This document shows, in pieces, positions 1 to 64,000 of a DNA stretch of 64,000 bases. Every line of letters starts with the position of its first letter. Positions within the stretch are counted from its first letter, which is position 1. Below the pieces are notes generated by a model, which saw nothing but the letters and a program-made list of their open reading frames with translations, searched no databases and was not told where the DNA came from. The stretch lies in the NCBI RefSeq assembly GCF_900446255.1, contig NZ_UIGI01000001.1:4800763-4864762 (forward strand), in the 5' to 3' direction. The position numbers and the translations under genes are program-made. Source of the DNA: Buttiauxella agrestis. GTDB lineage: Bacteria; Pseudomonadota; Gammaproteobacteria; Enterobacterales; Enterobacteriaceae.

Positions 1-137
1 TCAGGCAGTTTCCCAGACATTACTCACCCGTCCGCCGCTCGTCACCCAGGAGCAAGCTCCCTGTGCTACCGCTCGACTTGCATGTGTTAGGCCTGCCGCC
101 AGCGTTCAATCTGAGCCATGATCAAACTCTTCAATTA
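1..137 (-). rRNA. rrs: 16S ribosomal RNA, 5' end (partial)
   Basis: Read on the minus strand, the first bases give the universal bacterial 16S start (GAAGAGTTTGATC, then the GGCTCAG and AACACATGCAAGTCGAGCGG stretches). The gene runs off the window edge, so only about 137 nt of the mature 5' end are present. The V1 loop has a GAGCTTGCTC core with flanking CACAGG / CTGGGTGACGAG, which resembles Klebsiella, Enterobacter or Buttiauxella rather than E. coli. The mature 5' end is set by alignment to the usual AAATTGAAG start; here the first base appears to be T. The position next to murI matches E. coli rrnB. Confidence 0.95.
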
Positions 138-306
138 AAAGCTTGATTTGCTTCAACTCGTGAAGCGGTGCTCAAAAATTAACTTTCGTAATAATTCAAC
201 TAAATGAATTACTGCTTGGTCACTCTTCAAGACTTGATATTTTTTTGATACCCGAAGGTATCTGAGATATCAATCCTGCGAGTGCCCACACAGATTGTCT
301 GATAAA

Positions 307-319
307 TTGTTAAAGAGCA
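307..319 (-). promoter_or_regulatory. rrn leader boxA antitermination site
   Basis: On the minus strand this reads TGCTCTTTAACAA, the conserved boxA of enterobacterial rRNA leaders. It lies between promoter P2 and the 16S gene. In the family it nucleates the NusB-NusE (S10) antitermination complex, which prevents Rho-dependent termination in the untranslated rRNA transcript. Confidence 0.9.
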
Positions 320-358
320 GTGAGTCAGGCGTTTTCGCTTGCTAACTCGAGGTGGCGT

Positions 359-386
359 ATATTACGCTTTCCTCTTTCAGAGTCAA
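359..386 (-). promoter_or_regulatory. rRNA operon promoter P2
   Basis: On the minus strand the -35 is TTGACT (381-386) and the -10 is TAATAT (359-364), with a 16-bp spacer. This is the usual layout of rrn P2. It is the proximal of two tandem promoters and drives basal rRNA synthesis. Confidence 0.88.
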
Positions 387-457
387 GCGTTTATTTTCGC
401 TTTTCATCTGGCTGACGGGCCGGTTTGTAAGCCGTTGTGCCGTGTCAGTGGAGGCGC

Positions 458-485
458 AGTATAGGGATTTTCTGGAGGCTGACAA
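458..485 (-). promoter_or_regulatory. rRNA operon promoter P1
   Basis: On the minus strand the -35 is TTGTCA (480-485) and the -10 is TATACT (458-463), separated by 16 bp. A GC-rich discriminator GCGCCTCC follows, the hallmark of stringently controlled rrn P1 promoters that are sensitive to ppGpp/DksA. Transcription should start near 452. The -10 differs by one base from the rrnB TATAAT remembered from E. coli. Confidence 0.85.
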
Positions 486-530
486 CCCCTATTTTCAATT
501 TTTATTTCAACCGTCGTTTTTTTATTCAAA
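486..530 (-). promoter_or_regulatory. Putative UP element of rrn P1
   Basis: Directly upstream of the P1 -35, the DNA is strongly A/T-rich with phased A and T tracts on the minus strand (AATAAAAATTGAAAAT). This is the position and composition of an RNA polymerase alpha-subunit UP element. The Fis sites usual for this promoter family would fall further upstream, inside the 3' end of murI. No individual Fis site was assigned. Confidence 0.65.
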
Positions 531-1388
531 ATTGCTGCGAACTGCCAGTTTTTCGAGCCTTTGGAAGCCATAACGCAGCAATACGGGTGTTAATTGCGCA
601 ATCTCAGGAGTGAGTCCCATACAGAAAGCAATATTCTCATCCGCAGAGAATGCATTCGGAGATTCATGCTCTAAGAGCCACACGGTTCGACGCGCAATCG
701 CAGCGCCCGAATCTATCAGCCGGGTACCTTCCGGCAGGACTTGCAGCAACTCTTCTTCTAATAGTGGGAAATGGGTGCAACCTAATACCACGGTATCTGG
801 CGGCTCTTTCATTCTCAGCCACGGGCGCAGGATTTTACGCAGTTCCTCAAGATCAACTGGCTGGCCATGTAACTTGGCCTCAGCTAACTCCACCAGTTCC
901 GCCGAACCGAGCATTTCGATTTTGCATTCTGACGCAAAGCGTGCAACCAGTTCGTGAGTATAAGGACGGCGAACTGTGCCGCGAGTCGCCAGCAACCCTA
1001 CAACACCATTAGTCGTCAAACGCGCAGCTGGCTTAATAGCAGGAACAACACCGACAACAGGGAAGGCGAACTTTTCGCGAAGCGCAGGAAGTGAAACGGT
1101 GCTCGCAGTATTACAAGCAATGATGGCGAGTGCGAGCGGGTAGCGTTCCTGAACCGCAGTCACAATTTCTACCACGCGCTCAACAATAAACTCTTCGCTT
1201 TTCTCGCCGTAGGGAAATGCTACGTTATCGAAAGCATATATATAGTGCAGGTCAGGCAAAAGCTGCCGGACTTCGTCATACACAGAGAGCCCACCGACAC
1301 CGGAGTCAAAAACCAGTACGGTGGGACGTGTATTAGAAGGTATAGCTGCCAGTGAGGTAGTATTCCCGTCCTGGGGTTTGATAGCCAT
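522..1388 (-). CDS. murI: Glutamate racemase
   Basis: Cytosolic enzyme that interconverts L- and D-glutamate and supplies D-Glu for peptidoglycan precursor UDP-MurNAc-pentapeptide. The 288-residue protein carries the substrate loop DSGVGGLSVYD and both catalytic cysteine motifs (IACNTAST and LGCTHFPLL). I chose the ATG at 1388 (MAIKPQDGN), which aligns with the E. coli start; the frame stays open 45 bp further upstream inside btuB. Its first 56 bp overlap the 3' end of btuB in another frame, so the two genes are probably co-transcribed and translationally linked. The enterobacterial enzyme is activated by UDP-MurNAc-Ala, and the N-terminal extension before the first motif fits that subfamily. 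Confidence 0.95.
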   Translation of the reverse strand: MAIKPQDGNTTSLAAIPSNTRPTVLVFDSGVGGLSVYDEVRQLLPDLHYIYAFDNVAFPYGEKSEEFIVERVVEIVTAVQERYPLALAIIACNTASTVSLPALREKFAFPVVGVVPAIKPAARLTTNGVVGLLATRGTVRRPYTHELVARFASECKIEMLGSAELVELAEAKLHGQPVDLEELRKILRPWLRMKEPPDTVVLGCTHFPLLEEELLQVLPEGTRLIDSGAAIARRTVWLLEHESPNAFSADENIAFCMGLTPEIAQLTPVLLRYGFQRLEKLAVRSNFE

Positions 1389-3201
1389 AAACCGTCTCGT
1401 AATCTTTATCGAACAGGTTGGCAATTCTACCACGAACGGTTAGCTGTGAGGTGACCGGATATGACGCGGAAACATCAACAGTACTGTAACTCGGCAAAAC
1501 CTGCTGAGTCGGGCTATACGAAGAAGTGTTGTTGTCGTAGCGTTTGCCGTAGTACTGCCACGCAACATCCATATCAACATTAAACATACTCCAGTCGAGC
1601 TGATACTTAGCCTGACGCTTGGCACGACGAGCCAGCACCTCATCCGTCTGGTCATCACGCGGGTCCATATACTGAAGCGTCACTTTATGGGTAAAGATGC
1701 CAGTATCAACGCTACCCGTCCATTCCAGCCCTTTGATGGTCGCGGACTTGATGTTGTCGTAATTCCCTTCGAAAGATCCCGGAGCAGAATAGTAAGTAAT
1801 CAGGTTTTCTATCTGGTAATGATAAGCCGACAAGCGCCAATCTACTGGCCCTGTTAATCCTTCAAGCCCGGTTTCCCATTGTTTAGACTCTTCTGGCTTC
1901 AGGTTTGGATTTGAGTCGATACCAAAGCGTGTCGAACCAAACTGCTGCCCAAGCGATGGTGCGAGGAACCCGGTGCCGTAAGAAACCGTGGCACGATAAC
2001 CTTCAACAAACTCCCACCCTGCGGCCGTCTGCCATGTGCCATGCCAGCCAAATTGTTCGTCATTGTCTTCACGCCCAGAGGCTTCCAGCGTCACATCGCC
2101 AAACTGCTGCTGACCGCTGAGGTAAACACCGGTGTTATCGCGCTTATAGGTATCTGACATTGCCGTATCTGAAGACGTCAAGCGCTGCTGCTGCCAATCA
2201 ACGCCTGCACTGACTGAGCCATTTCCTACAACAAAGTTATTACCCCACTGAATGTTACGCTGGGTCATATTGTCGAGAGTGGTACCGTCGTTATAGCGGC
2301 CATTCACGCTGCTATAGTTGTAGTCTTTTACTTTTTGATAGCTAGCCAACAACTGAGAAGAGTAAAGGCCAGAATGGAAGCGCATGCCCGCATCGAATGT
2401 CTGGTTGTAAAGTTGCTCTTCATCGCCACCGCCAGCGTACCCATACGACCCCTGGTCGTAATCGGTATTGTTGGTATAACCGTAACCACGGAAGAAACCA
2501 TCAAACTCGTCACTGAACTTGTGCTCAAGCCCGCCCCAGAAAGATTTGCTGCGATAACCATCGCGGTCACTATCGCCGCTATAAGGTGAATCCGGCAGGA
2601 CGTTGAAACCTTTGGTCATTTCATACGAACCCGCGACCGTCGCCACGGTGTCACCAAAACGATGACGCAAAGTACCGTCGTATTGCTGATAGCCGTTCGA
2701 GCCTACACCCGCATTGATTTGCGATTTCTCTTCATCGGTCTGCGTGATGATATTCACCACGCCGCCAATTGCACCCGATCCATAAACCGCTGAACGAGGG
2801 CCGCGAATGTATTCCACGCGTTGCACTAATGAGAGGGGGATTTGATTAATATCAGCAGTGTTAGAAATCCCTGGGCGAGCGATAGGAATACCGTCTACCA
2901 GCACTAACACATGGCTTGCATTGGTTCCGCGAATAAACATAGAAGAACCTTGCCCAATGCCGCCGTACTGCGCGATATCCACGCCAGGCAAACGACGCAT
3001 AACATCGTTAAGCGATTTTGCCTGCCACTGGTCGATATCTTCCCGGGTAACAACATCGGTTGGAGCCAGAACAGTATTTACCGGTTGCTGAAAACGGTTA
3101 GCCGTTACTACCAGGCTATCATCAGAATTGCTGTCTTGCGCCCAGCCTGAAAAAGCCGTTACGGACAACGCCGTAAACAGCGAAAGTTTTTTTAACTTCA
3201 T
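1333..3201 (-). CDS. btuB: TonB-dependent vitamin B12 outer-membrane receptor
   Basis: Outer-membrane beta-barrel that binds cobalamin and imports it using TonB-ExbBD energy. The 622-residue precursor has a signal peptide (KKLSLFTALSVTAFSGWAQ), a TonB box (DSLVVTANR) just after it, a plug domain with the IYGSG/GGVVNI-type motif (RGPRSAVYGSGAIGGVVNI), then the 22-strand barrel. It ends with an aromatic terminal strand (YYLTGSYTF) suitable for BAM recognition. An Asp/Gly-rich calcium-binding loop area (SPYSGDSDRDGY) matches BtuB. Expression should be repressed by adenosylcobalamin through the upstream riboswitch. The E. coli protein is about 614 residues. Confidence 0.96.
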   Translation of the reverse strand: MKLKKLSLFTALSVTAFSGWAQDSNSDDSLVVTANRFQQPVNTVLAPTDVVTREDIDQWQAKSLNDVMRRLPGVDIAQYGGIGQGSSMFIRGTNASHVLVLVDGIPIARPGISNTADINQIPLSLVQRVEYIRGPRSAVYGSGAIGGVVNIITQTDEEKSQINAGVGSNGYQQYDGTLRHRFGDTVATVAGSYEMTKGFNVLPDSPYSGDSDRDGYRSKSFWGGLEHKFSDEFDGFFRGYGYTNNTDYDQGSYGYAGGGDEEQLYNQTFDAGMRFHSGLYSSQLLASYQKVKDYNYSSVNGRYNDGTTLDNMTQRNIQWGNNFVVGNGSVSAGVDWQQQRLTSSDTAMSDTYKRDNTGVYLSGQQQFGDVTLEASGREDNDEQFGWHGTWQTAAGWEFVEGYRATVSYGTGFLAPSLGQQFGSTRFGIDSNPNLKPEESKQWETGLEGLTGPVDWRLSAYHYQIENLITYYSAPGSFEGNYDNIKSATIKGLEWTGSVDTGIFTHKVTLQYMDPRDDQTDEVLARRAKRQAKYQLDWSMFNVDMDVAWQYYGKRYDNNTSSYSPTQQVLPSYSTVDVSASYPVTSQLTVRGRIANLFDKDYETVYGYQTPGREYYLTGSYTF

Positions 3202-3437
3202 TTATATAAGCATCCGCTTTCCAAAAAGGATGCCGCAGACATAACCGATAGCACGCGATAGTTATGACAAATTGCGACGTATACCGGCAGGTCTTCGGGC
3301 TTGGATGTGTTTTACGGATGATGACTTCCCACTTATATAAGCAGTGTCTGCACATGGCATTCATCCCACTATTCCTTACCGCTGCGCGTCAGCCCCAGAA
3401 TTGCACTGGGTTCCCTTTTAACTTATAAAAAGGCCGG
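3202..3437 (-). promoter_or_regulatory. Cobalamin riboswitch in the btuB leader
   Basis: The minus-strand leader contains the B12 box (AAGCCCGAAGACCTGCCGG, 3284-3302), the GCCGG partner strand at the 5' end (3433-3437), and the conserved core around CCAGTGC...CTGGGGCTGACGCGCAGCGGTAAGGAA. Together these define an adenosylcobalamin aptamer. Next to the start codon, 3210-3233 forms a GCATCC/GGATGC stem that can mask the ribosome-binding region, as in the E. coli btuB expression platform. Ligand binding is expected to shut off translation of btuB. The boundary of the aptamer is approximate. Confidence 0.92.
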
Positions 3438-3497
3438 AAACGCTATGCTACGATTTTGTTAATAAGTTTGTCTATAAACATCAAAGTGCAACAGCAC

Positions 3498-3525
3498 TGG
3501 ACATCAGGAACCTATTCCCTACAAT
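3498..3525 (+). promoter_or_regulatory. Putative trmA promoter with GC-rich discriminator
   Basis: TGGACA (3498-3503) and TACAAT (3520-3525) with a 16-bp spacer sit about 40 bp before trmA. The -10 is followed by TCGCCGCG. The short spacer and GC discriminator resemble rrn P1. From memory, E. coli trmA is known for growth-rate and stringent control of an rRNA-like promoter. Confidence 0.6.
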
Positions 3526-3563
3526 TCGCCGCGTAGTTTGACTCTATTAACAGGTATCAGCTC

Positions 3564-4664
3564 ATGACCCCCGAACATCTCCCAATTGAACAGTACGACG
3601 CGCAACTGGCCGAAAAAGTCGCCCGCTTGCAAAGCATGATGGCCCCTTTTGCAGCGCCTGCGCCGGAGGTGTTCCGTTCACCGGTCAGCCATTACCGGAT
3701 GCGTGCTGAATTTCGCATCTGGCATGATGAAGACGATCTGTACCACATCATGTTTGACCAGGAGACGAAGCAGCGCATTCGGGTTAACACCTTCCCGGCA
3801 GCCAGCTCGCTCATCAACGCGTTGATGCCTGCAATGCTCGACGGCGTGCGTGATATTCCCGCCCTGCGCCATAAGCTCTTCCAGATTGATTATCTGACGA
3901 CAATGAGCAACCAGGCGGTTGTTTCACTGCTATATCACCGCAAACTGGGTGAAGAATGGCAAGAACACGCCCAGGCGCTGCGCGATAAGCTGCGTGCTCA
4001 GGGTTTCAACGTTCACTTAATTGGCCGCGCCACCAAAACCAAAATCGAGCTGGATCAGGATTTCATCGACGAGCGTTTGACCGTTGCGGGCAAAGAGATG
4101 ATTTATCGCCAGGTGGAAAACAGTTTCACGCAACCCAACGCGGCGATGAATGTTCATATGCTGGAATGGGCACTGGATGCGACTCAAAACTCAAGCGGCG
4201 ATTTGCTGGAACTGTATTGCGGCAACGGTAACTTCTCGCTGGCACTGGCACGTAACTTTAACCGCGTGCTGGCAACTGAAATCGCCAAGCCGTCTGTTGC
4301 TGCCGCGCAATACAATATTGAAGCGAATGAAATTGAAAACGTGCAAATCATTCGTATGGCAGCTGAAGATTTTACCCAGGCAATGAATGGCGTGCGTGAG
4401 TTTAACCGCCTGAAAGGCATCGACCTGAAAAGCTACCAGTGCGAAACGATTTTTGTCGATCCACCGCGCAGCGGCCTAGATAAAAATACCGTGAAGATGG
4501 TGCAGGCGTACCCGCGTATTCTCTACATTTCCTGCAATCCGCAAACCCTGTGCGAAAACCTGGAAACATTGTGCGAAACGCATAACGTGTCGCGCCTGGC
4601 GCTATTCGACCAGTTCCCTTACACGCACCATATGGAATGCGGCGTGTGGCTGACACGTAAATAG
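3564..4664 (+). CDS. trmA: tRNA (uracil-5-)-methyltransferase
   Basis: SAM-dependent enzyme that makes m5U54 (ribothymidine) in the T-loop of essentially all tRNAs; in E. coli it also acts on tmRNA and some 16S rRNA. At 366 residues it matches the E. coli enzyme exactly. The C-terminal Rossmann domain has the SAM motif [16 protein letters not shown], the [10 protein letters not shown] motif, the nucleophile motif YISCNPQTL and the general-base region [12 protein letters not shown]. The family's catalytic cysteine lies in SCNP. It is divergent from btuB and monocistronic, with its own terminator. Confidence 0.97.
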
Positions 4665-4670
4665 CAAAAC

Positions 4671-4696
4671 GGACGCTTCGGCGTCCGTTTTTGTTT
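4671..4696. terminator. Terminator between trmA and yijD
   Basis: Perfect 6-bp stem GGACGC-TTCG-GCGTCC with a tetraloop (4671-4686), followed by a T-rich run on the plus strand and preceded by AAAAC. It terminates trmA and could also serve the convergent fabR-yijD transcript. Confidence 0.85.
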
Positions 4697-4709
4697 TTAG
4701 CTCAGGGGA

Positions 4710-5066
4710 TTATTCAGCAAACTGCGTTTTAAGCGCCCGGACTTTAAAGCCAATCCAGAACAATAATGCGACTGAAAGTACCGATGGCAGGAAGTTAGAA
4801 CCCATTGCCGGATATTCAGCACGCACAACGGCGCTGTACAACAGCACTCCCAGCACAAAACAAGCCGCTGCAATACTTGGCAGACCAACCGGCATCGTGC
4901 GGTTTTGGTAGCGATGATGCAAACAGTACACCGTCAGCACCAGCGTAATAATAGGGAAAATGGAAAACGGCACAACCGAGCTAAACAACGCGGCAAACGT
5001 TCCGTTAATCGCAAGGCCCGCGATCAACGCTAACCCGAGCGTACCTCTCTCTTGTAACTGTTTCAT
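4710..5066 (-). CDS. yijD: Small inner-membrane protein YijD
   Basis: 118-residue integral membrane protein (DUF1422-type as remembered) with four predicted transmembrane segments: [18 protein letters not shown], then a Val/Ile/Leu-rich segment before YCLHHRY, a third over [15 protein letters not shown], and a fourth over [14 protein letters not shown]. The function is unknown. The start is the ATG at 5066 (MKQLQERG), preceded by AAGGAAGAG; a TTG 15 bp upstream is less likely. It lies 15 bp downstream of fabR, whose stop overlaps the ribosome-binding region, so the pair is an operon. Confidence 0.88.
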
Positions 5067-5081
5067 TGCTCTTCCTTTCAA

Positions 5082-5726
5082 TCACTCTTCGGATATTTGA
5101 GCTAATGCCACTTTCTCTTGCTCCCGGCGATACCAGTAATACGCACCTTTTGAAATCATACGTAACTGAAGCACCAGTCGCTCTTCAAGCTGACGACGCT
5201 GATCGGCATCAACGTCCAACGCTTCGGCACCAGCACTAAAGACAATCGTCACCATCGCTTCAGCCTGCGCCTCAGTGAAACTGCGCGGCATGCGATTTTC
5301 GAGTTCCAGATAGTCCGCAAGTTCCGCAATAAAATGCTGAATTTCACGCGCGACAGCGGCACGGAACGCGGCAGACGTTCCAGACCGTTCACGCAACAGC
5401 AAGCGGAATGCGTTGGGATTATTACCGATAAATTCCATAAATGTTGAGACAGAAGTTCGAATTACGCTCCCGCCTTTGGCAATTCGTTGGCGAGCCTGGC
5501 GCATTAACTGGCGCAACATTAGGCCGCTTTCATCAACCATGGTCAGACCCAGTTCATCAACATCACGGAAATGGCGATAAAACGATGTTGGCGCAATTCC
5601 TGCCTCACGGGCGACCTCGCGCAAACTCAGGCTGGCAAAACTCCGTTCAGCACTTAATTGACTAAACGCGGCTTCGACCAGAGAACGCCTGGTTCTTTCT
5701 TTTTGTTGCGCTCTTACACCCATCAT
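5082..5726 (-). CDS. fabR: TetR-family repressor of unsaturated fatty-acid synthesis
   Basis: Cytosolic dimeric repressor that, in E. coli, represses fabA and fabB and senses the ratio of unsaturated to saturated acyl-ACP/CoA. The 214-residue protein has the TetR N-terminal helix-turn-helix ([30 protein letters not shown]) and is nearly identical to E. coli FabR up to the last 15 residues, which diverge. Two tandem ATG codons (5726 and 5723) are possible starts; the second gives MGVRAQQK, the form remembered for E. coli. It is co-transcribed with yijD and divergent from sthA. Confidence 0.95.
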
Positions 5727-5906
5727 GTTGCCTGAATCTCTTAAATCGACGTCGCACTATACCAGAGAATAACTTAACTGGTTTTATACAGGTTTGTGAA
5801 TGATTGTTTACGCGAGCTTGCTCGCGTTACGCAGCAAAAAGCACAACGACAATTGGGTTATCCCGGCGTTAATGTTACCATCGTGTTGCTTTTATGTATA
5901 AGAACA

Positions 5907-5919
5907 GGTAAGCCTTACC
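5907..5919 (+). promoter_or_regulatory. Inverted repeat over the sthA ribosome-binding site
   Basis: GGTAAGCCTTACC ends at the base before the sthA ATG and contains the only Shine-Dalgarno-like AGG. A 5-bp stem GGTAA/TTACC with a GCC loop could mask the site. Any effect on translation is inference. Confidence 0.4.
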
Positions 5920-7320
5920 ATGTCACACACCTACGATTATGACGCAGTAGTAATTGGTTCCGGCCCAGGCGGCGAAGGCGCTGCAATGGGGCTGGTGAAA
6001 CTTGGAGCAAGGGTAGCTGTTGTTGAGCGCTACCATAACGTGGGTGGCGGCTGTACCCATTGGGGAACCATCCCCTCGAAAGCCCTCCGCCACGCCGTCA
6101 GCCGCATTATCGAATTTAATCAAAACCCTTTATACAGCGACCACACCCATCTACTCCGTTCTTCCTTCGCCGACATTCTCAATCATGCCGACAGCGTAAT
6201 TAACCAACAGACTCGTATGCGCCAGAGCTTCTATGAGCGCAATCGCTGCGAGATGCTGCAAGGCGATGCACGTTTTGTCGATGCGCATACTATTTCGCTG
6301 GAATGTCACGATGGTTCGGTGGAGATGATTACCGCCGAGAAATTCCTGATAGCCTGTGGCTCGCGCCCGTATCGTCCACCGGAAGTCGATTTTTCACATC
6401 CGCGTGTGTACGACAGCGATTCCATTCTTAACCTGCACCACGAACCCCGCCACGTCATTATTTATGGCGCGGGGGTGATTGGTTGCGAGTACGCATCGAT
6501 TTTCCGTGGCATGAACGTCAAAGTTGATTTGATTAACACTCGTGACCGTCTGCTGGCGTTTCTCGATCAGGAGATGTCTGATTCGCTCTCTTACCACTTC
6601 TGGAACAGCGGCGTGGTTATTCGTCACAACGAAGAGTTCGAGAATATTGAAGGTGTGGAAGATGGCGTGATTGTGTCGTTAAAGTCTGGCAAAAAAGTGA
6701 AAGCTGACTGCCTGCTTTATGCGAACGGGCGCACCGGTAATACCGATTCTTTGTCACTGGAAAATGTGGGGCTGGAAGCCGATGGTCGTGGTCTGTTGAA
6801 GGTCAACAGCATGTATCAGACCGCACAGCCGCACATTTATGCAGTAGGCGATGTGATTGGTTATCCAAGTCTGGCCTCAGCGGCTTACGATCAGGGCCGA
6901 ATCGCTGCACAAGCGATGGTCAAAGGTGAAGCGACGGCGCATCTGATTGAAGATATCCCGACCGGTATTTATACCATTCCGGAAATCAGCTCAGTCGGGA
7001 AAACCGAACAGCAGTTAACATCGATGAAAGTACCGTACGAAGTAGGTCGGGCGCAGTTCAAACACCTTGCTCGCGCACAAATCGTCGGTATGAACGTGGG
7101 CACACTAAAAATTCTCTTCCATCGTGAGACGAAAGAGATTTTAGGGATTCACTGCTTTGGTGAACGCGCGGCCGAAATTATTCACATCGGCCAGGCGATT
7201 ATGGAACAGAAAGGTGGCGGCAATACCATTGAGTACTTTGTTAACACCACCTTCAACTACCCAACTATGGCGGAAGCCTATCGGGTAGCAGCTTTAAACG
7301 GCTTGAACCGCTTGTTTTAA
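5920..7320 (+). CDS. sthA: Soluble pyridine nucleotide transhydrogenase
   Basis: FAD enzyme of the cytosol that moves hydride from NADPH to NAD+, draining excess NADPH. At 466 residues it matches E. coli SthA (UdhA). The FAD motif [12 protein letters not shown] is near the N terminus, the NAD(P) motif [14 protein letters not shown] is near residue 185, and the second FAD motif [16 protein letters not shown] is near 310. It belongs to the lipoamide-dehydrogenase fold but has [15 protein letters not shown], where the second redox cysteine is replaced by Thr. This is diagnostic of SthA rather than a disulfide reductase. Its last 27 bp overlap the 3' end of convergent oxyR. Confidence 0.97.
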
Positions 7321-8220
7321 CGCTGGCTCAAAATGGCCATCCATATGGGTACGGATGGCCTCTGCGAGTTGCTCATAGCGACCACGCAGCGGAGAACCCG
7401 GACGATAAACCAGGCCGATAGTACGACGCGGCTCTGGTTTATAACATGGCAAATAAACCACGCCATCGCGGCAACGTTCGTTCGGCACAGCCAGCGCAGG
7501 TAACAATGTGATACCGCTTCCGGCGGCGACCATGTTGCGCAGCGTTTCGAGGCTGGTTGCACGGAAATGGGTATCTTCATCGGCACCCGCTTCAAAGCAG
7601 AAACCTAACGCCTGATCGCGCAAACAATGCCCGTCTTCCAGCATCAGCAGTTTTTCACCAGCCAAATCAGACAACGGCACGCGATCGCGATCTGCCCACG
7701 CGTGATCCTGGTAAATCGCCAGCATCATCGGCTCGTCAAACAATGGCACTTCGATAAACGCTTCGCTCTCTTTCACCAATGCCAGAATTGCACAGTCGAG
7801 TTTTCCGCTATCAAGCTGCGCTAACAGTTGATGGGTTTGCGCCTCGTGCAGGTACATTTCCAGCTTAGGGAAGGTTTTGTGCAGTTCCGGGATAATCTGC
7901 GGTAACAGATAAGGCCCAACAGTGGGGATCAAGCCAATGTGCAGCGGCCCGGACATCGCCTCGCCCTGCTGACTTGCCATCTCTTTGAGCACTTTAACTT
8001 CGCGCAACACCGTACGTGCCTGATCCACCAGCAGCAAACCCGCCTGAGTGAACAAGACTTTACGGCTGGTACGTTCAAGCAACATTACGCCAAGTTCATC
8101 TTCAAGTTTACGAATCTGACCGCTAAGCGTTGGCTGACTGACATGGCAGGCATCCGCTGCCCGACGAAAGTGACGATGTTCTGCCAGCGCCACCAGGTAT
8201 TCTAGATCACGAATATTCAT
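7294..8220 (-). CDS. oxyR: Hydrogen-peroxide-sensing LysR-type activator
   Basis: Tetrameric transcription factor that activates katG, ahpCF, oxyS, grxA and others when oxidised by H2O2. The 308-residue protein has the LysR helix-turn-helix at residues 1-60 ([25 protein letters not shown]) and the effector domain with the redox pair in [19 protein letters not shown], corresponding to Cys199 and Cys208. The tail is three residues longer than in E. coli. It is divergent from oxyS and likely represses its own promoter. The 3' end overlaps sthA by 27 bp with no terminator between. Confidence 0.97.
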
Positions 8221-8241
8221 TCTCTATCCTCCGTCGCCATG

Positions 8242-8278
8242 ATAGCCCATGGCGATAGAAATCATAGCAACGAACGAT
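8242..8278. promoter_or_regulatory. OxyR binding site between oxyR and oxyS
   Basis: Four quarter-sites fall at the exact 11-bp spacing of the 37-bp OxyR motif: ATAG (8242-8245), CGAT (8253-8256), ATAG (8264-8267) and CGAT (8275-8278), each separated by 7 bp. The consensus quarter-sites are ATAG and CTAT. The site lies just upstream of the oxyR start and about 40 bp before the inferred oxyS start, consistent with oxyR autorepression and oxyS activation. Confidence 0.75.
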
Positions 8279-8316
8279 TATCCCTATCAACCATTGATGT
8301 TGAATAATAGCCAGCA

Positions 8317-8428
8317 ACAGCACAAACCATCCATGACCAGGTTGTGCTGTAGGGAACTCCTCTGTTCTCCGAACTAAAACTGAAGCCAACGTGAGTTATT
8401 TAGCGGACGTAATGTCCGCTCTTTTTTT
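8317..8428 (+). ncRNA. oxyS: OxyS small regulatory RNA (diverged)
   Basis: Peroxide-induced Hfq-dependent sRNA, divergent from oxyR. The linker AAGCCAACGTGA, remembered from E. coli OxyS, is conserved at 8383-8394. The 3' terminator is a perfect 7-bp stem AGCGGAC/GTCCGCT followed by seven T. The 5' hairpin CAGCACAA...TTGTGCTG and a short second hairpin GGAAC/GTTCT restore the three-hairpin plan of the 109-nt E. coli RNA, although their sequences differ. A -10-like TAATAG (8305-8310) sets the start near 8317, giving about 110 nt. The primary sequence of the fhlA-kissing loops is not conserved, so targets may differ. Confidence 0.72.
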
Positions 8429-8440
8429 ATCCGCTAAAAA

Positions 8441-8467
8441 CAAAAAAGCCCGGCACAAGGCCAGGCT
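8441..8467 (-). terminator. Terminator of the arg operon, downstream of argH
   Basis: On the minus strand, an 8-bp stem AGCCTGGC-CTTGT-GCCGGGCT (one G-T pair) is followed by TTTTTTGTTTTT. It ends argCBGH just before the oxyS terminator on the other strand. Confidence 0.88.
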
Positions 8468-8487
8468 CATTTTGTAACGCAATGATT

Positions 8488-9861
8488 TTAGATCAATCGT
8501 TGTTTCGCGTCGCTAATCGCCAAAGCCACCTGCTGAGGAGACACGCCGCCTTTTGCTGCGCGCTTATCAAGGCAGGATTGCAAAGACAGAATCGGATAAA
8601 CATCATCACCAATCGTTGCGCTGAATTTCTGCAAATCGGTGAGTGACAATGCTTCCAGCGCTTTGCCCTGGCGAATCGCTTCTACTACAGCTTCACCGAC
8701 GATATGGTGCGCTTCACGGAACGGTACGCCTTTCGCTACCAGGTAATCAGCCAGTTCAGTTGCGTTAGCATAACCCTGCTCGGCGGCTTCTTTACAGCGC
8801 GGGCGTTTAACCTGAATACCATCCAGCACCAGCACCGACATATGCAAGCAATCCATCCAGGTATCGAGCGCGTCGAACAGGCCTTCTTTGTCTTCCTGCA
8901 TATCTTTGTTATACGCCAGCGGCAGCCCTTTGAGGGTCATCATCATACCCGTCAGCGCACCCTGCACACGGCCACATTTGCCACGGATAAGCTCCAGCGC
9001 ATCCGGGTTTTTCTTCTGTGGCATGAGGGAAGAGCCTGATGTCACGCGGTCAGACAACTCAACAAACCCTGCTTCGCCGGTATTGAAGAAAATCAGATCT
9101 TCAGCGAAACGCGACAGGTGAACCATACCGATGGAAGCATCAGAAAGCAGTTCCAGCACGTGGTCACGATCGGAAACACTGTCCAGGCTGTTGCGCGTTG
9201 CCGACGCAAAACCTAACCAACCCGCCAGTTGTTCACGGTCGATTTCATAAGCCGTGCCCGCTAACGCGCCGCTGCCCAACGGGCTAACGTCGAGGCGCTC
9301 GAGGGTGCTTTGCAAACGGCTTTCATCACGCGCCAGCATTTCAACATAAGCCAGACACCAGTGCGCAAAAGTCACCGGCTGTGCACGTTGTAAATGGGTA
9401 TAGCCCGGCATCACAGCGTCTTGATTGTTTTCTGCGGTTTCAACCAGCGCATGTTGCAGTTGGCGAGTGGCTACGAGCAGTTCGCTAACCTGCATTTTGC
9501 ACCACAGTTTAAGATCGGTGGCGACCTGATCATTACGGCTACGGCCAGTGTGGAGTTTCTTACCCAGCGCACCGACTTTATCGATGAGCTTGCCTTCCAC
9601 CCAGCTGTGAATGTCTTCCGCATCGCTCTCAAGAATCGCCTGCGGATTGGCCTGCACGTCTTCCAGCAGGACATTCAATGCCTGCTCAAGCTCCTGCTGC
9701 TCAGCAACAGTCAGAACACCAACAGTAACAAGCGCTTTGGACCAGGCGACAGAACCCACAATATCAAACTCCGCCAATCGGTAATCAAAGCGTAATGAAT
9801 CATTGAACGATTTGAACCGCTGGTCTGCTGCCTGAGTAAAACGTCCACCCCAAAGTGCCAT
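8488..9861 (-). CDS. argH: Argininosuccinate lyase
   Basis: Cytosolic tetramer that splits argininosuccinate into arginine and fumarate, the last step of arginine synthesis. At 457 residues it equals E. coli ArgH. The fumarase/aspartase superfamily signature [15 protein letters not shown] is present, as are the [13 protein letters not shown] and [16 protein letters not shown] motifs carrying catalytic residues. The start ATG (MALWGGRF) has a GGAG ribosome-binding site. It is the last gene of the operon, separated from argG by 123 bp that hold a REP-like double hairpin. Confidence 0.97.
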
Positions 9862-9892
9862 ATTGATGCTCCATAAATTATCGTCTTGTTCC

Positions 9893-9969
9893 CCCTCACC
9901 CCGCCCCTCTCCCCTGGGAGAGGGAGAAAAGAAAGTCCCCTCTCCTGGGGGAGAGGGTTAGGGTGAGGG
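9893..9969. repeat. REP-like inverted pair (BIME-like) between argG and argH
   Basis: Two GC-rich hairpin units in opposite orientation. The left unit runs CCCTCACCCCG...CCCTCTCCCC-TGG-GAGAGGG and the right unit runs CCCCTCTCC-TGGG-GGAGAGGGTTAGGGTGAGGG. Each unit has a CCCTCWCC/GGAGAGGG stem and a conserved CCCTCACCC / GGGTGAGGG edge. A related single unit occurs at 49228-49262. This is the layout of repetitive extragenic palindromes, and it lies inside an operon. Confidence 0.75.
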
Positions 9970-9984
9970 CTATTAATTAAAAAA

Positions 9985-11202
9985 CTACTTCTTCAATTCA
10001 TTCAATGCACGAATACGTGACGACAAAGAGAACAGACGGATAAAGCCGCCCGCGTGGCTGTGGTCATACACTTCATCTTCGCCAAACGTTGCGAACTCTT
10101 CGCTATACAGGCTGTTCGGAGATTTTTTCTGCTTCGCAGTGACATGGCCTTTATACAGCTCCAGCACCACTTCACCGTTCACTTCTTCTGCCAGCGATTC
10201 CGCAGATGCCTGCAGAGATTTACGCAGCGGTGCGAACCAACGGCCATCGTAAACCACGTAGGACATTTCCAGGCCCAGTTGCTCACGCCATTTGAAGCTA
10301 TCGCGGTCCAGAACCAGTTGCTCAACGCCACGCAGAGCCGCCATCATAATGGTGCCCCCTGGAGTTTCGTAGCAACCACGGGATTTAATCCCTACCAGAC
10401 GGTTTTCGACGATATCAATACGACCGATGCCGTGCTTAGAACCCATCTTGTTCAATGTTTCCAGGCACTGGAATGGCGTCATCGCTTCGCCGTTTACGGC
10501 AACGACTTTGCCTTTCTTAACGGTAACGGTAACTTCTTCTGCCTGATCGGGCGCTTCTTTAGGATCAACAGTCCAGACCCAGCAATCTTTGTTCGGTGCA
10601 TTCCACGGGCTTTCCAGCACGCCGCCTTCGGTAGAGATGTGCCATGCGTTTTCGTCACGGCTATAGATTTTCTCAAGAGAAGCGGTAGTCGGGATGTCAC
10701 GCTCTTTCAGGTAATCCAGCAGTGCTTCACGGGAACGCAGGTTCCACTCACGCCATGGCGCAACCACTTTCAAATGTGGAGCCAGTGCAGCCCATGCAGA
10801 CTCGAAACGCACCTGGTCGTTTCCTTTGCCGGTCGCACCGTGACACAGCGCATCTGCGCCCACTTTGTTTGCCACATCAACCAGCGCTTTAGCGATAAGC
10901 GGACGCGCCATAGAAGTCCCCAGCAAGTAGGTGCCTTCGTACAGTGCGCCGGTCTGCAATACCGGGTAAACGTAATCGCTGATGAACTCTTCGCGCGCAT
11001 CAACGACGTAGCATTCAGTGGCGCCAGAGCGCAGGGCTTTTTGCTCAACGCCTTGCAGGTCTTCACGATCCTGGCCGATATCCACTACACACGCGACCAC
11101 TTCACAGCCGCCGTAGTTTTCTTTCAGCCATGGAATGATGGCAGAAGTATCCAGGCCGCCAGAGTATGCGAGAACGATTTTTTTGATTCCGTGATTTTGC
11201 AT
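9985..11202 (-). CDS. argG: Argininosuccinate synthase, short (about 400-residue) type
   Basis: ATP-dependent ligase that joins citrulline and aspartate to argininosuccinate, the step before ArgH. The 405-residue protein has the PP-loop [15 protein letters not shown], the [16 protein letters not shown] segment, the [13 protein letters not shown] motif and the [10 protein letters not shown] motif. This is the widespread bacterial/vertebrate form. It is not the ~447-residue form used by E. coli at a separate locus, which as I remember it starts quite differently ([16 protein letters not shown]). The ATG at 11202 has an AAGGA ribosome-binding site; a TTG 15 bp upstream is rejected. It lies 30 bp after argB, so it should share ArgR control. 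Confidence 0.95.
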
Positions 11203-11232
11203 TGTCTTATCCTTCAAAAACTTAATTTTAAA

Positions 11233-12009
11233 CTAGGCCAGAATACGGGTGCCGATGGCGACGCCGTTAAACAAAGAGGGAAGCTGTTCCGCATGACGCC
11301 AGGATGCAATATCCACCGGGCGACCCAGCGTGCGTGCTGCATCCAGCGCCGCGTTAACTTTCACTATCATGCCGTCGGTAATAATGCCCTGAGCGATTAA
11401 CTGCTCCGCTTTCGCCGCCGTCATTTCTGCAATACGTTGCCCTTTGCCATCCAGAATCCCGCTCACGTCGGACAGCAGAATCAGGTCAGCACCAAGCGTT
11501 GCCGCCAGCGCCGTCGCCGCCTGGTCAGCATTCACGTTCATCAACTCGCCTTCGGCGGTCACGCCAATAGAGCTGACAATCGGCAGGAAGCCAGAATCTA
11601 AAAGCGTGGTAATCAACTTTGCCGAACCCGGTTTCGCCAGGCCCACATGACCCAACGCTTCATCGAGTTTGGTCACGGTTACGCTGTCGCCATCACCTAG
11701 GCAAAGACCGACACCATTGATGCCATGCTTTTTCGCCCACGCCAACAACGTTTTGTTCGCCGTACCCGCCAGCGCACCGGTAATAATGTCAATCTGGTCA
11801 GCAGGCGTCACACGCAGGCCGTTTTTCTTCGTCACCGGCAATGAGAGCTTTTTCATTAACTCATCTACCAGGCATCCGCCGCCGTGCACAATAACCAGCG
11901 GGCGTTGATGGGATTCGCGGTAATTGACCAGCGCGGTAAACAGACGCTCCAGCGCTTCTTCGCTATCCAGCAGCACGCCACCTAATTTGATAATTAATGG
12001 ATTCATCAT
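11233..12009 (-). CDS. argB: N-acetylglutamate kinase
   Basis: Phosphorylates N-acetyl-L-glutamate with ATP, the second step of arginine synthesis. The 258-residue protein belongs to the amino-acid kinase family, with the N-terminal Lys/Gly loop [11 protein letters not shown], the HGGG motif ([13 protein letters not shown]), and the nucleotide-binding [16 protein letters not shown] and KVNAALDAA segments. The length equals the E. coli enzyme, which is not feedback-inhibited by arginine; control is by ArgR repression and at ArgA. Tandem ATGs at 12009 and 12006 are both plausible starts. It lies 15 bp downstream of argC. Confidence 0.96.
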
Positions 12010-12024
12010 GTCACCCGGCGTTAA

Positions 12025-13029
12025 TTAAATAAGAGACTGTGTTTCGGCAAAGCCAAAACGAATATTCAGGCACTGCACTGCTTGAGCCGATGCACCTTTA
12101 AGCAGATTGTCTTCAGTTGCGACAACAATCAGATGCTCACCCTGCACGGCAAAACCAATATCGCAGAACGGCAGGCCAACAACATTTTTTAGCGCTGGCA
12201 CACCATTCTCATACAGGCGCACCAGAGGTTTATCTTGATATGCCTGGTTAAAAGCATCAGCGACTTGCTGCTGCGTCACGCCATCTTTCAGGCGGCAGGT
12301 AATGGTTGCCAGAATCCCACGCGGGAAATTGCCCAGGTGCGGAGTAAAAATGACTGGCGTCCCCAAATGCGTGACAATTTCGGGATGATGGCGATGGTTA
12401 AAAATGCCATACGGTTGCAGGCTCACTTCGCAGAAACTGTTGGACATCGCCGCTTTACGCCCGGCACCGCTAACGCCGCTGGTCGCATTGATAACCGGCC
12501 ACTGGTTCAAATCCAGCAGTCCGCCCTCAATCAAAGGTTTTAACGCCAGTTGCGAAGCCGTTGGGTAACAGCCCGGAACGGAGATCAAACTGGTTTCTTT
12601 CAGCTTGTCGCTTTCCCATTCCGCCAGGCCATAAACCGCTTGCTCAAGCAATTCAGGATGCTGATGCGTAAAGCCATAATAGAGCTGATAGAACCTGGCA
12701 TCGTTAACGCGGAATGCACCGGAAAGATCGATGACGACACAGCCTTTCGCCAGAAATTGCGGCGCCAGGTCATGGCTCACTTCATGGGCTGTTGCGAGGA
12801 ACACCACATCTACGCCGTCAGTAAATTTGCTGATATCTGACATTGGCTGTAACGGCAAGTCGACGATACCTTTTAGCTGCGGATGCAAATCAGATATCAA
12901 CTTTCCTGCGTCATTACTTTGCGCTGAAACCGTCAATGCGGTTATGTTCATATGAGGATGGCGATTCAAATAGGTCACAAGTTCTGCGCCCGCATAACCG
13001 CTGGCACCAACAATCAGCGTATTCAACAT
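12025..13029 (-). CDS. argC: N-acetyl-gamma-glutamyl-phosphate reductase
   Basis: NADPH-dependent reductase that makes N-acetylglutamate semialdehyde, step three of arginine synthesis. The 334-residue protein starts at the ATG at 13029 ([17 protein letters not shown]), directly opening the dinucleotide-binding loop GASGYAG. The frame is open 63 bp further upstream but the extra residues are not part of the family. The active-site cysteine is in [14 protein letters not shown], and a catalytic His lies in HRHHPEI. It is the first gene of argCBGH, transcribed away from argE. Confidence 0.96.
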
Positions 13030-13148
13030 CTCGGCTGTACACCTTCTTAGGTTGTGTCTGCTAAAGGTGTCAGCTGGTAAGCCATCACCCAACGTACATT
13101 TACGTGGTTAAATCCACCGGAACCTGGGGTTCCCTTACGGCAACAAAT

Positions 13149-13187
13149 ATTGTATTTTTATTCAATATAACTGCATGATTATGTATA
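13149..13187. promoter_or_regulatory. Paired ARG boxes (ArgR operator) between argC and argE
   Basis: Two 18-bp ArgR half-operators, 3 bp apart: 13149-13166 (ATTGTATTTTTATTCAAT, close to the TGAATWWWWATTCA palindrome) and 13170-13187 (ACTGCATGATTATGTATA). Two boxes at 3-bp spacing is the standard site for one ArgR hexamer with bound arginine. It sits in the divergent control region and can repress both argE and argCBGH. Confidence 0.85.
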
Positions 13188-13213
13188 CCAACCCGAGCTA
13201 AGGCCTGTCAACA

Positions 13214-14365
13214 GTGAAGATGAAATTACCTCCTTTTATCGAGATTTACCGCGCGTTGATCGCGACTCCTTCCATCAGCGCCACCGACAGTGCGTTGGAT
13301 CAGAGCAATGAGTCTTTAATCAATTTACTGGCGGGATGGTTCCGCGATCTTGGATTTAAAGTCGAAATCCAGGCGGTGCCGGGTACGCGCAATAAATTCA
13401 ATATGCTGGCGAGCACCGGAAGCGGCGCTGGCGGGTTGTTGCTGGCGGGTCATACCGATACCGTGCCGTTTGATGATGGCCGCTGGACACGCGACCCCTT
13501 CACGCTGACCGAGCACGAAAATAAGCTCTACGGCCTCGGCACAGCCGATATGAAAGGTTTCTTTGCGTTTATTCTCGATGCGCTGCGCGATGTCGATGTC
13601 ACGACGCTTAAAAAACCACTTTATATTCTGGCGACTGCCGATGAAGAAACGACGATGGCAGGTGCGCGTTATTTCTCTGAAACCACCAGCCTACGTCCGG
13701 ATTGCGCCATCATCGGCGAACCGACCTCTTTGCAGCCAGTGCGTGCGCATAAGGGCCATATCTCGAATGCGATTCGCATTCTCGGCCAGTCCGGTCACTC
13801 CAGCGATCCGGCTCGCGGTGTCAATGCTATTGAGTTAATGCATGACGCTATCGGCCACATTATGTCGCTGAAAAACACGCTGAAAGAACGTTATCACCAT
13901 GACGCTTTCACCGTGCCGTATCCAACGCTAAATCTTGGCCATATTAGCGGTGGCGATGCTGCCAACCGCATTTGTGCCTGCTGCGAACTGCATATGGATA
14001 TTCGCCCGCTGCCGGGGCTGACATTAAATGATCTGAACGGTTTGCTTAATGAAGCGCTGGAACCGGTTAGCCAAAAATGGCCAGGCCGCCTGACGATTTC
14101 CGAACTGCATCCGCCAATTCCGGGCTATGAATGCGCCAAAGATCACCAGTTGGTGCAAGTGGTTGAGAAATTGCTCGGCGCGCAAACAGAAGTAGTGAAC
14201 TACTGCACCGAAGCACCATTTATTCAAACCCTTTGCCCGACGTTAGTGCTCGGACCGGGTTCCATCAACCAGGCGCACCAGCCGGACGAATACATCGAAA
14301 CACGTTTTATCGAGCCAACTCGCAAACTGATCACACAGGTAGTGCATCATTTTTGCTGGCATTGA
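13214..14365 (+). CDS. argE: N-acetylornithine deacetylase
   Basis: Metal-dependent M20-family hydrolase that releases ornithine from N-acetylornithine, completing the linear arginine route. At 383 residues it matches E. coli ArgE. Metal ligands are visible in [14 protein letters not shown] (His/Asp), the general base in [12 protein letters not shown], and further ligands in IIGEPTS and the C-terminal [14 protein letters not shown]. The GTG at 13214 aligns with the E. coli N terminus (family MK[10 protein letters not shown]); an in-frame ATG two codons later is possible. It is divergent from argC and controlled by the same ARG boxes. Confidence 0.95.
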
Positions 14366-14379
14366 AAAATAGCGATTCA

Positions 14380-14399
14380 GGGGGTTTTGCCCCCTTTTT
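14380..14399 (+). terminator. Terminator downstream of argE
   Basis: Stem GGGGG-TTTTG-CCCCC (14380-14394 with the loop) followed by TTTTT, 15 bp after the argE stop. Confidence 0.88.
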
Positions 14400-14507
14400 A
14401 CGCTGCTTTTTAGCGGATCCTCATAAGAAACGCTTATCCACGAAGTTAGTAATTAAATTTCATGAATTAGCGCAATTTATTCGTTTGCTGAAACGATTTC
14501 GTAGCAA

Positions 14508-14538
14508 TTGACGAAAGTAGACTTACGTGGCTTTATAA
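14508..14538 (+). promoter_or_regulatory. Putative ppc promoter
   Basis: TTGACG (14508-14513) and a TTTATAA-type -10 (14532-14538) with an 18-bp spacer, about 70 bp before the ppc start. No other strong hexamer pair is seen in the 240-bp argE-ppc gap. Confidence 0.55.
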
Positions 14539-14606
14539 AGACGGTGTTGAACCTTCACGGGTGAAATTAAATTACATATTAGATTGGATAGGGTGTCTGG
14601 GGTCAT

Positions 14607-17258
14607 ATGAACGAACAGTATTCCGCTTTGCGAAGTAATGTCAGTATGCTCGGCAAGTTGCTCGGGGATACCATCAAGGATGCGTTAGGTGAAAACATTC
14701 TTGACCGCGTAGAAACAATCCGCAAATTGTCTAAGTCCTCACGGGCTGGCAATGAAGCCAACCGCCAGGAGCTGCTAACCACGTTACAGAACCTGTCTAA
14801 CGACGAACTACTTCCTGTAGCCCGTGCATTCAGCCAATTCCTGAACCTGGCCAACACCGCCGAGCAATATCACAGCATTTCCGCCAATGGCGAAGCTGCC
14901 AGCAATCCTGAAGTTATTGCTAAGACACTCCAAAAATTAAAAAATCAGCCCGATCTTAGCGAAGACGCCATTCGTAATGCTGTTGAGTCATTGTCACTGG
15001 AATTAGTGCTGACCGCGCACCCAACCGAAATTACCCGTCGCACCCTGATTCACAAGCTGGTTGAAGTTAACAGTTGCCTGAAGCAACTCGACCACAGCGA
15101 CATCGCCGATTACGAACGCAACCAAATTATGCGTCGCCTGCGCCAACTGGTCGCTCAGGCCTGGCACACCGATGAAATTCGTAAGCACCGACCTTCCCCA
15201 GTAGATGAAGCAAAATGGGGCTTTGCGGTAGTAGAAAACAGCCTGTGGGAAGGGGTTCCAAACTACCTGCGTGAGCTGAACGAACAGCTTGAAGACAACC
15301 TGAATTACAAACTGCCGGTCGATTTTGTCCCGGTACGTTTCACCTCATGGATGGGCGGCGACCGTGACGGCAACCCGAACGTGACCGCTGATATTACTCG
15401 CCACGTCCTGCTGTTAAGCCGCTGGAAAGCCACCGATCTATTCCTGCGTGACATCCAGGTGCTCATTTCCGAACTTTCAATGGTGGAATGCACACCTGAG
15501 TTGAGCGAACTGGCTGGCCCTGACGCTGCGCAAGAACCTTACCGCTGCATCATGAAAGGCATTCGTCAGCAGTTGCTGTCGACTCAAGCCTGGCTGGAAG
15601 CTCGCCTGAAAGGCCAGCGCCTGCCAAAACCAGAAGGTTTACTGACTCAAAACGAACAGCTTTGGGATCCGCTTTATGCATGTTACCAGTCGCTGCAAGC
15701 GTGTGGCATGGGCATCATCGCTAACGGCCAACTGCTTGATACCCTGCGCCGCGTGAAGAGTTTTGGCGTGCCGCTAGTGCGTATTGATGTCCGCCAGGAA
15801 AGCACTCGTCACACCGAAGCACTGGGCGAAATGACGCGCTACCTGGGCATTGGTGATTACGAAAGCTGGTCTGAAGCAGACAAGCAAGCATTCCTGATCC
15901 GTGAACTGAATTCTAAGCGTCCACTTCTGCCGCGCCAGTGGGAGCCAAGCGACGATACCCGCGAAGTGCTGGAAACCTGCAAAGTGGTTGCCGAAGCCCC
16001 GCGTGGCTCCATCGCCGCTTACGTTATTTCCATGGCGAAAACCCCATCTGACGTGCTGGCTGTTCATTTGTTGCTGAAAGAAGCCGGTTGCACCTTCGCA
16101 CTGCCTGTTGCTCCGCTTTTCGAAACGCTCGACGACCTGAACAACGCCGATGATGTCATGACACAGTTGCTGAATATCGACTGGTATCGCGGCTTTATTC
16201 AGGGCAAACAGATGGTCATGATTGGCTATTCTGACTCGGCAAAAGATGCAGGCGTCATGGCGGCATCATGGGCGCAGTACCAGGCTCAGGACGCGCTGAT
16301 CAAAACCTGCGAGAAAGCGGGAATTACACTGACGCTCTTCCATGGACGCGGCGGTTCAATTGGCCGTGGCGGTGCACCAGCACACGCTGCTCTGCTTTCT
16401 CAACCACCGGGAAGCCTGAAAGGCGGCCTGCGCGTGACTGAGCAAGGCGAGATGATTCGCTTTAAATACGGTCTGCCAGAAATCACTATCAGTAGCCTGT
16501 CGCTCTACACCAGTGCGATTCTCGAAGCCAACCTTCTTCCGCCGCCAGAACCGAAGAAAGAGTGGAAACATATCATGGAGGATCTGTCTGTCACCTCATG
16601 TGATATGTATCGTGGATACATACGCGAAAACGAAGATTTCGTGCCGTACTTCCGTTCGGCAACACCAGAGCTGGAGCTGGGTAAACTGCCGCTGGGCTCT
16701 CGCCCTGCAAAACGTAAACCTAACGGTGGCGTTGAGTCCCTGCGTGCCATTCCGTGGATCTTCGCCTGGACGCAGAACCGCCTGATGTTGCCAGCCTGGC
16801 TGGGTGCCGGTGCTGCGCTACAAAAAGTGGTGGAAGACGGCAAACAGGACGTGCTGGAAACCATGTGTCGCGACTGGCCATTCTTCTCAACGCGCCTCGG
16901 CATGCTGGAAATGGTCTTTGCGAAAGCCGACCTGTGGCTTGCGGAATATTACGATCAGCGTCTGGTGAAACCAGAGCTGTGGGCGCTTGGCAAACAGCTG
17001 CGCGACCAACTGGAAGCCGACATCAAAGTGGTGCTGGATATCGCCAACGATTCGCATCTGATGGCAGACCTGCCATGGATCGCCGAATCTATTCAGCTGC
17101 GTAATATCTACACCGACCCGCTGAACGTATTACAGGCTGAATTGTTGCATCGTTCGCGTCAGTCTGAAGAGAAAGGCGAAGAACCAGACGCGCAGGTAGA
17201 ACAAGCGCTAATGGTGACTATTGCTGGTGTTGCAGCAGGTATGCGTAACACAGGCTAA
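14607..17258 (+). CDS. ppc: Phosphoenolpyruvate carboxylase
   Basis: Anaplerotic enzyme that carboxylates PEP with bicarbonate to oxaloacetate, replenishing the TCA cycle during growth on sugars. It is a tetramer activated by acetyl-CoA and inhibited by aspartate. The 883 residues equal E. coli Ppc. Signatures are [15 protein letters not shown] (catalytic His), [17 protein letters not shown] (Lys) and [21 protein letters not shown] (Arg/Gly loop). The C terminus ends in MRNTG, the conserved ending that contributes to the active site. It stands alone, with a promoter and a strong terminator. Confidence 0.98.
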
Positions 17259-17270
17259 GTTAAACCCTTT

Positions 17271-17303
17271 AACAATCCCCCGTGAAAAAAACGGGGGATT
17301 GTT
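17271..17303 (+). terminator. Terminator downstream of ppc
   Basis: A 13-bp stem AACAATCCCCCGT/ACGGGGGATTGTT encloses an A-rich loop, 12 bp after the stop. The stem is perfect. It is flanked by TTT and AAA rather than a long T run, so it may act in both directions. Confidence 0.82.
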
Positions 17304-17405
17304 AAATTCAACTGTCTTAATTCATTCACATTTCATATATTTCCGCCTGCAAACTTTTCGTTCAAAACTCATACCACGAACGAGCATATGGCCTTTTTCA
17401 CCTTG

Positions 17406-17422
17406 ATTAAGGTTTGATTAAG
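17406..17422. promoter_or_regulatory. PmrA (BasR) box upstream of eptC
   Basis: Direct repeat ATTAAG-GTTTG-ATTAAG; on the other strand CTTAAT-N5-CTTAAT, the PmrA/BasR recognition pattern. A -10-like GATACT follows at 17443-17448, and eptC starts at 17470. In Salmonella the homologous gene (cptA) is remembered as PmrA-controlled. Confidence 0.68.
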
Positions 17423-17469
17423 ATTTAATCGCCAAACTAGGCGATACTTTTTGTCGACAGGCACAGTTT

Positions 17470-19200
17470 ATGTTTTCTATAAAAAACCAAGCTAAACAAA
17501 AGTTTAGCTGGATAGCTCTGGGATGGGCATTACTCTTTTTTTGGTTTTTCTCCACGGCATTACAAGCCAAAATATTAATCAGCGGATATAGCGGCACTAA
17601 CGGCTTACGTGACTCTCTGTTATACAGCTCCCTTTGGCTTGTCCCTGTATTCTTGTTCCCTGCGCGGACGCGGATCATCGCCGCAGTCATTGGCGTAGTG
17701 CTTTGGGCAACATCATTAGCGGCAATCTGTTATTTCGTTATTTACGGGCAGGAGTTTTCACAAAGCGTTCTGTTTGTCATGTTCGAATCAAATGCAGGCG
17801 AAGCCGGTGAATATTTAAGCCAGTACTTTAGCCTGAAGATTGTCCTGACAGCGCTTATCTACACTGCGATATGCCTATTCCTGTGGTCCCGTCTACGCCC
17901 TGTGTACATCCCTAAACCATGGCGCTGGTTGGCATCGCTCATTATCCTTTATGCATTAATTCTGCACCCATTGGTCCGCAATGCGATAAACCATCAACCG
18001 TTTAGCAAAACCGTTTCCGGTCTTTCTTCACGCATGGAACCCGCGGCACCGTGGCAGTTTATTTCTGGCTACTATCAATACCGCCAGCAACTGGACAGCC
18101 TGAATAGCCTGCTTAACGAAAACAATGCTCTGCCTCCGCTGGCGAATCTTAAAGACGAAAACGCCAATACACCGCGCACTTTAGTGCTGGTTATTGGGGA
18201 GTCTACCCAACGCGGTCGCATGAGCCTGTACGGCTATTCAAGAGAGACAACGCCGGAACTGGATACGTTGTCTAAATCAGATAAAGGGATGACGGTATTT
18301 AACGACGTAGTGACTTCACGTCCTTACACCATCGAAATTCTCCAGCAAGCTTTAACCTTCGCGAACGAGAAGAACCCAGATCTTTATCTGAGCAAGCCGA
18401 CGCTGATGAATATGATGAAACAGGCAGGATATAAAACCTTCTGGATTACCAATCAGCAGACAATGACCGAACGTAACACCATGCTGACGGTATTCTCGCG
18501 CCAGACTGATAAACAGTTCTATATGAATCAGCAGCGTACGCAAAGTGCACGTGAGTACGACAGTAATGTACTGGCACCGTTTAAAGAAGTCCTGGCCGAC
18601 CCTGCACCAAAGAAATTCATCATTGTGCATCTGCTCGGAACACACATTAAATACAAGTACCGTTACCCAGAAAACTGGGGGAAATTTGATAATCAAACGA
18701 CCGGAATCCCTGCCGGCTTAAGCGATGATCAAAAGGAAGCGTGGAACGATTATGACAACGCTAACCTGTATAACGATCACGTTGTCTCAAGCCTGATTAA
18801 GGATTACAAGGCCACCGATCCGAATGGTTTCCTGCTCTATTTCTCAGACCATGGTGAAGAGGTTTACGATACGCCACCGCATCAAACTCAAGGCCGTAAC
18901 GAGGAAAACCCAACCCGTCACATGTATACGGTGCCATTTATTCTTTGGGCTTCCGAAAAATGGCAGGCGGAACATCCGCGTGATTTCTCAGCGGACGTTA
19001 ATCGCAAATACAGCAGTTCAGAGCTGATACATACCTGGTCTGATTTGGCAGGACTGAGTTACGACGGATTCGATCCGACCCGCTCAATAACCAGCCCGGA
19101 GTTTAAAGAAACAACTCGCTGGATTGGTAATCCGTATAAGAAAAATGCACTGATCGACTATGACACCTTGCCTTTCGGCGATCAGAAGGGTAATCAGTAA
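17470..19200 (+). CDS. eptC: LPS core heptose phosphoethanolamine transferase
   Basis: Inner-membrane enzyme of the EptA/MCR-like alkaline-phosphatase superfamily. It adds phosphoethanolamine from phosphatidylethanolamine to heptose I of the LPS core (also known as CptA or YijP). The 576-residue protein has about five N-terminal transmembrane helices (residues 15-165), then a periplasmic catalytic domain. That domain carries the nucleophile motif LVIGESTQRGRMSLYGY (catalytic Thr), IVHLLGTHIKYKYRYP, and the metal-binding YFSDHGEEV and NPTRHMYTVPF motifs. It contributes to envelope stability and cationic-peptide resistance. A PmrA-type box precedes it. Confidence 0.94.
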   Translation: MFSIKNQAKQKFSWIALGWALLFFWFFSTALQAKILISGYSGTNGLRDSLLYSSLWLVPVFLFPARTRIIAAVIGVVLWATSLAAICYFVIYGQEFSQSVLFVMFESNAGEAGEYLSQYFSLKIVLTALIYTAICLFLWSRLRPVYIPKPWRWLASLIILYALILHPLVRNAINHQPFSKTVSGLSSRMEPAAPWQFISGYYQYRQQLDSLNSLLNENNALPPLANLKDENANTPRTLVLVIGESTQRGRMSLYGYSRETTPELDTLSKSDKGMTVFNDVVTSRPYTIEILQQALTFANEKNPDLYLSKPTLMNMMKQAGYKTFWITNQQTMTERNTMLTVFSRQTDKQFYMNQQRTQSAREYDSNVLAPFKEVLADPAPKKFIIVHLLGTHIKYKYRYPENWGKFDNQTTGIPAGLSDDQKEAWNDYDNANLYNDHVVSSLIKDYKATDPNGFLLYFSDHGEEVYDTPPHQTQGRNEENPTRHMYTVPFILWASEKWQAEHPRDFSADVNRKYSSSELIHTWSDLAGLSYDGFDPTRSITSPEFKETTRWIGNPYKKNALIDYDTLPFGDQKGNQ

Positions 19201-19207
19201 GTTGCTG

Positions 19208-19239
19208 ACCAGGCCATCTCAAAAATGAGGTGGCCTGGT
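19208..19239 (+). terminator. Long stem-loop between eptC and yijO
   Basis: ACCAGGCC...CTCA-AAAA-TGAG...GGCCTGGT forms a long, nearly perfect stem just after the eptC stop. There is no T tract afterwards, so it is either a Rho-type or processing element rather than a classic intrinsic terminator. Confidence 0.45.
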
Positions 19240-19277
19240 GATTACTCTCTCATCCTTCTGACCCACTGCGGGGCGTT

Positions 19278-20138
19278 ATGAACTACGACGTGAGCCAACT
19301 TATTTCTCATCTGCTCAATAGCCCCTCAGGCATTCAGCGTATCTGGCTTGCAGACAGCCAAACCGCCCCATCCGAACTTGCTTATCAGGTTGATTTTCCG
19401 CGAATCGAAGTCGTGTTAGATGGCGTTTTAATGGACGCCTGCGATGCGGGAATGCCGGCCAGACTTGAGCAGCATGACGTGCTCTACGTTCCAGCAAAAT
19501 GCTGGAACAACCCGCAATGGAATTCGCCCGTCACGACGTTAAGTATTCTATTTGGCAAACAGCAACTTGGATTCAGTATTCTGCGATGGGATGGAACGAC
19601 GTTTAAAACACTGGGTAAACAGAACGTTGCTCGCCGCGGGCCGCGAATCGGCTCGTTTTTGCTTCAGGCACTCAACGAACTGGTCATGCAACCACACGAT
19701 CAGCAAACAGCGCGGTTTATTGTCAGTAGTATTCTGAGTCATTGTACTGATTTGCTTGATAGCCAAATCCAGACCGCTTCACGTAGTCAGGCACTTTTCG
19801 AAGCCGTGCGGGAATACATTGATGAAAATTATGCAGAACCTTTAACCCGAGAGTCTGTTGCTCAGGTATTTCATATCTCACCGAACTACCTTTCACATCT
19901 TTTTCAGAAAACCGGTACGGTGGGCTTTAACGAATATCTAAACCACACCCGCCTGGAACATGCCAAAACATTACTGAAACGCTACGAATTGAAGGTGAAA
20001 GAGGTGGCTCATGCCTGCGGTTTTGTCGACAGCAACTATTTTTGCCGTTTATTCAGGAAGAATACCGAGCGATCGCCGTCGGAATATCGACGCCAGTATC
20101 ATAGTCAGTTGACGGAAAGAACAATTAATCGAGAATAA
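19278..20138 (+). CDS. yijO: AraC-family transcriptional regulator YijO
   Basis: 286-residue regulator with an N-terminal cupin-like sensing region (PRIEVVLDGVLMDACDAGM, VLYVPAKCWNNPQW) and a C-terminal AraC double helix-turn-helix from about residue 175. The first HTH is RESVAQVFHISPNYLSHLFQ. The second is VKEVAHACGFVDSNYFCRLFRKNTERSPSEYR. The effector and targets are not known to me. It faces the frw/pfl cluster and its last 14 bp overlap convergent frwD, which makes it a candidate regulator of that cluster; this is inference from position only. Confidence 0.88.
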   Translation: MNYDVSQLISHLLNSPSGIQRIWLADSQTAPSELAYQVDFPRIEVVLDGVLMDACDAGMPARLEQHDVLYVPAKCWNNPQWNSPVTTLSILFGKQQLGFSILRWDGTTFKTLGKQNVARRGPRIGSFLLQALNELVMQPHDQQTARFIVSSILSHCTDLLDSQIQTASRSQALFEAVREYIDENYAEPLTRESVAQVFHISPNYLSHLFQKTGTVGFNEYLNHTRLEHAKTLLKRYELKVKEVAHACGFVDSNYFCRLFRKNTERSPSEYRRQYHSQLTERTINRE

Positions 20139-20469
20139 TACGAGTGTCTTGCGGAGTGCCAAAAATTCGTCGCGCCGCCGACATCGCTTTTTGCGGCTCG
20201 CGCAGGAATGCATTAATACCGGATTGCACACAACGGCAATGTACGAAACGCGCCGCTCCCGCCAGCTCAATATCGGTGATCAGCAATACCACATCGGCTT
20301 GTTCGATATCCGTTTGCGACAACTCATTTTCAATTCCTAGCGCACCTTGAGTTTCGATTTTTACGGTCCACTTTTCTTGCTGACAGAGCTTTTCGAGCCG
20401 TTCCGCCGCCATATAGGTATGAGCGACACCACTAACACATGCTGTTACTGCGACTAAATGTCGAGTCAT
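20125..20469 (-). CDS. frwD: Fructose-type PTS enzyme IIB component FrwD
   Basis: 114-residue IIB protein of the fructose PTS family. The phosphocysteine sits in VTACVSGVAHTYMAAERL near the N terminus, very like FrwB. The cluster thus holds two separate IIB proteins for one IIC. The start is the ATG at 20469 with an AGGAGAGCGGAG ribosome-binding region. It is the last gene of the minus-strand frwC-frwB-pflD-pflC-frwD unit, 21 bp downstream of pflC. Its 3' end overlaps convergent yijO by 14 bp. Whether FrwD phosphorylates sugar or has a regulatory role cannot be told from sequence. Confidence 0.92.
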   Translation of the reverse strand: MTRHLVAVTACVSGVAHTYMAAERLEKLCQQEKWTVKIETQGALGIENELSQTDIEQADVVLLITDIELAGAARFVHCRCVQSGINAFLREPQKAMSAARRIFGTPQDTRIILD

Positions 20470-20490
20470 CTCCGCTCTCCTCTATGAAAA

Positions 20491-21366
20491 CTAACCGCCA
20501 ATGGTTACATGATACCCTGCACTTTCTGCCATCTGCCGCAATAGTGCGATTTCTGAAGCATCAGGTGGCACTATTCCCCTCATATCCCATGCTCGCCCCA
20601 ACAATTGATATTTTGCCTCACCGTATTGATGGAAAGGTAGCAGGTGGATTTCGGTAAGTTTTAAGGGGGCAAGGAATTGGAGTATTGCAGCCATATTACC
20701 TTGCTCGAGGGTATACCCCGGAATCAAAGGCACTCGGGGGATGACCCGAATACCCGACTCGACCAACAATTTAAGATTTGCCAGGACCCTGGGTTGATTG
20801 ATATTCAGCACGGATTTTGCTTTCTCGGTGTCCATGATTTTCAAATCGAACAGGACTTCGTCGCACTGCCGCGCCAGAGCAAGCACTTTTTCAGATGCAG
20901 CATCACCAGCGGTTTCAATAGCAGTATGGATTCCTAGCGATTTCAGACGCTTGAGAAAACGAGTCGCAACAGCCGCCTGCATCAATACCTCGCCGCCTGA
21001 AAGCGTAACGCCACCTTTTGATGACCGGAAGAAAACGTCATCTTTCAGCACCTCTTTTTCGAGTTCGGCCAGCGAATAATCACGACCAATGCTTTCCATT
21101 GCCCCTGAGGGGCATTCATCTACATCATTCTGACAAGTCGGACAGTGCAGGCATTTTGATAAACGCCGCACGGTTTCAATCTTCCCGGAGATTGACTCCG
21201 GGTTTGCGCACCACGGGCAGTAATGTGGGCAGCCTTTGAAAAAAACCACTGTCCTGATGCCATTGCCATCATTCAGGGAGTAGCGCTGGATATTGAAGAT
21301 ACGCGCTTTTGCCTCCCCGTCTTCGATCACCTCACAACTGATGCGCGGTACGGCGGATAATGTCAT
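20491..21366 (-). CDS. pflC: Glycyl-radical-enzyme activase PflC
   Basis: Radical-SAM enzyme that installs the glycyl radical on PflD under anaerobic conditions. The 291-residue protein carries the SAM cluster motif CPHYCPWC (in VVFFKGCPHYCPWCANPES) and a second cysteine-rich insert (CLHCPTCQNDVDECPSGA) for auxiliary Fe-S clusters. That insert is typical of activases of dehydratase/lyase-type glycyl radical enzymes rather than of PflA. The start is the ATG at 21366 (MTLSAVPRISC), inside pflD, giving a 35-bp overlap; the open frame extends 48 bp further but lacks family similarity. Coupled translation with its substrate PflD is likely. Confidence 0.93.
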   Translation of the reverse strand: MTLSAVPRISCEVIEDGEAKARIFNIQRYSLNDGNGIRTVVFFKGCPHYCPWCANPESISGKIETVRRLSKCLHCPTCQNDVDECPSGAMESIGRDYSLAELEKEVLKDDVFFRSSKGGVTLSGGEVLMQAAVATRFLKRLKSLGIHTAIETAGDAASEKVLALARQCDEVLFDLKIMDTEKAKSVLNINQPRVLANLKLLVESGIRVIPRVPLIPGYTLEQGNMAAILQFLAPLKLTEIHLLPFHQYGEAKYQLLGRAWDMRGIVPPDASEIALLRQMAESAGYHVTIGG

Positions 21367-23629
21367 CCTGAATCTCCTTCGACAGCTCCACAAAGAAAGC
21401 GCTGTACCCGGCAACTCGTACTACCAGCCCGGCATAATCTTGCGGCCGACTTTGCGCATCACGTAGCGTTTCGGCGTTCACCACGTTGAATTGAATATGC
21501 TGCAATTTAAGCTTAGAAAACGCTCCGAGGAAATCTGCCAGTTTATGAAGTCCAGCGTCCCCTTCCAGCGTGCTGGGGGTAAATTTCACGTTCAACAATG
21601 TGCCATTGGAGAGCAAATAGTTATCCAGCTTGCTGACAGATTTTAGTACCGCTGTCGGCCCCTGGCAGTCTTGCCCCAGCATGGGTGATAATCCCCCATC
21701 GGCAAGTTGTTCGCCCGCATATCGCCCGTCAGGTGTTGCACCGACCACCGCGCCAAGTGGCACATGCGCCGACACCGTGTATGAGCCTGGCGTGAAACTG
21801 CCGCCGCGTGGATTACGGTATTTTTCGACCTCTTTGCAGTAAAAGCGCAACAGATCGGCGCTGATGTTGTCCACTTCGTCGATATCATTGCCATATTTTT
21901 CAAAGCGATTAATTAAACGCGCACGTATTTGTTTCCCTTCCGGGCTTTCAAAGTTATCTTTCAGCACCGCCAGAAGTTCATCAAAACTTAACCGCTGCTG
22001 CTCAAACACCATACCGTTGAGCGCATGCAATGAGTCGCTAAGATTGGCGATGCCTATTCCCTGAACACCCGAGAAGTTATAGCGGGCGCCACCTTCAGTA
22101 ATGTCTTTACCGCTTTGCAGGCAATCATCGATAAACGATGAAAGTAACGGTACTGGTGCCCAATCACGATGGCCGATATCGCAGATGTTGCTGCCCTCAA
22201 CCATCAGTTTGATGTAGTGGCAAATTTTGTCGCGGATTTGCTGCAACAGGCTCTGATAGTCCAAAGCGCTGTTGCCTTCGTTTTCCAGCAAAACAATTTC
22301 CATCACCTTCAAGAGATTAAACATGGCGATGTCATGCAAGCCGTAAGTTCGCCCGGGAATGGATAGCTCTACGCATCCTACAACGGCGTAATCACGTGCA
22401 TCTTCCAGCGAAACGCCCCGGTTCAGGAATGCAGGCACAACGACTTCATCATTGAAGATTTGTGGAATCCCCGTTCCGAGGCGCACGGTTTCAGCTGTTT
22501 TCAGCAGGAAGGGGCGGTCAATCAGCTCATTTACCCGCACCCCAAGGTTCGGCTGCGGTAATTGGATACTCTGGTAGGCATCAAGACACAGGAAAGAAAG
22601 CACGTTCACAGCGCTACGCCCGTTTTCAGTCAATCCGCCCAGTAAAATGGTGTAGCCCGTTGGGAAACCAGCAAAATAACGAGCACTGCTGGTGGATCGC
22701 AGTAAAACGATGTCATTACATTTTACCCACAGCGACTCCAGCAGCTCGCGCAAAAATTCAGGGCTTTCCCCCTGATTCAACGAGGTCTGGTAAAACGGCA
22801 GCATGTATTGATCGAAGCGCCCCAACGACAGCGAACTAGCGTTCGATTCATACTGGAGAATAATGTTCATGTACCAGAACAGCTGACAAGCCTGCCAGAA
22901 GTCTTTCGGACGTGATTCGGCATTGTGGCGAGAAATGCTAGCCATTTTCAATAACTCACCCTGCCGCTCGACATCTTCGCATTCAGCCGCCAGTTTCTCG
23001 GCCAACTCAGCGTAACGCAGGATATGCCGCTGTGAGGCTTCCAGCAGGATTAATGCTGACTGATAGAAATGGTTATCGGGTGATTTACGGCAGTGCTCAC
23101 GCAATTCCTCCACCAGTTTACCCAAACCGTTTTGTAACAGGCGCGGGTAATCAATAATGATATGCCCCTGCCCTTTATCAGTTTGGTTGACGCTAAAAAT
23201 TTGCGTTTTTACCGCCTCTTTGACGTCATCCGTCATTTGGCTATTGATGAAATCTTTCATCGAACGCTTTTCCCAATAAGGGTAAAGCTGTTCCCGGTAT
23301 AACGCTTTATCCTGCTCGCTAATTTCAAACCTGTCTTGCGGGCGAGTCGGGAATTGATCCAATTCTTTGAGCAACCAATAAGGGTCCATCTCCGGCGACA
23401 TAATCCCGGCGCGCGGTTTTACGGTTCGATTACCCGCAATCAACTCATCCTCTCGAATCGCTATTTGCACGTTATCCAGAATGTACGCTGTTGCTTTAGC
23501 CCGGCGTAACAGCACATGTTCACCTTCCGTTGTGCGGTGGCTGACGGTGTAAAGCACCGCGCGCTCCAGAGAAATTTCTCGCGGTTGGGCAAACAATGCT
23601 GATTTCAAACGTTCGATACGATGAGTCAT
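21332..23629 (-). CDS. pflD: Glycyl radical enzyme PflD (anhydrohexitol-phosphate lyase candidate)
   Basis: 765 residues, the same length as E. coli PflD. The C-terminal glycyl-radical loop RVAGYSAFF places the radical at Gly741, and the active-site cysteine is Cys419 in VVGCVELSIPGR. The GCVE motif is that of C-O/C-N lyases and dehydratases. True pyruvate formate-lyase has two adjacent cysteines, which are absent here, so the old gene name is misleading. I recall a recent E. coli report that PflD opens the ring of 1,5-anhydromannitol-6-phosphate to give 1-deoxyfructose-6-phosphate. The flanking PTS, FsaB and GldA genes fit that pathway exactly. The enzyme is oxygen-sensitive and needs PflC. 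Confidence 0.93.
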   Translation of the reverse strand: MTHRIERLKSALFAQPREISLERAVLYTVSHRTTEGEHVLLRRAKATAYILDNVQIAIREDELIAGNRTVKPRAGIMSPEMDPYWLLKELDQFPTRPQDRFEISEQDKALYREQLYPYWEKRSMKDFINSQMTDDVKEAVKTQIFSVNQTDKGQGHIIIDYPRLLQNGLGKLVEELREHCRKSPDNHFYQSALILLEASQRHILRYAELAEKLAAECEDVERQGELLKMASISRHNAESRPKDFWQACQLFWYMNIILQYESNASSLSLGRFDQYMLPFYQTSLNQGESPEFLRELLESLWVKCNDIVLLRSTSSARYFAGFPTGYTILLGGLTENGRSAVNVLSFLCLDAYQSIQLPQPNLGVRVNELIDRPFLLKTAETVRLGTGIPQIFNDEVVVPAFLNRGVSLEDARDYAVVGCVELSIPGRTYGLHDIAMFNLLKVMEIVLLENEGNSALDYQSLLQQIRDKICHYIKLMVEGSNICDIGHRDWAPVPLLSSFIDDCLQSGKDITEGGARYNFSGVQGIGIANLSDSLHALNGMVFEQQRLSFDELLAVLKDNFESPEGKQIRARLINRFEKYGNDIDEVDNISADLLRFYCKEVEKYRNPRGGSFTPGSYTVSAHVPLGAVVGATPDGRYAGEQLADGGLSPMLGQDCQGPTAVLKSVSKLDNYLLSNGTLLNVKFTPSTLEGDAGLHKLADFLGAFSKLKLQHIQFNVVNAETLRDAQSRPQDYAGLVVRVAGYSAFFVELSKEIQDDIIRRTAHQL

Positions 23630-23658
23630 GATGTGCTCCTTACTGGTCAGTCAAAGGC

Positions 23659-23979
23659 TCAGGCGGTTTGTGCCAGATGGGCTTCAATCTTGCTCATGAT
23701 GGCGTCGGCACGTTTCACTGCATCACTGATATTGACGCGCACAATCGTTTTACCGGAAAAGCGCTCTTCCATTTTGATGCCGATATCCTTGGTCAGAATC
23801 ACCATATCCGCACTGGCGATATCCTCAGCGGTGAGTTCATTTTCAAGACCGATTGAGCCTTGAGTTTCCACTTTCACTTCCCAACCTTTTGCCTTGGCGG
23901 CACCTTCAAGTGCTTCAGCAGCCATGTAAGTATGAGCAACACCTGATGGGCAAGCAGTAACAGCAATAATCTTCGTCAT
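23659..23979 (-). CDS. frwB: Fructose-type PTS enzyme IIB component FrwB
   Basis: 106-residue IIB domain protein with phosphocysteine motif VTACPSGVAHTYMAAEAL at the N terminus. It accepts phosphate from the IIA domain of FrwA and passes it to substrate bound by FrwC. It lies 20 bp after frwC and has an AAGGA ribosome-binding site. It is a close paralogue of FrwD at the other end of the operon. Confidence 0.94.
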   Translation of the reverse strand: MTKIIAVTACPSGVAHTYMAAEALEGAAKAKGWEVKVETQGSIGLENELTAEDIASADMVILTKDIGIKMEERFSGKTIVRVNISDAVKRADAIMSKIEAHLAQTA

Positions 23980-23999
23980 GGTTAATTCCTTTTTATCAA

Positions 24000-25082
24000 T
24001 CAGTTAATTTCGAAATCCAGGTCCAGATCGTCTTCAGCCTTCGCGGACGTATCAGTCTGCTTTTTACGGGCATAAGTTTTCAAAAGATTCACGCAGACTG
24101 CGGTGACGATGGCCCCCACCAACAACGCAAGAACAAAACCAAACTTACCTTCAACAACCGGCAGCACAATTAATCCGCCCCAGCCTGCATAACATTGCGC
24201 TCCCATGAGTGCGGCAGTGGTTGCCCCACATGCAGACCCGAGCATAATGGAAGGGATAACACGTAATGGATCGGCAGCCGCAAACGGAATCGCTCCTTCA
24301 GTCACACCCACACACCCCATGACCAAAGCCGCCTTGCCTGCCTCACGCTCTTCACTACTAAAGTTCTTGCGGTTCATCAGCGTTGCGAGGCCTAGCCCTA
24401 ATGGCGGAACAGCGATTCCCACAGCAGCAATAGCCACCACGCTATACACGCCTTGTGCGACGCAAATCAGCATAAAGGCGTAAGCCACTTTGTTAACCGG
24501 ACCACCCATATCAAAGGCCAGCATCAGCCCCATGATCACCGCCAGAACCACAATGCTGCCTTGCTGCATTCCTTGCAGCCAATGAGTCAGATTACCGGTC
24601 AGCGCACCGACAGGTTCTCCTAAACCCCACATCATGATGCCCGCAGTAATAAAGGTGCCGACAATAGGAATGACAAAAATGGGCATCACCGAGCGCAGTA
24701 TTTTTGGCACCGGGATTTTCTTGATATAGAAGACAACAATGCCACCGATGATCCCGGCGATGATTGCGCCAAAGAACCCGGCCCCAAAACTGTTCCCCAC
24801 CCAGGCACCTATTGCACAAGGGGCGAGCGCAGAACGCTCTGCAATTGAATAGCCGATGTAGGCCGCGAGGAACGGAACCATTAGCGTTAAACCTGCAACG
24901 CCTATATCAAACAGTTTTTTCAGATTGGGGTCGCTCAGAGCATCCGGTACAGCACCTTTGCCATACAGCATGACGGAAACAGCCAGCAAAATGCCGCCTG
25001 CCACCACGAAGGGAATCATATGCGACACACCGGTCATTAAATGCTGTCGCGTGTTTTTGAGGATCTGGACCAACTCTTTCAT
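24000..25082 (-). CDS. frwC: Fructose-type PTS enzyme IIC permease FrwC
   Basis: Integral inner-membrane permease of 360 residues with about nine to ten transmembrane segments (for example MIPFVVAGGILLAVSVML, AIIAGIIGGIVVFYI and FVLALLVGAIVTAVCVNLL). It has the fructose-family features GxxxxAxxxIGxSIAERSALAP, AFDMGGPVNKVAYAF and GVTEGAIPFAAADPLRVIP. It transports and, with IIB, phosphorylates the incoming hexose or anhydrohexitol. First gene of its operon, divergent from frwA across a 308-bp control region that contains a CRP-like site. Confidence 0.94.
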   Translation of the reverse strand: MKELVQILKNTRQHLMTGVSHMIPFVVAGGILLAVSVMLYGKGAVPDALSDPNLKKLFDIGVAGLTLMVPFLAAYIGYSIAERSALAPCAIGAWVGNSFGAGFFGAIIAGIIGGIVVFYIKKIPVPKILRSVMPIFVIPIVGTFITAGIMMWGLGEPVGALTGNLTHWLQGMQQGSIVVLAVIMGLMLAFDMGGPVNKVAYAFMLICVAQGVYSVVAIAAVGIAVPPLGLGLATLMNRKNFSSEEREAGKAALVMGCVGVTEGAIPFAAADPLRVIPSIMLGSACGATTAALMGAQCYAGWGGLIVLPVVEGKFGFVLALLVGAIVTAVCVNLLKTYARKKQTDTSAKAEDDLDLDFEIN

Positions 25083-25260
25083 AAAGCACTCCCGGCCTTA
25101 GCGGCATATGTCCAAAATATTGGGGACACAATAGGCAATCTGGGCAGTGACAGACAGTGGATAAAAACGTCATTTACTGGATTTTTGTAATACGAAAATA
25201 GAAATGCGATCCGCCTCAAAACTTAACATTACGGGTTTCATTACTTGCTTAATCAGGTTT

Positions 25261-25276
25261 TGTGAGGCATCTCGCA
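25261..25276. promoter_or_regulatory. CRP-like site in the frwC-frwA divergent region
   Basis: TGTGA-GGCATC-TCGCA matches the CRP consensus TGTGA-N6-TCACA at nine of ten positions. It lies about 180 bp from frwC and 115 bp from frwA in the 308-bp gap, so catabolite control of both arms is plausible. The rest of the gap is A/T-rich, and no other convincing site was identified. Confidence 0.6.
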
Positions 25277-25390
25277 AATACTCGCACACAATACATTTAT
25301 CCAGTTTTTGACAGTTTTGTCTCATGGCGACTCACGGCAAAGGCCACTTATTCTGTAGCCATTGTTTTGAGTTGGTTCAGGAGAACTTCT

Positions 25391-27892
25391 ATGGCACTGG
25401 TTATTCATTTCCGCTGTGATTTACCAAACGGAGTACATGCTCGCCCCGCCAGTCTTGTTGAAACACTATGCAATCAGTTTTCCTCAACGATTGAATGGCA
25501 TAACTTGCGCACCGATCGTCATGGTGATGCAAAAAGTGCATTGTCACTTATCGGTACAGGGACATTAAAAGGGGACGACTGCCAAATTCGGGTTGCTGGT
25601 AACGATGAAGATCATGCTTTCGCCATGCTTTCCACCTTCATACAAGATGAGTTTCCTCACTGTGACGCCCCACTACCGGAAGTACAAAACAGCGAAATTG
25701 CCCCTGTTCCAGAATCTCTCTCACGCCTGAATCCCTCCTTCTTCCGTGCAAATCCGGTGTGTGCCGGAAGTGCCAGCGGAATACTCATTCCGCTCGCTTC
25801 ACTCGATTTGAACAAACTAGGGGATTTGCCTGCGGCACGAAGCATTGACGTGGAACAAGCGGCACTTAAGAGCGGGCTTGAGCAACTACTAAGAGCTATT
25901 AATCTCCGTCAACTCGCCAGCGACGGTACGGCTAGCGCTATTCTTGAAGCACATCGATCCCTTGCGAGTGACATTTCATTACGCACGCAGCTTCTGGAAC
26001 AGATACATGCAGGTGCAAGTTGCGCGGCAGCAATAGTGAAAACAGCAGCATACTTCTGCGCTCAGTTTTCTCAGTCAGAAAGTGTGTACCTGCAAGAGCG
26101 TGTACTTGATGTCCGGGATGTCTGCTTCCAGCTGTTACAGCATATCTATGGTGAAACGCGCTTCCCAACGCCCGGCAAATTACAGCAGGAAGCCATCTGT
26201 GTAGCAGATGAAATTACACCCAGTCAGTTTCTGGAATTGGATAAGACCTTACTCAAAGGGCTTGTGCTGCGCAGCGGCGGAACGACCTCCCACACGGTAA
26301 TTCTGGCTCGCTCATTTAATATCCCAACACTTGTGGGAATGGATACAGATGCACTGCGCCCGTGGTTGCAACAAACGGTACAAATCGACGGCGATCTTGG
26401 CCTCATCGTCGTCAATCTTACCGATTCGGTAAAACGCTATTACCAACAAGAAGCCAGGGTGCAGCAAGTTCTGCGCAATCAGCAAAAAGAATGGCTCAAC
26501 CAGTTGGGGCGCACCGCGGATGGTCTTCGTCTGGAAGTGGCCGCCAACATTGCTCATTGTGTTGAATCGGCTCCGGCGTTTAATAACGGTGCAGAAGCTG
26601 TTGGTCTGTTCCGCACTGAAATGCTGTATATGGACCGCGTGCATGCTCCTTCAGAAGATGAACTTTACAATATCTACTGCCAGGCGCTGGAAGGGGCAAA
26701 TGGGCGCAGCATTATTGTACGCACAATAGATATCGGCGGTGATAAGCCAGTGGAGTATTTGAATATTCCCGCGGAGAACAACCCGTTCCTTGGCTACCGT
26801 GCCGTGCGCATTTATCAAGAATACCTGTCGCTTTTCCATAGCCAGTTACGCTCCATTTTGCGCGCATCGGCACACGGATCATTAAAAATCATGATCCCCA
26901 TGATCTCCTCAATGGAAGAGATCTTGTGGGTAAAAGATCAACTCGCGGAAGTAAAACAGTCGCTACGCAGTGAACACATCCCATTTGATGAAAAAATCCC
27001 GCTCGGCATCATGCTTGAAGTGCCTTCGGTGATGTTCATCATCGACCAGTGCTGTGAAGAGATTGATTTCTTTAGCATTGGCAGCAATGACCTGACGCAA
27101 TATCTACTGGCGGTTGACCGTGACAATGCAAAAGTCACGCGTCATTACAACAGCCTGAATCCAGCATTCTTGCGCGCACTGGATTACGCAGTACAGGCGG
27201 TTCATCGCCAGGGGAAATGGATTGGGCTTTGTGGTGAGCTGGGTGCGAAAGGCTCAGTTTTACCGTTGCTGGTGGGCTTAGGGCTGGATGAAATCAGCAT
27301 GAGCGCCCCTTCAATTCCGGCCACGAAAGCACGCCTGGCACAGCTTGACAGCAAAGCCTGCCGCCAGTTGCTTAACCAGGCGATGGCCTGCCGTACCTCC
27401 CTTGAGGTCGAACATCTGCTAGCCCAGTTCCGCATGACTCAGCAAGATGCCCCCCTGATCACCCCGCAATGCATCTCGCTGACTAACGACTGGCGCAGCA
27501 AAGAAGAGGTGATTAAAGGCATGACCGACAACCTGCTGATTGCCGGGCGCTGCCGCTATCCACGCAAACTAGAAGCAGACCTGTGGGCGCGGGAAGCCGT
27601 GTTCTCAACGGGCTTAGGTTTTAGCTTCGCGATACCACACAGCAAATCTGAACATATCGAACAATCAACAATTAGCGTGGCACGGCTTCCGGCCCCAGTG
27701 AAATGGGGTGATGACGAAGCCCAGTTCATCATTATGCTGACGCTCAATAAACACGCCGCAGGCGATCAGCATATGCGTATTTTCTCCCGCCTGGCACGCC
27801 GCATCATGCATGAAGAGTTTCGTCATGCACTGGTTCACGCCGCTACGCAAGAGGCTATCGCCAGCCTGCTACAACACGAATTAGAACTCTAA
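25391..27892 (+). CDS. frwA: PTS multiphosphoryl transfer protein (HPr-EI-EIIA fusion)
   Basis: 833-residue fusion (also ptsA) that carries phosphate from PEP to FrwB without help from general PtsHI. Domain order: HPr-like (1-90, phospho-His16 in [10 protein letters not shown]), Enzyme I (about 115-670, phospho-His301 in [19 protein letters not shown] and PEP-binding [14 protein letters not shown]), then fructose-type IIA (about 690-833, His750 in [10 protein letters not shown]). The ATG at 25391 has an AGGAG ribosome-binding site and matches the E. coli start; the frame is open 129 bp further upstream. First gene of frwA-fsaB-gldA. Confidence 0.95.
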
Positions 27893-27903
27893 GAGGACGA
27901 ACT

Positions 27904-28566
27904 ATGGAACTGTATCTGGATACCGCAAACGTAGCAGAAGTCGAACGTCTGGCACGAGTCTTCCCGATAGCGGGTGTCACCACGAACCCGAGCATTATTG
28001 CCGCCAGTAAAGAACCCATCTGGGATGTCCTGCCACGACTACAAAAGGCCATTGGTGCAGGCGGCATTCTGTTTGCCCAGACCATGAGCCGTGATGCTCA
28101 GGGCATGGTGAACGAAGCCAAACGTCTGCGCTCTGCTGTTCCGGGTATCGTGGTGAAAATCCCTGTCACTTCAGAGGGGCTAGCTGCAATTAAGCTATTG
28201 AAAAAGGAAGGTATTACCACGCTGGGAACGGCCGTGTACAGTGCGTCGCAAGGTCTGCTGGCGGCACTGGCGGGAGCGAAATACGTCGCGCCGTATGTTA
28301 ACCGCGTTGATGCGCAGGGAGGCGATGGCATTCGCATGGTTCAGGAATTACAAACCCTACTGAATCTTCACGCCCCCGAAAGCAAAGTGCTGGCAGCCAG
28401 TTTCAAAACGCCACGCCAGGCGCTGGATTGCTTACTGGCAGGCTGCGAAGCAATCACCCTTCCGTTAGATGTAGCGCAACAAATGCTCAATACCCCTGCG
28501 GTAGAGTCAGCTATAGCTCAGTTTGAGCAAGACTGGGCTAACGCATTTGGTCATATCAACTTGTGA
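27904..28566 (+). CDS. fsaB: Fructose-6-phosphate aldolase (transaldolase-like)
   Basis: Class I aldolase of the small transaldolase family, 220 residues, equal to E. coli FsaB. The Schiff-base lysine is Lys85 in [11 protein letters not shown], and the N terminus [16 protein letters not shown] carries the conserved Asp. It reversibly splits fructose-6-phosphate-type ketoses into glyceraldehyde-3-phosphate and a hydroxyketone (dihydroxyacetone or hydroxyacetone). In this cluster the likely substrate is 1-deoxyfructose-6-phosphate from PflD, giving hydroxyacetone for GldA. It lies 11 bp after frwA and 12 bp before gldA. Confidence 0.95.
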
Positions 28567-28578
28567 GGAAAATAGAGT

Positions 28579-29682
28579 ATGGATCGCATTATTCAATCAC
28601 CAGGTAAATACATCCAGGGCGCTAATGTCATCACGCGTATTGGAGAATATCTCAAACCGCTGGCTGAACGTTGGCTGGTCGTTGGAGACAAATTTGTCTT
28701 AGGATTTGCCGAATCTACGCTGGAAAAAAGCTTTAAAGATGCCGGGTTGATACTGGAAATAGCCCCATTTGGCGGCGAATGTTCGCAAAATGAAATCGAC
28801 CGTTTGCGTGGCGTTGCGCAAAAAGCACAGTGTGGCGCGGTACTCGGGATCGGGGGTGGTAAGACTCTCGACACCGCCAAAGCTTTGGCTCACTTTATGG
28901 GCGTGCCGGTTGCCATTGCACCGACCATTGCCTCGACCGATGCACCTTGCAGCGCACTTTCCGTTATCTATACCGATACCGGTGAGTTTGACCGTTATCT
29001 GATGCTACCAAACAACCCTAATATGGTGATTGTTGATACCCAAATCGTGGCGAATGCACCCGCGCGAATGCTGGCAGCCGGGATTGGTGATGCAATGGCA
29101 ACCTGGTTTGAAGCGCGAGCCTGCTCACGCAGCGGCGCAACCACAATGGCCGGCGGCAAGTGCACTCAGGCAGCATTAGCGCTCGCTGAACTTTGCTATA
29201 ACACGCTGCTCGAAGAAGGTGAAAAAGCGATGCTTGCTGCCGAGTTGCACGTCGTGACCCCGGCTCTTGAGCGCGTAATAGAAGCCAATACTTACCTGAG
29301 CGGCGTCGGCTTTGAAAGTGGCGGCCTGGCAGCGGCTCACGCGGTGCATAACGGCCTGACAGCCATTCCAGATGCGCATCATTACTATCATGGTGAAAAA
29401 GTCGCTTTCGGAACGCTGACACAGCTAGTGCTTGAGAATGCCTCGGTGGAAGAGATAGAAACTGTCGCAGCACTCTGCCACTCCGTTGGTCTGCCAATAA
29501 CGCTGGCACAACTGGATATCAAGCAGGATGTTGAGGCAAAAATGCGCCGTGTTGCGCAGGCATCTTGTGCAGAAGGTGAAACCATTCATAACATGCCAGG
29601 CGGGGCGACTCCGGATCAGGTGTATGCCGCTCTACGGGTTGCTGACCAATATGGGCAACGTTTCCTGCAAGAATGGGAATAA
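28579..29682 (+). CDS. gldA: NAD-dependent glycerol / hydroxyacetone dehydrogenase
   Basis: Zinc-dependent group III alcohol dehydrogenase, 367 residues, equal to E. coli GldA. The nucleotide loop is [16 protein letters not shown] and zinc ligands lie in [29 protein letters not shown] and [10 protein letters not shown]. It interconverts glycerol and dihydroxyacetone and also reduces hydroxyacetone to 1,2-propanediol with NADH. Its place after fsaB favours the second role as the NADH-consuming end of the cluster's fermentation route. The ribosome-binding site GAGGAA overlaps the end of fsaB, so the genes are co-transcribed. Confidence 0.95.
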
Positions 29683-29689
29683 GGCCATA

Positions 29690-29717
29690 AAAAAATCCCC
29701 GCTCACAAGCGGGGATT
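29690..29717 (-). terminator. Terminator of katG (between gldA and katG)
   Basis: Stem ATCCCCGCT-CACA-AGCGGGGAT. On the minus strand it is followed by TTTTTTT, making it a strong intrinsic terminator for katG. On the plus strand the following bases (TCTCAC) are not a U tract, though the stem may still slow gldA transcription. Confidence 0.85.
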
Positions 29718-29735
29718 CTCACTTCAGATAGCGGC

Positions 29736-31916
29736 TTACTTCAGGTCAAAGCGATCCAGATTCATCACTTTTACCCACGCGGCAACGAAGTCCTTCACAA
29801 ACTTCTCTTTCGCATCACCGCTGGCATAAACTTCCGCCAGTGCGCGCAGAACAGAGTTTGAGCCAAAGACCAGATCCGCGCGGCTCGCCAGATGTTTCAC
29901 TTCACCCGTTTGACGGCAACGCCCTTCGAACAGTTCAGAAGAGTCATCGGTGGCTTTCCATTCGGTGCCCATATCCAGCAGATTGACAAAGAAATCGTTG
30001 CTGAGAACACCTACACGATCGGTGAACTCGCCCTGCTTGCCGCCGTCGAAATTCGCGCCCAGCCCACGCAGGCCGCCGACCAGAACGGTGAGTTCCGGGG
30101 CAGTCAGCGTCAGTTGCTGCGCTTTATCAATCAGCAGAGATTCCGTTGTTGTCGCATCCACACGAGCACGGTAGTTACGGAACCCATCTGCCGCTGGCTC
30201 AAGCAGGTTGAACATCTCGACATCGGTTTGCTCCTGGCTGGCATCCACACGTCCAGGAATAAACGGAACACGCACGCTGACACCCGCAGCTTCCGCCGCT
30301 TGTTCAACGCCGACCACGCCCGCCAGCACAATGATATCGGCCAGCGAAGCTTTGCCAGCCTCTTTCTGAATCGCTTCCAGCGTTGGCAGAATGCGAGCCG
30401 CGACGGCATTCACATCCCAACTCCGCTGTGGAGCCAGCGCCAGGCGTGCACCATTGGCACCACCACGTTTATCACCACCACGGAATGTGGATGCTGATGC
30501 CCAGGCTACCGACACGAGTTCACCGACAGACAAACCGGAATGTGAGATAGCTGCTTTCAGGTGATCGATATCTGCCGGAGTCGGGCTAAATACTGCTTTT
30601 GGCAGCGGGTCTTGCCAAATTAGCTCTTCTTTTGGCACTTCCGGTCCGATGTAACGTGCAATCGGCCCCATATCACGGTGGGTCAGTTTGAACCATGCTC
30701 GGGCAAAAGCTTCGTTGAAAGCTTGCGGATCGTTAAGGAAACGACGTGAGATCTTCTCAAATTCAGAGTCAAAACGCAGCGTCAGGTCAGTCACCAGCAT
30801 GGTCGGCTTGCGTTTTTTCGATGGATCAAAGGGATCAGGAATAATTTCAGGTGCATCAACGGCTTCAAACTGAATGGCACCCGCAGGGCTGCGCGTTTGC
30901 ACCCATTCGAATTTAAACAGGTTCTCGAAGAAGTAGTTGCTCCACTGCATTGGGGTTTGTGACCAGACAACTTCCAGGCCAGAAGTAATCGCATCCGCAC
31001 CTGCACCACTCCCGTAGCTGCTGGTCCAACCCAGGCCTTGAGATTCAATCGGAGCTGCTTCCGGATCGACGCCCACATGGGTCGCTTCTGCCGCGCCGTG
31101 GGTTTTGCCTAGGGTATGACCACCAGCGATGAGCGCAACCGTCTCTTCGTCATTCATTCCCATATTGCCGAAAGTGGCACGAATAGCGGCGGCCGCAGAG
31201 AGCGGTTCACCGCTGGCGTTTGGCCCTTCAGGGTTAACGTAAATCAGCCCCATTTCGGTCGCTGCTAATGGGCGTTTTGCGAGAGCTTCTGGGTCACGAT
31301 GTTCCAGCCAGGCTTTTTCATTACCCCAGTTCACGTCAAGATCAGGTTCCCAGACATCTTCACGCCCGGCGCCAAAACCAAAGGTACGGAAGCCGGAGTT
31401 TTCCAGCGCCACGTTACCTGCCAGCACATAAAGGTCGGCCCAGGAGATTTTCTGGCCATATTTCTTTTTGATAGGCCACAGCAGGCGACGAGCTTTATCA
31501 AGGCTGACGTTGTCCGGCCAGGAGTTCAGCGGGGCAAAGCGCTGCTGCCCACGACCGGCACCGCCGCGTCCGTCTACCGCGCGATAAGTACCCGCGCCAT
31601 GCCAGGCCATACGAATAAACAGCCCGGCGTAGCTACCCCAGTCAGCAGGCCACCAGGGTTGAGAATCGGTTAATAATGCTTTGAGGTCGCCTTTCAGCGC
31701 AGAATAATCAAGCTTGCTGAATTCTTTGCGGTAATCAAAATCTTCGCCAAGAGGGTTTGAACGGTTGGAGTGCTGATTAAGGAGGTCTACGCGGAGTTGT
31801 TTTGGCCACCAGTCACGAGTGCTTGTTCCTGCTCCCGCGCTTTCATCATTTCCGCTCTGATGAAACGGGCACTTCCCTGCGGACAACGTATTATGATCGT
31901 TTTCGTTTGTGCTCAT
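29736..31916 (-). CDS. katG: Bifunctional catalase-peroxidase HPI
   Basis: Cytosolic haem enzyme of 726 residues that destroys hydrogen peroxide; it also has peroxidase activity and is the enzyme that activates isoniazid in other bacteria. The distal haem motif is [13 protein letters not shown] (Arg, Trp, His), and the proximal region is [11 protein letters not shown]. The Tyr in [12 protein letters not shown] is positioned for the Met-Tyr-Trp adduct. The N-terminal half is catalytic and the C-terminal half is the degenerate duplicate typical of KatG. It is activated by OxyR; a site is visible upstream. Divergent in function but not orientation from metF, which lies upstream on the same strand. 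Confidence 0.98.
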
Positions 31917-31974
31917 CTTCCTGCTCCCTTCGTTATTTTAATACCAGGATATACGGCTCTGCAGATAAGTTATA

Positions 31975-32011
31975 GATGAAAAAAACTACAGATTTGATAG
32001 ATATTTCCTGT
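31975..32011 (-). promoter_or_regulatory. OxyR binding site upstream of katG
   Basis: Quarter-sites at 11-bp steps: GATG (31975), CTAC (31986), ATAG (31997) and CTGT (32008), each separated by 7 bp. Two are one base off and one is exact against the ATAG/CTAT consensus. It lies 60-95 bp before the katG start, where OxyR activates in E. coli. Confidence 0.62.
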
Positions 32012-32134
32012 TAGCTAATGAGCAACATAGCAAAACTGATTCGAAGAAACGTCGACAGCAACATAAACTTTCAAAACTTAACATTAGAAATGAAAGGGGT
32101 ATTGGGAGGGGGAATGGATATACAGCGGAAAGTC

Positions 32135-32152
32135 ATGGCCCTTGCGGGCCAT
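32135..32152 (-). terminator. Stem-loop downstream of metF
   Basis: ATGGCCC-TTGC-GGGCCAT forms a perfect 7-bp stem 8 bp after the metF stop. The following bases on the minus strand are not T-rich (GACTTTCC), so termination would be weak or Rho-assisted. The rest of the 244-bp katG-metF gap holds the katG control region. Confidence 0.5.
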
Positions 32153-32160
32153 TGTCTGAA

Positions 32161-33060
<900 letters not shown>

Positions 33061-33097
33061 TCATCAATCGCATTTTATTATGTGGTGTTGTGTTTTA

Positions 33098-33129
33098 CTA
33101 CATCCAGACGTTTAGACGTCCAGATAGCA
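33098..33129 (-). promoter_or_regulatory. MetJ operator (met boxes) upstream of metF
   Basis: Consecutive 8-bp units related to AGACGTCT: AGACGTTT (33106-33113) and AGACGTCC (33114-33121) are strong, flanked by weaker AGATAGCA and TACATCC. Tandem met boxes bind MetJ-SAM dimers cooperatively. Confidence 0.85.
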
Positions 33130-33229
33130 AGATGAAGGAAAAGCATGACGCCGTCAACAGATAATTCAACACAAGAAATGAGGAATTCTCAATCAAGTTG
33201 AAATTTATTCACGATGGCCGTGAATAATT

Positions 33230-33253
33230 AAAAAAGGCCAGCAAAAGCTGGCC
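33230..33253 (-). terminator. Terminator of metBL
   Basis: Stem GGCCAGC-AAAA-GCTGGCC (33236-33253). On the minus strand it is followed by TTTTTT, 20 bp after the metL stop. Confidence 0.9.
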
Positions 33254-33272
33254 TCGATTTTTTTCGAAATCG

Positions 33273-35705
33273 TTACAACAACTGTGCCAGACGGTTGAGA
33301 TCCGACTGGATAGCACCCGCAGTAACATCACGCCCGGCACCCGGCCCGCGAATCACCAGTGGGTTATCGCGATACCAGCGGCTTTCGATGGCAAACACGT
33401 TATCGCACGGCAGCAGTGAGGCCAAAGGATGCTCAGGGCGTACCGCTTCCACACCAACACGCGCTTTACCGTTAGCGTCGAAACGCGCCACATAGCGCAG
33501 AACCAGCCCCATTTCCTGAGCGGCTTCAAAGCGCTGAAGCATTTGCTCATTGATCTCATCACCATTTTCAAAGAAATGGTCGATGGAACCCGTTTCACTT
33601 CCGCTTGTAACCAGCGACTCAACACGCACCTGATCGGGTTCGATGTCATAACCCGCTTCACGAGCCAGAATCACCAGCTTGCGCATCACATCTTTCCCGG
33701 AGAGATCGACGCGAGGATCGGGTTCAGTCAGCCCTTGCTGCCAGGCCTGGTCAACTAAATCGGTAAATGGAACAGTGCCGTCGAATTGCAGGAACAGCCA
33801 GGAAAGCGTACCTGAGAAAATACCGCTGATAGCCAGAATAGAATCGCCGCTTTCACGTAAGTCACGCACGGTATGGTTCACCGGCAAGCCCGCGCCTACG
33901 GTTGCGTTGTAAAGCCAGTGGCGGCCCGTTTTGGTAAACGCGTTGCGAATTTCACGGTATTTCTGACCAGTACTGGCACCCGCGACTTTATTGGCGCTGA
34001 TAACATGGAAACCATGGCTGGCGAAATCAAGATATTGGTCAGCCAGCTGTTCGCTCGCCGTCACATCCAACACCACTAAATCATCATATGGGTGCGCACG
34101 CATCCACTGGAATAATGACTCTTCATCTTGCTCTACGGCTTCATCATTGAAGAAAGCGAGCGCACGGCTGGCGTCCAGACCTTCGTAATTCAGCAAGCTG
34201 CGGCGGCTATCAACCACACCCGACAGAACAAATTCAAAACCAGTGCGAGCTGAAAGGGTTTCTTGTTCGCGAGAGAAGAGTTCTAACCAGCGCGAGCCGA
34301 TATTACCCTTCCCAAACAGGACCAGACCAATACGTTTTTCAGCGCGGAACAGAGATTTATGCAGGCCTTTGATGAGGTTTTCGGTTGGGCCAACACGCAA
34401 CACCGCCACCAGGCTGATACCATCTTCTGACTGCCAGATAAACTCGACAGGCTGATCTTTCAGTTGCTGCCAGAAGCGGTGGCTGTGCAGTGGATTACGA
34501 CAAACGCCCGCGCCTACCATTGCGACCAGCGCCAGACCTTCTCTCAGACGTAATTCGCCTGGAAGATTAGCATCCTGAAGGGTTTGCAGCACGCTGCCAG
34601 CCACTTCTGAGGTATAGCAAAGCTGGAGCAGATTGCGGTCGGGATGAACACCAATCGACAATGGGCGAATCTGAGCGCGCTTTAACAGCGTATCCAGTTC
34701 TTTGTGCGCCAGTTTAAAATCTTGCTGCGGAGCAACTTCAAGTTCAATCAGACAGACATCGTCGTGGCTGGTCACGATACGTGCGCCAGTGCCGGAAGCC
34801 AGCACGCGCTCGATGCGTGTGGAGCCTTGCTCTGGTGAATAGCTACAACGCAATTGTAGATCGATGTCGCTACCTGAAACGGGCTGCAATGTACGGGCGT
34901 GCAGCACAGGAGCGGCAAGACGCGCCAGTTCACTGGCTTCGTCCAGGCGTAGCAATGGGAGCAAACAAGCATCTTTGACTTTACGAGGGTCGGCACTGTA
35001 AACCCCGGCAACGTCACTCCAGATGGTCACGCGGGAAACCCCAGCCAGAGCACCAATCTGCGTTGCAGAATAGTCAGAACCGTTACGACCCAGCAGCACG
35101 GTTTCACCCGCATCGTTACGGCAGATAAAGCCGGTAACCACGAGGCGTTTATGTGGATGCTGCGCCATCAATTCTTGCAGCAGCGGCCAGGATAAACCTT
35201 CATTAACTTGAGGTTGCGCCGAACGCTCAGCGCGCATAAATTCACGCGCATCAAGCCAGGCCGCTGGATGGCCTAATTGATTCAACACCGCAGACATCAG
35301 GCGTGCAGACCAAATTTCACCATGACCCACGACTTCGGCATACACCGCGTCAGTCATTTTGCCGTCAAGCAAACCCGCCAGACGCTCAAGATCGTGAATA
35401 AACTGGCCAATCAGAGTATCTGCAACATCAGCTGCCACCAGGCCGCTAATCAGATCGCTTTGGTAACGACGTAGCGCCTGCTGAACCTGATGAGCAGAAA
35501 GACGATCGCTTTGGCTCAATTTTAGCCAGTTAATCAACTGGTTAGTTGTGCTACCGGCGGCAGAAACCACCATCATGTCGCCAGGTTTAGAATACTCGGC
35601 CATGATCCCCGCAACGCGCAGGTAACACTTCACATCTGCCAGACTACTGCCACCAAATTTATGCAGTTGACGACCCGACGCCCCTGTTGGTGCTGAAACA
35701 CTCAT
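33273..35705 (-). CDS. metL: Bifunctional aspartokinase II / homoserine dehydrogenase II
   Basis: 810-residue fusion catalysing the first and third steps of the aspartate pathway toward methionine. The aspartokinase domain is at about 1-460: the kinase loop is LHKFGGSSLADVKCYLRV, and GRNGSDYSATQIGAL is the substrate site, followed by regulatory ACT-like repeats. The homoserine dehydrogenase domain is at about 465-810: the NAD(P) loop is LVLFGKGNIGSRWLELF, followed by VDLSGKDVMRKLVILAREAG. Unlike ThrA, this isozyme is not feedback-inhibited but is MetJ-repressed. It starts 2 bp after metB, which implies translational coupling. Confidence 0.97.
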   Translation of the reverse strand: MSVSAPTGASGRQLHKFGGSSLADVKCYLRVAGIMAEYSKPGDMMVVSAAGSTTNQLINWLKLSQSDRLSAHQVQQALRRYQSDLISGLVAADVADTLIGQFIHDLERLAGLLDGKMTDAVYAEVVGHGEIWSARLMSAVLNQLGHPAAWLDAREFMRAERSAQPQVNEGLSWPLLQELMAQHPHKRLVVTGFICRNDAGETVLLGRNGSDYSATQIGALAGVSRVTIWSDVAGVYSADPRKVKDACLLPLLRLDEASELARLAAPVLHARTLQPVSGSDIDLQLRCSYSPEQGSTRIERVLASGTGARIVTSHDDVCLIELEVAPQQDFKLAHKELDTLLKRAQIRPLSIGVHPDRNLLQLCYTSEVAGSVLQTLQDANLPGELRLREGLALVAMVGAGVCRNPLHSHRFWQQLKDQPVEFIWQSEDGISLVAVLRVGPTENLIKGLHKSLFRAEKRIGLVLFGKGNIGSRWLELFSREQETLSARTGFEFVLSGVVDSRRSLLNYEGLDASRALAFFNDEAVEQDEESLFQWMRAHPYDDLVVLDVTASEQLADQYLDFASHGFHVISANKVAGASTGQKYREIRNAFTKTGRHWLYNATVGAGLPVNHTVRDLRESGDSILAISGIFSGTLSWLFLQFDGTVPFTDLVDQAWQQGLTEPDPRVDLSGKDVMRKLVILAREAGYDIEPDQVRVESLVTSGSETGSIDHFFENGDEINEQMLQRFEAAQEMGLVLRYVARFDANGKARVGVEAVRPEHPLASLLPCDNVFAIESRWYRDNPLVIRGPGAGRDVTAGAIQSDLNRLAQLL

Positions 35706-35707
35706 GC

Positions 35708-36868
35708 TTACCCCTCGGCTGCAACCCGGAAGGCATTTTCCAGGTCAGCAATTAAATCTTCGCTATCTTCAATGCCAGTAGAAATACGCAACAAGGTTTC
35801 TGAAATCCCCGCTGCCGCACGCGCTTCTGGAGCCATGCCCGCATGGGTCATCGTCGCCGCGTGTGAAATCAAACTTTCTACTCCACCCAGCGATTCCGCT
35901 AACGTGAAGAGAGTCAGGCTACTCAGGAAACGACGCAATGTTTGCTCGTCGCCATTAAATTCAAAACTCAGCATCGCGCCAAAACCTTTTTGCTGACGAG
36001 CCGCAATTTCATGGCCCTGGTTTTCAGGCAGCGAAGGATGATACAGCTTTTTCACCAGCGGTTGCGTTTGCAGGAAATCAACAATCGCCTGGGCATTGCG
36101 TTGTGCCACTTCCATACGAGGTGAGAGTGTACGCAGGCCACGCAGCAGCAGGTAGCTATCGAAAGCGCTGCCGGTTACACCAATGTTGTTTGCCCACCAG
36201 GCAAGCTCAGTCACGGTTTCAGCGTCTTTCGCAATCACAACACCTGCGACCACATCTGAGTGACCGTTCAGGTATTTAGTACAAGAATGCAGAACCAAAT
36301 CTGCACCCAGGGCCAGCGGATTTTGCAGAGCCGGGCTCAGGAAAGTGTTATCCACCACGCTGATTGCCCCAGCTTCACGCGCTGCGGCGCAGATTTTCGC
36401 AATATCTACCACGCGTAACAAGGGATTACTTGGGCTTTCGACCAGCACCAGCTTCGGTTTTTCGGCCAGAGCTGCATTTAATGCAGCCTCATCACCTTGA
36501 TCCACAAACAAAACGCGATATGCGCCACGTTTTGCCAGACTATCAAACAGGCGATAGCTGCCACCGTAGCAGTCATGCGGAGCCACCAGCAGGTCGCCAG
36601 GTTTCAGGAAAACGGTCGTGACCAGATGGATGGCTGACATGCCGGTATTCGTCAGCACCGCGCCCGCTCCGCCTTCCAGTTCTGCCAGCGCGCGCTGTAC
36701 GACATCACGCGTAGGATTCCCACGGCGCGAATAGTCATGCGCACGCGGTTCGTTAAATCCGGTGAAATTATAAGTGCTGGAGAGGTGGATCGGTGGGACA
36801 ACGCAGCCGTATTGCTCGTCATCGTTCAAACCGCTACGTACTGCGATAGTTGCCTGTTTGCGCGTCAT
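35708..36868 (-). CDS. metB: Cystathionine gamma-synthase
   Basis: PLP enzyme that joins O-succinylhomoserine and cysteine to cystathionine. The 386-residue protein starts at the ATG at 36868 (MTRKQATIAVRSG); the frame is open 111 bp further into the operator region but without family similarity. PLP-lysine lies in LVLHSCTKYLNGHSDVVAG. Further motifs are YSRRGNPTRDVVQRALAELEGG, VESPSNPLLRVVDI and SLGGVESLISHAATMTHAG. First gene of metBL, divergent from metJ and sharing a MetJ operator. Confidence 0.97.
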   Translation of the reverse strand: MTRKQATIAVRSGLNDDEQYGCVVPPIHLSSTYNFTGFNEPRAHDYSRRGNPTRDVVQRALAELEGGAGAVLTNTGMSAIHLVTTVFLKPGDLLVAPHDCYGGSYRLFDSLAKRGAYRVLFVDQGDEAALNAALAEKPKLVLVESPSNPLLRVVDIAKICAAAREAGAISVVDNTFLSPALQNPLALGADLVLHSCTKYLNGHSDVVAGVVIAKDAETVTELAWWANNIGVTGSAFDSYLLLRGLRTLSPRMEVAQRNAQAIVDFLQTQPLVKKLYHPSLPENQGHEIAARQQKGFGAMLSFEFNGDEQTLRRFLSSLTLFTLAESLGGVESLISHAATMTHAGMAPEARAAAGISETLLRISTGIEDSEDLIADLENAFRVAAEG

Positions 36869-36928
36869 GGCTCTCGAATCCTTGCTGGTCGAATAAAGGT
36901 CAGGCACCAGAGTAAACACTGCTGAGTT

Positions 36929-36960
36929 AGACGTCAATACATCTGGACATCTAAACTTCT
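36929..36960. promoter_or_regulatory. MetJ operator between metB and metJ
   Basis: Four contiguous 8-bp met boxes: AGACGTCA, ATACATCT, GGACATCT and AAACTTCT, all variants of AGACGTCT. The array lies 60 bp before metB and 170 bp before metJ and can repress both directions. Confidence 0.85.
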
Positions 36961-37130
36961 TTGCGTATAGATTGAGCAAACGCGAAATAGCCGTTAAAAT
37001 TATATGCTTTAGGGTGATAGCGCCGCAGACCGCGGATCAATAAACGCTTACACTACGACCAGATAATCGCTTTTGCCGCGCATGTGACCGGTGGAGGCCT
37101 AAATACATTGATAAGAGGATTAAGTATCTC

Positions 37131-37448
37131 ATGGCTGAATGGAGCGGCGAATATATCAGCCCTTACGCTGAGCACGGGAAGAAGAGTGAGCAAGTAAAGA
37201 AAATTACGGTTTCCATTCCTCTGAAGGTGTTAAAAATCCTCACCGATGAGCGTACCCGTCGCCAGGTGAATAACCTGCGTCACGCAACAAACAGTGAGTT
37301 GCTGTGCGAAGCATTCCTGCACGCGTTTACCGGCCAACCGTTGCCAAACGATGCAGACCTGCGCAAAGAGCGTAGCGATGAAATTCCTGAAGCGGCGAAA
37401 GTGATTATGCGCGAATTGGGGATTGATCCAGAGACCTGGGAATATTGA
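37131..37448 (+). CDS. metJ: Methionine repressor
   Basis: 105-residue ribbon-helix-helix repressor that binds SAM as corepressor and represses the met regulon at tandem 8-bp boxes. The DNA-binding beta strand and first helix are [44 protein letters not shown]. The length equals E. coli MetJ. It is divergent from metB and likely autoregulated. It ends at a bidirectional terminator shared with rpmE. Confidence 0.97.
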
Positions 37449-37471
37449 TAATTCGCAGGATCGACAGATAC

Positions 37472-37499
37472 AAAAAAGGCGCCGTTAGGCGCCTTTTTC
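37472..37499. terminator. Bidirectional terminator between metJ and rpmE
   Basis: Stem GGCGCC-GTTA-GGCGCC (37478-37493) preceded by AAAAAA and followed by TTTTTC, so it has a U tract on both strands. It serves the convergent metJ and rpmE transcripts. The K-12 gene yiiX, remembered between these genes, is absent. Confidence 0.9.
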
Positions 37500-37514
37500 T
37501 TACCGTGCAGCGAA

Positions 37515-37730
37515 TTACTTCTTCGCGCCTGGAACGCTGAAACGCTTGTTGAAGCGGTCAACGCGGCCACCGGTAGCAACATCACGCTGCTTGCCAGTGT
37601 AGAACGGGTGGCATTCGCCACATACGTCCAGGTTCAGATCATGACCCACGGTAGAGCGAATCTTGATAGAATTACCGCAAGAACAGTTTGCAGTAATTTC
37701 TGCGTAGTTCGGGTGAATATTCTTTTTCAT
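37515..37730 (-). CDS. rpmE: 50S ribosomal protein L31 (zinc-binding form)
   Basis: 71-residue ribosomal protein at the bridge between 50S and 30S. Zinc-binding cysteines are intact in NCSCGN and [10 protein letters not shown] (Cys16, 18, 37 and 40), so this is the C+ form, replaced by YkgM-type paralogues under zinc starvation. The ending [12 protein letters not shown] is one residue longer than in E. coli. It lies divergent from priA. Confidence 0.96.
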
Positions 37731-37850
37731 GGAAAACCTCTGTATAAGGCCGCGCCGCTCTTCCAGCCCTAACGCCAGACACCGCGCGAAGTTGATAAAT
37801 TAGGTTTTTTGACACCAAAAACTGCGCATCAAAGGCGGCGAATCATACAG
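37731..37850 (-). promoter_or_regulatory. Putative L31 autoregulatory leader of rpmE
   Basis: The region upstream of rpmE is longer than needed for a ribosome-binding site and is GC-rich with complementary segments (GCGCGG...CCGCGCC), before an A/T-rich TTTTTTGACACC patch. Gammaproteobacterial rpmE leaders are remembered to be bound by L31 itself. I could not fold it, so limits and structure are inference. Confidence 0.35.
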
Positions 37851-37875
37851 AACCCCGCGAGTGGATGCAAACTGA

Positions 37876-40134
<2,259 letters not shown>

Positions 40135-40299
40135 CACAAAGCCCTGTGGATATGCGAAGCAGATCGAAAAATTCAACAACCATCACACTTTTAATGAAAT
40201 AACTGTAACTAACCGGCATCAATTTCTGCTAAGAATGTGGACATGGTCAGACACCAGGGACGTTGTCAGCACCTGTAAAGTGCGCGCGAGGAGAAGAAG

Positions 40300-41334
40300 T
40301 TGAAGCCGAAGAATCAGGTTGCCAATGCAACCATGAAAGATGTTGCTGTGCAGGCGAAAGTCTCAACGGCAACAGTGTCCAGGGCGCTAATGAACCCGGA
40401 CAAAGTATCGCAAAGCACTCGTAATCGTGTGGAACAAGCGGCAATTGCCGTTGGCTATTTACCCCATTCCCTGGGGCGAAATTTAAAGCGTAATGAGTCT
40501 CGCACCATTCTGGTTATTGTCCCGGATATTTGTGATCCCTTCTTTAGCGAAATTATTCGCGGAATTGAAGTGACCGCAGCCGAGCAAGGCTACCTGGTGT
40601 TGATTGGCGATTGCGCTCATCAAAATCAGCAGGAAAAAACCTTCATCAACCTGATCATCACTAAGCAGATTGATGGCATGTTGCTGCTCGGTTCACGGTT
40701 GCCCTTTGATGCCAGCATTGAAGAACAACGCAATTTACCGCCAATGGTAATGGCGAACGAATTTGCTCCCGAACTCGAGCTACCAACGGTTCATATTGAT
40801 AACCTGACCGCTGCGTTCAACGCTGTTTATTATTTGCAGCAGCTCGGCCATCAGAAAATAGCCTGTATCGCTGGCCCGGAAGAAATGCCACTTTGCCATT
40901 ATCGCTTACAGGGATACGTGCAGGCATTACGCCGTACGGGAGCAGTGGTCGATCCGCATTATATTGCGCGCGGTAACTTTACTTACGAAGCCGGTGCCGC
41001 AGCTTTGGCGCAACTCCTGGCGCTGCCTAATCCGCCGACCGCTGTTTTCTGTCATAGCGACGTCATGGCGCTGGGCGCGTTGTCTCAAGCCAAACGTAGC
41101 GGCTTGCGCGTGCCAGAAGATTTATCAATCATGGGCTTTGATGACATTGCACTTTCACAGTTCTGTGACCCACCGCTGACTACCGTCGCCCAACCCCGTT
41201 TCGATATCGGGCGGGAGGCTATGCTACTGCTTTTGGATCAGCTAAACGGTCACGCCGTGAGTAGTGGTTCGCGTTTACTGGATTGCGAGCTGATTGAACG
41301 AGGCTCTACCAGCGCACCTGGCAATAGAAAATGA
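40300..41334 (+). CDS. cytR: LacI-family nucleoside-catabolism repressor CytR
   Basis: Repressor that acts together with CRP at deo, cdd, udp, nup and tsx promoters and is relieved by cytidine. The 344-residue protein has the LacI helix-turn-helix TMKDVAVQAKVSTATVSRALMNPDKVSQSTRNRV and a periplasmic-binding-protein-like effector domain (LVIVPDICDPFFSEIIRGIE). The best start is the TTG at 40300, preceded by GAGGAG seven bases upstream and aligned with the E. coli N terminus. The first in-frame ATG is at 40333, inside the DNA-binding region, and would truncate it. Confidence 0.94.
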   Translation: MKPKNQVANATMKDVAVQAKVSTATVSRALMNPDKVSQSTRNRVEQAAIAVGYLPHSLGRNLKRNESRTILVIVPDICDPFFSEIIRGIEVTAAEQGYLVLIGDCAHQNQQEKTFINLIITKQIDGMLLLGSRLPFDASIEEQRNLPPMVMANEFAPELELPTVHIDNLTAAFNAVYYLQQLGHQKIACIAGPEEMPLCHYRLQGYVQALRRTGAVVDPHYIARGNFTYEAGAAALAQLLALPNPPTAVFCHSDVMALGALSQAKRSGLRVPEDLSIMGFDDIALSQFCDPPLTTVAQPRFDIGREAMLLLLDQLNGHAVSSGSRLLDCELIERGSTSAPGNRK

Positions 41335-41423
41335 CCCGCTTTAGGACACTGGATTCTGGTCAAAGGGATGCCCATTAAGTAACATGGCGGGCTGATAAAC
41401 GAAAAAAATATAGCGAATCAATA

Positions 41424-42419
41424 GTGGCACAACGAGATTATGTACGCCGCGGGCAATCGGCAGGTACGCGGCGTAAGAAAAGTAACACCCGTAGCAAGCA
41501 ACGCAGCATGCCATCCGTTTCGCCGACGATGGTCGCTATCGCGGCAGCCGTTCTGGTGACCTTTATTGGTGCCCTGTACTTCATTACTCATCACAAAAAA
41601 GATGAAAGCGAAGCCCTGCCTGGACATAAAGTCACAGGTAACGGTCTGCCGCCGAAACCCGAAGAACGCTGGCGTTATATCAAAGAACTGGAAAACCGTC
41701 AGACGGGTGTGCGCGCCCCTACCGAGCCTTCTGCCGGTGGTGAAGTGCAAAATAAAGATCAGCTCACCAGTGAACAGCGTCAGTTGCTGGAGCAAATGCA
41801 GGCGGATATGCGCCAGCAACCGACTCAGCTTAATGAAGTCCCCTGGAACGAACAGACACCAGAGCAGCGTCAGAACACACTTCAGCGCCAGAAAGTGATT
41901 CAGCAGCAGCAACAGTTCACTGCTCAACAAGTTGCGCCGCAGACACGTACGGTACAGCCACAGTCTCAACCTGCCGCGCAACAGCCACGTACTGTTCAGC
42001 AGCAGTCGCGCACCACAACAACGGCACAACAGCCGTACCAGGATTTGTTGCAAACGCCGCCACATAACACTCAGCAGCGTGCAGCACAGCCGGTGACACA
42101 ACCGCGTGAATCCGCGCAGCCGAAGGCGGCTCCGATTACCCGTGAGGAAGTAGCGAAACAAGCTCCGGCAGCTCAGGAGAAGCCAAAGGATGAGAAACGC
42201 TGGATGGTTCAGTGCGGCTCGTTTAAAGGCAGCGAGCAGGCGGAAACCGTTCGTGCGCAGCTTGCGTTTGAAGGCTTTGATTCCCGGATTACTACCAACA
42301 ATGGTTGGAACCGCGTCGTCATCGGCCCAATCAAAGGCAAAGACAATGCTGATGGAACGATCAATCGTCTGAAGATGGCGGGTCACTCTAACTGTATTCG
42401 TCTTGGCACTGGGGGTTGA
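41424..42419 (+). CDS. ftsN: Essential cell-division protein FtsN
   Basis: 331-residue bitopic inner-membrane protein that triggers septal peptidoglycan synthesis by FtsWI. Layout: cytoplasmic basic N terminus (RDYVRRGQSAGTRRKKSNTR), one transmembrane helix (about residues 34-53, MVAIAAAVLVTFIGALYFI), and an activating periplasmic segment (LPPKPEERWRYIKELENRQ). A long Gln/Pro/Ala-rich linker follows, then a C-terminal SPOR domain (RWMVQCGSFKGSEQAETVRAQ...). The GTG at 41424 aligns with the E. coli GTG start; the ribosome-binding site is weak. It is about 12 residues longer than in E. coli, in the linker. Confidence 0.96.
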   Translation: MAQRDYVRRGQSAGTRRKKSNTRSKQRSMPSVSPTMVAIAAAVLVTFIGALYFITHHKKDESEALPGHKVTGNGLPPKPEERWRYIKELENRQTGVRAPTEPSAGGEVQNKDQLTSEQRQLLEQMQADMRQQPTQLNEVPWNEQTPEQRQNTLQRQKVIQQQQQFTAQQVAPQTRTVQPQSQPAAQQPRTVQQQSRTTTTAQQPYQDLLQTPPHNTQQRAAQPVTQPRESAQPKAAPITREEVAKQAPAAQEKPKDEKRWMVQCGSFKGSEQAETVRAQLAFEGFDSRITTNNGWNRVVIGPIKGKDNADGTINRLKMAGHSNCIRLGTGG

Positions 42420-42442
42420 AACCCCCAAAATCCCCCCCATCT
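42416..42442 (+). promoter_or_regulatory. Heat-shock (sigma-32) promoter of hslVU
   Basis: TTGAAA (42416-42421) and CCCCATCT (42435-42442) with a 13-bp spacer match the sigma-32 consensus TTGAAA-N13-CCCCATNT exactly. The TGA stop of ftsN lies inside the -35 element. It drives the chaperone-protease operon hslVU. Confidence 0.85.
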
Positions 42443-42456
42443 ATAATTGCATTCAG

Positions 42457-42475
42457 CCCCGATAAAATGTCGGGG
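42457..42475 (+). promoter_or_regulatory. 5'UTR stem-loop of hslVU
   Basis: CCCCGA-TAAAATG-TCGGGG forms a 6-bp stem about 10 nt from the expected heat-shock transcript start and 34 bp before hslV. E. coli hslVU (clpQY) is remembered to carry an inverted repeat here that stabilises the mRNA. It could also act as a weak ftsN terminator. Confidence 0.6.
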
Positions 42476-42509
42476 TACTTATTTAGCTGATGCAATAAGG
42501 GGTCTGCTC

Positions 42510-43040
42510 GTGACAACAATAGTAAGTGTGCGCCGCAACGGCCATGTCGTAATCGGTGGTGATGGTCAGGCCACGCTCGGCAATACTGTAATGAAAGGCA
42601 ACGTCAAAAAAGTGCGTCGTTTGTATAACGACAAAGTGATTGCCGGCTTTGCTGGCGGCACCGCGGATGCCTTCACCCTATTCGAACTGTTTGAACGCAA
42701 GCTTGAAATGCACCAGGGCCACCTGGTGAAAGCCGCGGTTGAACTGGCAAAAGACTGGCGTACCGATCGTATGCTGCGCAAACTAGAAGCTCTGCTTGCG
42801 GTCGCTGACGAAAACGCCTCTCTTATCATCACCGGTAATGGTGATGTTATCCAACCAGAAGATGACCTGATTGCTATTGGTTCAGGCGGCCCTTATGCCC
42901 AGGCAGCAGCGCGTGCGCTTCTTGAAAATACTGAACTCGGTGCTCGTGACATCGTAGAGAAATCGCTGGGGATCGCCGGTGATATCTGTATCTACACCAA
43001 CCATTTCCATACTATTGAAGAATTAGCGTCTAAGGCGTAA
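42510..43040 (+). CDS. hslV: ATP-dependent protease peptidase subunit HslV
   Basis: N-terminal-nucleophile threonine protease that forms two stacked hexamers capped by HslU, degrading heat-shock and regulatory proteins such as SulA. The 176-residue protein starts at the GTG at 42510 with an AAGGGG ribosome-binding site. After Met removal the mature chain begins [10 protein letters not shown] with the catalytic Thr1. [14 protein letters not shown] and [14 protein letters not shown] are family motifs. An earlier in-frame start is rejected because it would bury Thr1. Confidence 0.97.
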
Positions 43041-43049
43041 GGAATCCCC

Positions 43050-44384
43050 ATGTCTGAAATGACCCCACGCGAAATTGTCAGCGAACTGAACAAACACATC
43101 ATTGGCCAGGACAATGCCAAGCGTTCCGTGGCGATTGCGCTGCGTAACCGCTGGCGCCGTATGCAGCTTGATGAAGAGCTGCGTCATGAAGTTACGCCAA
43201 AAAACATTCTAATGATCGGCCCAACGGGTGTGGGTAAAACCGAAATCGCTCGTCGTCTGGCAAAACTGGCCAATGCGCCGTTCATTAAAGTTGAAGCGAC
43301 TAAATTCACCGAAGTTGGCTATGTGGGTAAAGAAGTGGATTCTATCATCCGCGATCTGACCGATTCCGCGATGAAAATGGTGCGTCTGCAATCCATCGAG
43401 AAAAACCGCTATCGCGCCGAAGAAATGGCCGAAGAACGTATTCTCGACGTATTGATCCCACCCGCTAAAAACAACTGGGGTCAAAACGAAACTGCACCGG
43501 AGCCTTCTACGGCTCGCCAGTCTTTCCGTAAAAAATTGCGTGAAGGCCAACTGGACGATAAAGAAATTGAAATCGATCTGGCTGCGGCACCGATGGGCGT
43601 TGAAATCATGGCTCCTCCTGGCATGGAAGAAATGACCAGCCAGTTGCAGTCCATGTTCCAGAACCTCGGCGGTCAGAAGCAAAAACCTCGCAAGCTGAAA
43701 ATCAAAGACGCGATGAAACTTCTGATTGAAGAAGAAGCCGCGAAACTGGTGAATCCAGAAGAGCTTAAGCAAGACGCGATTGATGCCGTTGAGCAACACG
43801 GTATCGTGTTTATCGATGAGATCGACAAAATCTGTAAGCGCGGTGGCAACAGCTCCGGCCCGGATGTGTCTCGTGAAGGCGTGCAGCGTGATTTGCTGCC
43901 GCTGGTTGAAGGCTGCACCGTTTCGACTAAACACGGCATGGTCAAAACTGACCACATTCTGTTTATCGCATCCGGCGCATTCCAGGTAGCAAGCCCGTCT
44001 GATTTGATTCCAGAATTGCAGGGTCGTCTGCCAATTCGTGTGGAATTACAAGCGCTGACCGTAGAAGATTTCGAGCGTATTCTGACTGAGCCAAACGCGT
44101 CGATCACTGTGCAGTACAAGGCGCTGTTGGGCACAGAGGGCGTAAATATCGACTTCACCGAAGATGGTATTCGTCGTATTGCTCAAGCCGCGTGGCAAGT
44201 GAACGAATCGACTGAAAACATCGGTGCGCGTCGTCTGCACACTGTGCTGGAACGTCTGGTCGAAGATATCTCTTATGATGCCAGCGAGATGAACGGCCAA
44301 TCCATCCTGATCGATGGCGAATATGTCAGTAAACATCTGGATGAGTTAGTAGCAGATGAAGACTTGAGCCGTTTTATCCTATAA
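43050..44384 (+). CDS. hslU: ATP-dependent protease ATPase subunit HslU
   Basis: AAA+ unfoldase that feeds HslV. The 444-residue protein has Walker [18 protein letters not shown], the pore motif [19 protein letters not shown], an intermediate domain of about residues 110-240, and Walker [16 protein letters not shown]. Sensor and arginine-finger regions are in [12 protein letters not shown]. The C terminus DLSRFIL docks into HslV. It starts 9 bp after hslV in the same operon and is one residue longer than in E. coli. Confidence 0.97.
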
Positions 44385-44412
44385 TCCCGCTCAACGTATT
44401 TTCTTCATTTGA

Positions 44413-44441
44413 AATGGAGGGCTTATGCCCTCCATTTTTTT
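44413..44441 (+). terminator. Terminator of hslVU
   Basis: Stem AATGGAGGGC-TTAT-GCCCTCCATT followed by TTTTT, 28 bp after the hslU stop. The menA ribosome-binding site follows 10 bp later. Confidence 0.9.
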
Positions 44442-44460
44442 ATATCTAACAGAGAGAACT

Positions 44461-45390
44461 ATGAGCGAATCGCACTCTGTAAGCACCACTCAGGCCTGGC
44501 TTGAAAGCCTGCGCCCACGCACGTTACCTCTGGCATTTGCCTCTATCGTTTGTGGCTCGGCGTTGGCTTTCTGGCAAGGTGTGTTTAACCCTGCAATCGC
44601 ATTGTTGGCATTGTTGACCGCGGGATTACTGCAAATCCTCTCAAATCTGGCGAATGATTACGGCGATGCGGTAAAAGGCAGCGACAAAGAAGACCGTATC
44701 GGGCCGTTGCGCGGGATGCAAAAAGGGGTGATTACTCAGGCGCAAATGAAAAAGGCGCTGATGATCACCGTGGTACTGATTTGTCTTTCTGGCCTGGCCC
44801 TGGTGGCCGTTGCCTGCCGTACGCTGGCAGATTTTCTCGGCTTCCTGGCATTAGGTTTGCTGGCAATCATCGCGGCCATCACCTACACCGTCGGCACGCG
44901 TCCGTATGGTTACATGGGGCTTGGTGATATTTCGGTGCTGGTGTTTTTCGGCTGGCTGAGCGTGGCAGGAACCTGGTATCTACAAGCGCACTCTCTCGCG
45001 CCTTTAGTCATTTTACCTGCAACCGCGTGTGGGTTATTAGCGACCGCCGTGCTTAACATCAATAATTTGCGCGATATCGACAGTGACCGGGAAAACGGTA
45101 AAAACACGCTGGCGGTGCGTCTGGGGCCAGTGCAGGCTCGTCGTTATCACGCCTGCCTGCTGATGGGCGCTCTGGCCTGCCTGGCCGTGTTTAATTTGGT
45201 GTGGCTACAAAGTCTGTGGGGTTGGCTGTTTGTGCTGGCAGCACCGTTGCTGATTAAGCAGACCCGGTTTGTGCTGCGCGAAAGGGATCCGCTCGCTATG
45301 CGTCCAATGCTCGAGCGCACGGTAAAAGCCGCGTTGCTGACTAACCTATTGTTTGCGATAGGAGTTGTGCTCAGTACGGTGTCGTTTTAG
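44461..45390 (+). CDS. menA: 1,4-dihydroxy-2-naphthoate octaprenyltransferase
   Basis: UbiA-family integral membrane enzyme that joins DHNA to an octaprenyl chain to give demethylmenaquinone for anaerobic respiration. The 309-residue protein has about eight to nine transmembrane segments. The first Asp-rich motif is NLANDYGDAVKGSDKEDR and the second is NNLRDIDSDRENGKNTL, both binding Mg-diphosphate. The ATG at 44461 has a GAGAG ribosome-binding site and aligns with the family start; the frame continues 36 bp into the hslU terminator. Confidence 0.95.
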   Translation: MSESHSVSTTQAWLESLRPRTLPLAFASIVCGSALAFWQGVFNPAIALLALLTAGLLQILSNLANDYGDAVKGSDKEDRIGPLRGMQKGVITQAQMKKALMITVVLICLSGLALVAVACRTLADFLGFLALGLLAIIAAITYTVGTRPYGYMGLGDISVLVFFGWLSVAGTWYLQAHSLAPLVILPATACGLLATAVLNINNLRDIDSDRENGKNTLAVRLGPVQARRYHACLLMGALACLAVFNLVWLQSLWGWLFVLAAPLLIKQTRFVLRERDPLAMRPMLERTVKAALLTNLLFAIGVVLSTVSF

Positions 45391-45482
45391 CTGACAAATA
45401 TCAATTAACAATTGATGATTTTGCCAACAGTTAACATTAAGCGATATACTGACAACTCGTGCAGCAACAGAATCTTAATCCT

Positions 45483-45968
45483 ATGAAATATGATACTTCC
45501 GAGCTTTGCGACATCTACCAGGAAGATGTCAACGTCGTTGAACCGCTGTTTTCCAATTTCGGTGGGCGGTCGTCCTTTGGCGGGCAAATCATCACGGTGA
45601 AATGTTTCGAGGACAACGGATTGTTGTATGATCTGCTCGAACAAAATGGCCGTGGTCGAGTGCTGGTGATTGATGGCGGTGGCTCAGTTCGCCGCGCGTT
45701 GATTGACGCAGAACTTGCCCGTCTGGCGACTCAAAACGAGTGGGAAGGCATTGTGGTATACGGTGCCGTGCGCCAGGTCGATGACCTGGAAGAACTGGAT
45801 ATTGGTATTCAGGCAATTGCCGCCATTCCTGTTGGCTCTGCGGGTGTTGGCGTTGGCGAAAGTGACGTGCGCGTTAACTTTGGCGGCGTGACATTCTTCT
45901 CCGGCGACCATCTGTATGCGGATAACACCGGCATCATCCTTTCCGAAGATCCCCTTGATATTGAATAA
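45483..45968 (+). CDS. rraA: Regulator of ribonuclease E activity RraA
   Basis: Trimeric ring protein that binds the RNase E C-terminal region and the RhlB helicase and dampens degradosome activity. It was once annotated as MenG but lacks methyltransferase motifs. The 161 residues are nearly identical to E. coli Rra[22 protein letters not shown] at the start, the conserved core [19 protein letters not shown], then [20 protein letters not shown]. The start is the ATG at 45483; an upstream ATG gives an eight-residue extension. Confidence 0.96.
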
Positions 45969-45984
45969 CACAATCGAATAACAA

Positions 45985-46014
45985 AACGGGCGCCCTTAGG
46001 CGCCCGTTCTTTTT
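45985..46014. terminator. Terminator between rraA and zapB
   Basis: Stem AACGGGCGCC-CTTA-GGCGCCCGTT followed by CTTTTTC on the plus strand, with ACAAA preceding. It terminates rraA and perhaps the convergent zapB. Confidence 0.88.
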
Positions 46015-46026
46015 CTGGCTAAAGTC

Positions 46027-46266
46027 TTACACTTCTTCCATCTTACCCAGCAGGGCATGCAGACGATCCTGCCACACGTGCTGTTGCTCTTTCAGAGAAT
46101 TGTTTTCACGTACTAATTCTTCATGATTGCTCTGAGATTGCTGAACTTGCTGAGACAGATTGTTGTTAGTCTCTTTCAGTTCTTCGATTTCCATTTGCAG
46201 CAGGGTAATGGTATCAATCGCCTGCTGTACTTTTGCTTCCAGTTTCTCAAACACTTCAAATGACAT
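46027..46266 (-). CDS. zapB: Cell-division coiled-coil protein ZapB
   Basis: 79-residue protein that is almost entirely a coiled coil (heptads through [38 protein letters not shown]). It stimulates Z-ring assembly through ZapA and links the ring to MatP and the chromosome terminus. The start is the ATG at 46266 with an AGGAGAGG ribosome-binding site; the frame extends 54 bp toward the ERIC repeat. It is two residues shorter than in E. coli. Confidence 0.95.
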
Positions 46267-46305
46267 TTCGAACCTCTCCTGAATTGCAAGGCGTTGATGG
46301 ATGTC

Positions 46306-46432
46306 TATACCCGTTAGCATTCGAGTTGCAGGTAGGCGGCCAGGGAGCTTATCCCGATGAGCTTACTTCAGTAAGTGATTCGGGTAAGTGAGCGCAGCCA
46401 ACGCCCCTGCAGCTTGAAGGATGATGGGTATA
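46306..46432. repeat. ERIC element (127 bp)
   Basis: Exactly 127 bp, the canonical ERIC length, bounded by imperfect 26-bp terminal inverted repeats beginning TATACCCGTTAGCATTCGAG and (other strand) TATACCCATCATCCTTCAAG. The centre has GAGCTTACTTCAGTAAGTGA, and the right half has AGTGAGCGCAGCCAACGC, both close to the ERIC core. It lies between zapB and glpF, 40 bp from the zapB start. Confidence 0.88.
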
Positions 46433-46652
46433 AATCCCCCGTTCCGGATATTCCCCGAAGACACCTTATGAATATATGCGCACCACGCAGCGTGTCTCGA
46501 TTGTAAGTAGCGTGAGTACCCGTGTCCAGCGAGTTCAAGCGCTCTTTGCGTAACATAACGTTTTTCGGCATATACCGAACGACGGCGCGGCTTAAAAACA
46601 CTATTTGTTAATGCGCTGAAGATTAACGTGCGCGTTTGCGTTGTCTTTTTTG

Positions 46653-46668
46653 GGTGATAGTGCGCACA
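46653..46668. promoter_or_regulatory. CRP-like site upstream of glpF
   Basis: GGTGA-TAGTGC-GCACA matches the CRP consensus at eight of ten core positions. It lies about 170 bp before glpF and upstream of the GlpR operators. glpFK is CRP-activated in E. coli. Confidence 0.6.
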
Positions 46669-46710
46669 TAATGACGCGAGATCGCTCATTTTTATGACGA
46701 GACACGCAAA

Positions 46711-46753
46711 TTTTAGGTTCGATATTTCTCGTTTATGTTCGTTAACGATAAAT
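46711..46753. promoter_or_regulatory. GlpR operator region of glpFKX
   Basis: TATGTTCGTTAACGATAAAT (46734-46753) is close to the GlpR operator palindrome ATGTTCGWTAWCGAACAT. A second, poorer copy precedes it (AGGTTCGATATTTCTCGT, from 46715). Tandem GlpR sites overlapping the promoter allow repression relieved by glycerol-3-phosphate. From 46433 to 46650 I see no convincing gene. Confidence 0.65.
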
Positions 46754-46836
46754 TAACACTACGCCTACATGGCACCTGCGCGGCAGGGAATGCCCGAACA
46801 AACAATAATCATTAATTTTGCCTTCAGGACCCTATT

Positions 46837-47688
46837 ATGAGTCAGACAGCTCCATCAACCTTGAAAGGTCAGTGCATCGCCGAGTTCATGGGTACAGCAT
46901 TGTTGATTTTCTTTGGTGTCGGATGCGTTGCCGCCTTAAAAGTGGCAGGCGCAAGCTTCGGGCAATGGGAAATTAGTATCATCTGGGGGCTGGGGGTAGC
47001 GATGGCTATCTACCTGACCGCAGGGGTATCCGGTGCGCACCTCAATCCGGCAGTCACCATCGCATTGTGCCTGTTCGCCTGCTTCGATAAACGCAAAGTG
47101 GTTCCGTTTATTGTTTCACAAGTCGCAGGTGCGTTCTGCGCCGCAGCTTTGGTGTATGGCCTGTATTACAATTTATTCCTCGATTACGAACAGACGCATC
47201 ATATGGTGCGCGGCAGCGTAGAAAGCCTGGATTTGGCCGGTATTTTCTCAACCTACCCTAATCCACACATCAATTTGATTCAGGCGTTTGCCGTAGAGAT
47301 GGTGATTACCGCCATTTTGATGGGCGTTATCCTGGCTCTGACTGATGATGGCAACGGCATTCCACGTGGCCCATTAGCACCGTTGCTGATTGGCTTACTG
47401 ATTGCGGTTATCGGCGCATCAATGGGACCGCTCACCGGCTTTGCGATGAACCCTGCGCGTGACTTCGGTCCGAAACTGTTTGCATGGCTCGCGGGCTGGG
47501 GCGACGTTGCGTTTACCGGCGGACGCGATATTCCTTACTTCCTGGTGCCAGTATTTGGCCCAATAGTAGGCGCAGCGCTTGGCGCGTTTGGCTACCGTAA
47601 GTTGATTGGCCACCATTTACCTTGCGATGTCTGTGTTGAAGATAAAGAGAAATCCAACACCTCCACGCAACAAAATGCTTCTTTGTAA
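46837..47688 (+). CDS. glpF: Glycerol uptake facilitator (aquaglyceroporin)
   Basis: Tetrameric inner-membrane channel of 283 residues that lets glycerol and small polyols diffuse in. Six membrane helices and the two half-helices with the NPA motifs GAHLNPAVT and AMNPARDFGPK are visible. The Asp in the second NPA neighbourhood and the selectivity-filter Arg (NPARD) mark the glycerol rather than the water subtype. First gene of glpF-glpK-glpX. Confidence 0.97.
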   Translation: MSQTAPSTLKGQCIAEFMGTALLIFFGVGCVAALKVAGASFGQWEISIIWGLGVAMAIYLTAGVSGAHLNPAVTIALCLFACFDKRKVVPFIVSQVAGAFCAAALVYGLYYNLFLDYEQTHHMVRGSVESLDLAGIFSTYPNPHINLIQAFAVEMVITAILMGVILALTDDGNGIPRGPLAPLLIGLLIAVIGASMGPLTGFAMNPARDFGPKLFAWLAGWGDVAFTGGRDIPYFLVPVFGPIVGAALGAFGYRKLIGHHLPCDVCVEDKEKSNTSTQQNASL

Positions 47689-47694
47689 GACTGA

Positions 47695-49224
<1,530 letters not shown>

Positions 49225-49227
49225 TTG

Positions 49228-49262
49228 CCCTCCCCCTAACCCTCTCCCTCAGGGAGAGGGGA
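49228..49262. repeat. REP-like hairpin between glpK and glpX
   Basis: CCCTCCCCCTAACCCTCTCCC-TCA-GGGAGAGGGG shares the stem and the CCCTAACCCTCTCC edge of the right unit of the 9893-9969 repeat. It begins 3 bp after the glpK stop, again inside an operon. Confidence 0.7.
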
Positions 49263-49321
49263 TCACCCTACCCCGCCTGTGCTAAACTCGGTCGCAATTG
49301 GGCTTCTTAAATGAGTGTGTA

Positions 49322-50332
49322 ATGAGACGAGAACTTGCGATTGAATTTTCCCGTGTAACCGAAGCGGCGGCACTGGCGGGTTATAAATGGTTGGGTCGTG
49401 GCGACAAAAACACGGCGGATGGCGCGGCTGTTCACGCCATGCGCATCATGCTCAATCAGGTCAATATTGATGGCCAGATTGTGATTGGTGAAGGGGAAAT
49501 CGACGAAGCGCCAATGCTCTACATTGGTGAAAAAGTCGGTACCGGCCAGGGCGACGCTGTAGACATCGCCGTTGACCCGATTGAAGGTACCCGCATGACG
49601 GCAATGGGCCAGGCCAACGCGCTGGCTGTGCTGGCCGTCGGCGATAAAGGCAGCTTCCTGAATGCGCCCGATATGTACATGGAAAAACTGATTGTCGGCC
49701 CGGGTGCGAAAGGCATTATCGACCTCAATCTGCCGCTGGCTGAAAACCTCTATAACATCGCCGTTGCGCTCAATAAGCCACTGAGCGAACTCACCGTTAC
49801 CATTCTTGCTAAACCACGCCACGACGCCACCATTGCAGAGTTACAAAAACTTGGCGTGCGCGTTTTCGCCATTCCTGATGGTGATGTTGCTGCGTCAATT
49901 TTGACCTGTATGCCGGATAGCGAAGTTGATGTGATGTACGGCATCGGCGGCGCACCTGAAGGCGTGATTTCCGCAGCGGTTATTCGCGCGTTAGATGGCG
50001 ACATGCAAGGCCGCCTGTTAGCTCGTCACCATGTGAAGGGTAATAGCGAAGAAAACCGTCTTATCGGTGAAAAAGAATTAGAACGCTGTAAGGCAATGGG
50101 CATTGAAGCGGGTGTGGTATTAAAACTCGATGATATGGCGCGTAACGACAACGTTATCTTCTCCGCGACCGGCATCACTAAAGGCGATTTGCTGGATGGG
50201 ATTACGCGCAAAGGGAATATGGCGACCACAGAAACACTGCTGATTCGCGGCAAGTCTCGCACTATTCGCCGTATCCAATCTATTCACTATCTCGACCGCA
50301 AAGACCCGGACGTACAGACTCATATTCTGTAA
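49322..50332 (+). CDS. glpX: Class II fructose-1,6-bisphosphatase
   Basis: Mn-dependent phosphatase for gluconeogenesis, produced from the glycerol operon and partly redundant with Fbp. The 336-residue protein has metal and phosphate motifs VIGEGEIDEAPMLYIGEKVG, DIAVDPIEGTRMTAMGQANALAV and YGIGGAPEGVISAAVIRAL. The start is the ATG at 49322 (MRRELAIEFSRV); the frame extends eight codons upstream. The ribosome-binding site is poor, which suits a low-level distal gene. Confidence 0.96.
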   Translation: MRRELAIEFSRVTEAAALAGYKWLGRGDKNTADGAAVHAMRIMLNQVNIDGQIVIGEGEIDEAPMLYIGEKVGTGQGDAVDIAVDPIEGTRMTAMGQANALAVLAVGDKGSFLNAPDMYMEKLIVGPGAKGIIDLNLPLAENLYNIAVALNKPLSELTVTILAKPRHDATIAELQKLGVRVFAIPDGDVAASILTCMPDSEVDVMYGIGGAPEGVISAAVIRALDGDMQGRLLARHHVKGNSEENRLIGEKELERCKAMGIEAGVVLKLDDMARNDNVIFSATGITKGDLLDGITRKGNMATTETLLIRGKSRTIRRIQSIHYLDRKDPDVQTHIL

Positions 50333-50433
50333 GGCCGCCGTTTGTCTGATTGAGCTTTCCAGCTTTAACCGGCTGGAAATCTCGCACTTTTCTGGTGAAG
50401 ATAGGGAAAACACAACAAAGGGGAGCGTGCATC

Positions 50434-51180
50434 ATGGCGGAATGGGTCAAAGGTAAAGTCATCCGGATTGAAAACTGGACCGATGCTCTGTTTAGTCTCA
50501 CTGTTCATGCGCCTGTCGCTCCTTTCACCGCCGGGCAATTTACCAAGCTTGGGATGGAAATCGATGGCGAACGCGTGCAGCGAGCCTACTCCTACGTCAA
50601 CGCGCCCAGCGATCCAAATCTTGAGTTTTATCTGGTCACCGTACCTGAAGGCAAACTCAGTCCGCGTTTACACGCGCTGCAACCCGGCGACGAGATTTCA
50701 TTGGTCAGCGAAGCGGCAGGGTTCTTTGTGCTCGATGAAATCCCTGACTGCCAGACGCTATGGATGCTGGCGACAGGAACCGCATTAGGGCCGTATCTTT
50801 CAATTTTGCAGGAAGGTACTGGACTTGAGCGTTTTGAGAATATCGTTTTGCTGCATGCGGTACGTTACGCGCAGGACTTGAGTTATTTGCCATTAATGCA
50901 AAAACTCCAGCAGCAATACGAAGGAAAGCTACGCATTCAGACGGTTGTTAGCCGTGAGTCTATTCCGGGTTCGCTAACCGGACGCGTGCCTGCATTGATC
51001 GAAAACGGTGAGCTGGAAGCGGCAGTCGGCTTGCCGATGAACATTGAAACCAGCCATGTGATGTTGTGCGGAAACCCGCAGATGGTACGTGATACGCAGC
51101 AATTGCTGAAAGATACCCGGCAGATGACCAAACATTTACGTCGCCGACCGGGCCATATGACTGCTGAACATTATTGGTAA
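50434..51180 (+). CDS. fpr: Ferredoxin/flavodoxin-NADP+ reductase
   Basis: FAD enzyme that passes electrons from NADPH to flavodoxin and ferredoxin, feeding radical enzymes and Fe-S repair; in E. coli it belongs to the SoxRS regulon. The 248-residue protein has the FAD motif RVQRAYSYVNAPS, the NADP loop MLATGTALGPYLSIL and the C-terminal Trp (AEHYW) that stacks on the flavin. The ATG at 50434 has an AGGGGA ribosome-binding site. Its stop is 1 bp from the stop of convergent yiiR. Confidence 0.96.
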   Translation: MAEWVKGKVIRIENWTDALFSLTVHAPVAPFTAGQFTKLGMEIDGERVQRAYSYVNAPSDPNLEFYLVTVPEGKLSPRLHALQPGDEISLVSEAAGFFVLDEIPDCQTLWMLATGTALGPYLSILQEGTGLERFENIVLLHAVRYAQDLSYLPLMQKLQQQYEGKLRIQTVVSRESIPGSLTGRVPALIENGELEAAVGLPMNIETSHVMLCGNPQMVRDTQQLLKDTRQMTKHLRRRPGHMTAEHYW

Positions 51181-51181
51181 G

Positions 51182-51613
51182 TTAGCGGTACTTCACTTCG
51201 CTGGTGTCTTTGCCAAAACGGTTTTCACCCTGGGTACCAACAAACGCGCCCAGGTCCATAATCACCATCACCAGAATCAGCGTTGGGATAAAACGTCCAA
51301 GTCCCCATTGCGCTAAAGTTCCGAATGTTTCCCAGTTGCCCGCGAGCAGCAGCCAGGCTGGAATAAACAGCAGCGCCCACCAGCCTTTCTTATTTCTGTC
51401 ATGCAGACGTTTCACAATCACCGCCGCCGTTGGAATCAACGAACCCGATAAAAAGAAACCCGCGGTGGAATAAGGCATAATTTCTGCACCCGCCAGGGTG
51501 AAGAGAATGATCAGCGCGATTAACCAAACGCCAATCCAAATCCAGAAGTCACGACGTCCAATACGTCCGTTAAAAGAGAACAGCCATTGCTGTATGGTCA
51601 TGGTAAGGTCCAT
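51182..51613 (-). CDS. yiiR: DUF805 inner-membrane protein YiiR
   Basis: 143-residue DUF805 membrane protein of unknown function. The family signature WLFSFNGRIGRRDFWIW near the N terminus and VKRLHDRNKKGWWALLF in the middle are clear. About four transmembrane helices are visible. The start is either the ATG at 51613 or the ATG at 51601; neither has a strong ribosome-binding site. It converges on fpr. Confidence 0.85.
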   Translation of the reverse strand: MDLTMTIQQWLFSFNGRIGRRDFWIWIGVWLIALIILFTLAGAEIMPYSTAGFFLSGSLIPTAAVIVKRLHDRNKKGWWALLFIPAWLLLAGNWETFGTLAQWGLGRFIPTLILVMVIMDLGAFVGTQGENRFGKDTSEVKYR

Positions 51614-51715
51614 TTTATTGTTTAGCGCCGTAGTGTACCCTGGCTATGCCGGGTTTTGACAAGCCAACGGAATGCCGATTTAATCGGGAAGCAGAATTCA
51701 CAGGAGAATTTGTCA

Positions 51716-52315
51716 ATGAGACATCTGTTTGCAGCTCTGGCTTTACTGATGCTACCCGCCGCGGTGGTCTGGGCCGATCCGCCTACAGATTCGGCTTCAA
51801 CGCTACAAGCCGCTCCGTATTTGCTGGCGGGTGCGCCAACGTTTGATATGAACATCACGCAGTTTCGGGAAAAATTCAGCGCTGAAAATCCGAAGTTGCC
51901 GATCAACGAATTCCGCGCCATCGACTCTAATGCCGATGAAATCAACCTGATGCGCGCAGCCAGTAAGATTAACGAAAATCTCTATGCGTCCGCCGCACTT
52001 GAGCGCGGCACGCTCAAGATAAAATCTATTCAGATAACCTGGTTACCGATTCAGGGACCGGAGCAAAAAGCCGCTCGGGCAAAAGCGAATGAGTATATGG
52101 CGGCGCTGGTTCGCACATTTACGCCATCGCTTTCAAAGCCGCAAAGCGTTACTAAACTCAACAAATTACTCGGCAATGGTAAGAACAAGCGTTATTACGC
52201 GCAAACAGATGGCGCGATTCGCTATGTGGTTGCGGATAACGGTGAAAAGGGGCTTACCTTCGCTGTTGAACCGATTAAGCTAACGCTATCTGAAACACTT
52301 AACAACGGCGAATAA
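51716..52315 (+). CDS. yiiQ: DUF1454 exported protein YiiQ
   Basis: 199-residue protein with a cleavable signal peptide ([20 protein letters not shown]) followed by a soluble periplasmic domain containing [41 protein letters not shown]. It matches E. coli YiiQ over its length. The function is unknown. The ATG at 51716 has a CAGGAGA ribosome-binding site; the frame is open 60 bp further upstream without a signal peptide. Confidence 0.88.
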
Positions 52316-52425
52316 ATGACAAAAAGCAAAGCCTTTCGCCTGTTGAGTCTCTATACTGTTTCACAGACCATGCTGCCCTGAATGGCAGCGATTCTTTTAT
52401 TAGTTTGACCTTGTGGAGAATTAAG

Positions 52426-53193
52426 ATGCGACATCCTTTGGTGATGGGTAACTGGAAACTGAACGGCAGCAAGCACATGGTACACGAGCTGGTTGCTGGC
52501 TTACGCAAAGAACTGGCTGGCGTTGCTGGCTGTGGCGTGGCTATCGCTCCTCCTACTATGTATCTGGATCTGGCTAAACATGCCGCTTCTGGCAGCCACA
52601 TCATTCTTGGTGCTCAGAACGTTGACCTGAACCTGTCTGGCGCATTCACTGGCGAAGTTTCTGCTGAGATGCTGAAAGATGTTGGTGCTAAATACATCAT
52701 TATCGGTCACTCCGAGCGTCGTACTTACCACGCAGAGTCTGACGAACTGATCGCTAAGAAATTCGCCATTCTGAAAGAAGTTGGCCTGATCCCTGTTCTT
52801 TGCATCGGCGAAACCGAAGCAGAAAACGAAGCGGGCAAAACTGAAGAAGTTTGTGCACGTCAGATTGACGCGGTTCTGAAAACTCAGGGTGCTGCGGCAT
52901 TCGAAGGCGTGGTAATCGCTTACGAACCAGTATGGGCAATCGGTACTGGCAAATCAGCAACTCCTGCTCAGGCTCAGGCTGTTCACAAATTCATTCGTGA
53001 CCACATTGCTAAAGCTGATGCGAAAGTCGCTGAGCAAGTGATCATCCAGTACGGCGGTTCCGTAAACGATAAAAACGCAGCAGAGCTGTTTGCTCAGCCA
53101 GACATCGACGGCGCACTGGTTGGCGGTGCTTCCCTGAAAGCAGACGCATTTGCCGTTATCGTTAAAGCTGCGGCTGAAGCGAAAAAAGCGTAA
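52426..53193 (+). CDS. tpiA: Triosephosphate isomerase
   Basis: TIM-barrel enzyme interconverting dihydroxyacetone phosphate and glyceraldehyde-3-phosphate, central to glycolysis and glycerol use. The 255-residue protein has the catalytic Lys in [11 protein letters not shown], His in [12 protein letters not shown], and Glu in [18 protein letters not shown]. The phosphate loop [13 protein letters not shown] and the [11 protein letters not shown] segment are also present. The ATG at 52426 has a GGAG ribosome-binding site. Confidence 0.98.
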
Positions 53194-53216
53194 GTATTCT
53201 CGCGAATAAACGTTAA

Positions 53217-53247
53217 GGCTCTGCTCCGGCAGGGCCTTTATTTTTTG
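53217..53247 (+). terminator. Terminator of tpiA
   Basis: Stem GGCTCTGC-TCCG-GCAGGGCC (with one T-G pair) followed by TTTATTTTTT. Its T run overlaps the last codons of convergent cdh. Confidence 0.88.
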
Positions 53248-54014
53248 AGCAATCCGCAGTCATGATCTTGTAGTTGCTCAGCAGAAGCCAGATTCAAGCG
53301 CAGTAAATTCCGCTCCGTCGCTAAAACCACCCAATCTCCGTCAGCCAGTTGTGCCATCGCAATACTGTAACGCCCCATATGCTCGCGTGCCTGCGGAACC
53401 TGATTCGCCAGCATGATGAACGGGCCAGATTGTGAAAACTCTGCCATACCCACTTTTCTTGCGATGTACTGGTTTCCTGCCAGTGATTCCGGGAATTGCT
53501 GCCAGTTGTTATTCAGGGTGTTGGCATAGAGATTCAACTGCTCGCGCACCTCCTCCCGCAGACAAGAAATATGAATATGCAGCTGGTTTTGCGTGCGCCC
53601 GGACGTGGAATTTATCGTGAGCGAAATAACGTCGTCAGGCACGTGAGATCCTCGGTGAAGACTCATCACATCGCGTTGCTGCCAGGCCAGCCAAAAGAAA
53701 TTCGGTGTTTTCGGCTGCAAAAGTTCAGGGCTTTCCATGCCTTTAATTTTCGCGGCGGGCATAAGCAGATATTGAAGCGGGCCGTTGATGTCTTTGAGCA
53801 AAACATACCCCGAGCGCAAATCCACTTTGGCGCAAGGTTCAGGGCTTTGGTTTTTTTGGTGATGAGGAATACATTGCTGGCTGACGATTCGCCAAAGCGC
53901 ATCGGGGTGATGCAAATATTGCCGCAGGCTAAACCATCCCACCGCGGTAACAAGCAATACGAGGATTAAAAGAATGACCGGGCGTCGTAAGCGCAATTGA
54001 AACCTCAGGAACAA
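53238..54014 (-). CDS. cdh: CDP-diacylglycerol pyrophosphatase
   Basis: Membrane-anchored hydrolase of 258 residues that splits CDP-diacylglycerol to CMP and phosphatidic acid. One N-terminal transmembrane anchor (PVILLILVLLVTAVGWF) is followed by a HIT-like catalytic domain with the histidine motif LHIHISCL, which is the HxHxx signature of the superfamily. NFFWLAWQQRD and PQAREHMGRYSIAMAQ are also conserved. Similarity to E. coli Cdh is lower than for neighbouring proteins, especially at the N terminus. Confidence 0.9.
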   Translation of the reverse strand: MFLRFQLRLRRPVILLILVLLVTAVGWFSLRQYLHHPDALWRIVSQQCIPHHQKNQSPEPCAKVDLRSGYVLLKDINGPLQYLLMPAAKIKGMESPELLQPKTPNFFWLAWQQRDVMSLHRGSHVPDDVISLTINSTSGRTQNQLHIHISCLREEVREQLNLYANTLNNNWQQFPESLAGNQYIARKVGMAEFSQSGPFIMLANQVPQAREHMGRYSIAMAQLADGDWVVLATERNLLRLNLASAEQLQDHDCGLLKK

Positions 54015-54057
54015 TAAGAGGGATGCTCAGCGTAACGCAACTTACGGAAACCCAAAA

Positions 54058-54083
54058 GCAAAACGGCTCCTTTCGGAGCCGCC
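54058..54083 (-). terminator. Terminator of sbp
   Basis: Stem CGGCTCC-TTTC-GGAGCCG. On the minus strand it is followed by TTTTGCTTTT, just after the sbp stop. Confidence 0.87.
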
Positions 54084-54090
54084 TTTAAAC

Positions 54091-55080
54091 TCAACGCTGA
54101 CTAATCTGGTCGAAGGTTCCGCCATTTGAGAAGTGATCTTTCTGCGCTTTTGTCCAGCCGCCGAACTCTTCATCAATGGTATACAGTTTAAGTTTCGGGA
54201 ACGCATTTTCATACTTCTTCGCAACGTCTGCATTGCGTGGGCGATAGTAGTTTTTCGCCGCAATTTCCTGGCCTTCTGGCGAGTAAAGGTATTTCAGATA
54301 CGCCGTAGCAACTTCCTGAGTCCCTTTTTTATCGACCACTTTATCGACGACTGAAACGGTAGGCTCGGCAAGGATTGATTCGCTTGGGGTGACAATTTCA
54401 AACTTATCTTTGCCCAGCTCGTTAGTTGCCAGCAAGGCTTCGTTTTCCCAGGCAATCAGCACATCACCGATATTGCGCTCAACGAAGGTATTGGTTGAAC
54501 CGCGAGCACCGGAGTCCAGCACTTCAACGTTTTTATACAGCGCTTTTACGAAATCTTGCGCTTTAGCTTGATCGTTATTGTTGTGATGCAGGGCATAACC
54601 CCACGCTGCCAGATAGTTCCAGCGCGCGCCGCCTGAGCTTTTCGGGTTTGGAGTGATAACGGAAACGCCTGGTTTAATCAGATCGTTCCAGTCATGAATT
54701 TGTTTCGGGTTGCCTTTGCGCACCAGGAAAACGATAGTCGACGTATAAGGCGCGGAGTTGTCTGGCAGGCGCTTGATCCAGTTTTTATCGATACGGCCAC
54801 GTTCAGCGATAGCATCGACATCGTACGCCAGGGCCAGAGTCACTACGTCAGCTTCAATGCCGTTGATAACAGACGTTGCTTGTTTACCTGAGCCACCGTG
54901 AGACTGACGAATAACAACGTTATCGCCGGTTTGTTGTTTCCAGTGAGCACTGAACGCCTTGTTGTACTCGTCATAAAGTTCGCGAGTGGGATCGTAAGAG
55001 ACGTTAAGTAACTGAATATCTTTCGCCAGTACGCTGGTTGATGCCAACAGTAATGTAAGTCCAACTCCCCACTTGTTCAT
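54091..55080 (-). CDS. sbp: Periplasmic sulfate-binding protein
   Basis: 329-residue solute-binding protein that delivers sulfate (or thiosulfate) to the CysTWA ABC transporter encoded elsewhere. A signal peptide ([19 protein letters not shown]) precedes the mature start [17 protein letters not shown]. Sulfate-binding segments are [31 protein letters not shown] and [20 protein letters not shown]. It is nearly identical to E. coli Sbp. It stands alone and is expected to be under CysB control; no site was assigned. Confidence 0.97.
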
Positions 55081-55189
55081 CGTTCGCTCTCTTTAATCAG
55101 ATTTGATAAAAGCAGCGTGCCAGAAATTTAACCGTTCATTAAAGAATAAAAAAAGATTGGCTATAACTATTGGGCATATAACAGACAAC

Positions 55190-55214
55190 AAAAAGCCGGG
55201 TTTCCCCGGCTTCA
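55190..55214 (-). terminator. Terminator of pfkA
   Basis: Stem AAGCCGGG-TTTC-CCCGGCTT. On the minus strand it is followed by TTTTTGTTG, 20 bp after the pfkA stop. Confidence 0.88.
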
Positions 55215-55232
55215 ATTTTCACTGCTCGTGAA

Positions 55233-56195
55233 TTAGTACAGTTTCTTAGCGCAATCCAGCCAGTCACCTTTGAACGGACGCTTCATGCTTTCGATAGCGT
55301 CGATGATGTCATGGTGAACCAGCTTCTCGTTCTGAATACCTACGCAACGACCACCGTGGCCTTGCAGCAGCAGTTCGATGGAGTAAGCGCCCATGCGGGA
55401 AGCCAGAATGCGATCGTAAGCAACCGGTGAACCACCGCGCTGAATGTGGCCAAGAACTGTGGCACGAGTTTCACGCTTGGTTTCCGCTTCGATATATTGA
55501 GCCAGTTCGTCGATATCACAGATGTGCTCTGTAATCGCCACGATAGCGTGTTTTTTACCTTTCGCGATGCCCGCTTTGATTTCTTCAACCAGGTCCTCGC
55601 GATTGAACTCAACTTCTGGCAGGACAACAAACTCACAGCCACCGGCAATCGACGCAGCTAAGGTCAAATCGCCACAGTAACGGCCCATCACTTCCACGAT
55701 AGAAATACGCTGGTGGGAGGAAGAGGTGTCACGCAGGCGGTCGATTGCTTCAACGACGGTTTCCAGAGCGGTAAAGAAACCGATAGTGTAATCAGTACCT
55801 TTGATATCGTTATCAATGGTGCCTGGCAGACCGATGCATGGGAAACCCATTTCAGTCAGGCGCATCGCACCCATATAGGAACCGTCACCACCGATAACAA
55901 CCAGCGCATCAATACCGCGTTTTTTCAAATTCTCAATAGCGACTTCACGGATTTTCTCATCACGAAACTCCGGGAAACGAGCGGAACCCAGGAAGGTGCC
56001 GCCACGGTTGATCATATCGGACACGCTGTAGCGGTCCAGATTCACCATGCGGTCTTCATAAAGTCCCAGATAGCCATCATAAACACCCACAACTTCCAGA
56101 CCTTCCGACAATGCTGCCCGGACAACACCACGAATCGCGGCGTTCATACCTGGCGCATCACCGCCACTCGTCAACACACCAATTTTTTTGATCAT
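55233..56195 (-). CDS. pfkA: 6-phosphofructokinase isozyme I
   Basis: ATP-dependent committed step of glycolysis; tetramer activated by ADP and inhibited by PEP. At 320 residues it equals E. coli PfkA. The ATP loop is [18 protein letters not shown]. Further motifs are [16 protein letters not shown] and the catalytic Asp in [31 protein letters not shown] (effector/substrate site) and [13 protein letters not shown] are also visible. It is repressed by Cra in E. coli; a site lies upstream. Confidence 0.98.
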
Positions 56196-56298
56196 GACTA
56201 CCTCTGAACTTTTGAATGCAAATTAATCCTGTTGCCGGAAACGGCCTACGGCATGCCGAGGCGTCGACTCTGCTACAAATAGTATAACAACCGCTTCT

Positions 56299-56316
56299 TG
56301 CTGAATTGATTCAGGT
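56299..56316. promoter_or_regulatory. Cra (FruR) operator upstream of pfkA
   Basis: TTGCTGAATTGATTCAGGTC contains the palindrome CTGAA-TTGA-TTCAG, matching the Cra consensus GCTGAAWCGNTTCA. It lies about 105 bp before the pfkA start. Cra represses glycolytic pfkA when fructose-1-phosphate is low. Confidence 0.75.
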
Positions 56317-56378
56317 CAGGCCATATGTCGGTATTTTATCCAAAAAATTCCAATAATGCCTGGTTTTACAACGAATAT

Positions 56379-57281
56379 TTAGAGCTCAAAATGCCCTTGC
56401 TGCTGCGTCGGGACTACCGAGCAGGGGTCCTGGTGAATAATCACATCTGACCCAGGGAAACGACGCAAAATCGCTTGCTCCACTTGTTCGGCAATAACGT
56501 GCGCCTGAACCAGTGGCAGATTGTCTTCCATTTCGATATGGACTTGAATAAAGCGGGTCGGCCCTGACTGCCGCGTGCGTAAATCATGCGCCCCTTTAAC
56601 ACCGGGCCATGCATTGATGATATCAACAATTGCCTGTCGTTCGTCATCGGGTAACGCGCGATCTAAAAGAGATTGCACGGCTTCATGCCCCATGCGAATC
56701 GCGTTATATAAAATATAGACGCCAATGCCTAATGCAAATATCGAATCAGCGCGATGCCAGCCATACCAGGACAGCGCCAGCGCAACCAAAATGGCTCCGT
56801 TCATCATAACATCAGACTGATAATGAAGCATATCTGCCCGAACGGCCTGGCTTTGCGTCTTGCGCACGACCCAACGTTGGAACGTTACAAGTACGAGCGT
56901 ACTGAGCAATGCGATAACCGTAACAATCACACCCACTAACGGTTGTTTCATTTGCTCCGGTTCCGCTAAATGCTGAATCCCGGTCAAAAACAGGAACAGT
57001 GCGGAACCAGAAATAAACATACTTTGTGCGAGTGCCGCCAGCGATTCCGCTTTCCCATGCCCAAAAGTGTGTTCTTCATCAGCAGGTTGCAGCGAATAAC
57101 GCACGACAAGCAGGTTAGTCAGCGACGCGGCGATGTCCACCAGCGAATCGACCAATGCAGCCAGAATACTGACCGAACCGGTATACCACCAGGCGAAAAT
57201 CTTGATCAAAAGTAACAGCGATGCCATCACCGTCGCGGCAATTGCTGCACGGCTGACCAGCTTCCCATATTGTTGATTCAT
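56379..57281 (-). CDS. fieF: Ferrous-iron/zinc efflux pump (cation diffusion facilitator)
   Basis: 300-residue dimeric proton antiporter (YiiP) that exports Fe2+ and Zn2+. Six transmembrane helices occupy about residues 10-210. Metal-site motifs are DSLVDIAAS in helix 2 (Asp45/Asp49 pair), [14 protein letters not shown] and [13 protein letters not shown] in helix 5. The C-terminal metallochaperone-like domain ([26 protein letters not shown]) binds regulatory zinc. The ATG at 57281 has a GGAG ribosome-binding site. It lies downstream of cpxP on the same strand beyond the cpxQ terminator. Confidence 0.96.
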
Positions 57282-57338
57282 AGGGGCTCCAGCGAATGAT
57301 TGCTGGCTAGTATAGCGGATTCATCCGAACCTTCAGGC

Positions 57339-57396
57339 AAAAAAAACCCGCCTGTTAAGGCGGGGAAGACAGGGATGGTGTCTATGGCAAGGAAAA
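57339..57396 (-). ncRNA. cpxQ: CpxQ small RNA (from the cpxP 3'UTR)
   Basis: On the minus strand, 58 nt start TTTTCCTTGCCATAGACACC and end in a CCCGCC-TTAACA-GGCGGG stem plus eight T. The 5' part is essentially identical to E. coli/Salmonella CpxQ as remembered, including the seed region that represses cyclic fatty-acid and membrane-protein mRNAs; the terminator stem differs in sequence but not in form. CpxQ is released from cpxP mRNA by RNase E and acts with Hfq to lower inner-membrane stress. The same stem is the cpxP terminator. Confidence 0.88.
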
Positions 57397-57405
57397 CAGG
57401 GTTTG

Positions 57406-57918
57406 TTACTGGTTACTACGCTTACTGCTACTACTCAATGCCTGCAACGAAGACATGTGTTGCAGATCCGACAGTTCACGAAACTGATTCATGCGCTGTT
57501 GGTGTTTGTCATTCAAAACGGCCTGCTGTTCAGGACTTAACAAGCGGTACATTTGATTACGTACCTTCGCCATTTCAACCTGGCGAGCCACTTGTTCTTG
57601 TGCCATTTTTTCAGCCTGAGCACGCACTGCCGTTTCGTCAAAATTCTCTGCGGTGACCAGATTATGCATGGTCTCCATTTCGCTTACATTCACGGGTGGG
57701 CTATCATGCCGTGCCCGTTGCATTAGATCGCGCATTTGTTGGCGCTGTTGTTCGGTCAGGTTTATCCCGTCGAACATATGGCTTTGAAGGCTATTTCGCT
57801 TCACCGAGCCTTCACCGCCCTGGTACCAGTTATCGCTAGCCGGTAACTCTCTGGCTTGGCTCGCCAGGGTAATCAGAGTCAATGTAGAGGCCATGACGGC
57901 AGCGGTAACATTGCGCAT
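57406..57918 (-). CDS. cpxP: Periplasmic Cpx-pathway inhibitor CpxP
   Basis: Periplasmic adaptor that binds the CpxA sensor and keeps it off, and helps DegP remove misfolded pilins. The 170-residue precursor has a signal peptide ([22 protein letters not shown]) and the two family motifs [15 protein letters not shown] and [18 protein letters not shown]. The ATG at 57918 is preceded by AGGAG. It is divergent from cpxRA with a CpxR box between, and its 3'UTR carries CpxQ. Confidence 0.95.
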
Positions 57919-57998
57919 CACTTGCTCCTGAAATCATCTGTGCTGCGATTCAACGAGAGCCAGTCTACGATTCCCGCTGCAAACTAGCGTCAGGGGGT

Positions 57999-58013
57999 GT
58001 AAAACAACGTAAA
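57999..58013. promoter_or_regulatory. CpxR box between cpxP and cpxR
   Basis: GTAAA-ACAAC-GTAAA is an exact match to the CpxR consensus GTAAA-N5-GTAAA. It lies 80 bp before cpxP and 55 bp before cpxR, so it can activate both divergent transcripts. Confidence 0.9.
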
Positions 58014-58068
58014 GTCATAGATTAGCGCGCCTTGATGACGTAATTTCTGCCTCGGAGGTAATTTAACA

Positions 58069-58767
58069 ATGAATAAAATTCTGCTAGTTGATGATGACCG
58101 AGAGCTTACTTCCCTGTTAAAGGAACTGCTCGACATGGAAGGCTTTAACGTAATTGTTGCCCACGATGGCGAACAAGCGTTGGAGCTTCTTGATGACACC
58201 ATTGACCTTTTATTGCTCGACGTGATGATGCCAAAGAAAAATGGCATTGATACATTGAAAGAGTTGCGCCAGTCACACCAGACTCCTGTCATTATGCTTA
58301 CAGCTCGAGGAAGCGAGCTGGATCGCGTTCTCGGCCTCGAACTGGGTGCAGATGACTACTTGCCTAAACCATTTAACGATCGTGAACTGGTGGCCCGTAT
58401 ACGCGCTATTTTGCGTCGTTCACACTGGAGTGAGCAGCAGCAAAACAGTGACAGTGGCTCGCCAACCGTTGAAGTTGACGGCTTAAGCCTCAATCCTGGT
58501 CGCCAGGAAGCAAGCTTTGATGGGCAAGCACTGGATTTGACCGGTACCGAATTCACCCTGCTCTATTTGCTGGCGCAGCATTTGGGCCAGGTGGTTTCTC
58601 GCGAACATTTAAGCCAGGAAGTTCTGGGTAAACGCCTGACACCTTTCGATCGCGCAATCGACATGCATATCTCCAATTTGCGTCGTAAATTGCCGGATCG
58701 CAAAGACGGTCATCCGTGGTTTAAAACATTACGTGGCCGCGGCTACCTGATGGTGTCTGCTTCATGA
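58069..58767 (+). CDS. cpxR: Envelope-stress response regulator CpxR
   Basis: OmpR-family response regulator, 232 residues. The receiver domain (1-120) carries the phosphoacceptor Asp51 in LLLLDVMMPKKNG, the acidic pocket VDDDRE at the N terminus and Lys in LPKPFNDREL. The C-terminal winged helix (about 130-230) includes LTGTEFTLLYLLAQHLGQVVSREHL and DRAIDMHISNLRRKL. It controls envelope proteases, chaperones and adhesin genes. Its stop overlaps the cpxA start by 4 bp (ATGA). Confidence 0.98.
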   Translation: MNKILLVDDDRELTSLLKELLDMEGFNVIVAHDGEQALELLDDTIDLLLLDVMMPKKNGIDTLKELRQSHQTPVIMLTARGSELDRVLGLELGADDYLPKPFNDRELVARIRAILRRSHWSEQQQNSDSGSPTVEVDGLSLNPGRQEASFDGQALDLTGTEFTLLYLLAQHLGQVVSREHLSQEVLGKRLTPFDRAIDMHISNLRRKLPDRKDGHPWFKTLRGRGYLMVSAS

Positions 58768-60134
58768 TAAGTAGCCTTACCGCGCGTATTTTTGCCATCT
58801 TCTGGTTAACGTTGGCGTTAGTGCTGATGCTAGTACTGATGCTGCCTAAACTGGATTCGCGTCAAATGACCGAATTGATGGAAAATGAGCAACGTCAAGG
58901 CATCATGATTGAACAGCATGTCGAAGCGGAACTTGAAAACGATCCACCCAATGACCTGATGTGGTGGCGTCGCTTATTCCGGGCCATCGATAAATGGGCA
59001 CCACCGGGGCAGCGTTTGTTACTCGTGACCAGCGAAGGGCGAGTTATTGGCGCCCAGCGCAATGAAATGCAGATAATCCGTAACTTTATCGGTCAGTCTG
59101 ATAACGCCGATCATCCGCAAAAGAAAAAGTATGGCCGCGTAGAATTAGTGGGTCCCTTCTCGGTACGTGATGGTGAAGATAACTACCAGCTCTACCTGAT
59201 TCGCCCCGCAAGTAACTCCCAATCTGATTTTATTAACCTACTGTTTGATAGACCTTTACTGTTACTCATTGTCACAATGCTGGTCAGTTCACCGCTGCTG
59301 TTATGGCTGGCGTGGAGTCTGGCAAAACCTGCACGTAAATTGAAAAATGCTGCCGATGAGGTGGCGCAGGGGAATTTGCGTCAACATCCTGAACTCGAAT
59401 CCGGACCGCAAGAATTTCTCGCGGCCGGTGCCAGTTTTAACCAGATGATTACCGCGCTGGAAAGAATGATGACGAGCCAACAAAGGCTGTTGTCTGATAT
59501 TTCCCATGAACTGCGTACACCGTTAACCCGTCTGCAATTGGGCACGGCTTTGCTGCGCCGTAAAGCGGGTGAAAGCAAAGAGCTTGAGCGTATTGAAACC
59601 GAAGCTCAGCGCCTGGACGGCATGATCAACGACCTGCTGGTGATGTCGCGTAATCAGCAAAAAAATGCGCTGGCAAGCGAGACGATGAAAGCCAATCAAA
59701 TCTGGTCCGAAGTGCTGGATAACGCAGCCTTTGAAGCCGAACAGATGGGTAAATCATTAGAAGTCACTTACCCGCCTGGCCCATGGTTGATGTACGGTAA
59801 TCCCAACTCGCTGGAAAGCGCGCTGGAGAATATTGTTCGCAACGCCTTACGCTACTCGCATACGAAAATAGCTGTTAATTTCTCCGTTGATAATCAAGGG
59901 ATTACTATCACGGTTGACGATGACGGCCCAGGCGTTAGCCCGGAAGATCGTGAGCAAATATTCCGTCCTTTCTATCGCACAGACGAAGCGCGCGATCGCG
60001 AATCTGGCGGAACAGGGCTGGGATTAGCGATTGTAGAAACGGCTGTTCAGCAGCATCGTGGTTGGGTGAAAGCTGACGACAGCCCGTTAGGCGGGTTGCG
60101 GCTGGTTCTTTGGCTGCCGCTCTATCATCGTTAA
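58764..60134 (+). CDS. cpxA: Envelope-stress sensor histidine kinase CpxA
   Basis: Inner-membrane sensor kinase/phosphatase of 456 residues. The first transmembrane helix is at about residues 8-28, the periplasmic sensor at about 30-163, and the second helix at about 164-185 (LLLLIVTMLVSSPLLLWLAW). A HAMP linker follows, then the phospho-acceptor His248 in LSDISHELRTPLTRLQ. The ATPase domain has the N box ENIVRNALRYS and G boxes VDDDGPGVSPEDREQIF and GGTGLGLAIVETAV. It is translationally coupled to cpxR. Confidence 0.97.
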   Translation: MISSLTARIFAIFWLTLALVLMLVLMLPKLDSRQMTELMENEQRQGIMIEQHVEAELENDPPNDLMWWRRLFRAIDKWAPPGQRLLLVTSEGRVIGAQRNEMQIIRNFIGQSDNADHPQKKKYGRVELVGPFSVRDGEDNYQLYLIRPASNSQSDFINLLFDRPLLLLIVTMLVSSPLLLWLAWSLAKPARKLKNAADEVAQGNLRQHPELESGPQEFLAAGASFNQMITALERMMTSQQRLLSDISHELRTPLTRLQLGTALLRRKAGESKELERIETEAQRLDGMINDLLVMSRNQQKNALASETMKANQIWSEVLDNAAFEAEQMGKSLEVTYPPGPWLMYGNPNSLESALENIVRNALRYSHTKIAVNFSVDNQGITITVDDDGPGVSPEDREQIFRPFYRTDEARDRESGGTGLGLAIVETAVQQHRGWVKADDSPLGGLRLVLWLPLYHR

Positions 60135-60150
60135 TTTATCATCGTAAAGA

Positions 60151-60173
60151 CCAGGCCCTTCGGGGCCTGTTTT
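60151..60173 (+). terminator. Terminator of cpxRA
   Basis: Stem CAGGCCC-TTCG-GGGCCTG followed by TTTTCC, 17 bp after the cpxA stop. Confidence 0.87.
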
Positions 60174-60223
60174 CCTTCCGGCGATAAATTGATATTCTGC
60201 GCGCCTTGTCTTATGGGGGCCGT

Positions 60224-60697
60224 ATGCTAAATATCGTGTTGTTTGAACCTGAAATCCCACCAAATACCGGGAATATCATCCGTCTTTGTGCCAATACCGG
60301 CTTCCGGTTGCACATTATCGAGCCGACAGGCTTTGGCTGGGATGATAAGCGTCTTCGTCGCGCAGGACTGGATTATCACGAGTTCGCCGCTGTTAACCGC
60401 CATAAAGACTATGATGCTTTTCTGGAAGCAGAAAACCCGCAGCGAATCTTTGCGTTGACCACAAAGGGAACGCCTGCGCACAGTGCTGTAAGTTATCAGG
60501 ATGGGGATTATTTGGTGTTTGGCCCGGAGACGCGTGGCCTACCAGCAACGATTCTTGATGCTCTGCCAGCTGAGCAAAAAATCCGTATTCCAATGATGCC
60601 GGACAGCCGCAGTATGAATTTATCGAACGCCGTATCGGTGGTGGTATATGAAGCGTGGCGCCAGTTGGGTTATCCCGGCGCCGTTCTGAGAAGCTAG
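60224..60697 (+). CDS. trmL: tRNA wobble-base 2'-O-methyltransferase TrmL
   Basis: SPOUT-family methyltransferase of 157 residues (YibK) that 2'-O-methylates position 34 of tRNA-Leu isoacceptors. The trefoil-knot motifs are [28 protein letters not shown] and [22 protein letters not shown]. The start is the ATG at 60224 ([13 protein letters not shown]). Its TAG stop shares the CTAG palindrome at 60694-60697 with the stop of convergent cysE. In K-12 this gene lies near 81 minutes, not next to cpxA. Confidence 0.95.
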
Positions 60698-61515
60698 ATT
60701 CCGTCGCCGTATTCGAAGCCACTGTTGGCTCCGTTAAAGTGCTGATCCATATCAATGGCAGGCATATCGCTTTCGGGCTTGCCAACAATGCGCGCAGGAA
60801 CCCCAGCCGCCGTGGTATGAGGCGGCACTGGTTGTAACACCACAGAACCTGCGCCAATTTTCGCGCCGCGCCCAATTTCAATGTTGCCGAGGATTTTTGC
60901 TCCGGCACCAATCATCACGCCTTCACGAATTTTAGGGTGGCGATCGCCACTGGTTTTGCCCGTACCACCCAGCGTTACCGACTGCAAAATCGACACATCG
61001 TTTTCAACGATAGCCGTTTCACCGATCACAATGCCGGTGGCGTGATCGAGCATGATCCCACAACCAATTTTCGCCGCCGGGTGGATATCGACCTGGAACG
61101 AGACTGAAACCTGGTTTTGCAGGAAAATCGCTAACGCGCGGCGGCCCTCTTTCCACAGCCAGTGACCGATGCGGTAAGATTGCAGCGCATGAAAACCTTT
61201 CAGGTATAACAGCGGAGTAGAATATTTATCGACCGCCGGGTCACGGGTGCGCACGGCCTGAATATCGCAAGCGGCGGAGGCAATCATTTGTGGTTCTGCC
61301 GCGTAAGCTTCTTCGACAACTTCACGAATCGCGATAGCGGGCATAATCGGGGAAGCAAGTTTATTGGCGAGCATATAGCTCAGCGCACTGCCTAAGTTTT
61401 CGTGCTTGAGGAGAGTTGCGTGATAAAAACTGGCCAACATCGGTTCACAATCGGCAAGCGCTCGCGCTTCGGCTTTAATGTTGTTCCACACCAGATCCAG
61501 TTCTTCAGACGACAT
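60694..61515 (-). CDS. cysE: Serine acetyltransferase
   Basis: Makes O-acetylserine from serine and acetyl-CoA, the committed step to cysteine; feedback-inhibited by cysteine and forms cysteine synthase with CysK. The 273-residue protein has an N-terminal helical domain and a C-terminal left-handed beta-helix of hexapeptide repeats ([34 protein letters not shown]). The C terminus ends in Ile (FEYGDGI), needed for CysK binding. The ATG at 61515 has a GGAGAG ribosome-binding site. It follows gpsA in the same direction. Confidence 0.97.
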
Positions 61516-61609
61516 TGCTCTCTCCAGACAGAAAAACAGCGCCCGGCACAAAGTACCGGAACGCTTCAGTTATTGCGGTTGTGTTGTTCCATCAAGTCGT
61601 AGCTATTTT

Positions 61610-62629
61610 TTAGCCTGAGTTCCGTTCATCCTTGCGCGTTCGACCCAGCAACGTCAATGCTGCCTCGCGAGCGTTTTTTCCGCAATACAATACCTGATAA
61701 ATTTCCTCGGTTATTGGCATTTCGACGCCTACACGCGCCGCCAACTCCCGAACTTCTTTGGTGTTGCGATAACCTTCAACCACCTGGCCGATTTTCTGCT
61801 GTGCCGAATCCACGTCCGCACCCTGCCCCAGCGCCATGCCGAAGCGACGGTTACGTGATTGGTTATCGGTACAAGTCAGTACCAGGTCGCCTAGCCCTGC
61901 CATTCCCATAAAGGTTTCAGGATCTGCACCCAAGGCACTGCCAAGACGCGTCATTTCCGCAAGGCCACGCGTGATCAATGCCGTTCGAGCGTTAGCACCA
62001 AAGCCAATGCCGTCAGACATCCCCGCGCCAATCGCAATCACGTTTTTCACCGCACCACCTAACTGCACGCCGATGAAATCCGGGTTACTGTATACACGGA
62101 AGCTTTTGCCGCAATGCAGCAATTGCTGGAGATCCTGAGCAAAAGTTTCGTCCGTTGCTGCCAGTGCAATCGCCGTTGGCAAACCTGCTGCCAGTTCTTT
62201 GGCAAACGTCGGGCCGGAAATCACCGCCAATGGGATTTCTTCCCCTAACGCTTCACGCGCAACGTCTTGTAGCAAACGTCCGGTTTCAGCTTCCAGACCT
62301 TTAGTCGCCCAGACGATACGAGCGTCTTTGCGCATAAGCGGCTTAATTTGACGCAGCACTTCGCCGAAAACGTGGCTCGGCACGACAACCAGAATATTGC
62401 GGCTGGCAGCCAATGCTTTCGCTAAGTCGCTTTCAAGGTGAAGAGTGTCTGGAAAAGGAACGTCAGGAAGAAATGCAGCATTGCAGCGATCTGCCTGCAA
62501 TACAGCAAGATGTTTAGGGTCATGGCCCCACAATACGACGTGGTGGCCATTCCGCGCCAGGGTGATGGCAAGAGCGGTGCCGTAAGAACCGGCACCGATC
62601 ACAGTCATTGAAGCATTAAGGCTGTTCAT
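61610..62629 (-). CDS. gpsA: NAD(P)H-dependent glycerol-3-phosphate dehydrogenase
   Basis: Biosynthetic enzyme that makes sn-glycerol-3-phosphate from dihydroxyacetone phosphate for phospholipids. The 339-residue protein has the nucleotide loop [20 protein letters not shown], the [15 protein letters not shown] segment, [16 protein letters not shown] and the catalytic Lys in [17 protein letters not shown]. Its ATG overlaps the secB stop by one base (TGATG), which indicates coupling with secB. The first half of the family's feedback-inhibited class. Confidence 0.97.
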
Positions 62630-63102
62630 CAGGCATCCTGATGGTTTTCAGCACCTTCGCCTTCGCCAGATTGCTGCTGCAGATAACTCATGAACAGCGC
62701 ATCGAAGTTAACCGGTGCAAGGTTCAGCTGCGGGAAGGTGCCACGAGAAACCAGGCTAGTGATTGCTTCACGTGCATAAGGGAACAGAATGTTCGGGCAG
62801 TACGCACCCAGGCAATGTGCCATCTGCGGACCTTCGATCCCACCGATGGAGAAGATACCCGCCTGCTGAACTTCGCACAGGAATGCAGTGTCTTCGCCCA
62901 GTGTTGCGGTCACAGTCACACGCAACACAACTTCATAAACGTCATCTGCCAGTTGGCTGGAAGCTGTATCGAGATCCAGTTTAACTTCTGGCTGCCAGTC
63001 TTTCTGGAATACATGCGGTGCGTTCGGCGCTTCAAAAGAGATGTCTTTGGTGTAAACACGCTGAATCTGGAAAGCCATTTCTGTGTTGTTTTGTTCTGAC
63101 AT
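62629..63102 (-). CDS. secB: Protein-export chaperone SecB
   Basis: Cytosolic tetrameric holdase, 157 residues, that keeps preproteins unfolded and hands them to SecA. Conserved sequence includes [36 protein letters not shown] and [39 protein letters not shown]. The C-terminal tail differs slightly from E. coli and is two residues longer. It lies in grxC-secB-gpsA-cysE order on the minus strand, with an AAGGG ribosome-binding site. Confidence 0.97.
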
Positions 63103-63162
63103 TTTTAAACCCTTAAAAAATTAATACGTCCTTAAACGGCAGTATGCGACAAAGGAACTGCA

Positions 63163-63414
63163 CTAGCGCAGCAGGGGATCGAGTCCACCACGAGCATCGA
63201 GTGCGTACAAGTCATCGCAACCACCAATGTGCTGTGCGTCAATAAAAATCTGCGGCACTGTGGTGCGCCCACTGCGTTTAATCATCTCTTCACGCTTAAC
63301 GGCATCGCCATCAATCGCTAATTCCTGAAACGCGACCCCTTTGCTTTTCAGCAGGTCTTTTGCACGATGGCAAAACGGACAGGTTGCTTTGGTGTAGATT
63401 TCAATATTCGCCAT
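63163..63414 (-). CDS. grxC: Glutaredoxin 3
   Basis: 83-residue glutathione-dependent dithiol reductase. The active site is CPFC in TKATCPFCHRAKDLLKSKG; E. coli has CPYC there, as remembered. The GSH-binding TVPQIF and GGCDDLYALD motifs are intact. The ATG at 63414 has a GGGGAAG ribosome-binding site; the frame is open 72 bp upstream into yibN, which is rejected. Confidence 0.96.
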   Translation of the reverse strand: MANIEIYTKATCPFCHRAKDLLKSKGVAFQELAIDGDAVKREEMIKRSGRTTVPQIFIDAQHIGGCDDLYALDARGGLDPLLR

Positions 63415-63439
63415 GGTCTTCCCCAGTGTGCGTTTCGAT

Positions 63440-63871
63440 TTATTTACCGCGAACCAACGGCAGGTTTTCCCCGCTCCAGCCAGCAATCCCTTCTTTCAGC
63501 AAAGTGACTTGCTCGAAACCAGCTTTGGTCAGCAGCGCTGCTGATTCTTGAGAAGAAACACCGTTGCCACAAACCACGATCACCGGTTGCGCTTTATGTT
63601 TTTCCAGCTCACCGAAATTGCCACTTTTAATGTCAGCAGGCAACACGTTCAATGAGTTAGCGATATGGCCTTTGCGATAGTCATCACGCGAACGCACGTC
63701 AACCACAACAGCATCTTCTTTGTTGATCAGGCGTGTCGCTTCACCACGGGTGATGACTTTAACTTTAGAGGTTAAGCCTTTAAAGGTCATGAAAAGTACG
63801 GCGGCCAGTAAGCCAACCCACGCCAGACTAAGTATGGGATGGCGACTAATGAATTGCATAATTTCTTGCAT
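63440..63871 (-). CDS. yibN: Membrane-anchored rhodanese-domain protein YibN
   Basis: 143-residue protein with one N-terminal transmembrane helix ([19 protein letters not shown]) and a cytosolic single rhodanese domain (about 40-140; [27 protein letters not shown]). The predicted catalytic cysteine is in [15 protein letters not shown]. From memory the E. coli protein has VVDGSGMQCQ at this point, with the cysteine shifted, so this version looks closer to an active sulfurtransferase. It precedes grxC by 25 bp. A run of seven C lies between the possible ribosome-binding site and the ATG. Confidence 0.92.
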
Positions 63872-64000
63872 GGGGGGGTGTAACTCCCGACTAAGTAATA
63901 TGAAAAAACCAGGTGAGGAGTATACATTTGCGTTGTGGCAAATACAGCCAGTCTGCGCCAGGTAATGTGGATTCTGCGGCCTGTTACGAAAAAAATTACC

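Follow-up and report, generated by a model that had tools for sequence, protein, structure and literature searches.

A cluster of PTS, glycyl radical enzyme, aldolase and dehydrogenase genes in a 64,000-nt stretch of the Buttiauxella agrestis chromosome (the window) raises the question of whether these genes form one pathway and, if so, what controls it. The original prediction placed a complete eight-gene set for anhydrohexitol fermentation at positions 20125 to 29682, and we found all eight reading frames intact there. We consider it very probable that the locus is the Buttiauxella counterpart of the cluster with which E. coli ferments anhydromannitol, with Frw as the importer and YijO as a dedicated regulator.

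The cluster and its E. coli counterpart

Six equivalog assignments (frwD, pflC, pflD, frwB, frwC and gldA) exceeded their NCBIfam cut-offs, and FrwA passed TIGR01417 with Pfam HPr, EI and EIIA_2 domains. To agree with the E. coli annotation, we moved the pflC start to 21366 (ATG; 291 aa) and the frwA start to 25391 (ATG; 833 aa); with the latter corrected, the frwC-frwA gap measures 308 bp, as it does in many relatives. The features are listed below, together with yijO, which was not part of the predicted gene set.

19278..20138, + strand: yijO, AraC-family regulator, predicted to be dedicated to the pathway (Pfam HTH_18/HTH_AraC; neighbors pathway fragments in relatives; tree)
20125..20469, − strand: frwD, PTS fructose-like IIB (NCBIfam PRK10427, 193 bits versus cut-off 153)
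20491..21366, − strand: pflC, radical-SAM activase of PflD (NCBIfam PRK10076, 503 bits versus 326; CPHYCPWC)
21332..23629, − strand: pflD, glycyl radical enzyme (NCBIfam PRK09983, 1610 bits versus cut-off 1109)
23659..23979, − strand: frwB, PTS fructose-like IIB (NCBIfam PRK10474, 205 bits versus cut-off 135)
24000..25082, − strand: frwC, PTS IIC membrane subunit (NCBIfam PRK10478, 688 bits versus cut-off 426)
25160..25189, + strand: predicted YijO operator of the frwC-frwB-pflD-pflC-frwD operon (PWM score 42.9; conserved across genera)
25261..25276, + strand: CRP-like palindrome TGTGAGGCATCTCGCA (alignment across relatives)
25292..25321, − strand: predicted YijO operator of the frwA-fsaB-gldA operon (PWM score 44.4)
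25391..27892, + strand: frwA (ptsA), HPr-EI-IIA fusion (Pfam PTS-HPr, PEP-utilizers, PTS_EIIA_2; start set via E. coli)
27904..28566, + strand: fsaB, fructose-6-phosphate aldolase family (NCBIfam TIGR00875, 332 bits versus cut-off 246)
28579..29682, + strand: gldA, glycerol/L-1,2-propanediol dehydrogenase (NCBIfam NF047954, 735 bits versus cut-off 700)

PflD of the window is 98% identical to that of B. agrestis ATCC 33320. E. coli carries frwD-pflC-pflD-frwB-frwC and ptsA(frwA)-fsaB-gldA with the same genes, order and strands, and in both chromosomes the cluster follows ppc, eptC and yijO; the window differs in lacking yijF and yijE, which lie between gldA and katG in E. coli. Protein identities between the two range from 92% (GldA), 90% (FsaB), 88% (FrwC) and 85% (PflD) to 79% (FrwA), 71% (YijO) and 66% (PflC), with DNA identity of about 77% over the aligning parts. 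Matches in 2,735 of 5,426 E. coli genomes seemed to mean that about half lack pflD; we rejected this as a megablast artefact at 77% identity, since a query taken from E. coli found one place covering at least 80% of the nine-gene stretch from yijO to gldA in 5,343 of the 5,426 genomes. Since many genera have the same gene order, the arrangement is not due to chance.

Enzymes and proposed pathway

PflD carries Cys419 and Gly741 (RVAGY), and its best PDB match is 8yjo, "Probable dehydratase PflD." PflC holds CxxxCxxC as CPHYCPWC, and the phosphorylation-site residues are kept (the HPr, EI and IIA histidines of FrwA and the cysteines of FrwB and FrwD). All domains of a complete fructose-family PTS (IIB, IIC, IIA, HPr and EI) were found, and profile matches identified an FSA-type aldolase and GldA. 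By orthology, PflD would be a 1,5-anhydromannitol-6-phosphate ring-opening lyase. In the proposed pathway, the Frw PTS would import 1,5-anhydromannitol and phosphorylate it at C6, PflC-activated PflD would open the ring by radical chemistry to give 1-deoxyfructose-6-phosphate, FsaB would split this into glyceraldehyde-3-phosphate and hydroxyacetone, and GldA would convert the hydroxyacetone to 1,2-propanediol, regenerating NAD+. YijO, most likely as an activator, would bind a 30-bp site ahead of either divergent operon, and CRP-type control would operate between the two.

The E. coli study on which the original prediction drew exists (Ma et al., J Am Chem Soc 2024;146:26187), and its lyase step is described in a 2025 review (PMC12441222), in which the 6-phosphates of 1,5-anhydroglucitol and 1,5-anhydromannitol, formed by PTS, are cleaved by YbiW and PflD to 1-deoxyfructose-6-phosphate. 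Because this pathway is already published, the Buttiauxella cluster is not new, and with its enzymes known it is an ordinary one for Buttiauxella. The aldolase and GldA steps of the E. coli pathway are reportedly part of the work of Ma et al. as well. YbiW, of the anhydroglucitol branch, is a related glycyl radical enzyme encoded beside an FsaA-type aldolase; proteins of its type match the window PflD over their full length at about 36–40% identity, and what we take to be the YbiW/FsaA pair occurs in relatives (L002 and L111–L118). A third glycyl radical enzyme occurs near gldA, as seen in the one protein looked at.

An older annotation would make this a fructose-like or dihydroxyacetone pathway, with PflD as a pyruvate formate-lyase, Frw as a fructose PTS and FsaB-GldA serving dihydroxyacetone. 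Database names still carry these functions, and gldA and fsaB overexpression has been tied to faster growth on dihydroxyacetone (PMC6643234, 2019). The published E. coli findings, as the review presents them, speak against that reading, as does the score of PflD against the pyruvate formate-lyase profile TIGR01255 (133 bits versus a cut-off of 994).

Co-occurrence of PTS and lyase genes

We chose the family level for genome counts because samples at higher levels were too sparse (pflD at E ≤ 1e-200 in 2 of 119 genomes at the order level and 1 of 200 at the phylum level). Of 198 genomes across the family, 32 had pflD and these same 32 had frwC (the two sets were matched by eye), three times unlinked, and all 32 had a yijO orthologue. 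The chance of identical 32-genome sets is 1.2e-37, with genomes treated as independent though they are not. Genes were also counted at 80 loci (>50% coverage and ≥45% identity, or ≥70% for pflD), several of which end early; the PTS and pflCD stood together at 70. The co-occurrence check thus mostly favors one pathway. Nine pflDC loci without a nearby frwC were considered as counter-evidence, which was dropped for seven after whole-genome searches: all seven Kluyvera and Pseudocitrobacter genomes with separate pflDC have frwC elsewhere. As for the case named beforehand as refuting one pathway, pflDC regularly without the PTS and aldolase, the counts gave pflDC without a frwC orthologue at 2 of 80 loci, both in Edwardsiella.

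The strict co-occurrence also argues against the fructose or dihydroxyacetone reading, which draws support from 10 of the 198 genomes that have yijO-fsaB-gldA and the motif described below without pflD or frwC (among them G484, 49% complete and with frames that are broken, and G498, whose yijO has a stop); on balance, we regard that reading as highly improbable. Because these ten genomes keep yijO-fsaB-gldA, YijO may respond to more than anhydromannitol.

The description of the cluster as a self-contained unit fits the window and does not extend to all relatives. In addition to Edwardsiella without frwC, a search of 20 genomes found none but FsaA-like aldolases (66–70%) in five, namely two Edwardsiella, Yersinia similis, Ewingella and one MAG, and fsaB and gldA often lie elsewhere: they were within reach at 58 and 38 of the 80 loci, respectively, some of which are cut by contig ends, and 20 loci had fsaB without gldA in reach. 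We therefore limit that description to the window.

Co-occurrence is also what points to Frw as the likely importer, delivering anhydromannitol as the 6-phosphate. Alternatively, the enzymes may act as proposed while another PTS (e.g., ManXYZ or PtsG) imports the substrate and Frw has a second one. Edwardsiella, with pflDC and the motif and no frwC orthologue (best match 42%), fits this alternative, as does phosphorylation at C1 by the classical member of the fructose family, to which Frw belongs. We nevertheless judge it unlikely, given that pflD and frwC share their genomes and that the motif is common to frw and pflD promoters, unlinked ones included.

A 30-bp motif accompanies yijO and the pathway genes

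A position weight matrix (PWM) for the 30-bp motif was built from 70 frwA-frwC gaps. Within this training set, the motif preceded frwA in 70 of 70 cases and frwC in 69 of 70, the exception being L067, with no site within 160 bp. Among promoters outside the training set, it was found before all 9 separated pflD genes (scores 20.5–35.3), all 5 separated Klebsiella/Raoultella fsaB genes (score 42.1) and fsaB in all 10 pflD-less genomes (14.9–43.3). All 24 of these sites have one orientation, with the motif ending 61–94 bp before the gene start. Control promoters had no match (0/70 before pflD inside frw clusters, 0/39 for ppc and 0/24 for katG), fsaB inside frw clusters had two, both weak (2/58), and 10 column-shuffled matrices gave a mean of 0.1 matches (score ≥14) per 1.75 Mb. 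Scanning 10 whole genomes yielded 26 matches: 23 at promoters of frw, pflD or fsaB, 1 at that of a PhyH gene (see below) and 2 off the pathway, namely in L138, before another PTS, and in L144, in 3 kb without a pathway gene. B. agrestis and one E. coli, when searched, had just two matches each.

YijO has an AraC-type HTH above the cut-off (PF12833, PF00165); its N-terminal part has no Pfam match, and no equivalog cut-off was reached. AraC, RhaS and MelR share this C-terminal DNA-binding domain and, as predicted for YijO, have a site a short way ahead of the gene that they control. Most separated pathway fragments adjoin yijO. From this company, we infer a dedicated regulatory role for YijO in the pathway, most likely as an activator, with the 30-bp motif as its predicted operator.

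If the motif instead belonged to another regulator, yijO would be a passive neighbor. Such a site precedes yijO itself in only 1 of 67 cases, and weakly, and a full yijO is missing at 5 of 80 loci: three of the nine separated pflDC loci (L019, L077 and L084, the last with a partial match) and the frw loci L080 and L078 (the latter on a short contig). Edwardsiella yijO at L082 is strongly divergent (branch 2.52 in the tree). Weighing against a passive role, yijO adjoins separated fsaB-gldA in 5 of 5 cases, stands beside the motif in 10 of 10 pflD-less genomes, occurs near all 21 PhyH genes examined as one clade, and keeps this company in different chromosomal settings, which leaves the passive-neighbor explanation with a rather small probability. 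Against the main reading, a 2018 screen estimated YijO binding at the rmf promoter. A 2022 paper (PMC9308461) treated YijO as one of the E. coli transcription factors whose function is not known.

A PhyH-type dioxygenase in relatives

Klebsiella, Raoultella, Kluyvera and some other relatives carry a gene for a PhyH-type dioxygenase, which the window lacks. The two proteins scanned against PF05721 scored 65 and 79 bits (versus 22), and H125-x-D127, H203 and R213-R215 are invariant across 11 aligned rows, in agreement with the HxD...H plus Arg motif of PhyH-type Fe(II)/2-oxoglutarate dioxygenases. Structure prediction from 11 close sequences gave a mean pLDDT of 35.5. The gene was present in 6 of 198 family genomes, all 6 within the 32 pathway genomes (chance 1.2e-5, again treating genomes as independent); in 349 genomes sampled across the phylum, with no known holder among them, the same query had no match at E ≤ 1e-25.

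A second yijO lies within 2.5 kb of each of the 21 PhyH genes that we examined (15 named loci and 6 sampled genomes, in which species may repeat), and these copies form one clade (support 98/88). A weaker motif copy was seen at 17 of the 21 with a score of at least 3, a level reached by 0.6% of random 330-bp windows, and at 21 of 21 with a cut-off of −6, chosen after the scores were seen; 34 of 1,408 other ORF starts pass the latter, a count that still includes PhyH starts. We tentatively suggest, as a possibility that is more doubtful than not, that in these relatives PhyH, controlled by the second YijO, would act on anhydromannitol (or its 6-phosphate) by hydroxylation at C1, giving mannose (or mannose-6-phosphate) for glycolysis when oxygen-sensitive PflD cannot work.

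Implications

The enzyme steps in E. coli are known from the work of others, and to these we add gene content, orthology and co-occurrence, together with the motif and its yijO company. Specifically, comparison contributed a proposed role for YijO, a site that marks separated pathway genes and, as a candidate further member of the regulon, a dioxygenase. Our literature search, with most subscription journals outside its scope, found nothing in the text available that ties YijO or the PhyH enzyme to the pathway, and we make no claim of first discovery. According to the review (PMC12441222), an enzyme that acts aerobically on 1,5-anhydroglucitol has yet to be identified, and in rhizobia C1 of anhydromannitol is hydroxylated by a P450-like enzyme that is still unidentified. 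The candidate dioxygenase, if its proposed role is true, would bear on bacterial anhydrohexitol use in air: within one regulon, a single substrate would be served by a radical enzyme under anaerobic conditions and by an iron enzyme under aerobic ones.

The gene cluster and the known pathway

As originally noted, all eight genes (frwD-pflC-pflD-frwB-frwC on the (−) strand and frwA-fsaB-gldA on the (+) strand) were present at 20125–29682 of the window with intact frames, and each was identified by NCBIfam and Pfam. Comparison with annotated E. coli placed the starts of frwA and pflC at 25391 and 21366, respectively. The gene order is that of the E. coli cluster, except that E. coli has yijF and yijE between gldA and katG, whereas the window lacks both. 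PflD places the window in Buttiauxella, sharing 98% identity with the B. agrestis ATCC 33320 protein; its top PDB match is 8yjo, named PflD, which we take to be the E. coli protein. FrwB (23659–23979) and PflC belong to one operon but differ in identity to their E. coli counterparts (96% and only 66%, respectively), an unusual contrast. The FsaB and GldA steps reportedly come from the 2024 work of Ma et al. The pathway itself is already known (Ma et al., J Am Chem Soc 2024;146:26187, as described in the review PMC12441222); according to this review, the polyols are first phosphorylated by a PTS, and YbiW and PflD then cleave the 6-phosphates of 1,5-anhydroglucitol and 1,5-anhydromannitol to 1-deoxyfructose-6-phosphate. 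The window cluster is an ordinary copy of this pathway.

Co-occurrence of the pathway genes

A GTDB genome scan confirmed 199 relatives, the best 80 of which were kept as loci, some cut by contig ends. Among these 80, the PTS and pflCD occurred together in 70, joined by fsaB in 58, with the complete eight-gene set in 38 and full-length yijO in 75. Nine had pflDC without a nearby frwC (five Kluyvera, two Pseudocitrobacter, and two Edwardsiella). In all seven Kluyvera and Pseudocitrobacter genomes, frwC-frwB-frwD lies elsewhere (loci L089–L092 and L094–L096), with pflDC gone from between frwB and frwD; frwA-fsaB-gldA shares that contig in six, and in the seventh (that of L039) fsaB is split across contig ends. 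In one Pseudocitrobacter locus, the pflC frame appears interrupted (L019:12213–13139); pflC of L077 is intact. Genome searches for the two Edwardsiella loci found no frwC orthologue (best match, 42%) and an FsaA-like aldolase only. Yersinia similis, Ewingella, and one MAG hold frw and pflDC, the aldolases among their matches being FsaA-like only. In a 198-genome family sample, pflD (E ≤ 1e-200) and frwC (E ≤ 1e-150) occurred in the identical 32 genomes, unlinked in three (G469, G595, and G608); frwC carries a stop in G593 and is partial in G595.

A conserved motif at the pathway promoters

In an alignment of the frwA-frwC gap from the window and 20 relatives, conservation was strongest in two blocks, mirror-image copies of GAYAAANNNGCCANNNACTGGAYNNNTGTA that flank a CRP-like palindrome. 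The window sites are:

25160–25189, (+) strand, 30-bp predicted YijO operator
25292–25321, (−) strand, 30-bp predicted YijO operator

They score 42.9 and 44.4, the next best match in the window scoring 0.8. The weight matrix was built from 70 such gaps (81 distinct sites); ten column-shuffled versions gave a mean of 0.1 matches scoring at least 14 per 1.75 Mb. The motif was present at the training promoters of frwA (70/70) and frwC (69/70). Outside the training set, it occurred at the separated promoters of pflD (9/9) and fsaB (5/5) and at fsaB in pflD-less genomes (10/10), always pointing away from the gene and ending 61–94 bp before the start. Inside frw clusters, control promoters of pflD, frwB, and pflC had none (0/70 each), those of fsaB (2/58) and gldA (1/38) had weak matches, and frwD had one (1/70), in L087, where frwD has moved; none was found at the moved frwD of L083, L085, L086, and L088. 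The motif was absent from ppc (0/39) and katG (0/24) promoters and weak in one of 67 yijO promoters. By these counts, separated pflD and fsaB genes each carry a site of their own, whereas copies inside the operon almost never do.

A pattern search of ten whole genomes (≤2 mismatches) returned 26 matches, of which 23 belong to promoters of frw, pflD, or fsaB, one belongs to a PhyH promoter, and two fall elsewhere; the reversed pattern returned two. In Hafnia (L138, about 1390–1530), the genome's one extra match lies ~0.1 kb upstream of a different IIB-IIC pair from the fructose PTS family, possibly a second importer.

A PhyH-type dioxygenase in relatives

Near yijO, 15 of the 80 loci kept hold a PhyH-family gene:

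L051:13617–14384, PhyH-type dioxygenase with an adjoining yijO copy
L035:13218–13985, the same
13 other loci, the same

In the family sample, PhyH occurred in 6/198 genomes, all with pflD and frwC, each adjoining a second yijO. In four of the six, the pair lies on a different contig from pflD, with no pathway gene besides that yijO in the 17–18 kb covered. All 21 yijO copies adjoining PhyH fall in one clade (98/88), and all 21 PhyH promoters have their best motif match at 66–73 bp in the same orientation, with weak scores (−5.5 to 18; median, 5.9). The putative iron and 2-oxoglutarate ligands are invariant among 11 aligned sequences. Gene company and chemistry suggest that PhyH may hydroxylate C1 of anhydromannitol. 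For rhizobia, the review (PMC12441222) reports such a hydroxylation by an unidentified P450-like enzyme, which differs in kind from PhyH. We regard the PhyH route as a lead.

YijO as the candidate regulator

Matches to yijO (E ≤ 1e-45) were found in 45/198 family genomes: orthologues in all 32 pflD/frwC genomes and in 10 without either gene, and distant matches only (34–39%) in three. The ten genomes without pflD and frwC (L151–L160) retain yijO, the motif, and fsaB-gldA. Near gldA, L151 has a further glycyl radical enzyme (10103–12526; below every NCBIfam equivalog cut-off, one protein scanned), with a DeoR-type regulator in between; 35% matches also occur in L156, L159, L041, and L042.

In the pflD-less genomes, one of them poorly sequenced (G484), yijO directly precedes fsaB-gldA in 10/10; where fsaB-gldA lies apart from the frw locus, in Klebsiella and Raoultella, a yijO copy adjoins it in 5/5. 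On this genomic evidence, YijO is a well-supported candidate for the regulator of the pathway.
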